In this document: piece after piece, positions 1 through 48,224 of the stretch | Position numbering within the stretch: the stretch's first letter is position 1 | Layout: every line of letters begins with the position of its first letter | From: an uncultured Eubacteriales bacterium | GTDB taxonomy: Bacteria > Bacillota > Clostridia > Christensenellales > Aristaeellaceae | Direction: 5' to 3' | Assembly (NCBI GenBank): GCA_902798105.1 | Contig: CADBVG010000008.1 | Location: 1 to 48,224 of the forward strand | DNA length: 48,224 nt | Program-made: the position numbers and the translations under genes | The notes under the pieces: model-generated | Told to the model about the DNA's origin: nothing | The model's database searches: none | The model's input: only the letters and a program-made list of their open reading frames with translations

Positions 1-132
1 ATTCAATGGGAACGGCAGAGGTTTCAATGTTTCTCGGTTCTTTCAATCAAAGAAATCCGCAAGGATTTTCGACGTGGAACTAGCTCTTTAGGGCTCCTTT
101 GCTAGCCACTGGTCACTAGCCACTAGCCACTC

Positions 133-169
133 AAATTCTGATTTGTCGCCCCGCGACAAATCAGAATTT
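133..169. repeat. 17-bp perfect hairpin (family A, copy 1)
   Basis: The arm AAATTCTGATTTGTCGC is followed by a 3-nt loop and its exact reverse complement. The stop codon of the minus-strand methyltransferase gene lies inside the right arm, so the hairpin may end its transcript. The same sequence recurs at 6804-6840 and, with changes, at 6648-6686 and 17435-17469. A run of CTAGCCACT units lies just to its left (about 103-132). Confidence 0.85.
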
Positions 170-1021
170 GCTCCACCTTCCGCTTGCGCCGCAGGGCAGC
201 ACGCCTCCGGCGGTGACGGGGAGGACGATCTCGTCCGCGTTGACGCAACCACCCCGGTGTCGGGCCACGGTCATGGTCAGCATGTTGTTCAGTACCGCGG
301 GCTGGAGCCCCGTGGTGTAGCTGTTGATGAGCATGAACAGGGCGTCGTCGGCCAGCACCTTCTCACAGGCGTCCACCAGGCCGTACAGCTCGTTTTCCAG
401 CTTCCACACCTCGCCCCCGGGGCCGCGGCCGTAGCTGGGCGGGTCCATCAGTATGCCCTGGTAGGCGTTGCCCCGGCGGGCCTCCCGCTGCACGAACTTC
501 AGCGCGTCGTCGATGATCCAGCGCACGCTGGTCTCGTCGATGCCGCACAGCTTCCGGTTTTCCCCGGCCCACTGCACCATGCCCTTGGCGGCGTCCACGT
601 GGGTCACCTTTGCCCCGGCCATGGCGCAGGCGCAGGTGGCCCCGCCGGTGTAGCCGAACAGGTTCAGTACCCGGATGGGCCTGTGGGCGTCCTTGATCAG
701 CCCCGCCATCCATTCCCAGTTTACCGCCTGCTCGGGGAACAGGCCGGTGTGCTTGAAGCCGGTGGGACGCACGTAGAATTTCAGCTCGCCGCAGTTTACC
801 GTCCAGCGCTCCGGCAGCTTTTTGAAGAACTCCCATTCCCCGCCGCCCTTCTGGGAGCGGTGATACCAGGCGTCTGGCTTCTCCCACAGCCCGGGCTGCT
901 GCTTCGGCCATATGGCCTGGGGATCAGGACGGCGCAGCACTATGCCGTTCCAGCGCTCCAGCTTTTCGCCGTCGCCGGTGTCGATGACCTCGTAATCCTT
1001 CCAGCCGGATGCAATGAACAT
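161..1021 (-). CDS. Class I SAM-dependent methyltransferase, RlmI/RlmK-like
   Basis: This 286-residue protein is probably an RNA (rRNA base) methyltransferase of the RlmI-like group. The SAM-binding motif VLNLFGYTGGATCACAMAG is at about residues 116-134, an acidic residue follows strand 2 (THVDAAKG), and the motif IV signature DPPSYGRG is near residue 195. The N-terminal part (residues 1-100) is consistent with the family's accessory domain. I chose ATG at 1021 over GTG at 1030 because a GAGG ribosome site lies 7-10 nt upstream of the ATG. A promoter TTGAAG-17-TATAAT precedes it (minus, 1076-1048). The last codons run into a hairpin repeat shared with other loci, so the extreme C-terminus may have been remodelled by that repeat. 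Substrate is not visible from sequence; the methyltransferase fold is secure. Confidence 0.85.
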   Translation of the reverse strand: MFIASGWKDYEVIDTGDGEKLERWNGIVLRRPDPQAIWPKQQPGLWEKPDAWYHRSQKGGGEWEFFKKLPERWTVNCGELKFYVRPTGFKHTGLFPEQAVNWEWMAGLIKDAHRPIRVLNLFGYTGGATCACAMAGAKVTHVDAAKGMVQWAGENRKLCGIDETSVRWIIDDALKFVQREARRGNAYQGILMDPPSYGRGPGGEVWKLENELYGLVDACEKVLADDALFMLINSYTTGLQPAVLNNMLTMTVARHRGGCVNADEIVLPVTAGGVLPCGASGRWSKF

Positions 1022-1047
1022 GTCGAACACCTCACTATTTCCCTTTC

Positions 1048-1076
1048 ATTATATGGGGTTTTTCGGGGCGCTTCAA
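1048..1076 (-). promoter_or_regulatory. Promoter of the methyltransferase gene
   Basis: On the minus strand TTGAAG and TATAAT are 17 bp apart. Transcription would start about 20 nt upstream of the ribosome site. It is back to back with the nadD-yqeK promoter. Confidence 0.6.
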
Positions 1077-1113
1077 TCAAATTTGTATAAAAAATGATTC
1101 CCAGAGGTAGATT

Positions 1114-1136
1114 GTTAAGGAAAAGTGTGATATAAT
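1114..1136 (+). promoter_or_regulatory. Extended -10 promoter of nadD-yqeK-rsfS
   Basis: A perfect TATAAT at 1131-1136 is preceded by TG one base away (TGA-TATAAT), the extended -10 form. The -35 is weak (TAGATT lies 17 bp upstream). The leader before ATG 1177 would be about 35 nt. Confidence 0.6.
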
Positions 1137-1176
1137 GACTTATCTAATCCATTTGACAGCAAGCGGAGGCGCGTCC

Positions 1177-2334
1177 ATGAAGATCGGCATACTCGGCGGA
1201 ACCCTCGACCCCGTACACAACGGCCACATCGAAATCGCCACGGCGGCGATGGCCGCGCTGGGGCTGGACCGGGTGGCGCTGATGCCGTCGGGGGACCCGC
1301 CCCACAAGAACCGGGCCACCGGCAAGTGGGACCGGCTTCGCATGGTCGAGCTCGCCGCCGAAGAACATCCCGGCCTGTACGCCAGTGACCGGGAGATACG
1401 ACGGGAGGGCACCACCTACACGGTGGATACCCTGTCCGCCCTGGTGGTGGAGCGGCCCGAAGTGAAATGGACCTATATCCTCGGCGCGGACGCCCTGAAC
1501 AAGCTGGATACCTGGAAGGAGTTTCCCCGCATCGCCCGGCTGTGCTCGTTTGCGGCGGTCAGCCGCCCGGGCTGCGACGAGGACCTGGCGCGCCTGCGGG
1601 CGAGGGCCATCAGCAGCTGTTATCAGACCCGGGTGGATTTGCTGCCCGTCAGCGGCCCACCGCTTTCTTCCACGGCCGTGCGCAAGCGGGTGGCCGAAGG
1701 GCTGCCCGTCGACGACTGCGTGCCGACCGCGGTGGCCGATTACATCCGGCAGAAAGGGCTCTATCTGTGCAAGTACAGCGAAGAACAGATCATGGAGCAC
1801 CTGAAGGGGATGCTGACCTACCACCGGTTTACCCACACCCTGGGCGTGGCCAACACCGCCCAGCGGCTCGCGCCGAACTGCGGTGTCGATCCGCTGAGGG
1901 CGCGACTGGCGGGCCTTCTGCACGACTGCGCAAAGTCCATGCCCCTTGACGAGATGCGGGAGATGGTGGTGAAGAACCTGCCAGACCTGGACGCCGAGGA
2001 ACTGGAGACGCGGGCGATTCTCCACGCCCCGGCGGGCATGGTGATGGCCAGGGACGTGTTCGGCGTGCGCGACCCGTCGATTCTCAGCGCCATCCGCAAG
2101 CACACGGTGGGAGATGGGGAGATGTCGCCGATGGATGCCCTGATCTACGTCTCAGATTTCATCGAGCCGGGGCGGGAGCCCTTTCCGGGGCTGGAGAAGG
2201 CGCGGAAGCTGGCGGAGAAGGACATCTATAGGGCCATGGTCCTATGCACCCAGCTGACCGCCAGGCACCTGAAATCCCAGGGGAAACACGCCCATCCCCG
2301 TTCCCAGGCACTGCTGGACAATTACGACAAATGA
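1177..2334 (+). CDS. nadD: NadD-YqeK fusion: nicotinate-nucleotide adenylyltransferase / HD-domain Ap4A hydrolase
   Basis: A 385-residue bifunctional protein. Residues 1 to about 195 are NadD, which makes nicotinic acid adenine dinucleotide in NAD synthesis: GGTLDPVHNGH is the nucleotidyltransferase HxGH motif, and the C-terminal SSTAVRKRV is the ISSTxxR motif. Residues from about 200 to the end are YqeK, an HD-domain family that hydrolyses diadenosine tetraphosphate symmetrically: HRFTHTLGVA, LLHDCAKSM and DALIYVSDFIEPGR carry the metal ligands. In most Firmicutes the two are adjacent separate genes upstream of rsfS; here they are one frame with no internal stop. ATG 1177 is chosen because AAGCGGAGG is 7 nt upstream and the MKIGILGGT start matches NadD; upstream in-frame codons at 1135 overlap the -10. 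rsfS follows after 29 nt, probably in the same transcript. Confidence 0.93.
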   Translation: MKIGILGGTLDPVHNGHIEIATAAMAALGLDRVALMPSGDPPHKNRATGKWDRLRMVELAAEEHPGLYASDREIRREGTTYTVDTLSALVVERPEVKWTYILGADALNKLDTWKEFPRIARLCSFAAVSRPGCDEDLARLRARAISSCYQTRVDLLPVSGPPLSSTAVRKRVAEGLPVDDCVPTAVADYIRQKGLYLCKYSEEQIMEHLKGMLTYHRFTHTLGVANTAQRLAPNCGVDPLRARLAGLLHDCAKSMPLDEMREMVVKNLPDLDAEELETRAILHAPAGMVMARDVFGVRDPSILSAIRKHTVGDGEMSPMDALIYVSDFIEPGREPFPGLEKARKLAEKDIYRAMVLCTQLTARHLKSQGKHAHPRSQALLDNYDK

Positions 2335-2363
2335 GACAAATAACGATACAGGAGGTTGACAAC

Positions 2364-2726
2364 ATGATCGAATCCAAGGCATTGGCTGAGAAGATCGCCG
2401 GAATTCTTGACAACAAGGGCGCGACCGACATACAGATCCTGGAGGTCGGCCACATGACCTCCATCACCGACTTCTTCGTGGTCGCCAGCGGTCGCAACGT
2501 GCAGGCCGTGCACACGCTGGCCGAGGACGTGGAGGAGCACCTGGCCGAGGAGGGCATCGAGCCCCGCCGCAAGGAGGGCAAGAACGGCGCGCGCTGGATC
2601 GTGCTGGACTACGCCCACGTAATCGTGCACATCTTCCATCCCGAGGAGCGCCAGTACTACAACATCGAGCGCCTCTGGCAGGACGGCACCAATGAGGAGC
2701 ACTTCGAGGGCAAAATCGACAAATGA
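2364..2726 (+). CDS. rsfS: Ribosomal silencing factor RsfS
   Basis: A 120-residue protein of the RsfS/Iojap family, which binds ribosomal protein uL14 and blocks subunit joining when nutrients are short. Typical signatures are DIQILEV, ITDFFVVASG, and the C-terminal WIVLDYAHVIVHIFHPEER. ATG 2364 is chosen because GGAGG sits 8 nt before it and residues upstream are not part of the family. It is the second gene of the nadD-yqeK transcript, the usual Firmicute order. A 7-bp inverted repeat (CGCAAGT/ACTTGCG, 2734-2750) lies just downstream but has no T-run. Confidence 0.93.
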   Translation: MIESKALAEKIAGILDNKGATDIQILEVGHMTSITDFFVVASGRNVQAVHTLAEDVEEHLAEEGIEPRRKEGKNGARWIVLDYAHVIVHIFHPEERQYYNIERLWQDGTNEEHFEGKIDK

Positions 2727-2745
2727 CAGTCAACGCAAGTTTAAC

Positions 2746-2774
2746 TTGCGGAGCATGTTATAAAATGATATACT
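2746..2774 (+). promoter_or_regulatory. Promoter of the T-box/CoA-ligase operon
   Basis: TTGCGG (2746-2751) and TATACT (2769-2774) are 17 bp apart. The -35 overlaps the right arm of a perfect inverted repeat CGCAAGT-TTA-ACTTGCG (2734-2750), which could serve as an operator or a weak terminator of rsfS. Transcription would begin just before the T-box stem I. Confidence 0.6.
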
Positions 2775-2778
2775 TCGA

Positions 2779-3048
2779 TTAATGCCATGAGGGAGACAAG
2801 TAGGCCGCTTCCAACGCACCAGAGAGCCGCCGGCGGGTGAAAGGCGGTTGCGCGATTCGGCTGAATACACTCCCGAGCACCGCACCGAAGGGTTGAAAAA
2901 CCTGCGTAGGCCGCGGCGGGCGCGCCCGATACAGCGCGGGAACGGTGAAAGCCCGTTCCGTGAGGGCGTCGGCCGCGAGGCCGCGCCAAATAGAGGTGGT
3001 ACCACGGTTACAACCGTCCTCTGCTGTCGGCAGGGGACGGGTTTTTTT
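2779..3048 (+). ncRNA. T-box riboswitch leader, probable tyrosine specifier (TAC)
   Basis: This leader has T-box landmarks in order. The stem I base GGGAG (about 2790) pairs with CTCCC (about 2871). An AAGTAGG internal-loop motif, an AGAGAG element and a GGGTGAAAGG distal stretch follow. The T-box core AGGTGGTACCACGG is at 2994-3007. The terminator stem CCGTCCTCTGC/GCAGGGGACGG (3014-3040, one G-U pair) ends in seven T. The 3' side of the specifier loop reads CTGAA-TAC-A before CTCCC. By the usual register (triplet, then a purine, then helix I) the specifier is TAC, tyrosine; this register is inferred. Uncharged tRNA should stabilise the antiterminator and switch on the CoA ligases that start at 3139. 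No aminoacyl-tRNA synthetase gene follows. Confidence 0.88.
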
Positions 3049-3138
3049 GATTAGCGAACCGGCGAGCACAGCGAGCGGTTGCCCGGTTTGCTTGAGGCCG
3101 TTGGACTACGGCGAAAATCAACATTGGAGGCGAAGAAC

Positions 3139-4773
3139 ATGCCAATTACCGAGATTCTTGAAAACAACGCCAGAAAGTACGGCTCTGAGATCGCGCTGGT
3201 GGAGATCAACCCCGAGGTGCGCGAGGATCGCCGGGTCACCTGGAAGGAGTACGAGCTGATCGAGCGCGGCGCTTCCGAGGAGTTCCGCCGGGAGATATCC
3301 TGGAGCGTGTTCAACGAGAAGGCGAACCGCTGCGCCCGGCTTTTGATGAGCAGGGGCATACTGAAGGGCGACAAGGTGGCCATACTGCTGATGAACTGCC
3401 TGGAGTGGCTGCCGCTTTACTTCGGCATACTGAAGACCGGCGCGCTGGTGGTGCCCATGAACTACCGCTATTCCGCCGATGAGATCCAGTATTGCGCGGA
3501 TCTGGCGGACGTGGACGCCATGTTCTTTGGCCCTGAGTTCATCGGCCGCGTGGAGGAGAGCATCGACGCCATGCCCAAGGTGAAGCTGCTGTTCTACGTG
3601 GGCGACAACTGCCCGACCTTCGCCGAGAATTACCTGCACCTGGCATCCAACCAGTCCAGCGTGGCGCCCAAGGTGCCGCTGAGCGACGAGGATGACGCGG
3701 CCATCTACTTCTCCTCTGGCACCACGGGTTTCCCCAAGGCGATACTGCACAATCACGAGAGCCTGATGCACGCCTGCAAGGTGGAACAGAAGCACCACGG
3801 CCAGACCCACAAGGATGTTTTCCTGTGCATTCCGCCGCTGTACCACACCGGCGCGAAAATGCACTGGTTCGGCTCGTTCCTGGTGGGCGGACGCGCCGTG
3901 CTGCTCAAGGGCGTCAAGCCCCTCACGATCATCAAGACCATTGCCGAGGAGCACTGCTCCATCGTGTGGCTGCTGGTGCCCTGGGCCCAGGATATACTGG
4001 ACGCCATCGACCGGGGCGAAATCAACCTGGACGACTACGACCTGTCCGCCTGGCGACTGATGCACATTGGCGCCCAGCCCGTGCCCCGCAGCCTGATCAA
4101 GCGCTGGAAGGAGAAGTTCCCGAACCACCAGTACGACACCAACTATGGTCTGTCCGAGTCCATCGGCCCCGGCTGCGTGCACCTGGGCGTGGACAACATC
4201 GACAAGGTGGGCGCCATCGGCATCCCCGGCTACGGCTGGCAGGCCCGCATCATCGACGAGCAGGGCAACGACGTGCCCCAGGGCGAGGTGGGCGAGCTGG
4301 CTGTAAAGGGCCCCGGCGTTATGACCTGCTACTACAAGGACCCCAAGGCCACCGCCGAGGTGCTTCACGGCGACTGGCTCTGGACCGGCGATATGGCCAT
4401 GCGGGACGAGGAGGGCTTCATCTACCTGGTGGACCGCAAGAAGGATGTCATCATCACCGGCGGTGAAAACCTGTATCCGGTTCAGATCGAGGATTTCCTG
4501 CGCGCCCACAACGACATCAAGGACGTGGCCGTCATCGGCCTGCCGCATCCCCGCCTGGGCGAGATCGCCGCGGCCATCATCGAGTTGAAGCCCGGCGCGA
4601 CCACCACCGAGGCGGACATTGAGAAGTTCTGCCAGGCGCTGCCCCGCTACAAGCGGCCCCGGAAGATCATCTTCGCCGACGTGCCCCGCAATCCCACCGG
4701 CAAGATCGAAAAGCCGAAGCTGCGCGAAATCTACGGCGCGAAGCAGCTGGTGGCCGAGCAGGTGGAGCGGTAA
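3139..4773 (+). CDS. AMP-forming acyl/aryl-CoA ligase
   Basis: A 544-residue member of the ANL (acyl-CoA synthetase) family, which activates a carboxylic acid with ATP and loads it onto CoA. The P-loop-like motif YFSSGTTGFPKAI lies at about residues 195-207, the adenine-contact motif YGLSES is near 335, and the hinge/ATP motif TGD...GFIYLVDRKKDVIITGGENLYP is near 417-450. The C-terminal catalytic lysine is in NPTGKIEKPKL. ATG 3139 has TTGGAGG 8 nt upstream. It is the first gene after the T-box terminator, so its expression should respond to tRNA charging. It is followed by a second ligase (PaaK-like) and an ACT protein, which suggests an arylacetate-type substrate; a fatty or other short acid cannot be excluded. 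Confidence 0.85.
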   Translation: MPITEILENNARKYGSEIALVEINPEVREDRRVTWKEYELIERGASEEFRREISWSVFNEKANRCARLLMSRGILKGDKVAILLMNCLEWLPLYFGILKTGALVVPMNYRYSADEIQYCADLADVDAMFFGPEFIGRVEESIDAMPKVKLLFYVGDNCPTFAENYLHLASNQSSVAPKVPLSDEDDAAIYFSSGTTGFPKAILHNHESLMHACKVEQKHHGQTHKDVFLCIPPLYHTGAKMHWFGSFLVGGRAVLLKGVKPLTIIKTIAEEHCSIVWLLVPWAQDILDAIDRGEINLDDYDLSAWRLMHIGAQPVPRSLIKRWKEKFPNHQYDTNYGLSESIGPGCVHLGVDNIDKVGAIGIPGYGWQARIIDEQGNDVPQGEVGELAVKGPGVMTCYYKDPKATAEVLHGDWLWTGDMAMRDEEGFIYLVDRKKDVIITGGENLYPVQIEDFLRAHNDIKDVAVIGLPHPRLGEIAAAIIELKPGATTTEADIEKFCQALPRYKRPRKIIFADVPRNPTGKIEKPKLREIYGAKQLVAEQVER

Positions 4774-4824
4774 TATAATATTTACAAAACCATTTCAAAA
4801 AAGACAAACAATGCGTTTGTCACT

Positions 4825-4842
4825 GTGGTAAAATGCTACCAC
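4825..4842. repeat. Inverted repeat upstream of paaK
   Basis: GTGGTA and TACCAC flank a 6-nt AAATGC loop in the 98-nt gap between the two ligase genes. It could be an operator or a processing hairpin. No good promoter spacing accompanies it. Confidence 0.45.
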
Positions 4843-4871
4843 GACGATATACTTCGAAAGGTATGATTGAA

Positions 4872-6191
4872 ATGAGCCAGAGAGTCCACAGGATCTACAA
4901 TCCTGCCATGGAATGCATCAGCCGCGACGAGCTGACGGCCCTGCAGGGCAAGCGCCTCGCGGCTACCGTGAAGCGGGAGTATGAAAACGTGCCCATGTAC
5001 CGGGCGCGGATGGACGCCGCGGGGGTCAAGCCCGAGGACATTCGCAGCCTGGAGGACCTGAAGTACCTGCCCTTCATGGAAAAGACCGACCTGCGGGACT
5101 ACTACCCCTTTGACCTGCTGGCTTCGCCGAAGAGCGAGATCGTGCGCATACAGGGCTCCTCCGGCACCACCGGCAAGCCCATTGTGTCCGGCTACACCCG
5201 CAACGACATCGACATTTGGAGCGAGATGATGGCCCGCACGCTGACCGCTGCCGGCGCCACTCAGGACGACATCGTTCAGGTCACCTACGGCCTGGGCCTG
5301 TTTACCGGCGGCTTCGGCGCGTACCAGGGCGCGGACCGCATCGGCGCGATGGTCATTCCCATGTCCAGCGGCAATACCCAGCGCCAGATCCTGATGATGA
5401 AGGACCTCGGCACCACGCTGTTGTGCTGCACGCCTTCCTACGCCTCCTACCTGGGCGAGACCATCCGGGAGATGGGCATCGATCCCCAGAAGGATTTGAA
5501 GCTGAAGGCGGGCTGCTTTGGCGCGGAGCCCTGGACTGAGGAGATGCGCCAGCGCATCGAGGAGCTGCTGTGCATCGACGCCTGCGACATCTACGGCCTG
5601 ACCGAAATCTCCGGCCCGGGCGTTGCCTTTGAATGCCTGGAGAAGCACGGCATGCACATCAACGAGGACCACGTGATCGCCGAGATCATCAACCCCACCA
5701 CCGGCGAGCAACTGCCCTACGGCATGCACGGCGAGCTGGTTTTCACCACCATCACCAAGACGGGTATGCCTATGATGCGCTATCGTACCCACGACATCTG
5801 CACGCTGACCGCCGACAAGTGCGCCTGCGGCCGCACGCTGGCCCGCATGGGCCGCATCGTGGGCCGCACTGACGACATGCTGGTCATCCGCGGCGTGAAC
5901 GTGTTCCCCAGCCAGATCGAATCGGTGCTGGTGGGCGCGGACGGCGTCGCGCCGCACTACATGCTGGTCGTGGATCGCGTGAACTCCTCCGATACCCTGG
6001 AGGTGCAGGTGGAGCTGACCGAGGATATGTTCGGCGATACCGTCTCCCACATCGAAAATGTGCGCAAGTACATCACCGACCAGATCAAGTCCGTGGTGGG
6101 CATCGCCTCCAAGGTGAAGCTGGTGGCCCCCAAATCCATACCGCGCAGCGAGGGTAAGGCCAAGCGCGTGATCGACAAGCGGAAGCTATAA
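4872..6191 (+). CDS. paaK: Phenylacetate-CoA ligase family protein
   Basis: A 439-residue PaaK-type ligase that converts aryl acetates such as phenylacetate, 4-hydroxyphenylacetate or indoleacetate to CoA thioesters with ATP. Key signatures are [12 protein letters not shown] (about residues 94-105), [10 protein letters not shown] (near 238), [29 protein letters not shown], and the C-terminal [10 protein letters not shown] lysine. The length matches the family. ATG 4872 is favoured over ATG 4863 or 4833 because GAAAGG is about 10 nt before it. The tandem-ACT gene follows 13 nt later; this PaaK-plus-ACT pairing is common in anaerobes, where the ligase works with indolepyruvate:ferredoxin oxidoreductase. 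That oxidoreductase is not in this window. Confidence 0.92.
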
Positions 6192-6204
6192 GGAGGATGG
6201 AGCC

Positions 6205-6648
6205 ATGTTTATCAAGCAGATTTCCGTATTCCTCGAGAATCACAACGGCGCGCTGCGAGAGCTGACCGAGCTGCTGGGCAAGGGGGGCATTGACCTGTTG
6301 GCACTGTCCGTGGCCGACACCCAGAATTTCGGCATTATCCGCATCATCGTCTCCAGCGAACAGACCGACACCGCGATGCTTGCCCTGCGGGACAACGGCT
6401 ATGTCGCCAAGATAAACCACGTCATCTGCGCCGAGGTGCCCGACCGTCCCCTGGGCCTGTGCGAGCTGTTGAGCCTGATCGAAAAGGCCGGGCTGTCCGT
6501 GGAGTACATGTACTCGTTCCTGCGCGCCTCCAAGGGCAGCGACGAGGCCCACATGATCCTCCGCCTCAGCGATGGCAAGAAGGCCGTAGAGTTGTTCCAA
6601 ATGAAGAATGTCAAGATGCTCTCCCAGAAGGATGTGGACGCGCTGTAA
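6205..6648 (+). CDS. Tandem ACT-domain protein
   Basis: A 147-residue protein built of two ACT domains. The first starts at residue 1 (KQISVFLENHNGALREL) and the second near residue 70 (ICAEVPDRPLGLCELLSLIEKAGLSVEYMYSF). ACT domains bind small ligands, most often amino acids, so it may sense an aromatic amino acid and modulate the ligase encoded just upstream. AAGGAGG lies 8 nt before the ATG. It is the last gene of the T-box operon. Its stop codon runs into an 18-bp perfect hairpin (6648-6686), the probable transcript end. Confidence 0.9.
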   Translation: MFIKQISVFLENHNGALRELTELLGKGGIDLLALSVADTQNFGIIRIIVSSEQTDTAMLALRDNGYVAKINHVICAEVPDRPLGLCELLSLIEKAGLSVEYMYSFLRASKGSDEAHMILRLSDGKKAVELFQMKNVKMLSQKDVDAL

Positions 6649-6840
6649 ATTCTGATTTATCGAGCTGTGCTCGATAAATCAGAATTGAGTGATTAGTGGC
6701 TAGTGGCTAGTGACTAGTGGTGGAGCAAATCCCTACGGGATTTGTAGAAATCCGTAAGGATTTCTACAATCACTAGCCACTAATCACTAGCCACTAGCCA
6801 CTCAAATTCTGATTTGTCGCTCCGCGACAAATCAGAATTT
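6648..6840. repeat. Composite palindromic element with family A hairpins at both ends
   Basis: The left end is an 18-bp hairpin AATTCTGATTTATCGAGC, loop TGT (6648-6686); the right end is the 17-bp hairpin AAATTCTGATTTGTCGC, loop TCC (6804-6840). Between them two arms of CTAGCCACT-type units face each other (about 6690-6723 and 6769-6803). In the centre are two short hairpins, AAATCCCTACGGGATTT and GAAATCC-GTAA-GGATTTC. The whole is a nested palindrome of about 190 bp between two convergent genes, whose stop codons lie within or against its ends. It probably ends both transcripts and looks like a mobile non-coding repeat. Confidence 0.8.
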
Positions 6841-7698
6841 TCCCACCTCCCCAACCTTCATCCCCATGCCGCCCTCCAGCGCGGCTTCAACCAATCGCCT
6901 GTCGTCTGTTATCGACGACAGGCGATTGCCTTTGTACACGGCGAAAAGCGTCGGGGCGTCGGGGCGGGCGGCGCGCAAGGCGTCCCGGGCGGGACAATCG
7001 GCACCAACGGCCATCAGCCGGGCGGTCACAGGCTTGTCGATGGGCCGCAGCGTGCCCAGCATGGCCTGTGTCCGGGTACCCGAGAGGGCCTGCCGCTCGT
7101 CGTCGGCGCTGGCCAGTATGAACACTGCCGCGAACAGGAAGGAGAGATTCACACTGTGCCACGCCACGGCGGAGGCGACACTGGCACACAACAGCGCGGC
7201 GGCGACGATCCGGCCCACCCAGATCCCGAAGGACAGCGCCTTTTCCGGTTTGTATTTCAGTGAGAGCAGGGCATAGGCGATCCTGCCGCCATCCAGTGGC
7301 AGCGCCGGCAGCAGGTTGAAGCCCAGCAGCACCAGGTTGGTCTGCATGAAGGCCAACGCGAAACAGGGGTCTGCCACCTGCCAGTGGGCGAGGGCAGCGG
7401 CGGCCATCATTGCAAGGAGGTTGGCCAGGGGGCCCGCGGCGGCGACGGCGGCGAGGCGAAGGGGCGACAAGCCATAGGGGTTGTCCATGACCATGGCGCC
7501 GCCAAAGGGCGTCACTCGCAATTTGGGGATGCTCACCCCGAGGCAGTGGGCGATGACCAGGTGGGCGCCCTCGTGCAGGATGAGGGCAATGAGGAGAGGC
7601 GCCACTTCGCTGCCCGCACCCAGCATGGTTGCCGCCAGCGGGTACAGCAGCGCCAGGGGATGGACGATGACCCGAGTGCGTCCGATGGTCAGCGGCAT
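6832..7698 (-). CDS. spoIVFB: SpoIVFB-like site-2 (M50) membrane metalloprotease
   Basis: A 288-residue polytopic protein. In spore formers SpoIVFB cuts pro-sigma-K inside the mother cell membrane. The zinc motif HEGAH is at residues 42-46 within a membrane segment, and the third-ligand motif NLLPALPLDGGR is near 127-138, as in M50 proteases. A C-terminal cytosolic domain (from about 200) resembles a CBS-type region (TARLMAVGADCPARDAL). The gene starts immediately after the stop of spoIVFA (TAA then ATG), so translation is probably coupled. The last two codons and the stop (KF, TGA) lie in the family A hairpin, the same ending as in the methyltransferase gene at 161. Confidence is high for the protease family and good for the sporulation role because of its SpoIVFA partner. 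Confidence 0.9.
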   Translation of the reverse strand: MPLTIGRTRVIVHPLALLYPLAATMLGAGSEVAPLLIALILHEGAHLVIAHCLGVSIPKLRVTPFGGAMVMDNPYGLSPLRLAAVAAAGPLANLLAMMAAAALAHWQVADPCFALAFMQTNLVLLGFNLLPALPLDGGRIAYALLSLKYKPEKALSFGIWVGRIVAAALLCASVASAVAWHSVNLSFLFAAVFILASADDERQALSGTRTQAMLGTLRPIDKPVTARLMAVGADCPARDALRAARPDAPTLFAVYKGNRLSSITDDRRLVEAALEGGMGMKVGEVGKF

Positions 7699-8376
7699 TT
7701 ATAACCCCAGCCCTTCCGCGGGATTGATGGATTCGCCGTTTTGGCGCAGCTCGAAGTATAGTCCGTCCTCACATGCCCCAAGCTGCTGCCCCCGGGCGAC
7801 GCGGTCCCCGGCCTGCAATGTGACTTCGCTCAGGTTGGCGTACAGGGTTTCCCGCCCCTCCCCGTGATCCACCAGCAGGCCCTGGTTGCCACCGGAGAGG
7901 GTGCTGACCGCGGTGACGGTGCCGCCGTCGACGGCGCATACGGGCCGTTTGCCCGCTTCAAAGGACAGCCAGGGCTGAAGTTCGCTCCAGGCATGAACGA
8001 CCGCGCCGTCGCAGGGCCGGGCCAACGCAGTGTTGCCGGATACGTTCAGGAATACCAGCGCCGATTCCGGCATGATCTGGCGCACGAAGGTCAGCTCACC
8101 GATGGAATCGTCCAGGTTGATGTGCATGCTCAGGGCACGCTCGATGCTCTCGGACGCCTTTTCCGCCCAGGGCGCGCGCAGGTTGCCCAGGGCCAGTATC
8201 CCCAGCAACAGCGCGCAGGCGATGGCGCTGTTGCGCAACAGCCGGTCGCCCCGGGTCATCGGAGATTTTTGCTTTCCTTGCCGATGCCGTCTTCGCCGCG
8301 GCAGTTTTGACTGTCCGCTGTCCGTCGTTTCCGGCCTGAACTGGGTGTGAATATGCAGCGTGCTGTTTTCAGACAT
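7699..8376 (-). CDS. spoIVFA: SpoIVFA-like regulator with degenerate M23 (LytM) domain
   Basis: A 225-residue protein with a basic cytosolic N-terminus, one membrane helix at about residues 47-66, and an external LytM-like domain from about 130. In Bacillus SpoIVFA holds BofA and SpoIVFB together and is itself cut to release sigma-K processing. The M23 fold is recognisable (VDHGEGRETLYANLSEVTLQAGDRV), but the final HxH signature is replaced by LYFELR, so zinc binding and peptidase activity are probably lost, as expected for SpoIVFA. GGGAGGG lies 6-12 nt before the ATG. It directly precedes spoIVFB. A minisatellite separates it from rodA, so it may have its own promoter. Confidence 0.85.
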   Translation of the reverse strand: MSENSTLHIHTQFRPETTDSGQSKLPRRRRHRQGKQKSPMTRGDRLLRNSAIACALLLGILALGNLRAPWAEKASESIERALSMHINLDDSIGELTFVRQIMPESALVFLNVSGNTALARPCDGAVVHAWSELQPWLSFEAGKRPVCAVDGGTVTAVSTLSGGNQGLLVDHGEGRETLYANLSEVTLQAGDRVARGQQLGACEDGLYFELRQNGESINPAEGLGL

Positions 8377-8418
8377 AAAAATCCCTCCCGTCGCTCAAGG
8401 GTATGCGGGAGGGGGATT

Positions 8419-8522
8419 ATTAATGAGGAATGAGGAATGAAGGAATGAGGAATGAGGAATGAAGGAATGAGGAATGTAGAATGTAGGAATGAAGGAATGA
8501 GGAATGTAGAATGTAGGAATGA
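8419..8522. repeat. Minisatellite of GGAATGA / GGAATGTAGAATGTA units
   Basis: About 100 bp of imperfect 7-15 bp units (GGAATGAGGAATGAAGGAATG and variants) fill the gap between rodA and spoIVFA. Such arrays vary in copy number by slippage. The phase is not constant and the array has no coding value. Confidence 0.85.
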
Positions 8523-8535
8523 AGGGGCGATGGGC

Positions 8536-9783
8536 TTATTCCCGCTTCAGCGACATGACCTTGGCGCTGGAGGTGTGCTGGCGCTGTTCGTGCTGGCGGG
8601 AGCGCATGACCACGTTCAGCACCAGGCCGATGCCCATCATGTTGGTCAGCATGTTGGAGCCGCCATAGCTGACGAAGGGCAGGGGGATGCCCGTAACCGG
8701 CAGCAGGCCGATCACCATGCCGATGTTTTCCACAATGTGGAACAGCAGCATGGCCATCACGCCCACGATCAGGTAGGAGCCGTAGGGGTCCTTGGTGCGC
8801 ACAGCCAGCACGATCAGCCGACCGATCAGCAGCATGTAGCCCAGCACCAGCGCGATACCGCCCACCAGGCCGAAGGATTCGCACACGATGGCGAATATGA
8901 AGTCGGTGTGGTCGTCGGAGATGTAGCCCAGCGAGGCAAAGCTGCCAGGCGAGACGATGCCCTTGCCGAACAGGCCGCCGGAGCCGATGGCGATCTGGCC
9001 GTTGATGATCTGTCGCGCCTCGTCGGGGTAGGCGTCGGGGTTCAGCCACATCAGTATGCGAGTGAAGCGAAAGTTGCCCGAGGCGGAGTTGTTGATGAAA
9101 TACCACAGAGGAATCATCATGATGACCATCGTGACGATGACGCCCCAGATCAGCTTGCTGTTGGTGCCCGAGACGAAAACCATTACGCTGAACACGGCCA
9201 CATACACCAGCGCCGTGCCGACGTCGGGCTGGAGCACCACCAGCACCATCGGGATGCCCACGTAGATGGCCAGGGGGATGATGTCGTGAATAGTCATGAT
9301 GGGCTTCATGCGCACCGAGAAGGCCTTCGCCAGCGCGATGATGATGGCGATTTTGCCGACCTCGGAGGGCTGGAAGCCGCGGTCATTGCCCCAGTTGAAG
9401 AAAGCGGTCATGCCGCCGCGGCCGGCCTGGGCGATCAGCAGCGTCAACATCAGCAGCACGATATTGGCCGCGTAGATGGTGTTGGCATAGCGCTCGTAGA
9501 GCTGGTAGGGAAAGAAGATGATGAAGGACATGGCCACCAGCCCCGCCGCGATCCAGAACAGCTGAAGGCGGGGATAGGTGATGGACTGGGTTTGCAGCAT
9601 TTCGACGACGTTCGCCGGCGTCTCGGTGACCTGGCTGGAGGTGGCGCTGAAGATGCACACCACACCGAACAGCGAAATCGTCAGCACGATGATCAACAGG
9701 GGCCAGTCGAAGTACTTCATCAGGCTCCTGTCGAAGCGGTTATCCCGTATGTATTTTATAAATGCCTTGATTCTGGAGAGCAT
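8536..9783 (-). CDS. rodA: RodA-type SEDS peptidoglycan glycosyltransferase
   Basis: A 415-residue SEDS membrane protein (FtsW/RodA/SpoVE family), which polymerises lipid II into glycan strands together with a class B penicillin-binding protein. About ten membrane segments are visible. Family hallmarks include FQPSEVGKIAIIIALAKAF near residue 140, LVVLQPDVGTALVYVAVF near 180, and the C-terminal GIPLPFVSYGGSNMLTNMMGIGLVLNV. It follows the PBP2 gene in the mre cluster, so it is assigned as RodA rather than FtsW. AAGGA is 7 nt before the ATG. The 290-nt gap to the PBP2 gene holds GC-rich hairpin repeats. Confidence 0.92.
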   Translation of the reverse strand: MLSRIKAFIKYIRDNRFDRSLMKYFDWPLLIIVLTISLFGVVCIFSATSSQVTETPANVVEMLQTQSITYPRLQLFWIAAGLVAMSFIIFFPYQLYERYANTIYAANIVLLMLTLLIAQAGRGGMTAFFNWGNDRGFQPSEVGKIAIIIALAKAFSVRMKPIMTIHDIIPLAIYVGIPMVLVVLQPDVGTALVYVAVFSVMVFVSGTNSKLIWGVIVTMVIMMIPLWYFINNSASGNFRFTRILMWLNPDAYPDEARQIINGQIAIGSGGLFGKGIVSPGSFASLGYISDDHTDFIFAIVCESFGLVGGIALVLGYMLLIGRLIVLAVRTKDPYGSYLIVGVMAMLLFHIVENIGMVIGLLPVTGIPLPFVSYGGSNMLTNMMGIGLVLNVVMRSRQHEQRQHTSSAKVMSLKRE

Positions 9784-9915
9784 ACTGTTGTCCTTGCGGT
9801 TATCGTTGTTGTAGCGGCGGTATTCCCGGGCGGCGGGGCATTGGGTGTGTTTCTAAAGTCGGGGATGGGATGTTCAGGATTTACTATGAGAAGCAGTTGA
9901 ATAGCGACCTATGGT

Positions 9916-10012
9916 GTTATAGGGGTGGCGATGCGCCACCCGCATTGCACGTTGCGCTATGTTTTACCCGGCGGGCGGTGGGACCGCTCCCAGCGGCGCA
10001 TCGCTGCCCCTA
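9916..10012. repeat. GC-rich hairpin repeats (family D, copy 1)
   Basis: GGGTGGC-GATGC-GCCACCC (9923-9941) and, about 50 bp on, a sequence of the type AGCGGCGCATCGCTGCCCC form an inverted pair in the gap between the PBP2 gene and rodA. Related hairpins occur at 16354-16427, 23241-23267 and 39883-39950. Confidence 0.6.
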
Positions 10013-10073
10013 CACAGGCGCGCTTTTCATTCGTTGTGGTCCCGCTACGCGGATGCCTATTAAGAAACACACT

Positions 10074-12539
10074 CTAATCCGCCATCGTAAATTCCCTGTC
10101 CATATCCGCGTTTTCGCTGTAGCCCAGGCTGTCCAGGTAGTAGTTGATCACGGGGCGGATGGCCCAAGCGGAGTAGGCGCCGGCGTAGCCGTTCTGTATG
10201 TAGCACACCACTACGACCCTGGGGTCCTCGGCGGGGGCGTAGGCCACCATCCAGCTGTTGTTTTCCACGTCCAGCTCGGTGCGCTGGGAGGTACCGGTCT
10301 TGGCGGCGATCTTGTACTTGTTGTCCAGGAAGAACTTTGCCGCGGTACCGCCGGCGACCTCGTCGGTAACGTCCTCCATGCCCGCGCGTATGGCCTGGTA
10401 GTAGGCCTCCTGGGTGTTGATCCGGTTGGCCACCACGGGCTGCTTCTCCAGCACCACCGCGCCGTCGGGAGCGATGATCTTGTCCACGATCTGGGCGTCG
10501 TACACCGTACCGCCGTTGACGATGGCGCTGACGTAGCGGGCGACGGCTACCGGGGTCACCTGGGTGATGGACTGGCCGATGGCGCACATTATGGTCTCGT
10601 TGGGCGTCCAGTAGATGTCGGCCAGGTAGGTAACGAAGGTGTTGACCATGTAGTGGCTGGATATGTACTGGCGGGGCAGGCCGAGGTCGTACTGCAAAAT
10701 CTCACGGATGGGCAGGTACCACTTCTCCTTGCTGTCGTAGGTGACGGCGATCTTCATCAGGTCGTTCAGCGCCTTCTCAAACACCTCGTTGGAGACGTTC
10801 ATCTTGCGATCGGCAAACACCTGCTCCAGCTCCGTCTTCATGGCGGTGTAGGTCAGCAGGGGCTTGGCGGTGTTCTGCCAGGTGGGGGAATTCTCCGGGT
10901 CGTACAGCATGTGCTGGTTGCCCACGAAGCTGGTGGCCTCGCCGGGCAGCTCGATGTTGGTCTTGCTGGTCAGGCCCAGGGCCGCGGCCCACTGGTACAG
11001 CCGCTCGATGCCCAGGCGGTAGCCCACCGTGTAGAAGTACATGTTGCAGCTGTTCTTAAGCGCCTTTTCCAGGTTTTGGTTTTGGTGGTCCTCCGGGGTG
11101 GAGGTCCAGCATTTGGCGGGCCGGTCGGCGTTGGTCTCGGTGAAGCCCTCGGCCCGGTCGTTGATGATCTCGTCGGTGGTGATCACGCCTTCGGACAGGC
11201 CGCCCAGAGCGGTGCACAGCTTGAAGATCGAACCCGGGGCGTCCTTGGTGCCGATGGCCCGGTTCAGCAGCGGGTTTTCGCCCTCCAGCACCTGGTTCCA
11301 CAGGGTCGGGTCCACCTTGCCGTCGTTGAACATGCTCAGGTTGTACTGGGGAATGCTGACCATGCCCAGCACCCGGCCGGTGTAGGGGTCCATGGCCACC
11401 ATGGCGCCGGTCTGGGCCAGCTTGATCTCCCGGCCCTCCTCCTCGTATTCCTTAAGCACTTCCTCGTTTTCCCGCAGCCAGTGGCCTCGGTGCAGCGACT
11501 CGTTCTGCTCCACGCGGATGTCGTCGATGGCGGCCTTCAATTTTTGGGCCATGTAGTTCTGCAGGTCCACGTCGATGGTCAGCACCACCGAATTGCCGTT
11601 CTCCGGCGGGTTGTAGGACAGCTCGCGCACGGCCTTGCCGCGGGTGTCCACCTCCACGGTGCGAATGCCCTGGCGGTATTCGATGTAGGGCGAAAGCTGG
11701 TCCTCCAGCGAGCGTTCGATGCCGTCAGAGCCGATGTAGGCGTCGTTGGGGTAGCCTTGGTTCTGGTAGGTCTCCAGCTGGGAGGAGGAGATCTTGCTGG
11801 TATAGCCTACGATGTGGCAGGCGGTCTCCCCCTGGGGATAGACCCGGGAGGAGCTTTCCTCCACGTCGATGCCCAGCAGGTCCAGCGCTCGCACCTCCAC
11901 CTCGGAGACGGTCTCGTAGCCCACGTCGTAGGCGATGGTGACCGGTGTGGGCTTGAAGGCGTTCATGCGGGATTCCTGCCACAGGGCCAGCACCTTGACG
12001 ATCATCTCCTCGTCGGCGTCGGTGCCCAGGGCCTCCAGCACGCGGTATTTCTCTACCAGGGTCCGGTACAGGTCCTCCTCGTCGATCTTGTTGACGTAGA
12101 AGTTGCTGCGCCACTGGCTTTCACGGGTGGCCTCCACGGCGGTGTTGTCCGAGCCGCTGTCGAAGTGCCAAACGCCGTTCTCGTCCTTTTTCAGCCAGAA
12201 GTCGTTGACGGTGGTCTTGCCGTTGGATTCGATCAGCCGGATGACCTCGGCCAGCGTCTTGGTGTAGGCCAGTCGGTCGGCCTCGCTGTTGCGCAGGGGA
12301 TCGCGGTAGAAGGTCACGTTGTAGCTGCGCCGGTCATAGGCCAGGGGTACCATGTTGGTGTCGTAGATGGTGCCGCGCATACCATATAGCGTGATCGTCT
12401 TGGCCGAGCGGCTCTCAGCGCGCTCGGCGTAGGTCTCGCCGTTGTTGCGGATCATGAAGTTAATGCGCACAATGAACGCCGTGAATACCAGCACCAGTAT
12501 GCCGGAAAGCAGCAGCATGCGCTTGAAGTAGGGCTTCAA
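10074..12539 (-). CDS. mrdA: Penicillin-binding protein 2 (class B transpeptidase)
   Basis: An 821-residue class B PBP that cross-links peptidoglycan during elongation, working with RodA and MreBCD. A single N-terminal membrane anchor (about residues 7-27) is followed by the PBP dimerisation domain and a transpeptidase domain. The active-site motifs are SIFK (serine nucleophile, in APGSIFKLC), SCN (KNSCNMYFY) and KTGT (AAKTGTSQ). The protein is long for the family because of extended inserts in the dimerisation domain. The start is the TTG at 12539, which has GGAGGTG 8 nt upstream and gives MKPYFKRMLLL. That TTG overlaps the mreD stop (TTGA), so translation is coupled. An earlier start in this frame would lie inside mreD and give no PBP sequence. 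Confidence 0.93.
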   Translation of the reverse strand: MKPYFKRMLLLSGILVLVFTAFIVRINFMIRNNGETYAERAESRSAKTITLYGMRGTIYDTNMVPLAYDRRSYNVTFYRDPLRNSEADRLAYTKTLAEVIRLIESNGKTTVNDFWLKKDENGVWHFDSGSDNTAVEATRESQWRSNFYVNKIDEEDLYRTLVEKYRVLEALGTDADEEMIVKVLALWQESRMNAFKPTPVTIAYDVGYETVSEVEVRALDLLGIDVEESSSRVYPQGETACHIVGYTSKISSSQLETYQNQGYPNDAYIGSDGIERSLEDQLSPYIEYRQGIRTVEVDTRGKAVRELSYNPPENGNSVVLTIDVDLQNYMAQKLKAAIDDIRVEQNESLHRGHWLRENEEVLKEYEEEGREIKLAQTGAMVAMDPYTGRVLGMVSIPQYNLSMFNDGKVDPTLWNQVLEGENPLLNRAIGTKDAPGSIFKLCTALGGLSEGVITTDEIINDRAEGFTETNADRPAKCWTSTPEDHQNQNLEKALKNSCNMYFYTVGYRLGIERLYQWAAALGLTSKTNIELPGEATSFVGNQHMLYDPENSPTWQNTAKPLLTYTAMKTELEQVFADRKMNVSNEVFEKALNDLMKIAVTYDSKEKWYLPIREILQYDLGLPRQYISSHYMVNTFVTYLADIYWTPNETIMCAIGQSITQVTPVAVARYVSAIVNGGTVYDAQIVDKIIAPDGAVVLEKQPVVANRINTQEAYYQAIRAGMEDVTDEVAGGTAAKFFLDNKYKIAAKTGTSQRTELDVENNSWMVAYAPAEDPRVVVVCYIQNGYAGAYSAWAIRPVINYYLDSLGYSENADMDREFTMAD

Positions 12540-13081
12540 AAGGATTTCACCTCCCTGTGGCGGGTGGGGACGCGGCGGTTGTTGCCCACCAGCATGGCGT
12601 AGGCCACGGGGCGAAGCAGCAGCGTCAGTAGGGCGCAGATCAGCGATCGCACGCCGATGTTGAAAAAGTAGATTGGGCGCAGCTCGGCGGTGTTGAAATA
12701 CTGGATCACGAACAGCGCCACCTCGCCCAGGGCGTACAGCACAAATACCCACGCCACCCGCTGCACACGCTTGCGTCCGGCGTGCCTGCGGGCGGTGCGC
12801 AGGCGCTCGCCCGGGTTGTACAGGATCAGGCCGATCATAAAGCCAACGGCCATGAAGAAGAAGGTCATCATGCCCAGGGTGCCCGTGGTGATATCGATCA
12901 GCAAACCGCCGATGGTGCCGTACAGCAGGCCGCTCATGCGGCCCATCAGCATGCCGATCAGGAATACCGCCACCACGGTCAGCGGCACCGTATACACGCC
13001 GCCATAGACCACGGGGATGACCGTCGTGTCCAGCGTGACACAGGCCAGTATCATCAATAGCGGCGCAAGTCTGCGAAGCAA
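12536..13081 (-). CDS. mreD: Rod shape-determining protein MreD
   Basis: A 181-residue integral membrane protein with five or six hydrophobic segments. MreD is part of the elongasome and links MreC to the PBP2-RodA synthase. The sequence LLYGTIGGLLIDITTGTLGMMTFFFMAVGFMIG is divided by short turns as in MreD. Its stop overlaps the PBP2 start by four bases. A 164-nt gap with CTCAGGATGACA-type and CCTAAAA repeats separates it from mreC, although the genes clearly belong together. Confidence 0.85.
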   Translation of the reverse strand: MLRRLAPLLMILACVTLDTTVIPVVYGGVYTVPLTVVAVFLIGMLMGRMSGLLYGTIGGLLIDITTGTLGMMTFFFMAVGFMIGLILYNPGERLRTARRHAGRKRVQRVAWVFVLYALGEVALFVIQYFNTAELRPIYFFNIGVRSLICALLTLLLRPVAYAMLVGNNRRVPTRHREVKSF

Positions 13082-13135
13082 TTTATTAACCTCCGAGCTT
13101 TCTTTGCTTACTCTGATTTCAATGAGCGGATTGCA

Positions 13136-13249
13136 GGTCCTTCGCTTTGCTCAGCATGACACGTTTACACAGCGACGATGTCATCCTGGACGAGGCGCAG
13201 CCGAAGTCGAAGGATCCCTAAAACCTAAAACCTAAAACCTAAAACCTAA
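13136..13249. repeat. CTCAGGATGACA-type inverted pair (family C, copy 1) plus CCTAAAA tandem repeat
   Basis: GGTCCTTCGCTTTGCTCAGC-ATGACA and a facing TGTCATCCTGGACGAGGCGC copy form an inverted pair at 13136-13217. Directly after it the 7-bp unit CCTAAAA is repeated 4.7 times (13217-13249), running into the stop codon of mreC. The block lies between mreC and mreD. Confidence 0.8.
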
Positions 13250-14352
13250 TTCCCCCTGGCCCATTCGTCCTCGGGCAGGGTCTCCAGGATCTCGGGCGTC
13301 GCGCCCGCGGAGGGATAGCTCCAGGTCTCCTCGGCCGGGGTCGGGGAGGGCGTGGGCGTGGCGTTGGGCGCGGGCGTGGCGGTGGCGCCGCCGGTCTGCG
13401 CGCTTCTGCCCATGGCGGGCAGGTTTTCGTCGGAGTCGGTCTCGATGACCTCGCGCAGTACGAAGACCTCCTCGATGTGCCGGAAGTCCACCGACGGGGT
13501 GACCACGGCGTAGCTGCCCTCGCTGCCGCCGTCCATCGAAACGGCGGTGATGGTGCCGATGTGCAAGCCCTTGGGGAACAGGGAGTCGGTGCCCGAGGTA
13601 ATGACGGTATCACCGGGCATGACGCTGTTCAGGCTGGGCAGGTAGTAGATATAGCACTGGGCATCTGTGGAGGAGGCCGCCACCCGGCCGCGCATGATGC
13701 CGTTGTCGCGGGTGCTCTGCACCATGCAGGCCACGGCGCTGCGGGAATCCACGATGCAGATGACCTTGGCATAGTTCATGCCCGCCTCGTACACGCGGCC
13801 GATCAGGCCGTCGCCATTGACCACGGACATGCCCGCGCCCACGCCGTCCGCCTTGCCCCGGTTGATGGAGAAGGTCTCGAACCACTGGCCCGGCTCCCGG
13901 GCAATCACCCGGGCAAAGATCGGGTCCAGGGATTCATAGCGGCTCTTGGCGTCCAATTCGTTCTTAAGGCGCTCGTTCTCCCGAACGGCCTCCTGTGCGC
14001 TGCTCAGCTGCAGGCTCAGCTGTTGGTTCTCCAGGGAAAGCGCCTCGTATTCGGCTTCCAGGCGGTCAAAGTCGCGCCAGCGGTGCACGAAATCCTTGAC
14101 GCCGTTGGCAGCGCCGGTGAACACGCTCTGTATGCGGCTGAACAGCGAACCGATGCCGTTTTCAGCGATGGAGATTTCGTTGCTGTTGCGCAGCACCAGG
14201 AAGAAAATGATGGCGGCAACGACGATCAGCACCAGTATGGAAAACATCACGCGCCGGCGCGCGTTGCGCTTGCGCCGCAATTCCTGGGGCGACAGTCGCG
14301 CGCCGCGCTTCTTCTTGCCGGTGCTCTTGGCTGTTGGCTTCTTCTTAGGCAT
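13246..14352 (-). CDS. mreC: Rod shape-determining protein MreC
   Basis: A 368-residue bitopic protein. A lysine/arginine-rich cytosolic head (residues 1-34) precedes a membrane helix (about 35-53), a coiled coil (about 85-130, LEAEYEALSLENQQLSLQL...) and the two beta-barrel domains of MreC (VIAREPGQWFETFSINRGKADGV, GLIGRV, IMRGRV, DTVITSGTDSLFPKGLHIGTI). It scaffolds PBP2-RodA outside the membrane. The C-terminal 60 residues are a Pro/Thr/Ala-rich tail (TATPAPNATPTPSPTPAEE), longer than usual. The stop codon touches a CCTAAAA tandem array, so length variation at the C-terminus between strains is possible. Confidence 0.92.
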   Translation of the reverse strand: MPKKKPTAKSTGKKKRGARLSPQELRRKRNARRRVMFSILVLIVVAAIIFFLVLRNSNEISIAENGIGSLFSRIQSVFTGAANGVKDFVHRWRDFDRLEAEYEALSLENQQLSLQLSSAQEAVRENERLKNELDAKSRYESLDPIFARVIAREPGQWFETFSINRGKADGVGAGMSVVNGDGLIGRVYEAGMNYAKVICIVDSRSAVACMVQSTRDNGIMRGRVAASSTDAQCYIYYLPSLNSVMPGDTVITSGTDSLFPKGLHIGTITAVSMDGGSEGSYAVVTPSVDFRHIEEVFVLREVIETDSDENLPAMGRSAQTGGATATPAPNATPTPSPTPAEETWSYPSAGATPEILETLPEDEWARGN

Positions 14353-14388
14353 TTATCTGTTGTCTCCCCTTTGAAGGAAGGTGAAATA

Positions 14389-15429
14389 TTATATCTCGAT
14401 CAGACAACCGCTCTGCTCAAACTTCTGCATCAGCCGGTCGCTGGAGGCGATCATGCACAGGCCCAGGGCGGTGTCGTCCTGGGGGTTTTCGTCGATGCTG
14501 ACCCGCAGGCCCAGCATCTCGCCCAGCCGCCCGCTGAGACCCTCCAGCAGCGCGCCGCCGCCGGACAGATACAGCCCCTGGGGCAGTATATCCTCAGCCA
14601 GCTCCGCCGGGATGTTCTCAAAGGCGTCTCGGATGTTCTCCACCAGCGCCTCCAGGGGCGGCTGGATGGCGTTGTGCACGTCCGCGGCTGTGATTTCCAC
14701 GGTGGTGGGCTTGCCGGTGGCGGCATCCCGGCCGCGCAGGGATACCTTCTGGCGAATCAGCGTGGGGGAGCGCATGGCCGAGCCAAGGTCGATCTTCAGG
14801 TCCTCCGCGGTGCGCTGGCCGATGATCAGTCCCTTCTCCCGGCGTATGTAGCGCATGATGGCCTCGTCCATGCCCAGGGAGCCCACCCGCAGCGTGCGCG
14901 CGGCCACGACCCCATTCATCGAAACGATGGTCACATCGGTGGTAGAGCCGCCGATGCACACCAGCAGCGAGCCCCGGGGCTCCTCGATGGGAACACCCGC
15001 GCCCAGCGCCGCCGCGACGGATGAGCGCACCATGGCGCTCCTTCGCGCGCCCGCGGTACGCACCGCCTCCTCCAGGGCGTTTTGTTCTACCCGGGTGCAG
15101 CCCTGGGACATCGAAACCACCAGCCGGTTCTTCTCCAGCGCCCGACGCTTGCCCAGGGCCTTCTCCGCCAGCCGCTGGATCAGCGCGGTGGTCATCTCGA
15201 CGTTGCCCACAGCCCCGTCACTGATGGGGGAAAGCAGCGCCACATCCTTGGGCGTGCGCCCAAGCATCTGCCGTGCGTCCCGGCCAACGGCCAGGATCTG
15301 GTCGGTGTCCTCCCTCAGGGTCAGCACGTAGCTGGGCTCCCGCAGGACGATACCCTCGTTTTCAAGACAGATCGTAACGTTGGCGGAGCCCAGGTCGATG
15401 CCCACGCCGCCGGATGAAAATACGCCCAT
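14389..15429 (-). CDS. mreB: MreB-family cell-shape actin
   Basis: A 346-residue actin-like ATPase that forms membrane filaments guiding lateral wall synthesis. The phosphate-1 motif GIDLGSANVTICL is at residues 8-20 and the phosphate-2 motif CIGGSTTDVTIVS is near 150. EAIMRYIRREKGLIIGQRTAEDLKIDLGSA near 190-220 and the adenosine motif LSGGGALLEGL near 300 are also present. The usual DLGTAN and GGGTTE forms are altered to DLGSAN and GGSTTD, so this is a divergent MreB/Mbl type. ATG 15429 is chosen for its GGAGG site; it gives MGVFSSGGVGIDLG. Order with mreC and mreD confirms the assignment. Confidence 0.9.
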   Translation of the reverse strand: MGVFSSGGVGIDLGSANVTICLENEGIVLREPSYVLTLREDTDQILAVGRDARQMLGRTPKDVALLSPISDGAVGNVEMTTALIQRLAEKALGKRRALEKNRLVVSMSQGCTRVEQNALEEAVRTAGARRSAMVRSSVAAALGAGVPIEEPRGSLLVCIGGSTTDVTIVSMNGVVAARTLRVGSLGMDEAIMRYIRREKGLIIGQRTAEDLKIDLGSAMRSPTLIRQKVSLRGRDAATGKPTTVEITAADVHNAIQPPLEALVENIRDAFENIPAELAEDILPQGLYLSGGGALLEGLSGRLGEMLGLRVSIDENPQDDTALGLCMIASSDRLMQKFEQSGCLIEI

Positions 15430-15522
15430 GACAAACCTCCGTTTGGAATTGAGAATGATGGAGAACTGCACTCGGAACAGTTACAGGAGCGATCCCATCG
15501 CGATACTGTGCCGCTCATCGTT

Positions 15523-16104
15523 TCAATGCTCAATTATAAAATGCTCCAGCATTTCCCCGACCTCCACCACCGGGAAGCCGACCACGTTTTCGTATTCGCC
15601 TTCCAGCTTTGCCACGAAGGGGGCCGCCCCGCCCTGTATGGCGTAGGCCCCGGCCTTGTCCATGGGCTCGCCGGTGGCGACGTAAGCGTCGATCTCCTCG
15701 GGGGACAGGGCCCGGAAGGTGACGCCGGTGCGCACGGTGCGGGTCTCGGATTCACCGGTCTTCGCGTCCATTACGCAGACGCCGGTAAAAACCTCATGTT
15801 CCCGGTCGGACAAAGCCGCCAGCATCGCGTGGGCCTCGGCCGAGTCGGCTGGCTTGCCCAAAGGCGCGCCGTCCAGCGAAACCAGCGTGTCCGAGGCGAT
15901 GATGACGCCATCGGCATAGTGCGCTGCTGCAGCACGGGCTTTTCGCTGTGCAAGGGTATAGACAATATCCCGGGCGTGGCCGGCCACGTGCTCGTCCACA
16001 TCGGGGGTGCAAATTTCAAAGGTGTAGCCCATCTTCGCCAACAGCTCCCGCCTGCGCGGGGAGCCGGAGGCCAGGATCAGCGGCCGTTTGGATTGTTCAG
16101 GCAT
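15523..16104 (-). CDS. maf: Maf-like nucleoside triphosphate pyrophosphatase
   Basis: A 193-residue Maf/HAM1-like pyrophosphatase, which hydrolyses dTTP, UTP or modified nucleotides and is tied to division arrest. The N-terminal signature LILASGSPRRRELLAKMG is at residues 9-26. IIASDTLVSLDGAPLGKP (about 68-85) includes the catalytic Asp, and YAIQGGAAPFVAKLEGEYENVVGFP closes the site. maf immediately upstream of mreBCD is a conserved Firmicute arrangement and makes it the first gene of this cluster. AGAGG precedes the ATG. Confidence 0.92.
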   Translation of the reverse strand: MPEQSKRPLILASGSPRRRELLAKMGYTFEICTPDVDEHVAGHARDIVYTLAQRKARAAAAHYADGVIIASDTLVSLDGAPLGKPADSAEAHAMLAALSDREHEVFTGVCVMDAKTGESETRTVRTGVTFRALSPEEIDAYVATGEPMDKAGAYAIQGGAAPFVAKLEGEYENVVGFPVVEVGEMLEHFIIEH

Positions 16105-16237
16105 GTTTCAAAACCTCTGTAGTGCATAGTGTTCTGCATAATAAACCATTAAATATTATACCACACATCCGACCGGAATTAAAGCAATTTGGGTTTACGG
16201 TTGGGTTTTGTCACGAACATATTACACATTGAAAACA

Positions 16238-16283
16238 CAACACTGCCGCGCGGAACGGCATCTTGTTCCGCACAGCAGTGTTG
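16238..16283 (-). terminator. Probable terminator after the metallopeptidase gene
   Basis: CAACACTGCCGCGCGGAAC and GTTCCGCACAGCAGTGTTG form a 19-nt stem with two mismatches and an 8-nt loop. Read on the minus strand it is followed by TGTTTTC, a short U-run. Confidence 0.5.
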
Positions 16284-16353
16284 ACAGCGTCTGTTTTGGA
16301 CAGACTTTGGTCTGGATAAAACAGACAGCGGTCTGTAAATGGTCTAATGCAAT

Positions 16354-16427
16354 GGCGACGCAGGCGTCGCCGCTACCTGATACGCCATTGACTGCCCTCT
16401 GTAGCGGCTGCGCCTGCGTCGTCATAT
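16354..16427. repeat. GC-rich hairpin repeats (family D, copy 2)
   Basis: GGCGACGC-AG-GCGTCGCC (16354-16371) and a second unit GTAGCGGCTGCGCCTGCGTC (from 16402) sit just beyond the peptidase gene's stop. They share the TGTAGCGGC...GCC core with the units at 23241 and 39883. Confidence 0.6.
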
Positions 16428-16431
16428 GGGC

Positions 16432-17406
16432 TTATGCCGCCGCTTCGACTGAGCTATCTCCCTTAAGCAGCGCGTCGATGGCCCGGATGATTTCGGGGGT
16501 CTTGTAATCCTTCCCGTCCACGCCGTAAATCATCGTGTCGGCGAAGTTGTCGGCCAGCGTCTCCTCCGGGTCGATGACGTAGTCGGTGTTCCGGCCAAAC
16601 ACGTCCCAGAAATTGGCGGCCTCATCGGCGGTGTACATCGTGGTCATGTCGTCGATGGGCACAAGGCCGGTGACCATGACGTCAAAGAACGACTCGCCCG
16701 CCTTGGCGAAGGGCTTAGGGGTGGTGAACACGACCACGCAGTTCGTCATCTGACCGTTGATGTCAAAGGCGGCGTAGGAATTGTGGTGCCCCACGTCCGG
16801 GTTGGCGATGATCTGGTTCCTGATTTCAGGGGAGAATTCATAGTCGTCCTCCACGACCGTGAAGCCGAGGATGGCGTACATGGCAGCGCGGAAGTCGGGG
16901 TGATTGCGGGTCAGGCAGTGGAACAGCTCGTGGGCTACGATGGTGTCGAAGTATTGCTGGATCTCGGGATTATCGACAAAGCTGTATTTCATCATGTCTT
17001 CCCCGAGATAGATCTGCGTGCCGTGGGTATAGGCCCCGGCGTCGCATTCCTCGTGCATGGTGGTCTTGGCGAACACGATGTCGTCCGTGGGTGGCAGGGT
17101 ATAGCCCCGCTCGGCGCAGTTCTTCCGGATCAGGGCCATCGACTGGTCGATACGCGCTTTCTCGGCGTCGGTATAGTCCCGGGTCTGCTCCGCAGCGAGG
17201 GCCTCCAGCTCCTCCAGCGTGCCGTCCAGCTTTTGCAGGCGGAAGTTCAGGTCGTTTTGGGTCAGGTTGTCATAGTAATCCCGGTTGCCCAGCAGCAGCT
17301 TAGCCGCCTCCTTCGCGTCGGCGAAGCGATAGCCGAATTCGCCGCCTTCGGCCAGGCAGGCGGGGAGGAGAAGGGTAAGGACGATCAGAAAGGCTATTCT
17401 TCGCAT
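16432..17406 (-). CDS. Secreted or lipoprotein zinc metallopeptidase, uncharacterised
   Basis: A 324-residue exported protein. MRRIAFLIVLTLLLPAC is a signal sequence; Cys16 in LLPAC could be lipidated, or cleavage could follow CLA. The zinc motif HELFH is at about residues 176-180 (DTIVAHELFHCLTRNHPDF), and a downstream acidic motif EETLADNFADTM (about 281-292) resembles the glutamate helix of gluzincin-type peptidases. A charged helical region (about 60-110) precedes the catalytic part. I do not recognise the exact family and the substrate is unknown. ATG 17406 has AAAGGAG nearby; upstream in-frame codons would start inside the family A hairpin. It follows htpG on the same strand, separated by that hairpin. 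Confidence 0.75.
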   Translation of the reverse strand: MRRIAFLIVLTLLLPACLAEGGEFGYRFADAKEAAKLLLGNRDYYDNLTQNDLNFRLQKLDGTLEELEALAAEQTRDYTDAEKARIDQSMALIRKNCAERGYTLPPTDDIVFAKTTMHEECDAGAYTHGTQIYLGEDMMKYSFVDNPEIQQYFDTIVAHELFHCLTRNHPDFRAAMYAILGFTVVEDDYEFSPEIRNQIIANPDVGHHNSYAAFDINGQMTNCVVVFTTPKPFAKAGESFFDVMVTGLVPIDDMTTMYTADEAANFWDVFGRNTDYVIDPEETLADNFADTMIYGVDGKDYKTPEIIRAIDALLKGDSSVEAAA

Positions 17407-17434
17407 AAGACAAACTCCTTTATCTCTGTAGATG

Positions 17435-17469
17435 AATTCTGATTTGCCGCGGAGCGACAAATCAGAATT
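17435..17469. repeat. Family A hairpin (copy 4), between htpG and peptidase
   Basis: AATTCTGATTTGCCGC, loop GGA, then GCGACAAATCAGAATT: 16 bp with one mismatch. It lies just past the htpG stop and may end its transcript. Confidence 0.8.
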
Positions 17470-17490
17470 TGCAAATCATATCGCGCCTGT

Positions 17491-19350
17491 TTACTTTTCG
17501 ATCAGCTGGGTCAGCAGCGCGTTGCTGCGCTTCAGGAAGTCTACCATGCGGTCGGCCACCAGGGGCTGGCGGGCCATCTCGGCCAGGTCGGCCACCTGGG
17601 CGCATACGGTCTCGGTGCGCTCATTCTCCTCGGCGGCCTGCAGCCACTTTACCAGCGGGTGCTTGTCGTTGAGGACCAGGGTGCGCTTTTCGGGCAGCTT
17701 CATGTCCATGCCGCCCCAACGGCTGGACATCTCAGTAAAGCGCCGGTTCTGCTCGTCCACGGTGATCATGGAGATCAGCGCGTCGTCCTTGAAGGGCTTC
17801 AGCTGCACGTCCACGGTCTCGTCGCCCATAGCCTTGCGGAACAGGCCCTCCAGCTTCGCCCGGGCCTCCTCGCTGACCTCGCCCGCTTCGGTCAGGCTGT
17901 CGGCGGCGGCGTCCACCCGCTTGAAGCTGACCTTGCCGTCCCGTTCGGTGTACTCCAGGAAACTAATGAAGTTGTTGTCGATCAGGGTGTTCAGCAGGAT
18001 CACGTCCTTGCCCTGGTCGTTGTACAGCTTGATCATCTGGGCCTGGCGCTTTTCGTCGCTGGCGTAGTAGACGGTCTTGTTTTCGTCGGAGTCGCAGTTC
18101 TTGTTGATGTACTCGTCCAGCGTGACGTATTCGCCGCCGGTGGTCTTGTAGATCAGGGCACTCTTCACACGCTCGTAAAACTTTTCATCCTTGATGCAGC
18201 CGTACTTCACGAAGGGGTGGATGTCGTCCCAGTAGCGCTGGTAATCCTCGCGCTTGGTGTTGAATTCGCTGACCAGCCGGTCGGCCACCTTGCGGGTGAT
18301 GTAGGCGGCCATCTTCTTCACGTAGCCGTCGTTTTGCAGGAACGACCGGGACACGTTCAGCGGCAGGTCGGGGCAGTCGATGCAGCCCTTCAGCAGCAGC
18401 AGGAACTCGGGGATGACCTCCTTGATGTTGTCGGCCACGAACACCTGGTTGTTGTACAGCTTGATGACGCCCTCGCTGGCGGTGAATTCGTTCTTGATGC
18501 GGGGGAAGTAGAGTATGCCCTTCAGGTTGAAGGGGTATTCCGCGTTCAGATGGATCCAGAACAGCGGCTCCTCGAAGTCGTTGAATACCTTGCGGTAAAA
18601 TTCCTTGTACTCCTCGTCGGTGCACTCGTTGGGCCGCTTCATCCACAGCGGATGGGTGTCGTTGATCTGCTGGGGCTCGGGCGCCTTCTTCGGTTCCTCG
18701 CCCTCCTTGGGCTCCTCGGGCTTGACGACCTCGCTGACGAAAATCGGCACGGGCATGAAGGCACAGTGCTTCTCCAGCGTGCCGCGGATCGTCCACAGGT
18801 TCAGGAAGTCCTTATCCTCCTCGTCGATGTACAGCGTGATGGCCGTGCCCCGTTCGGTGCGGTCCGAGGGCTCGATCTCGTATTCCATGCCGTCCTCGCT
18901 CGTCCAGCGCACGGCGGGAGCGTCGGTATAGCTCTTGGAATCGATGACCACCTTGTCCGACACCATGAAGGCGCTGTAGAAGCCCAGGCCGAAGTGGCCG
19001 ATGATGCCCGCGCCTTCGCCCTTGCTCTCCTCGGTGTACTTGGTGATGAAGTCGGTCGCGCCGGAGAAGGCCACCTGGGCGATGTACTTGACGATCTCCT
19101 CCTCGGACATGCCGATGCCGTTGTCGATGAAGGTCAGCGTGCCCTTCTCCTTGTCGGCGATCACGTCGATGCGGTCGGGGGCGTCGTCGCCCTCCGCCTG
19201 GCCGTTGCTTACCAGCCAGCGGTACTTGCGGATGGCGTCGCAGCCGTTGGCGACCAGCTCGCGCACGAAGATATCCTTGTCGGAATACAGCCATTGCTTG
19301 ATGACCGGCATAATATTCTCAGCATTTATGGAAACGGTTCCCTTGGACAT
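17491..19350 (-). CDS. htpG: Hsp90-family chaperone HtpG
   Basis: A 619-residue ATP-dependent chaperone. The GHKL ATPase domain occupies about residues 1-230 with ELVANGCDAIRKY (N-box), DNGIGMSEEEI (G1) and GHFGLGFYSAFMVSD (G2). The middle domain includes KGILYFPR and LPLNVSRSFLQNDGYVKKM, and the C-terminal dimerisation domain follows. A glutamate/lysine-rich linker (EEPKEGEEPKKAPEP) near 220-240 is longer than in Bacillus HtpG. ATG 19350 has GGAGG 8 nt upstream; the GTG at 19359 is inside that site. A strong promoter and a CIRCE operator lie about 220-280 nt upstream, so HrcA control is likely. Its transcript probably ends at a family A hairpin. Confidence 0.94.
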   Translation of the reverse strand: MSKGTVSINAENIMPVIKQWLYSDKDIFVRELVANGCDAIRKYRWLVSNGQAEGDDAPDRIDVIADKEKGTLTFIDNGIGMSEEEIVKYIAQVAFSGATDFITKYTEESKGEGAGIIGHFGLGFYSAFMVSDKVVIDSKSYTDAPAVRWTSEDGMEYEIEPSDRTERGTAITLYIDEEDKDFLNLWTIRGTLEKHCAFMPVPIFVSEVVKPEEPKEGEEPKKAPEPQQINDTHPLWMKRPNECTDEEYKEFYRKVFNDFEEPLFWIHLNAEYPFNLKGILYFPRIKNEFTASEGVIKLYNNQVFVADNIKEVIPEFLLLLKGCIDCPDLPLNVSRSFLQNDGYVKKMAAYITRKVADRLVSEFNTKREDYQRYWDDIHPFVKYGCIKDEKFYERVKSALIYKTTGGEYVTLDEYINKNCDSDENKTVYYASDEKRQAQMIKLYNDQGKDVILLNTLIDNNFISFLEYTERDGKVSFKRVDAAADSLTEAGEVSEEARAKLEGLFRKAMGDETVDVQLKPFKDDALISMITVDEQNRRFTEMSSRWGGMDMKLPEKRTLVLNDKHPLVKWLQAAEENERTETVCAQVADLAEMARQPLVADRMVDFLKRSNALLTQLIEK

Positions 19351-19419
19351 GGTATTCACCTCCGAAATTCGTTAACGCCGCCTGTGCCGGATGTCCGCAT
19401 CAGCTTTGCGATGGACTCG

Positions 19420-19512
19420 GGTCCTTCGATGCCACTGACGCTCTGCTCAGGATGACAAACACGCGGTATCGCTGTCATTCTGAGTGGAGGGAAAGCCGAA
19501 GTCAAAGAATCC
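19420..19512. repeat. CTCAGGATGACA-type inverted pair (family C, copy 2)
   Basis: GGTCCTTCGATGCCACTGAC...GCTCAGGATGACA faces CTGTCATTCTGAGTGGAGG...AAAGAATCC. The pair falls in the 5' leader of htpG, between its promoter and its ribosome site. Confidence 0.7.
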
Positions 19513-19566
19513 TGTCGATCGGTTGACGCGGTGTCCGGGGGCGTTTAAACTGTGTTTACATCCATA

Positions 19567-19594
19567 ATTATAATCCGAATTGTTGGGTTGTCAA
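19567..19594 (-). promoter_or_regulatory. htpG: Strong promoter of htpG
   Basis: On the minus strand a perfect TTGACA (19594-19589) and a perfect TATAAT (19572-19567) are 16 bp apart. The transcript would have a leader of about 210 nt that contains family C repeats. Confidence 0.75.
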
Positions 19595-19601
19595 GGGAAT
19601 T

Positions 19602-19628
19602 TTAGCACTCGATGGCATAGAGTGCTGA
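19602..19628. promoter_or_regulatory. CIRCE element (HrcA operator)
   Basis: TTAGCACTC, nine bases, then GAGTGCTGA. This matches the CIRCE consensus TTAGCACTC-N9-GAGTGCTAA except for one base near the end. It lies 8 bp upstream of the htpG -35 and about 50 bp upstream of the promoter of the divergent XRE gene, so either or both could be repressed by HrcA. Confidence 0.88.
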
Positions 19629-19678
19629 TAAATCTGTGTTACGCAACTTAAAATACAGCGAATTCAACCATGAGTTGC

Positions 19679-19707
19679 TTGCAAACGACGGTTGAATATG
19701 CTATGGT
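19679..19707 (+). promoter_or_regulatory. Promoter and palindrome upstream of the XRE gene
   Basis: TTGCAA (19679-19684) and TATGGT (19702-19707) are 17 bp apart. An inverted repeat TTCAACC (19663-19669) / GGTTGAA (19690-19696) brackets the -35 and is a candidate operator for autoregulation by the XRE protein. Confidence 0.55.
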
Positions 19708-19764
19708 ATTAGCAGGCAAAAGCCAACAAAATGCATACATCCGTGAAGAATGGAGGCGGAAAAG

Positions 19765-21339
19765 ATGATTGACAACATTCAAGTAGGAAAGACCATTGCA
19801 AAGCTAAGGCAGAACAAGAACATGACCCAACAACAACTGGCCGCGGCGCTGAGTGTGTCGCATCAGGCTGTTTCCAAGTGGGAGACCGGGGCGGCCCTGC
19901 CCGATGTGCAGACGCTGGTGGCGCTGACGCGACTGTTCGGCATTACCATCGAGCAGCTGCTGGAGGGCGAGGTGCTGGAGGATCGCGTGGAACCCCCGAA
20001 GTCGGCTTCTCCCTTCGACGAGTCGATACAGAATATAGGTAACTTTGTCAACAACATCGTGGACAGCGTGGGCAGCATCTTCCGCAGCGAGCGTAAGGAC
20101 GCAGCGGACGACGGAGCGGAGGACGCCCAGGCGACGAAGACAGCCCAGGAGAGCGACGAAGGCAATGCCGACGCGCCCGAATCCGACGCATCCGGGGAGA
20201 CTGCCGAGCCCTTTGACGTGCAGACGCTGTTGCAGATGGCCCCGTTCATGAGCAAGGCGGCGGTGGACGAGCTGCTGCTGGAGAACAAGGATAAGCTGAC
20301 CGCGGGGGACATCGCCCGGTTTGCCCCCTTTGCCAGCCAGGAGTGCCTGGAAAAGCTGATCCAGACCAACGACGAGCAGTTGGATTGGGACGTGCTGCGC
20401 AAGGTGGCCCCGTTCCTGAAGCGGGACATGGTGGACGGCCTGGCCCGGGCCGCGGCCAAGGGCGGGCGCACCGTCAAGCGGGCGGTCAACCAGACCATCA
20501 ACACCGATGAACTGGGAAAGACCATGCAGGATGTGGGACAGAAGATCGGCGCAGGCGTGGAAAAGGCCCTGCGAAAGGCCAGCAAGCTGGGCGGCGAGAT
20601 GATGGAGGAGATGTCTTCGGCCATCAACGGCATCGTCGAGGGCGTAAAGGAGAAGCAGAACCGCGTCGACGCCCTGCGCAGGGCCGCCTGTGAGCGCGCC
20701 CTCCAGGATGAAAACTGGGAGTGGCTGGCCGACCACGTCGGCGACATCAAGGATGAAGAGCTGTTGCGCGAAATCGCCCAGAAGGCCAACGGGCTGGGCA
20801 TGCACGACTGGGTGCTGGAGCACCTGAACGGCTACGCCGACACCCGCACCATCGACGCTGCCATCGAGGCGGGCAACTGGGGCTGGCTGGGCGACCACGT
20901 CTGGCAGTTCGAGGACGATTTGCAGGAGAAGATCGCCCTGGCCGCCGCGAAGCAGGAAAACTGGCAGTGGCTGGCCACCTACGCCGAGCAGATTTCCCTG
21001 GAGAACTGCGCCGACGAGATCGCTTTGGCTGCCTACCGGGCCGAGGCGCGGGTGCTGGCGCTCCAGCTTGCGACCCACTGCATGAACGATGCCCAGCGGG
21101 AAAAGCTGGCCGACGCCGTGGTCGAGGCCGGGGATTTTGACTTCTTCGACCAGCTCAAGGACGTGCTCAGCCCCGAATACATCGGCAGGGTGCTGGTGGC
21201 CGTGGCCCAGGCGGGCGAGTGGGAGCGGGTGAAGCGCTTTGCCGAGTCCGCGGATTCCGACAGCATCGAAAAGCTGATGGAGTTGGCCATCGCCGAGGGC
21301 AACTTCGATGCCATCGACGCGTTGGACAAGTACCTGTAA
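19765..21339 (+). CDS. XRE-family regulator with long alpha-helical repeat domain
   Basis: A 524-residue protein. Residues 1-65 are a classic HTH_3 domain (TIAKLRQNKNMTQQQLAAAL, VSHQAVSKWETG, LPDVQTLVALTRLFGITIEQLL). A disordered acidic stretch rich in Ala, Glu, Asp and Ser spans about 100-150. Helical repeats follow: first LLQMAPFMSKAAVDELL, IARFAPFASQECLEKLI and LRKVAPFLKRDMVDGLA (xAPFxxxxxVDxL units), then about six units of about 33 residues marked by ENWEWLADHV, GNWGWLGDHV, ENWQWLATYA and GEWERVKRFA. This suggests a solenoid for protein binding. ATG 19765 is used because TGGAGG lies 8 nt before it; the ATG at 19750 overlaps that site. It is transcribed divergently from htpG across a CIRCE element. 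I do not recognise a named family for the C-terminal part. Confidence 0.8.
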   Translation: MIDNIQVGKTIAKLRQNKNMTQQQLAAALSVSHQAVSKWETGAALPDVQTLVALTRLFGITIEQLLEGEVLEDRVEPPKSASPFDESIQNIGNFVNNIVDSVGSIFRSERKDAADDGAEDAQATKTAQESDEGNADAPESDASGETAEPFDVQTLLQMAPFMSKAAVDELLLENKDKLTAGDIARFAPFASQECLEKLIQTNDEQLDWDVLRKVAPFLKRDMVDGLARAAAKGGRTVKRAVNQTINTDELGKTMQDVGQKIGAGVEKALRKASKLGGEMMEEMSSAINGIVEGVKEKQNRVDALRRAACERALQDENWEWLADHVGDIKDEELLREIAQKANGLGMHDWVLEHLNGYADTRTIDAAIEAGNWGWLGDHVWQFEDDLQEKIALAAAKQENWQWLATYAEQISLENCADEIALAAYRAEARVLALQLATHCMNDAQREKLADAVVEAGDFDFFDQLKDVLSPEYIGRVLVAVAQAGEWERVKRFAESADSDSIEKLMELAIAEGNFDAIDALDKYL

Positions 21340-21366
21340 GGGCTGCTTATTGGGGCTGACTTTCCG

Positions 21367-21411
21367 AATTGTGCCGCCTGGAAATCCTGTGGATTTCCAG
21401 GCGGCACAATT
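21367..21411. terminator. 21-bp perfect hairpin after the XRE gene
   Basis: AATTGTGCCGCCTGGAAATCC, loop TGT, then its exact reverse complement. The T-run expected of an intrinsic terminator is missing. Its length, 3-nt loop and GAAATCC/GGATTTC core resemble the other hairpin repeats of the window. Confidence 0.6.
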
Positions 21412-21464
21412 GAAACCAGGTAGTCGGCACAACCTGCCAGCCTTGAAAAGCCTCCTCCATACAT

Positions 21465-21493
21465 TTGACAAATCGCTGCTGATTCAATATAAT
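21465..21493 (+). promoter_or_regulatory. Consensus sigma-A promoter of the YjcQ-like gene
   Basis: TTGACA and TATAAT, both perfect, are 17 bp apart, an unusually strong vegetative promoter for a small gene of unknown function. Confidence 0.85.
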
Positions 21494-21526
21494 CTATAAA
21501 AGTACCAACAGAGGAGGCAAAGTATT

Positions 21527-21859
21527 ATGGCGAAGGACGATTACCATGTGGTTATGTTCCGAATCCTGAAGTATTTGTATCATCAGCTGAAAAAGGGGTT
21601 GCCTGTAGAACCGGAAATGCTGCTGTACGACAGCAAGACATGCAAGGTCAATGAACCCTACTGGCGCTACATCATGATCAGTATGCAGGAGAAGGGATTG
21701 ATAGATGGGCTGGTAAAGGGGGAGGGCGAGCCCTATGCACAGCTGGAGGCGCAGCTGAAGGACGTGCAGATCACGCCCGATGGAATTGAACTGCTGAGCG
21801 ACAGCAGCATGAGTGACAAGGTCGATCAGATGATCAGGGGAATTCTCAGCATCGGTTGA
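21527..21859 (+). CDS. YjcQ-like small protein
   Basis: A 110-residue protein resembling the YjcQ family, a small winged-helix-type protein of unknown role found in Firmicutes and their phages. Features are FRILKYLYHQLKKG at residues 11-24, YWRYIMISMQEKGLIDG near 46-62, and VQITPDGIELLSDSSMSDKV near 77-96. The ITPxGxxLL piece is typical of winged-helix wings. AGAGGAGG lies 9-16 nt before the ATG. It is a single-gene unit with a consensus promoter and a canonical terminator. The family assignment is from recall of the motif pattern and is moderate. Confidence 0.7.
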   Translation: MAKDDYHVVMFRILKYLYHQLKKGLPVEPEMLLYDSKTCKVNEPYWRYIMISMQEKGLIDGLVKGEGEPYAQLEAQLKDVQITPDGIELLSDSSMSDKVDQMIRGILSIG

Positions 21860-21900
21860 TCTGTATGTGTACCATTGATTGAATCGGCAATGTACTGAAA

Positions 21901-21951
21901 AGCGAATCGTCTCCGTGGCCTGCCGGACCGCGGAGACGATTCGCTTTTTTC
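21901..21951. terminator. Bidirectional intrinsic terminator
   Basis: AGCGAATCGTCTCCG and CGGAGACGATTCGCT form a perfect 15-bp stem with a 15-nt loop, followed by TTTTTT on the plus strand and preceded by AAAA, which acts for the minus strand. It ends both the YjcQ-like gene and the phosphotransacetylase gene. Confidence 0.9.
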
Positions 21952-21962
21952 GTGAAGGTTCC

Positions 21963-23072
21963 TTATTCGATGCCCTGGGCGGCGGTGATAATGCTCATCA
22001 GGTAGACCTCCTCGGCGTTGCAGCCGCGGGAAAGGTCGTTGATTGGGGCGTTGAGGCCCTGGAGAATGGGGCCGATGGCCATGAAGCCGCCGAGGCGCTG
22101 GGCAATCTTGTAGCCGATATTGCCGGACTGGATCTCCGGGAAGATGAAGGTGTTGGCATAGCCGGCGACCGCGCTGCCGGGGAACTTGAGCTGGCCGGCC
22201 TCTGGAACAAACGCGGCGTCGAACTGCATTTCGCCGTCGCAGGGGATTTCGGGGTGGGTCTGCTTGACGATGGCAGTGGCCTCGCGCATCATGTCCGGGC
22301 CGGCGCCCTTGGCGGAGCCGTTGGTGGAGTAGGACAGCATGGCGACCTTCGGGTCGATGCCGAAGAGCCTTGCGGTGCGCGCCGTCTCGACGGCAACCTC
22401 CGCCACCTGCTGGGCGGCGCTCAGGACCACATTGCCCTGGTCGTCCAATTTGTCTTCGTAGGAGACGTTTATGGCACAGTCGCCCATGGCGAGCTTTTCA
22501 TCGCCGCGGATGAGGATAAAGCAGGAGGATACGAGGCTTGCGCCTTCCCGGGTCTTGACCAGTTGGAGCGCGGGCCGCACGGTGTCGGCGGTGGAATAGG
22601 TCGCGCCGCCGAGCAGGGCGTCGGCCAGGCCTTCCTTGACCAGCATGGTGCCGAAATAGTTGGGCTTGAGTAGCATTTCCCGTGCCTGCTCCGCGGTGGC
22701 CTTGCCCTTGCGCAGCGCCACAAAATCATCCACAAGCCTGTCCATATCGGGATAGGCGGCGGGGTCGATGATCTCAAGCCCCTCGATGTCGAAGCTGCCC
22801 TCGGCGGCGGCTGCCCTGACCGCGTCCACATTGCCGATGAGCACGGGGGTGATGAAGCCGTCCTGCTTCAAACGCGCGGCGGCCTCGAGAATTCGGGCGT
22901 CGGTGCCTTCTGTGAAGACAAGGCTGCGGGGGTTGGCCTTGAGGCGCTCGATGAGGGAATCAAGCATTCCGGGAACGGCGCTTTCCGTGGCGGCGGATTC
23001 TTCCGCCCAGGCCGGTGTGGACAGGCTCAAAAGCATCAGAAGCGCCAGTATCATGCCCAGGTATTTTTTCAT
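21963..23072 (-). CDS. pta: Phosphate acetyltransferase with an N-terminal signal peptide
   Basis: A 369-residue protein. From about residue 36 it is a complete phosphotransacetylase (acetyl-CoA + Pi to acetyl phosphate + CoA): LIERLKANPRSLVFTEGTDARILEAA, KPNYFGTMLVKEGLADALLGGA, MLSYSTNGSAKG (active-site region), and FPEIQSGNIGYKIAQRLGGFMAIGPILQGL. The first 23 residues are a textbook Sec signal: MKK, a hydrophobic LGMILALLMLLSL stretch, then AWA-EE for cleavage. AGGAGG is 7 nt before this ATG, while the internal ATG before LDSLIERL has no ribosome site, so the signal is probably translated. Pta is normally cytosolic and needs CoA, so export would be surprising. No acetate kinase gene is adjacent. 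A shared terminator follows. Confidence 0.9.
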   Translation of the reverse strand: MKKYLGMILALLMLLSLSTPAWAEESAATESAVPGMLDSLIERLKANPRSLVFTEGTDARILEAAARLKQDGFITPVLIGNVDAVRAAAAEGSFDIEGLEIIDPAAYPDMDRLVDDFVALRKGKATAEQAREMLLKPNYFGTMLVKEGLADALLGGATYSTADTVRPALQLVKTREGASLVSSCFILIRGDEKLAMGDCAINVSYEDKLDDQGNVVLSAAQQVAEVAVETARTARLFGIDPKVAMLSYSTNGSAKGAGPDMMREATAIVKQTHPEIPCDGEMQFDAAFVPEAGQLKFPGSAVAGYANTFIFPEIQSGNIGYKIAQRLGGFMAIGPILQGLNAPINDLSRGCNAEEVYLMSIITAAQGIE

Positions 23073-23125
23073 AATAATCCTCCTGCTGTTAATGTGTTAA
23101 CATGTATATGTCGTGGCGGCAAAGC

Positions 23126-23215
23126 GGAAACGCGCGCTACCCGCGCACGAGGACCGGAAACGCGCGCGCTACCCGCGCACGAGGACCGGAAACGCGCGCG
23201 CTACCCGCGCACGAG
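23126..23215. repeat. Three tandem 30-32 bp GC-rich units
   Basis: GGAAACGCGCG(CG)CTACCCGCGC-ACGAGGACC is repeated three times head to tail (30, 32 and 28 bp) upstream of pta. There are no spacers, so it is not a CRISPR array. CGCGCGCG tracts make each unit able to form alternative structures. Confidence 0.85.
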
Positions 23216-23240
23216 ATGGCGATGCTACATGAACGACGCC

Positions 23241-23267
23241 TGTAGCGGCGGCCTCTGTGCCGCCATA
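23241..23267. repeat. GC-rich hairpin (family D, copy 3)
   Basis: TGTAGCGGCGGCCTCTGTGCCGCCATA folds as GGCGGC/GCCGCC and shares the TGTAGCGGC core with copies at 16402 and 39884. Confidence 0.6.
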
Positions 23268-23467
23268 AAAGCGACAGATACACCCGGAACTGAATAGTTG
23301 CATTGGCATTATATACCTTCGCGGAGTTGGCTGTCAATCATAAAGGCCGCGGGAGCGCTGCGAAGACGGCTTCTTCTATCGGGACAGCGAAATGATTGCC
23401 TTCCCGATCAACTGCCGCGCCGAAGGTTCAACCGTCCATTCAGGCAATGTCATCAACTGAGCAGAAA

Positions 23468-23553
23468 GAACCTTCGACTTCGGCTTCGCCTCCGCCCGGA
23501 ATGACAGCGTTGCGCTTCGTCTGTCATCCTGAGCGGAGTCGAAAGATCTGTTA
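23468..23553. repeat. CTCAGGATGACA-type inverted pair (family C, copy 3)
   Basis: AACCTTCGACTTCGGCTTCG...GGAATGACA faces TGTCATCCTGAGCGGAGTCG-AAAGATC. It lies in the 777-nt gene-poor gap between pta and the YkvA-like gene, which otherwise holds tandem repeats, a GC hairpin and an ABC-ATPase relic. Confidence 0.8.
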
Positions 23554-23640
23554 CCCTGCGTTGTGGAACGTGGTATTGATCCTGCAACAATCCCTCGGTT
23601 GAGGACTTCGCCCATTCAGGGAGGGCTCCATCCCCAGTAG

Positions 23641-23790
23641 CGACTGCATTTGCGTGGAGCACCTGTCCAAACGCTTTCGGCGGGCCCGTAAAAAATCGCC
23701 GTCGACGCGGTGAGAGACGTGTCCTTCTCCATCGAACGGGGCGATACGATTGCGGAAAATGATGGCGGAAATCAGTAGAATAACAAACCG
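23641..23790 (+). pseudogene. Relic of an ABC transporter ATPase N-terminus
   Basis: One frame reads CICVEHLSKRFRRARK and, after a +1 shift near 23690-23695, another reads KIAVDAVRDVSFSIERGDTI, followed by decay (AENDGGNQ, stop). Together they match the start of ABC ATPases of the polysaccharide/ABC-2 type (VxHLSKxF...AVxDVSFxIxxGexxG). The Walker A that should follow is gone. It is a small degenerate fragment; no intact partner is nearby. Confidence 0.6.
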
Positions 23791-23849
23791 GGACGCTGCG
23801 GGAAAAAGATGCCCTACAGCGCCCCGACGTCGGTATATCCCGGTTGGCA

Positions 23850-24320
23850 TCAATTGGCCCGGTCGTTGCTGTCGCGCCATGTCCTGTAGGCGTTCAACTC
23901 CGGCTCGATGACCTTCAGCGCCAGGCCGAGTATGGCGATATCGTCCGTCATGCCCAGCAGCGGTATCTTATCGGGTATGATGTCCTTGCCCTTCAGGAGG
24001 TAAAGCAGGGCGGCTACCATGATGATGAGGACCTTTGGCTGGACTTCATATTCCTTCTTGATCCAGCTCTTCGCCATGGCGATCATGACCGGCAGGCCGG
24101 ACAGGGTCTCGCCGACCTTGGGGATGCCCCGCATCGCTTCTTCAGCCTCCACGAGCATGCGGTCCAGCTTGGAGGGATTGTTGATGAAGTCCGATGCCTC
24201 GGCGGTCAGGTTATTCAGTACGCCGCTGACCTTGCTGGACGGTTGGCCGCCCTTGATGCGGGTGTTGATGAAATCGGAAATCTCGGCGGTGATGTTGCCC
24301 AGGATATCGTTGGTACTCAT
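23850..24320 (-). CDS. YkvA-like (DUF1232) protein
   Basis: A 156-residue protein whose C-terminal half is the DUF1232 domain: VLIIMVAALLYLLKGKDIIPDKIPLLGMTDDIAILGLALKVI is separated by short turns and probably associates with the membrane. The GKDxIPDxIPxxGxxDD core is diagnostic. The N-terminal half is amphipathic helix. Function is unknown; family members occur widely in bacteria. GGGAG lies about 11 nt before the ATG. It has its own promoter (TTGAAA-17-TATAAT, minus strand). Confidence 0.85.
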   Translation of the reverse strand: MSTNDILGNITAEISDFINTRIKGGQPSSKVSGVLNNLTAEASDFINNPSKLDRMLVEAEEAMRGIPKVGETLSGLPVMIAMAKSWIKKEYEVQPKVLIIMVAALLYLLKGKDIIPDKIPLLGMTDDIAILGLALKVIEPELNAYRTWRDSNDRAN

Positions 24321-24364
24321 GGCGCAGTGACTCCCTTCTTGCGCATTTTATTGTCTTCATCTCA

Positions 24365-24393
24365 ATTATAGCATGTCACAGGCTTGTTTTCAA
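24365..24393 (-). promoter_or_regulatory. Promoter of the YkvA-like gene
   Basis: TTGAAA (24393-24388) and TATAAT (24370-24365) are 17 bp apart on the minus strand. Confidence 0.7.
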
Positions 24394-24454
24394 TCCTTTC
24401 CTGGCGGTATGCTCTTGTTATTCCTCTGTTTGGGATGAAAATTTGCCGTACCAC

Positions 24455-24483
24455 TTGCATTTTGGGGATGATTCATGTATATT
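24455..24483 (+). promoter_or_regulatory. Promoter of ppk2
   Basis: TTGCAT (24455-24460) and TATATT (24478-24483) are 17 bp apart, giving a leader of about 110 nt before ATG 24604. Confidence 0.55.
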
Positions 24484-24603
24484 TATAACAGGATAAGGGT
24501 GTGTCATTTGTAAACAGACGTTGCCTGCACCCAGCGCCGCTCATGCCTTGAAGCGCATGGCGACGGGTAAAACAAATGCAATTGCCACAGGAGGAAAACA
24601 GCA

Positions 24604-25545
24604 ATGCTCAAGAAGTACAGGTACGACGGAAGCCAGGAATTCAAGCTTTCCAAGATATCGACGAATGAAACCTCTCTTGAACCGGACCGGTCGGAGGCCG
24701 AAGAGAGGATGCTGAAGAATATTGTAAAGATACAGGAGCTGCAGAGCAAGCTGTATGCCGAAAAGAAAGAGGGACTGATTATACTCTTCCAGGCGATGGA
24801 CGCCGCCGGCAAGGACGGAACAATCGCCGCGGTGCTCACCTGCCTGTCGCCCCACGGCGTCAATGAGTGCGCGTTCAAATCGCCCTCCTCGACGGAGCTG
24901 GCCCATGACTACCTGTGGCGGATAGAGCAAAACGTGCCGATGAAGGGCGACATTGCCATCTTCAACCGCTCCCAATATGAGGAGGTTTTGATCTACAGGG
25001 TGAAGAAGCTGTGGCAGAACCAGGCCCACGCGGACAGGATCGACCCTGAAAAACAGCTGGAGCTGCGATATGAGGATATTCGCAATTTCGAGCGTTATCT
25101 GTGGAACAACAGCATCCGGACCGTGAAGATCTTCCTGAACCTGTCTAAGAAGGAACAGGCGCGCCGCTTCCTGTCGCGCATCGAAGAGCCGGAGAAGAAC
25201 TGGAAGTTCTCGGGCAGCGATTTCGAGGAGCGCAAGTACTGGGACGACTACCAGGAGGCCTTTGAGATAGCGATCAATAAAACGGCCACCAAGGAAGCGC
25301 CTTGGTATGTGGTACCCGCCGATCACAAGTGGTACATGCGGCTCATCATCAGCGAGATCATACTGCATACCCTGACGGAGATGGATCCGAAGTACCCGGT
25401 GGTGACCAAGGAGAGACTCGCGGAGTTCGAAGGCTACAGGAAGGCGCTGGAGGAAGAACTGGGCAAGGCAGAAAAAAAGGATATGAAAGAGAAGACGGAA
25501 AAGAAAAAGAAGACGGAAAAGAAGGATAAAAAGAAAAAGAAGTAA
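24604..25545 (+). CDS. ppk2: PPK2-family polyphosphate kinase with polylysine tail
   Basis: A 313-residue PPK2 kinase, which uses polyphosphate to phosphorylate nucleoside mono- or diphosphates (or the reverse). The Walker A-like AMDAAGKDGT is at about residues 64-73, the Walker B-like FNRSQYEEV near 120-128, and the lid region YLWNNSIRTVKIFLNLSKKEQARRF near 164-188. The PPK2 fold ends near 280; the last 25 residues are almost all Lys and Glu, ending in KKDKKKKK. This tail may bind polyphosphate electrostatically or be a target of lysine polyphosphorylation; both are inferences. CAGGAGG precedes the ATG. It is a single-gene unit ending at a strong hairpin. Whether it prefers NMP or NDP cannot be read with confidence. 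Confidence 0.92.
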   Translation: MLKKYRYDGSQEFKLSKISTNETSLEPDRSEAEERMLKNIVKIQELQSKLYAEKKEGLIILFQAMDAAGKDGTIAAVLTCLSPHGVNECAFKSPSSTELAHDYLWRIEQNVPMKGDIAIFNRSQYEEVLIYRVKKLWQNQAHADRIDPEKQLELRYEDIRNFERYLWNNSIRTVKIFLNLSKKEQARRFLSRIEEPEKNWKFSGSDFEERKYWDDYQEAFEIAINKTATKEAPWYVVPADHKWYMRLIISEIILHTLTEMDPKYPVVTKERLAEFEGYRKALEEELGKAEKKDMKEKTEKKKKTEKKDKKKKK

Positions 25546-25574
25546 TGCCCATGGCGCGCAAGCCGTCGGCTACT

Positions 25575-25610
25575 CAACAGGTCCAGGCCGTCGTCGGCCT
25601 GGACCTGTTG
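25575..25610 (+). terminator. Terminator after ppk2
   Basis: CAACAGGTCCAGGCCG, loop TCGT, then its exact reverse complement: a 16-bp stem. Only a weak T-run (GATATTTG) follows. Confidence 0.7.
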
Positions 25611-25914
25611 GATATTTGAGTATTAAAACCAAAGAACTTGACAAAGGTGGCGGGTCGCCTTTATTATAAGCAGAATCGGAATTTCTGCGCGCAGCCGGAC
25701 GTCATGTCCGGGCGTATCTGCGGTTGGCTGGAGGCGCAGGGGACAGTCAGGGAGGTTTTCGCGCGGCTCACATTTCCCGGGACGGATTTGCCCGTCATGG
25801 CAATGATCGGCGCCTGAAGCGCGACTGCGGAGCTGTTGTGTATGGCGATAACGCTGCCCGTGCTGAAGAAGTGCCGCGGCATCTATTGATATCGACGATC
25901 AGGAGGAGAAAGCA
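25611..25914 (+). other. Promoter and long leader of the STAS gene
   Basis: TTGACA (25638-25643) and TATTAT (25662-25667) are 18 bp apart. The implied leader is about 240 nt. It contains a possible leader peptide of 38-39 codons starting ATG at 25704 (MSGRICGWLEAQGTV...), without a clear ribosome site and not resembling anything I know. No other gene is visible in the leader. Confidence 0.5.
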
Positions 25915-26217
25915 ATGGAGAATATGAACAGCAAGCGTGAGGGAGATATTTTGACGGTTTGCCCGCAGAACCGCCTGGACACCAAGATGTCGCCGGTTTT
26001 CCAGGCAGAGGTGGAATCACAGCTGGACGGGATCATGCACCTGAGGATCGACATGGCGGGATTGAATTACATCTCTTCTGCCGGTTTGCGCGTACTGATG
26101 TTCCTGTTGCAAACCATGGAGGACAGGAAGGGAGATATGGAGCTGCTTCATGTCAACGAGACCATCACGGAGGTGTTTGATATAACCGGGATGCTGGATG
26201 TACTGACGATCAAATGA
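25915..26217 (+). CDS. STAS-domain anti-sigma factor antagonist
   Basis: A 100-residue single STAS domain of the SpoIIAA/RsbV type. Such proteins are phosphorylated on a conserved serine by an anti-sigma kinase and, when dephosphorylated by a PP2C phosphatase, bind that kinase and free a sigma factor or another target. The phosphorylation loop NYISSAGLRVLMFLL is at about residues 55-69; the second serine is the expected site. AGGAGG lies 9 nt before the ATG. The next gene is a PP2C phosphatase, its natural partner. The cognate kinase is not obvious in the window (see the gene at 29262). Confidence 0.92.
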   Translation: MENMNSKREGDILTVCPQNRLDTKMSPVFQAEVESQLDGIMHLRIDMAGLNYISSAGLRVLMFLLQTMEDRKGDMELLHVNETITEVFDITGMLDVLTIK

Positions 26218-26375
26218 CCAGGTGTGAAGCGCCGCGTCGGCGGGCCGGGCATCTAAATGGTGAAAAAAGATCACGGACGGCATCGATTTTGGCCGCGCGG
26301 ATGCGCAAAACATAGGCAAAATGCGAAAAAGTCTGTGATATTCATGGATATCATGCTGTAGTTGGGAGAGACGAT

Positions 26376-28133
26376 ATGGACCGGGAGAGAAAGCCACGGC
26401 GGGTCAGCCTGGGGACGCGGCTGAACATCATGCTGATCACCTGCATCCTTCTGATCTCGCTGGGATTGCTGTTGATCACCTACCGGGTGTATTGTCGCAA
26501 GGTGGACAGCTTTTATGTCGCCCAGGCCGAACACGCCGTGAAAGCCGCGGCGGAGGATTTCATAGCCTACGATTATGTGGCGCATCTGTGGCGCATGATC
26601 GACACCGATGAATTCCGGGCAATGCGCGATAAGGCTGTCGCCGCGAACGACCCGCAGATCGTCAAGGAATGGATGCTCTCGCAGCCTACAGCCGATTATG
26701 AGTATCTCGACATGGCGCCGGACGGCGGGGAAGCGGCATACACCAATGAATCAGATACACTCTATGGCGACTACGAATTGCTGTCCCATGTGCTGCGCAG
26801 GGTCAAGGGTTTGTTCGACATCACCAGCGTGTACATACAGTATGAAAAGGATGGCACGACCTATACGCTGGTGGACCCGGACGAAAGCCTGCTGGTCGTC
26901 GGGTCGATCGAGGAACCCATAGAGGCCCTCGCCCAATATGGCGACAACGAGCGCATACCGCCCACCGTCTGCCTGTACGAAGGCGACTGGCTCTGTGTCG
27001 CCTGCGAGCCGATCATCGATCAATGGAACGGAAACGGGGTGGTCGGACTGGCGGGTGTGGATATCAGCATGAACGCCGTGGTACGGGAGCGCCACTGGTT
27101 TTTGGTCAACAGCGCCCTGTTCATCGCGGTGCTGACCCTGGCGGCAATCGCCATGAGCATGATGCTGACCCGGAAGATGGTGACGAATCCCCTGAAGCTG
27201 CTGGCCAGGGGCGCTATGGGCTTCGGCAAGGGGGACGAGGGCTACACGAAGGCCGATGTGATACGGCTGCCGATCCGCGCCAACAATGAAATCGGCGACC
27301 TGTACCGCGAGATACAGTCCATGCAGGGCCGCATTGTGGACTACACCGGCAGGCTGACGACCATCACCGCCGAACGTGAGCGGGCGAGGGTGGAAATGGA
27401 CATGGCGGCGCGCATCCAGAATGCCATGCTGCCCAACAGCTTCCCGGCGTTTCCGGAGCACACGGAATTCGACCTGTACGCCACCATGAATCCCGCAAAG
27501 GCGGTCGGCGGCGATTTCTATGACTTCATCATGATCGACGCAGATCACCTGGCCATGGTAATCGCGGATGTGTCCGACAAGGGTGTGCCCGCCGCGCTGT
27601 TCATGATGTCGGCCAAGATCATCATCAACTATCGCGCCCAGATGGGTGGCTCGCCCGGGGAAATCCTCACCGCGGCCAACGAAGAGCTCAGCAAGAACAA
27701 CAATTCCAAGATGTTCGTCACGGTGTGGCTGGGCATACTGGAGTTGTCCACGGGTAAACTGACCTGCACCAACGCGGGCCACGAATATCCCATCGTTCGG
27801 GGCCAGGATGGCGTTTTCAGGGTCTATAAGGACAAGCACGGCCTGGTGGTTGGCGCGATGAGCGCGTCGAAATACCGGGACTATGAGCTTCACCTTGCCC
27901 CCGGCGACGCTGTGTTCGTGTATACCGACGGCGTGCCCGAGGCCAACAACGCCGCCGGGGAGTTCTACGGCATGGGGCGGCTGGAAGCTGCTCTCAACCG
28001 CATCGACGATGCGCATCCCCGCGAGATACTGGAGGGTGTGAAGGCCGACGTGGATGTGTTTGTGGATGGCGCCGAGCAGTTTGACGACCTGACCATGCTG
28101 TGTATGGTGTATAACGGCAGGGCAGACAGCTGA
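26376..28133 (+). CDS. Membrane-bound RsbU/SpoIIE-type PP2C phosphatase with sensor and HAMP
   Basis: A 585-residue receptor phosphatase. A membrane helix at about residues 17-37 is followed by an extracytoplasmic sensor of about 200 residues (probably Cache-like, ending GVVGLAGVDISMNAV). A second helix lies at about 241-263, then a HAMP region (RKMVTNPLKLLARG), a coiled linker (ERERARVEMDMAARIQNAMLP) and the PPM/PP2C SpoIIE domain to the end. Metal-binding signatures are VGGDFYDF, VIADVSDKGVPAALFM, NAGHEYP, VFVYTDGVPEA and QFDDLTML. It should dephosphorylate the STAS protein encoded 158 nt upstream in response to an external signal. The ligand is unknown. Confidence 0.92.
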   Translation: MDRERKPRRVSLGTRLNIMLITCILLISLGLLLITYRVYCRKVDSFYVAQAEHAVKAAAEDFIAYDYVAHLWRMIDTDEFRAMRDKAVAANDPQIVKEWMLSQPTADYEYLDMAPDGGEAAYTNESDTLYGDYELLSHVLRRVKGLFDITSVYIQYEKDGTTYTLVDPDESLLVVGSIEEPIEALAQYGDNERIPPTVCLYEGDWLCVACEPIIDQWNGNGVVGLAGVDISMNAVVRERHWFLVNSALFIAVLTLAAIAMSMMLTRKMVTNPLKLLARGAMGFGKGDEGYTKADVIRLPIRANNEIGDLYREIQSMQGRIVDYTGRLTTITAERERARVEMDMAARIQNAMLPNSFPAFPEHTEFDLYATMNPAKAVGGDFYDFIMIDADHLAMVIADVSDKGVPAALFMMSAKIIINYRAQMGGSPGEILTAANEELSKNNNSKMFVTVWLGILELSTGKLTCTNAGHEYPIVRGQDGVFRVYKDKHGLVVGAMSASKYRDYELHLAPGDAVFVYTDGVPEANNAAGEFYGMGRLEAALNRIDDAHPREILEGVKADVDVFVDGAEQFDDLTMLCMVYNGRADS

Positions 28134-28150
28134 AGGCCGTCGGCAGCCTG

Positions 28151-29029
28151 TTACAGATCAAATATGCTCATCTGACGGTGTCTGTCCGGCAGGCTGTTCA
28201 TATAGGCGAAGCAGGCTTCGGGCGTCGACAGCAGGCCGTTCCCGTCACAGATTTCATGGAACAGGGCGGTCAGTTCCGCCGCGTTGGGGCTGGGCAGGAC
28301 GTAGGCGGTGCCATAGCGCTTGACATAGCGGGCCTTCATGCCCGGGAAGTGCCTGTCCAGGGCCGCGTAATAGTATTCCCGGTCGCCGTCCCGTAGGGTC
28401 AGACCCATGCCGAAGTCGATGACCCCCTTGACGCCGACCCGCACACATTCTGTTAGGATCGCGGCGATGTTTTCCCGCGTGTCGTTGATGAACGGCAGTA
28501 TGGGCGTCATCCATACGACGGTGGGAATGCCTCGCTCCCCCAGCGTTTCCAGTACCTCGATACGGCGCCTTGTGTTGCAGACGTTGGGTTCGAGAATGCG
28601 ACACAGTCCGTCGTCATAGGTCGTGAGCGTCATCTGCACGACGCACTTGGCAGACCGATTGATCGCTTCCAGCAGGTCGATATCCCGCAAAATGCGGTCG
28701 GATTTGGTCTGAATCGCCGCGCCGAAGCCGTATTTGTGGATGATTTCGAGGCAGCTTCGCGTCAGGCGCAATTCTTCTTCGCAGTGCATGTACGGGTCCG
28801 ACATCGAACCTGTGCCGATCATACATCGCTGCCTTTTCGATTTCAGCGCCCGTTCCAGAAGCTCCGGCGCGTTCCATTTCACCTCGATGTCCTCAAAGGC
28901 ATGGGTGAATTGATAGCACCGGCTCCTGCTGTCGCAGTAGATGCAACCGTGGGTGCAGCCGCGGTAGATGTTCATGCCACAGTGCCCCTTTCCGCCGGTC
29001 AATATGCCCTTCGCTTTGACAAAATGCAT
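28151..29029 (-). CDS. Radical SAM protein, SplB-related
   Basis: A 292-residue radical SAM enzyme. The [4Fe-4S] motif CTHGCIYC is at residues 25-32 (CxxxCxxC), with GMNIYRGC before it. GTGSMSDPYMHCEEELRLTR and the PILPFINDTRENI segment are typical of the Rv2578c/SplB-like group, often annotated as DNA repair photolyase-like without proof. Reaction unknown. The start MHFVKAKGILTGGKG has GGGAGGG upstream. It is convergent with the phosphatase gene, only 17 nt between stops, and has no terminator there. Confidence 0.85.
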   Translation of the reverse strand: MHFVKAKGILTGGKGHCGMNIYRGCTHGCIYCDSRSRCYQFTHAFEDIEVKWNAPELLERALKSKRQRCMIGTGSMSDPYMHCEEELRLTRSCLEIIHKYGFGAAIQTKSDRILRDIDLLEAINRSAKCVVQMTLTTYDDGLCRILEPNVCNTRRRIEVLETLGERGIPTVVWMTPILPFINDTRENIAAILTECVRVGVKGVIDFGMGLTLRDGDREYYYAALDRHFPGMKARYVKRYGTAYVLPSPNAAELTALFHEICDGNGLLSTPEACFAYMNSLPDRHRQMSIFDL

Positions 29030-29192
29030 ATTTTGCGTCCCTCCCGGTCAGCACAATGGACGGGGATATAATTGTACAGCTTCTTCCCGTCAGGTATAGT
29101 CTATCATAAGAGGTGGGAAAATGCCAGCCCCAACAAACCTGCGGCGGAGCGACGTTTACGCCTTGCCGGGGCGTTTTTGGGGTATGACGTTA

Positions 29193-29221
29193 TTGACAAT
29201 TGTGTGATTTTGATATAGTAT
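29193..29221 (+). promoter_or_regulatory. Promoter of the 29.3-33.5 kb operon
   Basis: TTGACA (29193-29198) and TAGTAT (29216-29221) are 17 bp apart. Four genes follow with gaps or overlaps of less than 30 nt. Confidence 0.65.
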
Positions 29222-29261
29222 GTAACCAGGATAAACACAGGGTAAAAAAGGAGGATTATTT

Positions 29262-29795
29262 ATGAAGACGGATATCATCAGGATTGATAACCAGGGGAAT
29301 GGCTTCAATGAGGCGATAGATCTGGTGGATCGGACGGCGGCCTATGCGCGACTGGAAAACAAGAGCGCCCTGCAGTTGAGCCTGTTGGCCCAGGAAATGC
29401 TCTGCCTGGCCCGCAGCATCACCGGAGATATGCAGGCGGATTTCTGGGTCGAGCTGGCGGACGGACAGTGTAACCTGCACATGAGCACAAAGACGGTCAT
29501 GGACGCGGACAAGCGCAGCATGCTGATTGCTGCCGCTTCCTCCCGGAAGAACGAAGCCGCCAAGGGGCTGCTGGGCATACTGCGGGACAAGGTCGAGCAG
29601 GCCATGGTCGCCCAGGTGGATCACTCCCAGGAGGAAGTTCCCTATGAACTGATGTCGGACGTCGGCAACCAGGTCTACGAGGATCCTGAATGGGATGGGT
29701 TTGAGCGCTCCGTGCTGCTGAAGCTGGCGGACAACGTCAAGATCGCCATCCGGGGCGGCAAGGTGGACATTACCGTCAACAAGCGCTTCAACTGA
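29262..29795 (+). CDS. Uncharacterised protein, possible degenerate RsbW-like domain
   Basis: A 177-residue soluble protein that I do not recognise with confidence. The segment NKSALQLSLLAQEMLCLARSI followed by a FWVELADGQCNLHM strand and a MDADKRSMLIAAASSRKNEAAKGLLG helix recalls the layout of anti-sigma HATPase proteins (helix with N-box, then beta strands). The N-box asparagine and the DxGxG motif are absent, so ATP binding is doubtful. The C-terminal half ends KIAIRGGKVDITVNKRFN. A good AGGAGG and promoter show that it is expressed. It heads an operon with the ParB-HAD, HAD and Wzy-like genes and lies 3 kb from the STAS/PP2C pair, so a role in that partner switch is possible but unproven. 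Confidence 0.55.
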   Translation: MKTDIIRIDNQGNGFNEAIDLVDRTAAYARLENKSALQLSLLAQEMLCLARSITGDMQADFWVELADGQCNLHMSTKTVMDADKRSMLIAAASSRKNEAAKGLLGILRDKVEQAMVAQVDHSQEEVPYELMSDVGNQVYEDPEWDGFERSVLLKLADNVKIAIRGGKVDITVNKRFN

Positions 29796-29816
29796 CCATG
29801 ATTGGGAATTGCCGGT

Positions 29817-30704
29817 ATGAATGCAGGTAAGACGGCCTTTGACGAATATGTCAGGGGCGAGGTTGAAAAAAACAGGGATATCTATCACCCGGTTAAGGCG
29901 GGCATATTGCGCCGCCTGTTCGTCAGGTATCTGGCATGTAAAAAAATGCACCCAAACCCCGACGATGAATTCTGCAACCCCTCCATTGGCCCGAACGATG
30001 AGATCATTGGGCGGTATGCCGATGAAATCAGAAGAAAACGGATCAAAGAACGCAACCCGAAGCTCTTCGAAGAGCCGGTCATGGTCGAGCGGATCAGTCC
30101 GGACGGCTACATGCTCCTGAACGGGCACCATCGGTGGGCCGCCGCGATGCGGATGAACGTTCCGAAGATCAGGAGCAAGGTGGTCGATGTGACCCAGGAG
30201 AGCGATATCCGCGATATGATCCGCAACGCGAAGCACGACAAGCGGGTCACGCTGGATCTGGACGAGGTGGTATTCCGCGCAGGGGAAGCGATGGAGAAAG
30301 CGCTGCCCTTCCCGCTGAGTTTGCACTACAAGGAGCGAATGCGTTCCGGCATTCCGGCGCTGTTCAATTACCTGAAGACGAAGGGCTACGATATCTGGGT
30401 GTATTCGGAGAAATACTATTCCATGGAACACATCCGGCATTATTTCTTCCTTCATCACACCTGGGTCGACGGCATCGTGACGGGCACGGGCAGGCGACAA
30501 GGGTTTCTGGAGGATACCCGTAAGAAGCTGGCAAGCGCCATCGCGGAAAAATACCAGCAGACGCTGCACATCGACAACAATTCGCTGTTGTGTATCGACA
30601 GCAAGACGAAGGCGTATGAGGATTATCCGTTGACGGGCAATCCCGAAACCTGGTTCCGGGAGATCATACAGATCGTAGGAGCGCTTGATAAGCATGAAGG
30701 CTAA
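29817..30704 (+). CDS. ParB-like domain fused to HAD-like phosphatase domain
   Basis: About 295 residues. The N-terminal half (about 1-135) contains a ParB/sulfiredoxin-type core: PVMVERISPDGYMLLNGHHRWAAAMRM with the GHHRWAAA motif. The C-terminal half (about 140-295) looks like a HAD domain: VTLDLDEVVF (DxDxV nucleophile motif), a DIWVYSEKYY strand (motif II position), and HIDNNSLLCID near the motif IV position. It is clearly related to the next gene over this half. Function is unknown; HAD members often hydrolyse phosphate esters or nucleotides. The start is uncertain: ATG 29817 lacks a strong ribosome site, and TTG 29802 is an alternative. It overlaps the next gene by 11 nt, implying coupling. 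Confidence 0.7.
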   Translation: MNAGKTAFDEYVRGEVEKNRDIYHPVKAGILRRLFVRYLACKKMHPNPDDEFCNPSIGPNDEIIGRYADEIRRKRIKERNPKLFEEPVMVERISPDGYMLLNGHHRWAAAMRMNVPKIRSKVVDVTQESDIRDMIRNAKHDKRVTLDLDEVVFRAGEAMEKALPFPLSLHYKERMRSGIPALFNYLKTKGYDIWVYSEKYYSMEHIRHYFFLHHTWVDGIVTGTGRRQGFLEDTRKKLASAIAEKYQQTLHIDNNSLLCIDSKTKAYEDYPLTGNPETWFREIIQIVGALDKHEG

Positions 30705-31194
30705 TACTGAACAGAAAAAAATGCGGGTCTCCTTTGACCTGGACGAGGTGCTGTTCGTATCCCCGAAGACCCATAAGACGGAGCCGGAGCTCAAATTTCC
30801 GCTGAACCGGATCTACAAGGAACGGCTCCGCCTGGGCACGCCGATCTTGATCAACAAACTGCAATCCATGGGCTATGAGGTGTGGGTCTACACCTCATCG
30901 TTTCGGAGCGAGCGTTACATCAAGACGCTCTTCTGGCTCTACGGCGTGCGCTTTGACGGCATCGTCAACGGTACGCGCCACCTGAAGGAGGTTCAGCGCG
31001 ACCACAAGACGGTATTGCCCCAGAAGCTGCCGAACCACTATCGTATTTCGCTGCATGTGGACGATGAATCCGTCATCTGCACCCTCGGCCCCCAATACGG
31101 CTTCCGCGCCTACCAGCTGGACGCCCAGGATGACGACTGGAAGGAAAAGATCATCGCCCGCGCCGAAGAAATCCGAAATCTGGGCATTCGGTAG
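30694..31194 (+). CDS. HAD-like hydrolase, paralogue of the upstream C-terminal domain
   Basis: A 166-residue stand-alone HAD-like protein. VSFDLDEVLF (residues 10-19) is the DxDxV motif I, YEVWVYTSSFRSERYI holds the motif II Thr/Ser, and HVDDESVI is the motif IV acidic pair. The pattern IYKERLRLGTPILINKLQSMGYEVWVY matches HYKERMRSGIPALFNYLKTKGYDIWVY in the preceding fusion (each shown here only as position 45-72 equivalents), so the two arose by duplication. ATG 30694 has GGAG 11 nt upstream and overlaps the previous stop. Substrate unknown; NT5C-like nucleotidases are the closest look-alikes by motif I. Confidence 0.75.
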   Translation: MKANTEQKKMRVSFDLDEVLFVSPKTHKTEPELKFPLNRIYKERLRLGTPILINKLQSMGYEVWVYTSSFRSERYIKTLFWLYGVRFDGIVNGTRHLKEVQRDHKTVLPQKLPNHYRISLHVDDESVICTLGPQYGFRAYQLDAQDDDWKEKIIARAEEIRNLGIR

Positions 31195-31221
31195 TCGGTT
31201 CTATCTGGAGGATAAGCATAT

Positions 31222-33462
31222 ATGAGTATCGGTTCAAACCCGGGTATGCGTCCAGGCCGCAGGGACAGGGCGCTGCGCTTTCTGGAAAACCTGTTTCTCA
31301 TGCTGACCGCCCTTTACCTCGCATACGCGATGCGGGGCATGACGATGTTCAAGCCGGTGATTCCGGATCGCTTTTCGCCTGATTTTATGTTGGCGATGGA
31401 GCTGGTGGCGCTTGCGCTGCTGATTCTCAGGCGACATGAGCACAGGGAGATCTGGCTGGGCCTGGCCCTGGTCGGGGCCTATGCAATGTCATACCGGACC
31501 CTGGAGCGGGATACGGTGCTATTCACCGCGATACTGGTCATGGGGCTCGAGGGTGTTGACTACCGGAGGATCATCAGAACTTACTTTGTCGCCGTCGGCG
31601 GAGTGCTCGTCGCCACCATCATGGCGGGCATGGCCGGCGGCATTGACAACCTGGTCTACATTCGGGATGGCCTGCGCAGCTGTTGGGGAACGGCCTATCC
31701 CACGGATTTTTCCACGGCTGTGCTGTTCCTCGCAATGGGCATGTGGATCGCCTGGCCGGAGCTGCCGGACTGGGCCATGTTGATCTTTGGCCTGATCCCG
31801 CTGGCGCTGGCAGTCTTCATTACCGCGAGCCGCAACAGCACGCTGTGTGGTGTCTTGTTTGAAATGGCGGTTTGCTACCGCTGGCTGGAGCGCGGCGCGC
31901 TCAAAAGAATCGATGGCAAGGGAAAGCTTCGGCGCGTCGTGGACGCGCTGCTGACGCTCGCGCTGCCGCTGTGCGCCGGGGCGTTCTATCTGTTGGTTTT
32001 TCTGTACACCAGACATCCCCAGGCGATGCGGGGCATAGACGACATGATGTCATGGCGGCTGAGTCTGTCGGCAAGCAACATCCAGCAATACGGCATCAAG
32101 CCCTTCGGCACGTATATCCCCATGAAGGGCGGCCTGGGCGGCACTGTCTTCCCCAAGGGAGAGATTGTCTTTATCGACAGCTCGTATATCAACATTCTCC
32201 TGCGCTACGGCTGGGTGACAATGCTTGCGGTATTCGTGGCATGGATTGTGACGGCGCTCAAGGCGATACGCGGCGGCAACCGGCGCATGGCGCTGGTGAT
32301 GGCGGTCGTGGCGTTTCATTCCATCATGGAGCACCACTTCATGGATGCCTTTGACAACATACTGCTGGTCATGCCCCTGGCGAGCCTTCAGGTAAATCCG
32401 GAAAAGGCGAGGAATGAGAGCGCCAGGGCGCGCCGCATCGCATTCGGCGTGGTGATGGCGACTATGCTCGCGATGGGCGCGCTGTTTATGCCGGGCATCA
32501 TGTCCCGCCTTCGCACGGTGTTCGGCGCCCGGGGATGGCAGGGCGGCGGTGTCAACGCCTGGCCCGTGCTGTGTGTGAACCTCACATTGGTGGCGATGGT
32601 CGCCGGGACTGCCTGGGCGGTGTACCGGCTGGCCCAGGACGCATTGGCGCGGCGCAGGGCTGAACGTATTGCCCTGGGCGTGCTGGCGGTGTGCCTGGCC
32701 CTTGGTATCGGCGTGGGTGTATGGGGCAACCGGGTGATTGACCAGGCAGCGCGGGACAATGCGGCGCTGGTGGATGCGGATACTGACGCGCTGAAATGCC
32801 TCGCGGATTGCGATGTCTATGTAGATGTGATGCCGGAGGTCTATCGCCGACAATTTGACAATGTGAAACAGACGGTGATCGGCGGGGACGAGCTGGCGCG
32901 CCTGCCCGGATCGACGCTGTTGATGGAAAACCGAGCGGAGCACCGGCTGTTCCTGGACAGGGGCTATAAATACGTTCAGATATCCGACACCCATGCGCTC
33001 TACGTCGCGGACCCAAAGGCCCAGGCGGCTTTGGAGGCCGGCGGATTTGCGCTGTCCGGTATTTATAACACGGTCGACGACGTCGACCTGGAAGCACTGG
33101 CGGAGCTGAACGGGCTCAAGCTGGGGCCGGAGGGACTTGCCCTCGATACGAAGCAAACCCTGACCAAGGGGCCCAATGTGGATCTGTTCAACGGCCATTA
33201 CGTGGTGGAATACAGCCTGCTGTTGCCCGAAGCGACCGTGGATGCGGAGGGCGAAATCTGCGTATTGCGCGCGCGCAGCAGATACCTGGGCGTGCTTTCC
33301 AGAACCGTTGTCACAAGGGATCAGTTTGATGCCGAGGGCCGCGCGACGGTCCTGCTGCCCCTGGACCTGGCCGGCGATACCATCGACATCCGTTTCCAGG
33401 CCATTCCCAAAAAGAAGTGGCAGGTGATCGTGCAGGGCATACGGTACTGGCAGGTGACTTAA
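31222..33462 (+). CDS. Large polytopic membrane protein, O-antigen ligase/polymerase (Wzy)-like
   Basis: A 746-residue protein. Residues about 20-400 have ten or so membrane segments, with features of Wzy/WaaL-type glycan polymerases or ligases: a central FITASRNSTLCGVLFEM motif, a large periplasmic-type loop (MRGIDDMMSWRLSLSASNIQQYGIKPFG...) and a final helix pair with MEHHFMDAFDNILLVMPLASL. Two more helices lie near 405-425 and 450-515, and the last 230 residues are a soluble, probably external, domain rich in beta strand. The combination suggests synthesis or attachment of a surface glycan; the exact role is unknown. GGAGG precedes the ATG. Its stop codon (TAA) is part of the end of the MITE-like element that follows. 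Confidence 0.65.
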   Translation: MSIGSNPGMRPGRRDRALRFLENLFLMLTALYLAYAMRGMTMFKPVIPDRFSPDFMLAMELVALALLILRRHEHREIWLGLALVGAYAMSYRTLERDTVLFTAILVMGLEGVDYRRIIRTYFVAVGGVLVATIMAGMAGGIDNLVYIRDGLRSCWGTAYPTDFSTAVLFLAMGMWIAWPELPDWAMLIFGLIPLALAVFITASRNSTLCGVLFEMAVCYRWLERGALKRIDGKGKLRRVVDALLTLALPLCAGAFYLLVFLYTRHPQAMRGIDDMMSWRLSLSASNIQQYGIKPFGTYIPMKGGLGGTVFPKGEIVFIDSSYINILLRYGWVTMLAVFVAWIVTALKAIRGGNRRMALVMAVVAFHSIMEHHFMDAFDNILLVMPLASLQVNPEKARNESARARRIAFGVVMATMLAMGALFMPGIMSRLRTVFGARGWQGGGVNAWPVLCVNLTLVAMVAGTAWAVYRLAQDALARRRAERIALGVLAVCLALGIGVGVWGNRVIDQAARDNAALVDADTDALKCLADCDVYVDVMPEVYRRQFDNVKQTVIGGDELARLPGSTLLMENRAEHRLFLDRGYKYVQISDTHALYVADPKAQAALEAGGFALSGIYNTVDDVDLEALAELNGLKLGPEGLALDTKQTLTKGPNVDLFNGHYVVEYSLLLPEATVDAEGEICVLRARSRYLGVLSRTVVTRDQFDAEGRATVLLPLDLAGDTIDIRFQAIPKKKWQVIVQGIRYWQVT

Positions 33463-33718
33463 GGAAATACTGCATAATAAGGGTGGTTGGCTGGCGAGTG
33501 AATTTTCCGTCAGGCGCGCCTGCAAATTTCGCAGGCATGCCGGCGGCAAGTTAAGGAAATACCGCACAATACGGCGGCGCATCTGGCGGTGCCTTTTCCG
33601 ACATCTGCTGCTTGCAGATTTCTCGATTTTCCGCCAGTTAACCTTCGAAAGCTGCAATAGCATCTGTGGTAAAATTCACTCGCCAGCTGACCACCTTAAT
33701 TGCGCGGTATTTCCTTAA
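33459..33718. mobile_element. MITE-like element, composite copy (E1)
   Basis: The outer ends are 48-bp inverted repeats (33459-33506 and 33671-33718), matching at about 41 of 48 positions and starting TTAAGGAAATAC. Inside is a second, shorter element (33551-33718) whose ends TTAAGGAAATACCGCACAAT and its near-perfect complement (19 of 20) use the same right end. No transposase is encoded. The inner element is nearly identical to the copy at 39985-40124, apart from an internal deletion there. Its left tip supplies the stop codon of the preceding gene, and its right tip the AAGGA before the next gene. Confidence 0.85.
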
Positions 33719-33730
33719 GGAATTTGCAGG

Positions 33731-35089
33731 ATGTGCATGGCGGAAATGGCACCGCCAGACATGCCGCCCGTGGGCGTGCTCAGACGGGCGATGGTTTGGC
33801 TGGCCATGCTGTGCGCGATGACCGGCACGGCCCGGGCGGCGGCTTTACTGTGCGTCAACGCGCCCGGTGTGGTCGCCTTGACGGACAACCGGGGCGTTGA
33901 AATCATAGAAAACGGTCGGTTTGATTCGATATTTGTCGTACGGGAGGATCAGCTGTTCGCCGCGGGAAGTCGGGGCGCCTACAGGCTCTATGATGCCGCA
34001 GGGCAATCGATGGGCGATGTCCGGTTCTCCATGATCGATGACACCGGCGACGCGCTGCTGTTCAGGGCGGGACGCCTGTATGGCGCGATGAATGCCATGG
34101 GAGAGGTACTGGTCCCCGCGGAATGGACCCAGCTCTCGTCGGACGGCTCCGGCGGCTGGCTGGCGCTGAACAGCGACCCTTTGGACGAGCAGCCGGATGA
34201 AATCATACGCATTGACGCTGAAGGGAACCAAAAACAGACCGGCGTCTATTGTTCCGGCGGACTCGGGGCGGTTCTCGGCGGCAGAATGGTCTTCATGGAT
34301 GGCGACGGGCGCTTTGGCGCGTTGAACGCCATCGGCGGCCTCGCAGTGGAGCCGACCTGGCAGTACATGGGCCCGTATGCCAATGGTATTGCCAAGGTGG
34401 CGGGGCAGGAGGGCATGGGCGTGGTCGACGGCAGCGGACGCGCGGTTATCGCGCCATACTACCCCTGGCTCGAGCGCAGCGCGACGATGATCGCTGCCTG
34501 GGACGGCGCAAATGTCGATATCTACGGCCCGCAGGGCGGTCAGCGTCGCGTCAGGCTGTCCGGCAAGGTCCGGGAAGTTGCGCTGGCGGGGGATGACCTG
34601 GTGGTGACCTATGAAGGCCGGACCTGCCTTTACGACGCCTACGGCAGGCTGATCACGCAGGATGCAGGCAAGGTGGACTACGCGCCGGGGTCGCGGGGCC
34701 AACTGATCGCGTGCAATGGCGCGTGGGGGGAAAAGTGCCAGTGGCTGGTCAACCCGGACGGCTCCAAGGCCTCCGGCATGTTCCAGCAGCTGTTGCCGCT
34801 GTGTGCCGAGCGCTACGCCTTCCTGGAGATGGCGGGCGAGACCTACGACAGCGAGGTATTGGGTCGCGCCCAGACGGATTGGAACTACGGGGATTGCCGC
34901 TATGGCCTGATGGATGCCAGGGGCAGGATCCTGATCCGGGCCCGATATCGGGAGATCCGCGCCCTGAGCAGCGACCGCCTGCTGCTGATTGGAGACGACC
35001 GGGTTCAAATCGCCGACCGCAACGGCGTTGTCATGAAGACCTGGATCACGCCTGAAAGCGCAGAATCCAGCGCCGAAGCAAACGAATGA
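33731..35089 (+). CDS. Exported WG-repeat-like beta-propeller protein
   Basis: A 452-residue protein with a signal peptide (RRAMVWLAMLCAMTGTARA then AALLC). The mature part consists of repeated short beta units of WG/propeller type: GVVALTDNRGVEIIENGRFD, LFAAGSRGAYRLYDAAGQ, LYGAMNAMGEVLVPAEWTQL, RFGALNAIGGLAVEPTWQYM, GMGVVDGSGRAVIAPYY and CRYGLMDARGRILIRARYREI. Such proteins are poorly characterised and probably bind wall or surface partners. The start is ATG 33731 (AAGGA 9 nt upstream, from the MITE end) or ATG 33737. The last 44 bases overlap the convergent carboxypeptidase gene, so the two C-termini constrain each other. Confidence 0.75.
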   Translation: MCMAEMAPPDMPPVGVLRRAMVWLAMLCAMTGTARAAALLCVNAPGVVALTDNRGVEIIENGRFDSIFVVREDQLFAAGSRGAYRLYDAAGQSMGDVRFSMIDDTGDALLFRAGRLYGAMNAMGEVLVPAEWTQLSSDGSGGWLALNSDPLDEQPDEIIRIDAEGNQKQTGVYCSGGLGAVLGGRMVFMDGDGRFGALNAIGGLAVEPTWQYMGPYANGIAKVAGQEGMGVVDGSGRAVIAPYYPWLERSATMIAAWDGANVDIYGPQGGQRRVRLSGKVREVALAGDDLVVTYEGRTCLYDAYGRLITQDAGKVDYAPGSRGQLIACNGAWGEKCQWLVNPDGSKASGMFQQLLPLCAERYAFLEMAGETYDSEVLGRAQTDWNYGDCRYGLMDARGRILIRARYREIRALSSDRLLLIGDDRVQIADRNGVVMKTWITPESAESSAEANE

Positions 35090-36167
35090 TCGACTGTCGC
35101 AGGTCGCGCTTCGCCACGTCCGACGCTGCGATCAGCCGGCATTCGGCCAGTGTCCGGTCTCCGGATACCATCCGGGCCGTACCCAGCTGCTGGCCGGCGC
35201 GCACCGGCGCTGCGATCACCTTTGGCAGGTCGCGCACGATTTGCACGGCTTCACCGATGGGCACCGCAGCGCGCAGCGGCGCGTCGGCGACGGCGTTCAC
35301 CACCTCGATGACGCCATCCCTGACGGTCACGGCGTCGATGGGCTGGCCTTCCGCCAGCGCGGATTCCGACCGGAAGTTTTCGAAGCCATAGTCCAGCAGC
35401 GCGGTGGCCGTGTCGAACCAGGTGGGGCAGTTCAATACCGCGCCGATCAGTCCAAGGCCGTCCCGCTCGGCGCTGAATACCAGGCAGCGGCCTGCCCTGC
35501 GGGTGTAACCCGTCTTGCCGCCGGTGGCGCCATCATAGGTCTTCAGCAGCCTGTTCTTGTTTTCCAGCACCCGGCTGTATTCGTTGCCTACCCAGGGGAT
35601 GATCTTGCGCCGCGTGCCGGTGATCTTGCGAAAGGCCTCGTTTTGCATGGCGGCGCGCATTACCAGGGCCAGCCCCAGCGCCGATATACCGTGGCCCTCA
35701 GCGTCCAGCCCATGGGGGTTGACGAAATGGGCGTTTGCGCCCAGCGCCTCGGCCTTCGCGTTCATCATGTCGGCGAAGGCGGATACGCTGCCCGCAACGT
35801 GTTCCGCCACGGCTACTGCGGCGTCATTGCCGCTGCGCAGCATCAGGCCGTAGAGCATGTGTTCCATGGACAGCGTCTCGCCCTTGGTCAGGTACAGCGA
35901 GGTCCCGGTGACGCCGGCGGCGTTCTTGCCGGCGGTGACCATCTCATCCAGGCTCGCGTTTTCCAGCGCCAGCAGCGTGGTCATCACCTTGGTGGTGGAG
36001 GCCATGGGCAGGCGCTGGTCCGCGTTTTGGGCAAACAAGACCCGACCGGAGTCGGCATCTATCAGCACCGCGCCCTTCGCCGCCACGCGGAACGGCTCGG
36101 CGGCGGAGGCGTTCAGCAGCCATCCACTCAGCGCTACGATCAGAAAAACCGAAAACAGTCTCTTCAT
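35046..36167 (-). CDS. D-alanyl-D-alanine carboxypeptidase (S11, DacF/PBP5-like)
   Basis: A 373-residue exported serine peptidase that trims D-Ala from peptidoglycan stem peptides. A signal peptide (MKRLFSVFLIVALSGWLLNASAAE) is followed by the catalytic domain with STTK (about residues 58-61), SGN (about 111-113) and KTG (about 219-221). A C-terminal beta domain (about 275-350) and a basic amphipathic tail (LRQSIIRLLRRWILRFQA) that would anchor it to the membrane surface complete the typical PBP5 plan. ATG 36167 is chosen because GGAGGG lies upstream and MKRLF opens a signal peptide. Its tail codons overlap the WG-repeat gene on the opposite strand. Confidence 0.93.
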   Translation of the reverse strand: MKRLFSVFLIVALSGWLLNASAAEPFRVAAKGAVLIDADSGRVLFAQNADQRLPMASTTKVMTTLLALENASLDEMVTAGKNAAGVTGTSLYLTKGETLSMEHMLYGLMLRSGNDAAVAVAEHVAGSVSAFADMMNAKAEALGANAHFVNPHGLDAEGHGISALGLALVMRAAMQNEAFRKITGTRRKIIPWVGNEYSRVLENKNRLLKTYDGATGGKTGYTRRAGRCLVFSAERDGLGLIGAVLNCPTWFDTATALLDYGFENFRSESALAEGQPIDAVTVRDGVIEVVNAVADAPLRAAVPIGEAVQIVRDLPKVIAAPVRAGQQLGTARMVSGDRTLAECRLIAASDVAKRDLRQSIIRLLRRWILRFQA

Positions 36168-36185
36168 GGCACAGCCCTCCCCCAA

Positions 36186-36236
36186 AAGCGCCCGCGCTCC
36201 TCACTTCACATTTGTAAAGGAGGAACGCGGGCGCTT
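36186..36236 (-). terminator. Terminator of the DUF1836-rqcH transcript
   Basis: AAGCGCCCGCGCTCCTC and GAGGAACGCGGGCGCTT form a 17-nt stem with one mismatch; on the minus strand TTTTGGGG follows. It separates the DUF1836 gene from the carboxypeptidase gene. Confidence 0.7.
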
Positions 36237-36269
36237 CTCTTCAAAGGATATGATCAGACTGTGGTCTGT

Positions 36270-36782
36270 TTAACTGTCTTTTCCACTGGAGTCGGATTCC
36301 GATTTCAGGAGCGCGGCGCAACCCGCGGAATAGCCGGAGGCAAGTATGGCAAAGTCCAGCGCCGACCTGGGCGTCGCCATGGGGCTTTTTTCGCCGCACA
36401 TCGACTGGATCACCTGGCTGAACCGAAGGCAGAAGGCATTGTAGAGCGCTTCCACGCCCTGGCCGTCGTCGCAGGCGAGCATCCGCCGTATATCCTCCAT
36501 GCTGCACGTCTGCTTCAGGGTGACGATCATCATCAGCAGGGCGATCTGCTCCCGGCTGTACTTCTTCCCGGTGGGCCGCGGGATCAGCCTGCTTTTGACA
36601 TAGTTGTTGATCATCGACGGTGAAAGATAGCTGTGGATGTCCTGGCCGTACAGGGGTTCATAGACCCGGGTGATGAAGGTGACCACCTGGTCCATATACA
36701 GACCGAGGTCCGGAATTTGCTCCCAGGACGCGGGACGATACCGGCTGATCGGGGCCAGGGTACTCTGTATGGCGCTGTTCAT
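36270..36782 (-). CDS. DUF1836 protein
   Basis: A 170-residue protein of the DUF1836 family found in Clostridia and Bacilli. The helix-turn-helix-like region YLSPSMINNYVKSRLIPRPTGKKYSREQIALLMMIVTLKQ is split by a turn near residue 70 and resembles MerR-type winged helices, so DNA binding is plausible but not shown. Further features are CSMEDIRRMLAC and an acidic/serine-rich end. AGGAGGG precedes the ATG. It lies 26 nt downstream of rqcH on the same strand. Confidence 0.8.
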   Translation of the reverse strand: MNSAIQSTLAPISRYRPASWEQIPDLGLYMDQVVTFITRVYEPLYGQDIHSYLSPSMINNYVKSRLIPRPTGKKYSREQIALLMMIVTLKQTCSMEDIRRMLACDDGQGVEALYNAFCLRFSQVIQSMCGEKSPMATPRSALDFAILASGYSAGCAALLKSESDSSGKDS

Positions 36783-36808
36783 GGGGTTCCCTCCTGTATC
36801 ACATCAAA

Positions 36809-38533
36809 TCAGACCGAAGTCGTTTCTTCGGCAGGCTGTACGTAGAGCGTGTGCTGGTTGGTGTAGATCACGAATCCCGGCTTCGCCCCGCCCGGCTTCT
36901 TGACGTAGCGGCGCAGGGTGTAGTCCACCGGCACGCGGGAGCTGGTGCGCCCCTTGGAATACAGCGCCGCCAGCCGGGCGGCATAGAGTATGGTGGCGTC
37001 GTCCGGTTCCTCGCCGACGATGATCACGTGGGAGCCGGGCATGTCCTTGGCGTGCAGCCAGACTTCGTTGGGCTGGGCTGTGCCGGTCAGCTTGTCGTTT
37101 TGCAGGTTGTTCTTGCCTACCAGCACCACGCGACCCGACGGCGCGGTAAAGCGCATGGGCTTGGAGGGGGGCAGCTGCTTCAGCTGTCGGCGGTTGCGGT
37201 TCGCCCGGACGTAGCCGAAGCGCTCCAGCTCCTGGCGAAGCTCGGCCAGCTCCGCCTCCTCCTGGCACTTTTCCAGGTTGTCCAGCTGGCCCTCCAGGTA
37301 GTTCAGCTCCGCCGTGGTCTTCTCGATCTGCTCCGCGGCCAGGGTCTGGGCGTTGCGGGCTTTCTGGTACAGCTTGAAGTAGCGCTGGGCATTCTGCCCG
37401 GGGGACAGCCGCTCGTCCAGCTCTACCTTCAGCATGGGCATGCCTTCCTCATAATAGTTGGGCACCTCCACCGATTTCGCGCCCTTTTGGGCCAGGTGCA
37501 GGTTCGCGGTGAGCAGCTCGCCCTTCAGGCGGTATTCCTCCATGCGCTGGCTGCCCAGCAGCGCCTCGTTCTGCAGCGCCAGCTTGCGCTCGCAGCGCTC
37601 AACATTTTTCTTCAGGGTGCGGTGCAGCGCGGCGCTCTTTTGCTTGATGCGCTCGGCCATGTCCCTGCCGCGGTAGAAATCGTCCAAAGCCGCGCTGATC
37701 GTAGGGTAGGGCTGCGCTTTGAGATAAGCCCGGGAAGCGTAGGGGAAGGCCGCCACGTCCACCGGCGCGCCGTCGTCATTGTACAGTATCGCCGGGGCGA
37801 TGTGCGCCGGGATCGAAGCCAGGCTGTTTGCCACGCTTTCGCAGGCGGCGCGCAGGTCGATTTCGTCGGAGTGGGCATCCTCGCTGCCCGTGGCGCGGAA
37901 GGCCAGCTCCCGGGCCGTCTGGGCGGACATGCCGCTGACGCACTGGGCGATCAGCTTGTGCAGCGGGCCGTTCATACCCGCCATGGCGTGGTACAGCGCA
38001 TCCGGCGTGACGCTGTCATAGGGCAGCTTGCCGTGGGCGGGGGGCAGCTCGTAGCGCAGCCCCGGCAGCACCTCGCGCACCGAGGAGATCATTTCGTTTA
38101 CCCGGCGGGCGCTGTCGATGATGCGGCCGTCGCCTCCCACAAATATGATGTTGGAGTGCTTGCCCATGAATTCGCAGATGATGCGCTTGCGGGCGGTGTC
38201 GCCCAGCTCGTCGAAGTGTTCGATTTCCACCTCGAGGATGCGGTCGCACTCCAACGCCCGTATGCCGCTGACCTTTCCGCCGGTGATGTGCTTGCGCATC
38301 AGCATACACAGCGCCGGGGGCTCCAGCGGGTTGTTCTTTCGGGTGGTGGTCAGGTGGGCCCGGGCGCAATTGGCCGTGGCCGACAGCAGCAGCTGGCAGT
38401 TTTCGCCCCCGTTGCGAATGGTGAGTATGATTTCGTCCCGCTCGGGTTGTATGATCTTGTTCACCCGGCCGCCGGTCAGCGCCTTGTCCAGCTCCCGGGC
38501 CACCAGGCTGAGGGTCAGTCCGTCAAAGGGCAT
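36809..38533 (-). CDS. rqcH: Ribosome quality control factor RqcH (NFACT family)
   Basis: A 574-residue NFACT protein. RqcH binds stalled 50S subunits and recruits tRNA-Ala to add alanine tails that mark nascent chains for degradation; older annotations call it fibronectin-binding protein A. The NFACT-N domain starts MPFDGLTLSLVARELDKAL and includes NGGENCQLLLSATANCARAHLT. A coiled-coil region with many Leu/Glu/Lys residues spans about 280-420, and the NFACT-R domain near 450-540 has GRVVLVGKNNLQNDKLTGTAQ and NEVWLHAKDMPGSHVII. ATG 38533 is used because GGAGG lies 7 nt before it and MPFDG is the family start. Its promoter is back to back with that of gerM. Confidence 0.94.
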   Translation of the reverse strand: MPFDGLTLSLVARELDKALTGGRVNKIIQPERDEIILTIRNGGENCQLLLSATANCARAHLTTTRKNNPLEPPALCMLMRKHITGGKVSGIRALECDRILEVEIEHFDELGDTARKRIICEFMGKHSNIIFVGGDGRIIDSARRVNEMISSVREVLPGLRYELPPAHGKLPYDSVTPDALYHAMAGMNGPLHKLIAQCVSGMSAQTARELAFRATGSEDAHSDEIDLRAACESVANSLASIPAHIAPAILYNDDGAPVDVAAFPYASRAYLKAQPYPTISAALDDFYRGRDMAERIKQKSAALHRTLKKNVERCERKLALQNEALLGSQRMEEYRLKGELLTANLHLAQKGAKSVEVPNYYEEGMPMLKVELDERLSPGQNAQRYFKLYQKARNAQTLAAEQIEKTTAELNYLEGQLDNLEKCQEEAELAELRQELERFGYVRANRNRRQLKQLPPSKPMRFTAPSGRVVLVGKNNLQNDKLTGTAQPNEVWLHAKDMPGSHVIIVGEEPDDATILYAARLAALYSKGRTSSRVPVDYTLRRYVKKPGGAKPGFVIYTNQHTLYVQPAEETTSV

Positions 38534-38572
38534 ATCTGTTCCTCCAAACTGCGTTTCCTTGTAATTGGGACC

Positions 38573-38622
38573 ATTATAAACCATTTGGGTGGATTGCGCA
38601 ACCACAACATTTGTGGTACACT
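38573..38622. promoter_or_regulatory. Divergent promoters of rqcH and gerM sharing one -35 palindrome
   Basis: The palindrome TTGCGCAA (38594-38601) serves as -35 in both directions. Rightward, TTGCGC is 17 bp from TACACT (38617-38622). Leftward, TTGCGC is 17 bp from TATAAT (38578-38573). A second inverted repeat ACCACAA-CAT-TTGTGGT (38601-38617) fills the gerM spacer and is a candidate operator. Confidence 0.65.
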
Positions 38623-38695
38623 ATATTCGCCTGGCATACCTCCTGGCGGGCCGGAATAGATTGAACCGAAACGGATGACGCAAGGAGGGTTCCAG

Positions 38696-39871
38696 ATGAA
38701 GTTTTCGGGAAATCAGCGCAGGGTATACCTGCTTGCGCTGGCGCTGCTGGTCGTTGCCGTGGCGCTGGCCAGCACGTGGTCGCTTTGGGGCAGGCCTGCC
38801 GGGCAGAGTACAGCGCCCGACACCGCGACGACGCCTACCCAGGATCCGCAATCCACGCAGGGTTCGGAGCCCTCGCAGGGTTCGGAGCCCTCGCAGGGCG
38901 TCCGGCCCGAGGCATCCCCACAGCCCCTGGACACGCAGACCAGCGCCGAATCGTCGGGCGCGGCCCAGGCCGGTGGAGCCTCCAAAACCTCCACCATCGT
39001 CTACTACCAGGACAATTACGGCTACCTGGTGCCGGTGATGTGCTCCGTGCCCATGGAGGACGGCATTGCCAAGGCGACGCTGAACATGATGGTGCAGAGC
39101 GTGGGCAACGACATGCAGGCGGCGCGGCTGGGACTTCGGACGGTGCTGCCGGAGAACACGAAGATCGACCTGGATATCTCCCACGGACTGGCCCGCATCG
39201 ACCTGAGCAAGGAGGTGCTGGACATGGCCGACGCCGCGGCGGAGAGCAACATGGTCAACGCCATCGTGCAGACCCTGACCGAGTTTGACAGCGTGGAGAA
39301 GGTGGAATTCCTGATCGACGGCAAGAAGCGGGAGAAGCTGCCCCACGGCACTTCGGTGGGCGGCACGTTCACAAGGGGCGACATCAACCTGGAGAGCGTC
39401 GAGCCCACCATGGCGGACGCGACCGTCCAGCCGGTCACGCTGTTCTTCCCCGGGGATTCCGGCGCGGTGATCGTGCCCGTGACGCGCATGGTCCATTCCA
39501 GGCCGGACGTGAACACCGCCGTGCTGGAGCTTGCGAAGGGCCCGAACAACGCGGAGATGCTGGAAAATGTGGTGCCCGCGGGCTGCGGCTTGATCGACGT
39601 GAAAGTGGAAAACGGCGTGGCGAAGCTGAACTTTACATCAGAGTTCGTGAACCTGGTGCAGAATTCCGACGGCGGTCGCATGGCGCTGAAGGCCCTGGTG
39701 CTGACCTGCACCCAGTTCGACGGTATTGACTCGGTGGAGATCTACGTTGACGGCAAGAAATACGACGCCTCAGCCGGAGAGCTGGGCGTACCCAGCTTCA
39801 TGAACGTGGCCGATTCCATCGTCTACGACTACATCCAGACCCAGTCCGCGATGCTGTTCGATTTCGATTGA
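38696..39871 (+). CDS. gerM: GerM-like spore germination/sporulation protein with two GerMN domains
   Basis: A 391-residue protein. A membrane anchor (about residues 11-29) is followed by a low-complexity linker with TQGSEPSQGSEPSQG repeats (about 45-75). Two GerMN domains follow: about 100-215 (VPMEDGIAKATLNMMVQSVG, GLARIDLSKEVLDM) and about 245-385 (NTAVLELAKGPNNAEMLENVVPAG, GVAKLNFTSEFVNLV). GerM binds peptidoglycan in the intermembrane space of the forespore and is needed for sporulation and germination in Bacillus. AAGGAGG precedes ATG 38696. The rph-rdgB and phosphodiesterase genes follow, close to the Bacillus order. A MITE-like element lies between it and rph. Confidence 0.9.
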   Translation: MKFSGNQRRVYLLALALLVVAVALASTWSLWGRPAGQSTAPDTATTPTQDPQSTQGSEPSQGSEPSQGVRPEASPQPLDTQTSAESSGAAQAGGASKTSTIVYYQDNYGYLVPVMCSVPMEDGIAKATLNMMVQSVGNDMQAARLGLRTVLPENTKIDLDISHGLARIDLSKEVLDMADAAAESNMVNAIVQTLTEFDSVEKVEFLIDGKKREKLPHGTSVGGTFTRGDINLESVEPTMADATVQPVTLFFPGDSGAVIVPVTRMVHSRPDVNTAVLELAKGPNNAEMLENVVPAGCGLIDVKVENGVAKLNFTSEFVNLVQNSDGGRMALKALVLTCTQFDGIDSVEIYVDGKKYDASAGELGVPSFMNVADSIVYDYIQTQSAMLFDFD

Positions 39872-39882
39872 TATCGGATAAG

Positions 39883-39950
39883 ATGTAGCGGCGGCGCCCG
39901 TGCCGCCATACACAGACGGCATGTGGCGACGGCGCCTGCGCCGCCATAAT
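39883..39950. repeat. GC-rich hairpins (family D, copy 4)
   Basis: TGTAGCGGCGGCGCCCGTGC-CGCCATA and then GTGGCGACGGCGCCTGCG-CCGCCATAA lie head to tail just after gerM. Each can fold on its GGCGGC/GCCGCC arms. Confidence 0.65.
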
Positions 39951-39984
39951 ACCGGCTCGGATGCCGCCGCTGCATTGATTGATA

Positions 39985-40124
39985 TAAGGAAATACCGCAC
40001 AATACGGCGGCACATCTGGCGGTGCCTTTTCCGACATCTGCTGCTTGCAGATTTCTCGATTTACCGCCAGTAAACCTTCGAAACACTCGCCAGCTGACCA
40101 CCTTAATTGCGCGGTATTTCCATA
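39985..40124. mobile_element. MITE-like element, simple copy (E2)
   Basis: About 140 bp bounded by AAGGAAATACCGCACAAT and ATTGCGCGGTATTTCC. It is nearly identical to 33551-33718 but lacks about 26 bp near the right. Short ATA sequences flank both ends and may be target duplication. It lies between gerM and rph-rdgB, ending 27 nt before the rph start. Confidence 0.85.
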
Positions 40125-40150
40125 ACCAAAGCTACAGGAGGCTTACAGAC

Positions 40151-41479
40151 ATGAATACAATTGATCGCGCCCCGGACGAGCTGCGCATGGTGCGCATACT
40201 GCCGGATTATACCGAGATGGCCGCGGGCTCCGTGCTGATCTGCTGCGGAAGAACGAAGGTGATCTGTACCGCCTCGGTACAGGACGGCGTGCCTCCGTTC
40301 CTGCGGGGCAGGGGGAAGGGCTGGCTGACGGCGGAATACGCCATGCTGCCCGGCTCCACGCCACAGCGCAAGCAGCGGGACGGCGTGAAGAAGGACGGTC
40401 GGGGCGTGGAGATCCAGCGCCTGATCGGCCGTTCCCTGCGCGCCGCCTGCGACCTGACCCGCCTGGGCGAGCGCACGATCTACATCGACTGCGACGTGAT
40501 CCAGGCCGACGGCGGCACCCGCACGGCGTCCATCACCGGGGCCTTCGTTGCGCTGTGCATCGCCGTGGACAAGCTGATGCAGCAGGGCGCGCTGGTGGAT
40601 TCGCCCATCATACGCCAGGTGGCGGCGGTATCCGCGGGCGTCATCGACGATGTCTGCACCCTTGACCTGGAATACGCCCAGGACAGCCGCGCCCAGGTGG
40701 ACATGAACATCGTCATGACCCGGGACGGCAAGGGCAACCTGGGCTTCGTCGAGGTGCAGGGCACCGGCGAGGGCCGCTGCTATACGCGCGCCGAGCTGGA
40801 CCGGCTGCTGGCCCTGGGCGAGAAGGGCTGCCTTGAACTGATGCAGGCCCAGCGGGAAGCCCTGGGCAACCGCGCAGAAGTCATCTGCAAAAAACCGCTC
40901 CTGGTGCTGGCCAGCAACAACTTCGGCAAGCTGAAGGAGCTCAAGCAGATGCTGGGCGACCGCTTCGACGTTCGTTCCATGCGGGAGATGGGCGTGGAGG
41001 CCGACGTGGAGGAGACGGGGGAGACCTTCGAGGAGAACGCGCTGATCAAGGCCAGGGCGCTGATGGAAATATGCAACTGCGCCACGCTGGCCGACGATTC
41101 CGGGCTGTGCGTGGACCAGCTGGGGGGACGCCCCGGCGTGCATTCTGCCCGCTACTGTGGCGTGCACGGTGACGATGAGGCCAACAACCAGCTGCTGCTG
41201 AAGGAGCTGTCCGACAAGCCCGCGCCCCACAGGGCCCACTACGGCGCGGCACTGGCGCTGTGCCGCCCGGGGCGGGAGCCGGTCATCGTCTATGGCCGCT
41301 GTGAGGGCGAGATCATCGGTGAATACCGGGGCACGGGCGGCTTTGGCTATGACCCCCTGTTCCTGTCCGACGACCTGGGCGTCACCTTCGCCGAAGCCGA
41401 TCCCCAGGCCAAGAACGGCGTCTCTCACCGGGCAAGGGCCATACAGAAGCTGATCGCCGCGCTGGAGGCGGAGGCATGA
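40151..41479 (+). CDS. rph: RNase PH - RdgB/HAM1 fusion
   Basis: A 442-residue bifunctional protein. Residues 1 to about 240 are RNase PH, a phosphorolytic 3' exoribonuclease that trims tRNA ends: [51 protein letters not shown] and [19 protein letters not shown]. From about 250 it is the inosine/xanthosine triphosphate pyrophosphatase RdgB (HAM1): [59 protein letters not shown] and [10 protein letters not shown]. In Bacillus rph and ysnA (rdgB) are neighbours; here they are one frame. CAGGAGG lies 9 nt before ATG 40151. The next gene overlaps by four bases (ATGA). Confidence 0.94.
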
Positions 41480-41949
41480 CCCGGCTGGGTATCGTCTCCG
41501 ACAGCCACGACCACGGCGTCTGGCTGGAGCGCTATCTGAAGCTGTGCAAGAAGGAGAAGTACGACGCGGTTTTCCACCTGGGCGACTACGATTCCGACGC
41601 CCGCTGGCTTCAAAAGCGGCTGGACACGCCCCTGATCGCCGTCGCCGGGAACTGCGACATGTTTTCCGACCTGCCCCGCATGGCCCGGGCGTCCTTCGGT
41701 CCCCACCGGCTGCTGGCGGTGCACGGCCATTTGCAGGATGTGAAGTACGGCTACGACCGGCTCTCCTACTACGCCGAGGACCAGCAGGCCACCATCGCAC
41801 TGTTTGGCCACACCCACCGACCCTGTGTGGAGTGGATGGGCGGCGTGCTGCTGCTCAACCCCGGGGCGCTGATGGATGGGCGGTATGCCGAGCTGGTATT
41901 GGACGGGGACCGGGCCGTGCCGAAGCTGAAATCGTTCAGCGACAGATAA
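41476..41949 (+). CDS. YfcE/MJ0936-type metallophosphodiesterase (YsnB-like)
   Basis: A 157-residue calcineurin-like phosphodiesterase. Metal-ligand motifs are SDSHD (residues 8-12), GDYDSD, AGNCD, HGH and GHTHRP. Biological substrate is unknown; related enzymes hydrolyse model phosphodiesters. It overlaps the rph-rdgB stop by ATGA and is the counterpart of Bacillus ysnB. A family C repeat pair lies after its stop and may end the transcript. Confidence 0.92.
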
Positions 41950-41952
41950 AAA

Positions 41953-42019
41953 AGATCCTTCGCTCCGCTCGGGATGACACCGTGGCGCTACAATGTCATC
42001 CTGAGCGGAGCGAAGGACT
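41953..42019. repeat. CTCAGGATGACA-type inverted pair (family C, copy 4)
   Basis: GATCCTTCGCTCCGCTCGGG-ATGACA faces TGTCATCCTGAGCGGAGCG-AAGGAC. It is the cleanest copy and lies between two convergent genes, so it can act as a hairpin for both. Confidence 0.85.
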
Positions 42020-42028
42020 TTGTTATTC

Positions 42029-42451
42029 TCATTTCATGTACTTGTCGATGGCCAGGCACAGGTCGTCGATGGCCTGCTGGTCGCCCTCCGCGGCGGCATC
42101 CACGATGCAGTGCTTCAGGTGGTCCTGCAATATCAGCTTGCCGGTGTTGTCGATGGCTGAGCGCACCGCCGCGATCTGGATCAGCACCTCAGAGCAGTCC
42201 CGACCCTCTTCAACCATATTGCGCACCGATTGCAGGTGGCCGATGGCCCTGGACAGCCGGTTCAGCACCGCCTTGGTGTGCTCGTGGCTGTGGGTATGGC
42301 CATGGGCGTGGTTGTGATCGTGGTGCTCATGGTTGTGGTCATGATCGTGGTGCTCGTGGCTGTGGGGAATGCCATGGGCGTGCATATATTCGTGGTCGTG
42401 GATTTCGGGCCGATGGCCAATATCCGCGGCGTTTTTCTTTTCCTGGTCCAT
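42029..42451 (-). CDS. CsoR/RcnR-family metal-sensing repressor with His-rich N-terminus
   Basis: A 140-residue protein. Residues from about 58 are the all-helical CsoR/RcnR/FrmR domain: HTKAVLNRLSRAIGHLQSVRNMVEEGRDCSEVLIQIAAVRSAI (split by turns), then DHLKHCIVDA. The Cys, His and Cys ligand positions of the family are present (RDCSEV, LQDHLKHC). The first 57 residues are an added tail dominated by His and Asp/Glu (HDHEYMHAHGIPHSHEHHDH...), which would bind nickel, cobalt or zinc. The same peptide opens the divergently transcribed protein at 42659. It probably represses the divergent operon until metal binds. The CODH/ACS cluster next door makes nickel the likeliest metal; copper is less likely given the context. 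Confidence 0.88.
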   Translation of the reverse strand: MDQEKKNAADIGHRPEIHDHEYMHAHGIPHSHEHHDHDHNHEHHDHNHAHGHTHSHEHTKAVLNRLSRAIGHLQSVRNMVEEGRDCSEVLIQIAAVRSAIDNTGKLILQDHLKHCIVDAAAEGDQQAIDDLCLAIDKYMK

Positions 42452-42550
42452 TGGTGTCTCACCTCACAGCTATTCTAACCCAAATGCCCTCTGTATGCAA
42501 TCGCGGGCCAGCGGGCACAGGTTAAAAATGGACAAATTTCTGATTGGAAA

Positions 42551-42567
42551 CCCGGGGTGGGGGATAC
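42551..42567. promoter_or_regulatory. Candidate CsoR/RcnR-type operator
   Basis: CCCGGGGTGGGGGATAC is a G-tract with an adjacent ATAC, like the G/C-tract operators of RcnR, InrS and CsoR. It lies 24 bp upstream of the -35 of the His-rich protein promoter. Confidence 0.4.
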
Positions 42568-42590
42568 TTGCCATAAGGCCAATCCCGGCT

Positions 42591-42619
42591 TTGACAAATG
42601 CCACGGCCTGTTGTATAAT
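42591..42619 (+). promoter_or_regulatory. Consensus promoter of the nickel-handling operon
   Basis: TTGACA (42591-42596) and TATAAT (42614-42619) are both perfect and 17 bp apart. This strong promoter would need repression, consistent with the repressor gene opposite. Confidence 0.85.
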
Positions 42620-42658
42620 CTATGAAACGGAAAACCCAGCTTGAAAAGGAGACTGAAC

Positions 42659-43216
42659 ATGGATCACGAGCACGATCACGAGTATATGCACGAGCACGGC
42701 ATTCCCCACAGCCACGACGAGCACGACCACCACGGCCATGATGCCGCCCATCCCCACATGGGCGGCGCGGACCACGAGCATTCCCACGACGGTGGCCACA
42801 GCCATGTCCACACCCATGAGCACAGCCACGAGCACACCCATGCCGACGGCACCACCCACACCCATCCCCACGAGCATGTGCACGACCATCCTCATGGCCA
42901 CGAGCACACCCATGAGCATGCCCACGAGCATGGCCACGACCACGGGCATTCCCACGGCTGTCCCGGCGCGGCGGGCTGCAATTCCGATTGCAAGAGCTGC
43001 GACATGGACCCCAGGGCCGAGGTGGTGGCGCTGATGCAGTACATGGTCAACCACAACACGGCCCACGCCAACGAGCTGGCCCAGCTGGCGGGCCGTCTGA
43101 AGGACCTGGGCGACGCCACCGCCTTCGAGCAGGTGATGCAGGCAGTGTCTGACTTTGAAAAGGGCAATATGCGCCTGTCTACCGTGCTGGCGGCGCTGAA
43201 CGTGCCCAAGGCCTGA
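42659..43216 (+). CDS. Histidine-rich metal-binding protein, CooJ-like in composition
   Basis: A 185-residue protein. Residues 1-100 contain more than 40 histidines, mostly as HEH, HDH and HTH (start [19 protein letters not shown]). A Cys-rich link [17 protein letters not shown] follows at about 101-117, then a helical domain of about 65 residues ([28 protein letters not shown]..., [22 protein letters not shown]). The His-rich part should bind several metal ions; by analogy with CooJ and SlyD tails, nickel storage or delivery to CODH is the likely role, and CooT follows directly. ATG 42659 has AAAGGAG upstream. The first 20 residues closely match the N-terminus of the divergent repressor. Confidence 0.85.
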
Positions 43217-43233
43217 TCAGAAAGGAGATCAAT

Positions 43234-43431
43234 ATGTGTCTTTCCACGGTATACAAGATTGAGAAGCGCCCGGAGAACGAGGTGCTGAAAAACGTCATGC
43301 TGATTGAGTGCAAGGGCGGCGTGGTGACCCTGACCGATATCATGGGCCGCGAGGAGCGGATCGAGGGCGAAATCGCCTCCGCCGATCTCACCGGGGGCAC
43401 CGTGGTGGTCCGGCCAAAGGCCATCGCCTGA
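43234..43431 (+). CDS. cooT: CooT-family nickel-binding protein
   Basis: A 65-residue protein that begins MCLSTVYKIE, the CooT-family start in which Cys2 is the metal-binding residue. The rest is a small beta barrel (NVMLIECKGGVVTLTDIMGREERIEGEIASADL). In Rhodospirillum CooT is a dimeric nickel-binding protein that helps mature carbon monoxide dehydrogenase. AAAGGAG precedes the ATG. It lies 17 nt after the His-rich protein gene and upstream of cooC, acsD and acsC, which fits a role in nickel supply to CODH/ACS. Confidence 0.9.
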   Translation: MCLSTVYKIEKRPENEVLKNVMLIECKGGVVTLTDIMGREERIEGEIASADLTGGTVVVRPKAIA

Positions 43432-43449
43432 TTCCAAAATTCGACATTG

Positions 43450-43496
43450 CCGCGGACAGGCGCGACCGGTCTTTCCGGCTCGTGGCCTGTCCGCGG
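43450..43496 (+). terminator. Strong hairpin between cooT and the small gene
   Basis: CCGCGGACAGGC and GCCTGTCCGCGG form a perfect 12-bp stem enclosing an inner ACCGG/CCGGC hairpin. Only GTTTG follows, so it may attenuate or process the transcript rather than end it. Confidence 0.55.
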
Positions 43497-43516
43497 TTTG
43501 CAAGGGAGTGACCCGG

Positions 43517-43744
43517 ATGGCTGAATATGAAGTGGTGCGGGAGATCCAGAACAGCTGCTCAGGCAACCAGATGCGCGACGTGTTCTTTGACGAGATCGAA
43601 ACCGACGATCCGGAGGCCTATGTCCGCGCCTTGTTGAAGGGCGAGGTGGACGAGCTGAGCGTGGAACGGGTGGACGGTGAAAACCTCACCATCTTCGCCA
43701 GCAGCCACGGCCTGCGGCAAAAGTTCCTTTTCACATTAATTTAG
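43517..43744 (+). CDS. Small protein of unknown function in the CODH/ACS neighbourhood
   Basis: A 75-residue soluble, acidic protein (MAEYEVVREIQNSCSGNQMRDVFFDEIETDD...EVDELSVERVDGENLTIFASSHGLRQKFLFTLI) with one Cys near the N-terminus. I do not recognise it. Ribosome site GGGAG is 9 nt before ATG 43517. The compact alpha/beta pattern and position between cooT and metF suggest an accessory role in CODH or corrinoid-protein maturation, but this is only context. The gene ends just before the promoter of metF. Confidence 0.65.
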   Translation: MAEYEVVREIQNSCSGNQMRDVFFDEIETDDPEAYVRALLKGEVDELSVERVDGENLTIFASSHGLRQKFLFTLI

Positions 43745-43777
43745 TTAAAATTATGTCATAATATTTTGCTCAGACAC

Positions 43778-43806
43778 TTGCCTATTTCGCGGGTTTGTGA
43801 TATGAT
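43778..43806 (+). promoter_or_regulatory. Promoter of the metF-cooC-acsDCE operon
   Basis: TTGCCT (43778-43783) and TATGAT (43801-43806) are 17 bp apart, with TG one base before the -10 (extended form). A leader of about 65 nt precedes ATG 43879. Confidence 0.6.
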
Positions 43807-43878
43807 AACAAAGCATGTGTATGTCCTGTCTCACCAGCAGCGATGTACATGCCAGTCAATTGCAGTTGGAGGACTGAA

Positions 43879-44808
43879 ATGAGCGTAGCAGATATCTTGA
43901 AGGACCGTATGGCGTTTTCGTTTGAGGTGTTTCCGCCGAAGACCGACGCCGGCATGGCCAAGCTTTGCGGCGAGGGCGGCGTGCTGGACCACCTGTATGA
44001 ATTGAACCCGGACTACATCTCCTGCACCTACGGCGCGGGCGGCACCAACGTGGGCAAGAACCTGGAGGTGCTGGACAAGATCCAGAAGGACGGCAAGAGC
44101 ATCCCCGTGACCCACTTCACCTGCGTGGCCAACACGAAGGAGGGTATCAAGGATCAGCTGCAAACCTACCTGGACCATGGCATCAACCACATGCTGGCCC
44201 TGCGCGGCGATATTCCCTTCGGATGGACGGGCACCGGCGGCGACCTGCACTATGCCACGGAGCTTGTAAAGTTCACCCGCAAGACCTTCGGCGACCAGTT
44301 CACCATCGCCGTGGCCGGCTCGCCGGAAGGCCACATCGCCTGCCGCAGCATCGAGGCGGACATCTCCTTCCTGAAGCAGAAGCAGGACGAGGGCGCCGAC
44401 TACATCATGACCCAGCTGTGCTGGGACATGGACCAGTTCCGCTGGTGGCTGGACGCCATCCGCGCCGCGGGCGTGTACATGCCCGTTGACGTGGGTATCA
44501 TGCCGGTGCTGGATATCGCCGCCACCATCAACATGGCCCTCAGCCGCAACGGCTGCGTGATGCCGCGCGAGCTTGCCGAGATCATCTCCAAGCACTGGAT
44601 CTTCCCGAACCCCTTCGCCCCCGGTGAGAGCGAGGAATCCATCGCCGCCAAGAAGGCTGCCTTCAAGGAGGCCGGCATGGCATACACCATCCGCCTGATC
44701 GACGAGTACAGGGCCTGCGGCATCGACGGCATTCATCTGTACGCGCTGAACAAGTACGAGGATGTCACCCGGCTGGTGAAGGAGTCCGGCATCGTCGACC
44801 TGATCTGA
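43879..44808 (+). CDS. metF: 5,10-methylenetetrahydrofolate reductase
   Basis: A 309-residue TIM-barrel flavoenzyme that reduces methylene-THF to methyl-THF, the last step of the methyl branch of the Wood-Ljungdahl pathway. Signatures are FSFEVFPPKTDAG (residues 14-26), SCTYGAGGTN, THFTCVANT, HMLALRGDIP, AVAGSPEGH, MTQLCWDMDQFRWW and MPVDVGIMPV. In many acetogens MetF pairs with MetV, an iron-sulfur partner; no MetV gene is present here. TTGGAGG lies 7 nt before ATG 43879. It heads the run cooC-acsD-acsC-acsE, 12 nt before cooC. Confidence 0.94.
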   Translation: MSVADILKDRMAFSFEVFPPKTDAGMAKLCGEGGVLDHLYELNPDYISCTYGAGGTNVGKNLEVLDKIQKDGKSIPVTHFTCVANTKEGIKDQLQTYLDHGINHMLALRGDIPFGWTGTGGDLHYATELVKFTRKTFGDQFTIAVAGSPEGHIACRSIEADISFLKQKQDEGADYIMTQLCWDMDQFRWWLDAIRAAGVYMPVDVGIMPVLDIAATINMALSRNGCVMPRELAEIISKHWIFPNPFAPGESEESIAAKKAAFKEAGMAYTIRLIDEYRACGIDGIHLYALNKYEDVTRLVKESGIVDLI

Positions 44809-44820
44809 TTGGGAGAAACA

Positions 44821-45594
44821 ATGTCAACACATGTCATCGCTGTGGCCGGCAAGGGGGGCGTCGGCAAGACGACCACCTGCGGCATGATCATCGAGAGCCT
44901 CTGTCAGAAGGGGAAGGGTCCCCTTCTGGTGGTGGACGCCGACGCCAATTCCAACCTCAACGAGGTGCTTGGCGTCGACGTGGATACCACTTTGGGCAGC
45001 ATCCGCGAGGAGATGGCCCACGCTGAGCTACTGCCCGTCAGCCCCATACCCAAGGGCATGACCAAGCAGGAGTACGCCGAATACAAGTTCAACGAAGCCC
45101 TGATCGAGGAGGACGACTATGACATGCTGGTCATGGGCCGCACCGAGGGCAAGGGCTGCTATTGCTATGTCAACGGCGTATTGAAGACTCAGATCGACAA
45201 GTACTATGGTCGCTACAAGTACATGGTGATCGACAACGAGGCCGGCCTTGAGCACATCGCCCGGGGCACGCTGCCCCACGTCGATACCCTGCTGCTGGTC
45301 AGCGACTGCTCCCGCCGGGGCATACAGGCCGCCGCGCGCATCGCCGAAATGGTGGACGCGCTGGAGCTGAAGCCCGGCGTCATGAAACTGATCGTTAACC
45401 GCGCGCCGGGCGGACGCCTGAACGACGGGGTTAAGGAAGAGATTGAGAAACACGGCCTGGACCTGGTGGGCGTGCTGCCGCAGGATGACCTCGTCTACGA
45501 GTTCGACTGCGAGGGCAAGCCCAGCGCCAAAGTACCAGATGACGCCCCGGTGAAGGTCGCGCTGAAATCAATCATGGACACTTTGCAACTCTAA
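44821..45594 (+). CDS. cooC: CooC/AcsF-type CODH/ACS maturation ATPase
   Basis: A 257-residue MinD-type ATPase that delivers nickel during maturation of CODH or acetyl-CoA synthase. The deviant Walker A GKGGVGKTT is at residues 10-18, the switch I region VDADANSNL near 38-46, a GCYCYVN motif (CxC, metal-binding at the dimer interface) near 115, and IDNEAGLEHIARGT near 139. GGGAG precedes ATG 44821. It is adjacent to acsD and downstream of cooT, all consistent with nickel insertion. The names cooC and acsF are both used for this family. Confidence 0.92.
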   Translation: MSTHVIAVAGKGGVGKTTTCGMIIESLCQKGKGPLLVVDADANSNLNEVLGVDVDTTLGSIREEMAHAELLPVSPIPKGMTKQEYAEYKFNEALIEEDDYDMLVMGRTEGKGCYCYVNGVLKTQIDKYYGRYKYMVIDNEAGLEHIARGTLPHVDTLLLVSDCSRRGIQAAARIAEMVDALELKPGVMKLIVNRAPGGRLNDGVKEEIEKHGLDLVGVLPQDDLVYEFDCEGKPSAKVPDDAPVKVALKSIMDTLQL

Positions 45595-45648
45595 GGTGTG
45601 CGCGTACCACGCATTCCGATCGACAACGACAAACAGGGGGAATACAAC

Positions 45649-46593
45649 ATGGCTTTCACTCCGAAAAAGCAGGCGTTTACGGCCAGGATCAATGCCGTCA
45701 CCCTCGGCACAGGGGACAAGAGCATCGTGATCGGCGGCGAGAACGTGCTGCCCTTCTACACCTTCGACGCACCCATTGAGAACAAGCCCAAGATCGCCAT
45801 CGAAATCTCCGACAAGGGTCTCGAAGGCATCGTCTCTCCTGGCCTGCTTGATTTCTACGCGGGCTGTGAGAGCGTCGTGGACATGGCCAAAAAGGCCGAG
45901 ACGATGGAGGGCGCTTCCGCCATCTGTCTGCACTTCGAGAGCGCCGATCCCAACGGCGACAACACCTCCGTTGAGGATTGCGTGGCCCTCGCCAAGGCGG
46001 TCGCGGACGCGGTTTCCATGCCGATCCTGGTGATGGGCTGCAAGAACATCGAAAAGGACGCCGAGCTGTTCTCCGCCATTTCCGAGGCGCTGCAGGGCAA
46101 GAACATCCTGGTGCTCTCTTCCCGCGAAGAAAACTACAAGACCGTCGGCGCGTCCGCGGGCCTGGCCTACAACCAGAAGGTCGGCGCGGAATCCGCCGTG
46201 GACATCAACCTGGCCAAGCAGCTGAACGTGCTGCTTTCCCAGCTGGGCGTGCCCGCGCAGAGCATCTGCATGAACGTGGGCTCCTCCGCCGCCGGCTATG
46301 GCTTTGAATACCTCTCCTCCACGCTGGATCGCGTGAAGGCCGCCGCTCTGGCCCAGAGCGACGCGCAGCTTCAGATGCCCATCGTGACCCCCATCTCTCC
46401 CGAGACTTGGAGCGTCAAGGAATCCATGTCCCCCGAAGAGGAATCCCCGGAATGGGGTCCCCTTGACGAGCGCGGCATTGAGATGGAAGTGTGCACCGCT
46501 TCTGCCTGCCTGGTGGGCGGTTCCGATATGGTCATCATGAAGCACCCTGCCGCTGTCGCCACCATCGCCAAGTTTATCGACAGCCTGATGTGA
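45649..46593 (+). CDS. acsD: CODH/ACS delta subunit (corrinoid iron-sulfur protein small subunit)
   Basis: A 314-residue protein. AcsD pairs with AcsC to form the corrinoid iron-sulfur protein that carries the methyl group from methyl-THF to acetyl-CoA synthase. Recognised segments are VIGGENVLPFYTFDAPIENKP, GLLDFYAGCESVVDMAKKAE, ICLHFESADPNGDNTSVEDC, LVMGCKNIEKDAEL, and CMNVGSSAAGYGFEYLSS near the C-terminus. ATG 45649 has AGGGGG before it; upstream in-frame codons are untypical. acsC follows after 22 nt. Confidence 0.94.
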   Translation: MAFTPKKQAFTARINAVTLGTGDKSIVIGGENVLPFYTFDAPIENKPKIAIEISDKGLEGIVSPGLLDFYAGCESVVDMAKKAETMEGASAICLHFESADPNGDNTSVEDCVALAKAVADAVSMPILVMGCKNIEKDAELFSAISEALQGKNILVLSSREENYKTVGASAGLAYNQKVGAESAVDINLAKQLNVLLSQLGVPAQSICMNVGSSAAGYGFEYLSSTLDRVKAAALAQSDAQLQMPIVTPISPETWSVKESMSPEEESPEWGPLDERGIEMEVCTASACLVGGSDMVIMKHPAAVATIAKFIDSLM

Positions 46594-46615
46594 GCGGGGA
46601 AGGAGGATATTAACC

Positions 46616-47962
46616 ATGGCTCTGAAAGGTCTTGACATTTTTAAGCTGACCCCCAAGAAGAACTGTAAGGAATGCGGCAGCCCCACCTGCATGGCGTTCG
46701 CGATGAAGGTCGCCTCCGGTGCGGTGCCGATTGAAAAGTGCCCCCACATGTCCGCTGACGCCCTGGCGTCCCTGTCCGAGGCTACCGCGCCCCTGATGAA
46801 GACCATCACCGTCGGCGCCGGCGCCACCGAACACAAGCTGGGCGGCGAGACCGTGCTGTTCCGCCACGAGAAGACCCTGGTGAACCGCAACCTGTACGCC
46901 GTCACCCTGTGCTCCAGCATGAGCGAGGCCGATATCGACGCCAAGATCGCCGAGATCAAGAAGGTCGATTACGAGCGCATCGGCGAGCGCGAGTACGTGG
47001 AGTTCCTGTATCTGGATTACGCTGGCAACGGCGCGGACGCCTATGTGGCGCTGGTCAACAAGGCCATGGCCGCAGAGCGCGCCCTGGTGCTGAACTGCGC
47101 GGACGCCGACGTGGCCAAGGCCGCGCTTGACGCCTGCAAGGCTGCCAAGCCCATACTCAACGGCGCCAGCAAGGACAACCTGGACGCCATGAACGCCGCC
47201 GCCACCGCCGCGGGCGTCACCCTGGGCGTGACCGGCGCGGATATCTCCGAGATCTACGACAACATCAAGGCCCTCGAGGGCAAGGGCAACAAGAACCTGA
47301 TCATCGACTGCACCGGTGCCGACGCGAAGCAGACCTTCGCCAACGCCGTGATGGTGCGCCGCGGCAACCTGAAGGATCAGGACCGCACCCTGGGCTATCC
47401 CTCCATCGTGAACCTGGCGAAGATCGCCGAAGGCGACTTGCACATGCAGACCGCCCTGGCCGCCGCCTTCACCCTGCGCTACGGCTCCATCATCGTCATG
47501 GAGAACATGACCTATGCCGAGGCGCTGGCGCTGTACGGCCTGCGCCAGAACATCTTCACCGATCCCCAGAAGCCCATGAAGGTGGAGCCCGGCATCTACG
47601 CCCTGAACGGCGCGGACGAGAACTCCGTCTGCTCCCTGACCGTCGACTTCGCGCTGACCTACTTCCTGGTCTCCGGCGAGTACGAGCGGTCCAAGTGCCC
47701 GGTCAACCTGCTGATCACCGACGCCAGCGGCATGTCCGTCCTGACGGCGTGGGCCGCGGGCAAGTTCTCCGCCGGCACCATCAAAAAGTTCTTTGACGAG
47801 AACGACATCGAGAACAAGATCAAGTCCCGCACGCTCATCATCCCCGGCAAGGTCGCTGTCATGAAGGGCGAGATCGAGGCCAAGCTGCCCGGCTGGAACG
47901 TGGTGGTCGGCCCCATGGAAGCGGTTCAGCTGGTCAAGTTCATCAAGGATTACACCGCTTAA
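46616..47962 (+). CDS. acsC: CODH/ACS gamma subunit (corrinoid iron-sulfur protein large subunit)
   Basis: A 448-residue protein with an N-terminal [4Fe-4S] cluster domain: cysteines in NCKECGSPTCMAFAMK and a fourth in IEKCPHM (residues about 17-43). A TIM-barrel domain follows, and a C-terminal B12-binding domain contains LLITDASGMSVLTAWAAGKF, FFDENDI and LIIPGKVAVMKGEIEAKLPGW. It holds the cobamide that is methylated by AcsE and demethylated by acetyl-CoA synthase. AAGGAGG lies 7-8 nt before the ATG. The order acsD-acsC-acsE follows; acsA and acsB presumably lie outside the window. Confidence 0.95.
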   Translation: MALKGLDIFKLTPKKNCKECGSPTCMAFAMKVASGAVPIEKCPHMSADALASLSEATAPLMKTITVGAGATEHKLGGETVLFRHEKTLVNRNLYAVTLCSSMSEADIDAKIAEIKKVDYERIGEREYVEFLYLDYAGNGADAYVALVNKAMAAERALVLNCADADVAKAALDACKAAKPILNGASKDNLDAMNAAATAAGVTLGVTGADISEIYDNIKALEGKGNKNLIIDCTGADAKQTFANAVMVRRGNLKDQDRTLGYPSIVNLAKIAEGDLHMQTALAAAFTLRYGSIIVMENMTYAEALALYGLRQNIFTDPQKPMKVEPGIYALNGADENSVCSLTVDFALTYFLVSGEYERSKCPVNLLITDASGMSVLTAWAAGKFSAGTIKKFFDENDIENKIKSRTLIIPGKVAVMKGEIEAKLPGWNVVVGPMEAVQLVKFIKDYTA

Positions 47963-48035
47963 TGGTTTATATGGCCGGTATGGCAATGCCGTACCGGCCC
48001 GGTTTGAATAAGAAATTAGTTGGGAGGACAATAAC

Positions 48036-48224
48036 ATGGCAAAATTCATCACCATCGGCGAGCGCATCTCCGTCACCGCCCCGTCCATCCGCAAGGCGTT
48101 TGCGGAGCGTGACCCGGAGCCGATTATCCAGCGCTGTGAGCAGCAGCTGGCGGCCGGCGCGAATTACATCGACGTGAACATCGGGCCTGCGGAGGCCGAC
48201 GGCGAAGAGGTCATGCAGTGGGCG
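48036..48224 (+). CDS. acsE: Methyltetrahydrofolate:corrinoid protein methyltransferase, cut by the window end
   Basis: Only the first 63 codons are present: MAKFITIGERISVTAPSI, AGANYIDVNIGPAEADGEEV. This is the start of AcsE, a pterin-binding TIM barrel that moves the methyl group from methyl-THF to the cobalt of AcsC/AcsD. The VNIGPA segment is the pterin-binding signature. GGGAGG lies 9-10 nt before the ATG. It is 73 nt downstream of acsC. Confidence 0.9.
   Translation, partial: MAKFITIGERISVTAPSIRKAFAERDPEPIIQRCEQQLAAGANYIDVNIGPAEADGEEVMQWA

Follow-up and report, generated by a model that had tools for sequence, protein, structure and literature searches.

A clade of phosphotransacetylases with predicted signal peptides in gut Clostridia

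Introduction

Since its reaction depends on CoA, phosphotransacetylase (Pta) is regarded as an enzyme of the cytosol; CoA is not expected outside the cell, which counts against reading a Pta as an exported protein. The DNA analysed here, hereafter the window, is a stretch of 48,224 nucleotides that makes up the whole of contig C8 of G000, the genome of an uncultured Eubacteriales bacterium. It carries a gene for a Pta that opens with what looks like a secretion leader, and it thus raises the question of whether the leader is in use, how it came to precede a metabolic enzyme and what such an enzyme might do beyond the membrane. An earlier note on this DNA had put forward an exported or membrane-tethered form, a moonlighting wall protein, or a chimeric gene made by fusion to the start of a secreted protein.

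Results

Gene and product

The open reading frame window:21963-23072 on the minus strand translates into 369 amino acids with the N-terminus MKKYLGMILALLMLLSLSTPAWAEESAATESAVPGMLDSL, after which the frame closes with a stop. The following features were assigned to the gene and its surroundings:

21963..23072, minus strand: leader-bearing phosphotransacetylase gene, 369 amino acids plus stop (translation, profile matches)
23079..23084, minus strand: Shine-Dalgarno sequence AGGAGG, 6 bases ahead of the leader ATG (23072)
23004..23072, minus strand: predicted Sec signal peptide, residues 1-23, cut expected after AWA (simple rule of our own)
22965..22967, minus strand: internal Met36 at the ordinary Pta start position, without Shine-Dalgarno sequence (alignment)
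21975..22964, minus strand: PTA_PTB catalytic domain, residues 37-366 (profiles, conserved segments, structure match)
21898..21948, minus strand: long inverted repeat directly past the stop, likely terminator (read in the sequence)
23308..23337, minus strand: promoter-like site TTGACA-18-TATAAT, 12/12 matches (consensus match only)
23131..23215, no strand: 32-mer in 2.7 tandem copies, downstream of the promoter-like site and ahead of the Shine-Dalgarno sequence

A shorter terminator-like site is listed for the plus strand at the same inverted repeat. The Pta profiles cover residues 37-366 with scores above their cut-offs (TIGR00651, 329.5 versus 311.2; PF01515, 358.8 versus 24 bits), which over the whole domain makes the protein a member of both profile families, and the AlphaFold model (18 sequences, mean pLDDT 87.7) predicts the Pta domain well. 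Residues S348, R349 and C351 are invariant in all 18 leader-bearing Ptas described below and in all 40 other rows of the alignment (39 leaderless proteins plus L067, a copy of the leader-bearing L004); this segment we take to be that of Ser309-Arg310 in the M. thermophila enzyme. At the position of Asp316 in the latter, every alignment row with a letter has Glu, the leaderless rows included. The description of the protein as a full-length Pta with intact active-site segments is thus borne out, and loss of the active site in the leader-bearing Pta, considered as a separate possibility, was ruled out because the conserved segments are intact.

The first 23 residues and their flank consist of a basic MKK start, an uncharged hydrophobic stretch, AWA and then EE, just as the earlier note had read them, and a similar start was found at 18 loci. 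By a simple rule, set after this leader had been seen, all 18 leaders possess a basic n-region, an uncharged hydrophobic core and small residues ahead of a cut site that varies. The core lacks charged residues in 18/18 leaders, and 16 of them end in small-x-Ala directly followed by Glu, the exceptions being L009 and L012. Over 153 pairs of the 18 proteins, pN amounts to 0.31 in the leader versus 0.07 in the mature part, with pS at 0.53 versus 0.52. The leader is, on this comparison of sequences, free in its letters and held in its character, which is the pattern of a signal peptide.

As the earlier note had stated, the ribosome binding site belongs to the leader start and not to the internal Met, and a Shine-Dalgarno match of at least 4 bases precedes the leader ATG in 16 of the 18 genes (L011 and L013 have GGTGA only). 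The leader ATG is likely the translation start. It is very unlikely that the leader goes unused and that translation from Met36 yields an ordinary cytosolic Pta. Met36 does align with the start of leaderless homologues (MFENLVEILK...), and Shine-Dalgarno-like stretches precede internal ATGs in L009 and L032, where a second, cytosolic start is possible; against this, Met36 itself has no such sequence, the hydrophobicity of the leader is kept despite its fast sequence change, and in the stretch from the expected cut to the conserved EGTD 8/18 genes have no ATG and 5/18 have none of the three start codons counted, ATG, GTG and TTG.

It is also conceivable, if distinctly unlikely, that the leader stays uncut and anchors the enzyme at the membrane. 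An uncharged core of 15 residues would suit an anchor, and in the AlphaFold model a single helix of middling confidence spans residues 2-28 (pLDDT about 72, 65 and 41 per ten-residue block, linker below 50); the small-x-Ala end followed by Glu, on the other hand, looks cleaved. Even with an uncut anchor, the positive N-terminus and the acidic flank would favour a position of the enzyme outside.

That the extension serves as an encapsulation peptide, directing the enzyme into a bacterial microcompartment (BMC), we consider highly improbable. Encapsulation peptides form an amphipathic helix, unlike the uncharged core found in every leader. BMC shell genes are present in 4 of the 18 host genomes, but the other 14 gave no BMC match, and G000 is among these, so that by the shell genes of its genome encapsulation of the window's Pta is unlikely.

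The body of the enzyme differs as well. The net charge of the enzyme core is -5.1 per 100 amino acids (-6.6 to -4.1) in the 18 leader-bearing Ptas. It is -2.4 both in 12 leaderless Ptas from the same family and in 12 sister Ptas, and 25 ordinary Ptas from the genus have -2.3 (-3.7 to -1.2) over their full length; the leader-bearing body thus has roughly double the acidity of the leaderless Ptas in this comparison, and the ranges do not overlap. Within genome G086, the leader-bearing L005 (residue 25 onward) has a net charge of -15 versus -5 for L155, and within G230 the figures are -15 for L011 versus -5 for L156. For a sample of 274 open reading frames (the window plus 400 kb of G000), predicted secreted proteins (n=36, this Pta included) average -6.7 versus -2.2 per 100 amino acids for predicted cytosolic ones (n=162). 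Judged by its composition, the Pta body looks fitted to the outside.

Distribution and origin

A scan of genome contigs for Pta relatives gave 63 loci. The test for a leader-like start covered distinct Pta loci with ids below L187, and such a start is present in 18 and absent from 92, absence being scored where the match reaches the first 60 query residues; 7 loci with a later match start were set aside, and in the genus scan about half of the Pta matches were turned into loci. In a phylogenetic tree of rows with at least 56% identity and four outgroups, the 18 leader-bearing Ptas form one clade with a support of 100/100 (28 rows, namely the 18 proteins and ten duplicates), nested among leaderless Ptas. 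Since all of them fall into this clade, the charge shift counts as a single evolutionary event.

Counting rows that match from query residue 1 or 2, a leader-bearing Pta occurs in 14 of 308 genomes and six of 50 genera of the window's family. The window's genus contributes 2 of 28 genomes. Across an even, order-wide sample of 396 genomes, two reach an E-value of 1e-150 and, of these two, only G000 has the leader; a few further genomes with a leader-bearing Pta lie outside the searched family list. This distribution suggests that the leader was gained and kept in a scattered group of gut Clostridia, and it confirms that the same kind of N-terminus recurs in related genomes, G012 among them.

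The repeat-rich upstream region described before is real for this gene (the 32-mer array), yet no such array was seen by eye in the up to 200 bases preceding the other 17 leader-bearing genes. With the leader at 18 loci and the array at one, we reject a recent rearrangement at the repeats. The proposal of a chimeric gene survives in its long view, as one clade that arose inside the leaderless Ptas, and falls as an account of a recent event.

Some copies deserve separate mention. The leader-bearing L007 and L008 come from different MAGs and are near copies (97.9% identical over 3.6 kb). The MAG of L007, RUG13571, also holds the leaderless L027; this, together with the near identity to L008, means that L007 may be a stray contig. 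At L202:972-1538 (G082:C173), a copy of the leader-bearing type is reduced to residues 182-368, and as the DNA upstream has no match, this locus is truncated, broken or misjoined.

Genomic setting

Many of the records used are draft metagenome assemblies (G000 itself is in 146 contigs) and, with L007 in mind, an artefact of assembly or binning has to be weighed; we regard it as practically negligible overall and as excluded for the window. The mreB gene on the window's contig is the sole close copy in G000 and is 97% identical to that of G012, a genome of the same genus, whereby mis-binning of the contig was rejected. From the HTH gene to the leader-bearing pta, both genes included, G012 also matches the window at 86-87% DNA identity, which rules out an assembly join as the source of the leader, a join near 23000 having been named earlier as a possible objection; moreover, the 18 loci agree. 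In ten other relatives, homology to this part of the window ends at the end of the HTH gene, and beyond it 8 of the 9 relatives examined there have a different block in common. Among the compared genomes, the pta region at this place is accordingly confined to G000 and G012.

Elsewhere in the window, all on the plus strand, positions 43843-47962 hold Wood-Ljungdahl genes (methylenetetrahydrofolate reductase-like, MinD/ParA-like ATPase, and the delta and gamma subunits of acetyl-CoA decarbonylase/synthase), 40022-41479 is one open reading frame that joins ribonuclease PH (residues 49-281) to an RdgB/HAM1-type NTP pyrophosphatase (294-481) in an apparent fusion, and 1135-2334 combines NadD and YqeK domains in one frame.

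A mobile carrier of the gene was sought in viral contigs, where the scan confirmed no relative, and in plasmids, where 306 records match, all at less than 60% identity. No neighbour gene is common to all leader-bearing loci in the manner of a shared operon; some neighbours recur at a subset, for example a gene for 626-628 amino acids upstream of L006, L008 and L022.

As for the metabolism of the hosts, G000 encodes two further Ptas without leader, one adjoining a full acetate kinase and one adjoining a weaker match, so that the second, ordinary pta with ackA that the earlier note had proposed to look for is present. Another Pta (at least 42% identical with the query across almost the entire domain) occurs in 12 of the 18 host genomes, and five of the six hosts without one (G029, G031, G037, G038, G040) have PduL, which catalyses the same reaction as Pta and directly adjoins acetate kinase in G038 and G040. 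One or the other enzyme is thereby found in 17/18 hosts; in G035 there was neither, nor an acetate kinase match, in genomes that are all drafts and in which absent genes may be gaps. By gene content, the cytosol is served by these other enzymes. The search for an exported acetate kinase started from 37 matches; at 33 loci, 31 acetate-kinase-like open reading frames could be recognised, and no leader was seen on these.

Upstream RNA element

Ten of the 18 leader-bearing genes are preceded by a 5' element that consists of two hairpins, the loops of which are able to pair with each other (kissing, GCGGC/GCCGC). Copies matched by the element model (R1) include:

L005:3928-4003
L006:3929-4003
L007:3928-4003
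L016:3930-4003
L022:3856-3928
L032:3856-3934

In nine of the ten pta genes the element extends to the ATG, the exception being L010, where it is located further upstream. The model search found none at the window's own pta and one weak match elsewhere in G000. Across the family, the model matches in 34 of 150 genomes, with up to 7 matches per genome.

Covariation is strong: among 38 matches (nine of them at pta), 74 cells are changed on both sides versus 16.4 in shuffles, in an alignment fitted to the element model, which was built without the loop pairing. In stem 1, 9/9 pairs have both-side changes, and the loop-loop pairing varies little, with both-side changes in 2 of 6 pairs and an outermost pair that fails in 19 sequences. 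At 29 places away from pta, 26 elements end exactly on an ATG, an ending favoured by the model. Of the 26 ATGs, 22 open a reading frame of at least 80 amino acids. The genes downstream are unlike each other (CBM9-like, MerR, sugar acetyltransferase, Fe-alcohol dehydrogenase, phosphodiesterase and others), with a Pfam match in 6 of 10 proteins scanned. Comparison with Rfam 15 at gathering scores was negative for nine of the ten pta loci and for 12 others, and when one copy was scanned permissively against Rfam 15, only chance-level matches came back. We therefore put the two-hairpin element forward as a candidate structured RNA absent from Rfam 15.

Discussion

The leader-bearing protein is probably a catalytically intact Pta that is exported through Sec and had a single origin, and it is present across six genera of the family. 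Its ancestor would have been a leaderless Pta such as those in MAGs labelled Ruminococcaceae or Oscillospiraceae, which gained, once, the start of a secreted protein; the leader would direct the enzyme through Sec, signal peptidase I would cut after AWA, and a mature enzyme of about 346 amino acids would presumably fold and reside in the wall space or outside. The earlier suggestion of an exported Pta is in this respect strengthened by comparison, through the common leader, the start position, the acidic body and the other Pta or PduL of the hosts.

Export need not mean catalysis. The protein could be retained as a surface binding protein, a moonlighting function for which its reaction outside would be irrelevant; this we judge unlikely. 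It would fit with the lack of an obvious substrate outside, and one study lists Pasteurella multocida Pta among culture-supernatant proteins (PMC10705078). A mere adhesin, on the contrary, would need neither the invariant active-site segments of all 18 proteins nor the strong constraint on the mature part, and these two features make a catalytic or at least a ligand-binding role more likely than pure adhesion.

What an exported, active Pta would do can be stated tentatively: given export, the likeliest role, though at somewhat less than even odds, would be to turn over CoA thioesters or acyl phosphates freed by lysing gut neighbours. The wider proposition that gut Clostridia run the Pta reaction outside the membrane on CoA thioesters or acyl phosphates of their surroundings, and hence that acetyl-phosphate chemistry extends beyond the cytosol, seems to us rather doubtful. 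If true, the chemistry of acyl-CoA or acyl phosphates would be of use to this lineage beyond its cells, as a leader added once, an active site under strong selection and a protein acidified like exported ones would indicate.

Among the titles and abstract openings listed from an open-access library, no Pta with an added signal peptide was found. In the P. multocida study, Pta and malate dehydrogenase are classed as 'Sec/cleaved by SPI', a class assigned by prediction software (PMC10705078), and Mycoplasma hyopneumoniae Pta, with an ordinary N-terminus, is given among proteolytically processed proteins (PMC5593965); the accessible text of these two papers describes no added Pta leader.

The closest known system is the short-form Pta/EutD (PF01515, TIGR00651), with which the leader-bearing Pta shares the whole fold and the active-site segments, and Foldseek returns Bacillus subtilis Pta (1td9) as the best match of the model (51% identity, TM-score 0.89 on the target). 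The leader-bearing Pta differs in having a secretion leader and a more acidic body and, relative to 1td9, in 13 residues inserted after GDCAIN, an insertion present in its leaderless sisters too. Leaderless Ptas from MAGs labelled Ruminococcaceae, Oscillospiraceae or Clostridiales (L018-L021, L023-L031, L046) are 77-83% identical over the matched part, and it is among them that the leader-bearing clade nests; they start with MFEN or MFEK behind GGAGG, without a leader, and have neighbours in common that are absent at the leader-bearing genes. PduL (PF06130) belongs to a different Pfam family. Finally, surface-exposed moonlighting enzymes are likewise enzymes of central metabolism found outside the cytosol and, to our knowledge, are usually described without signal peptide; the Pta described here differs from such non-classical proteins by its conserved leader.
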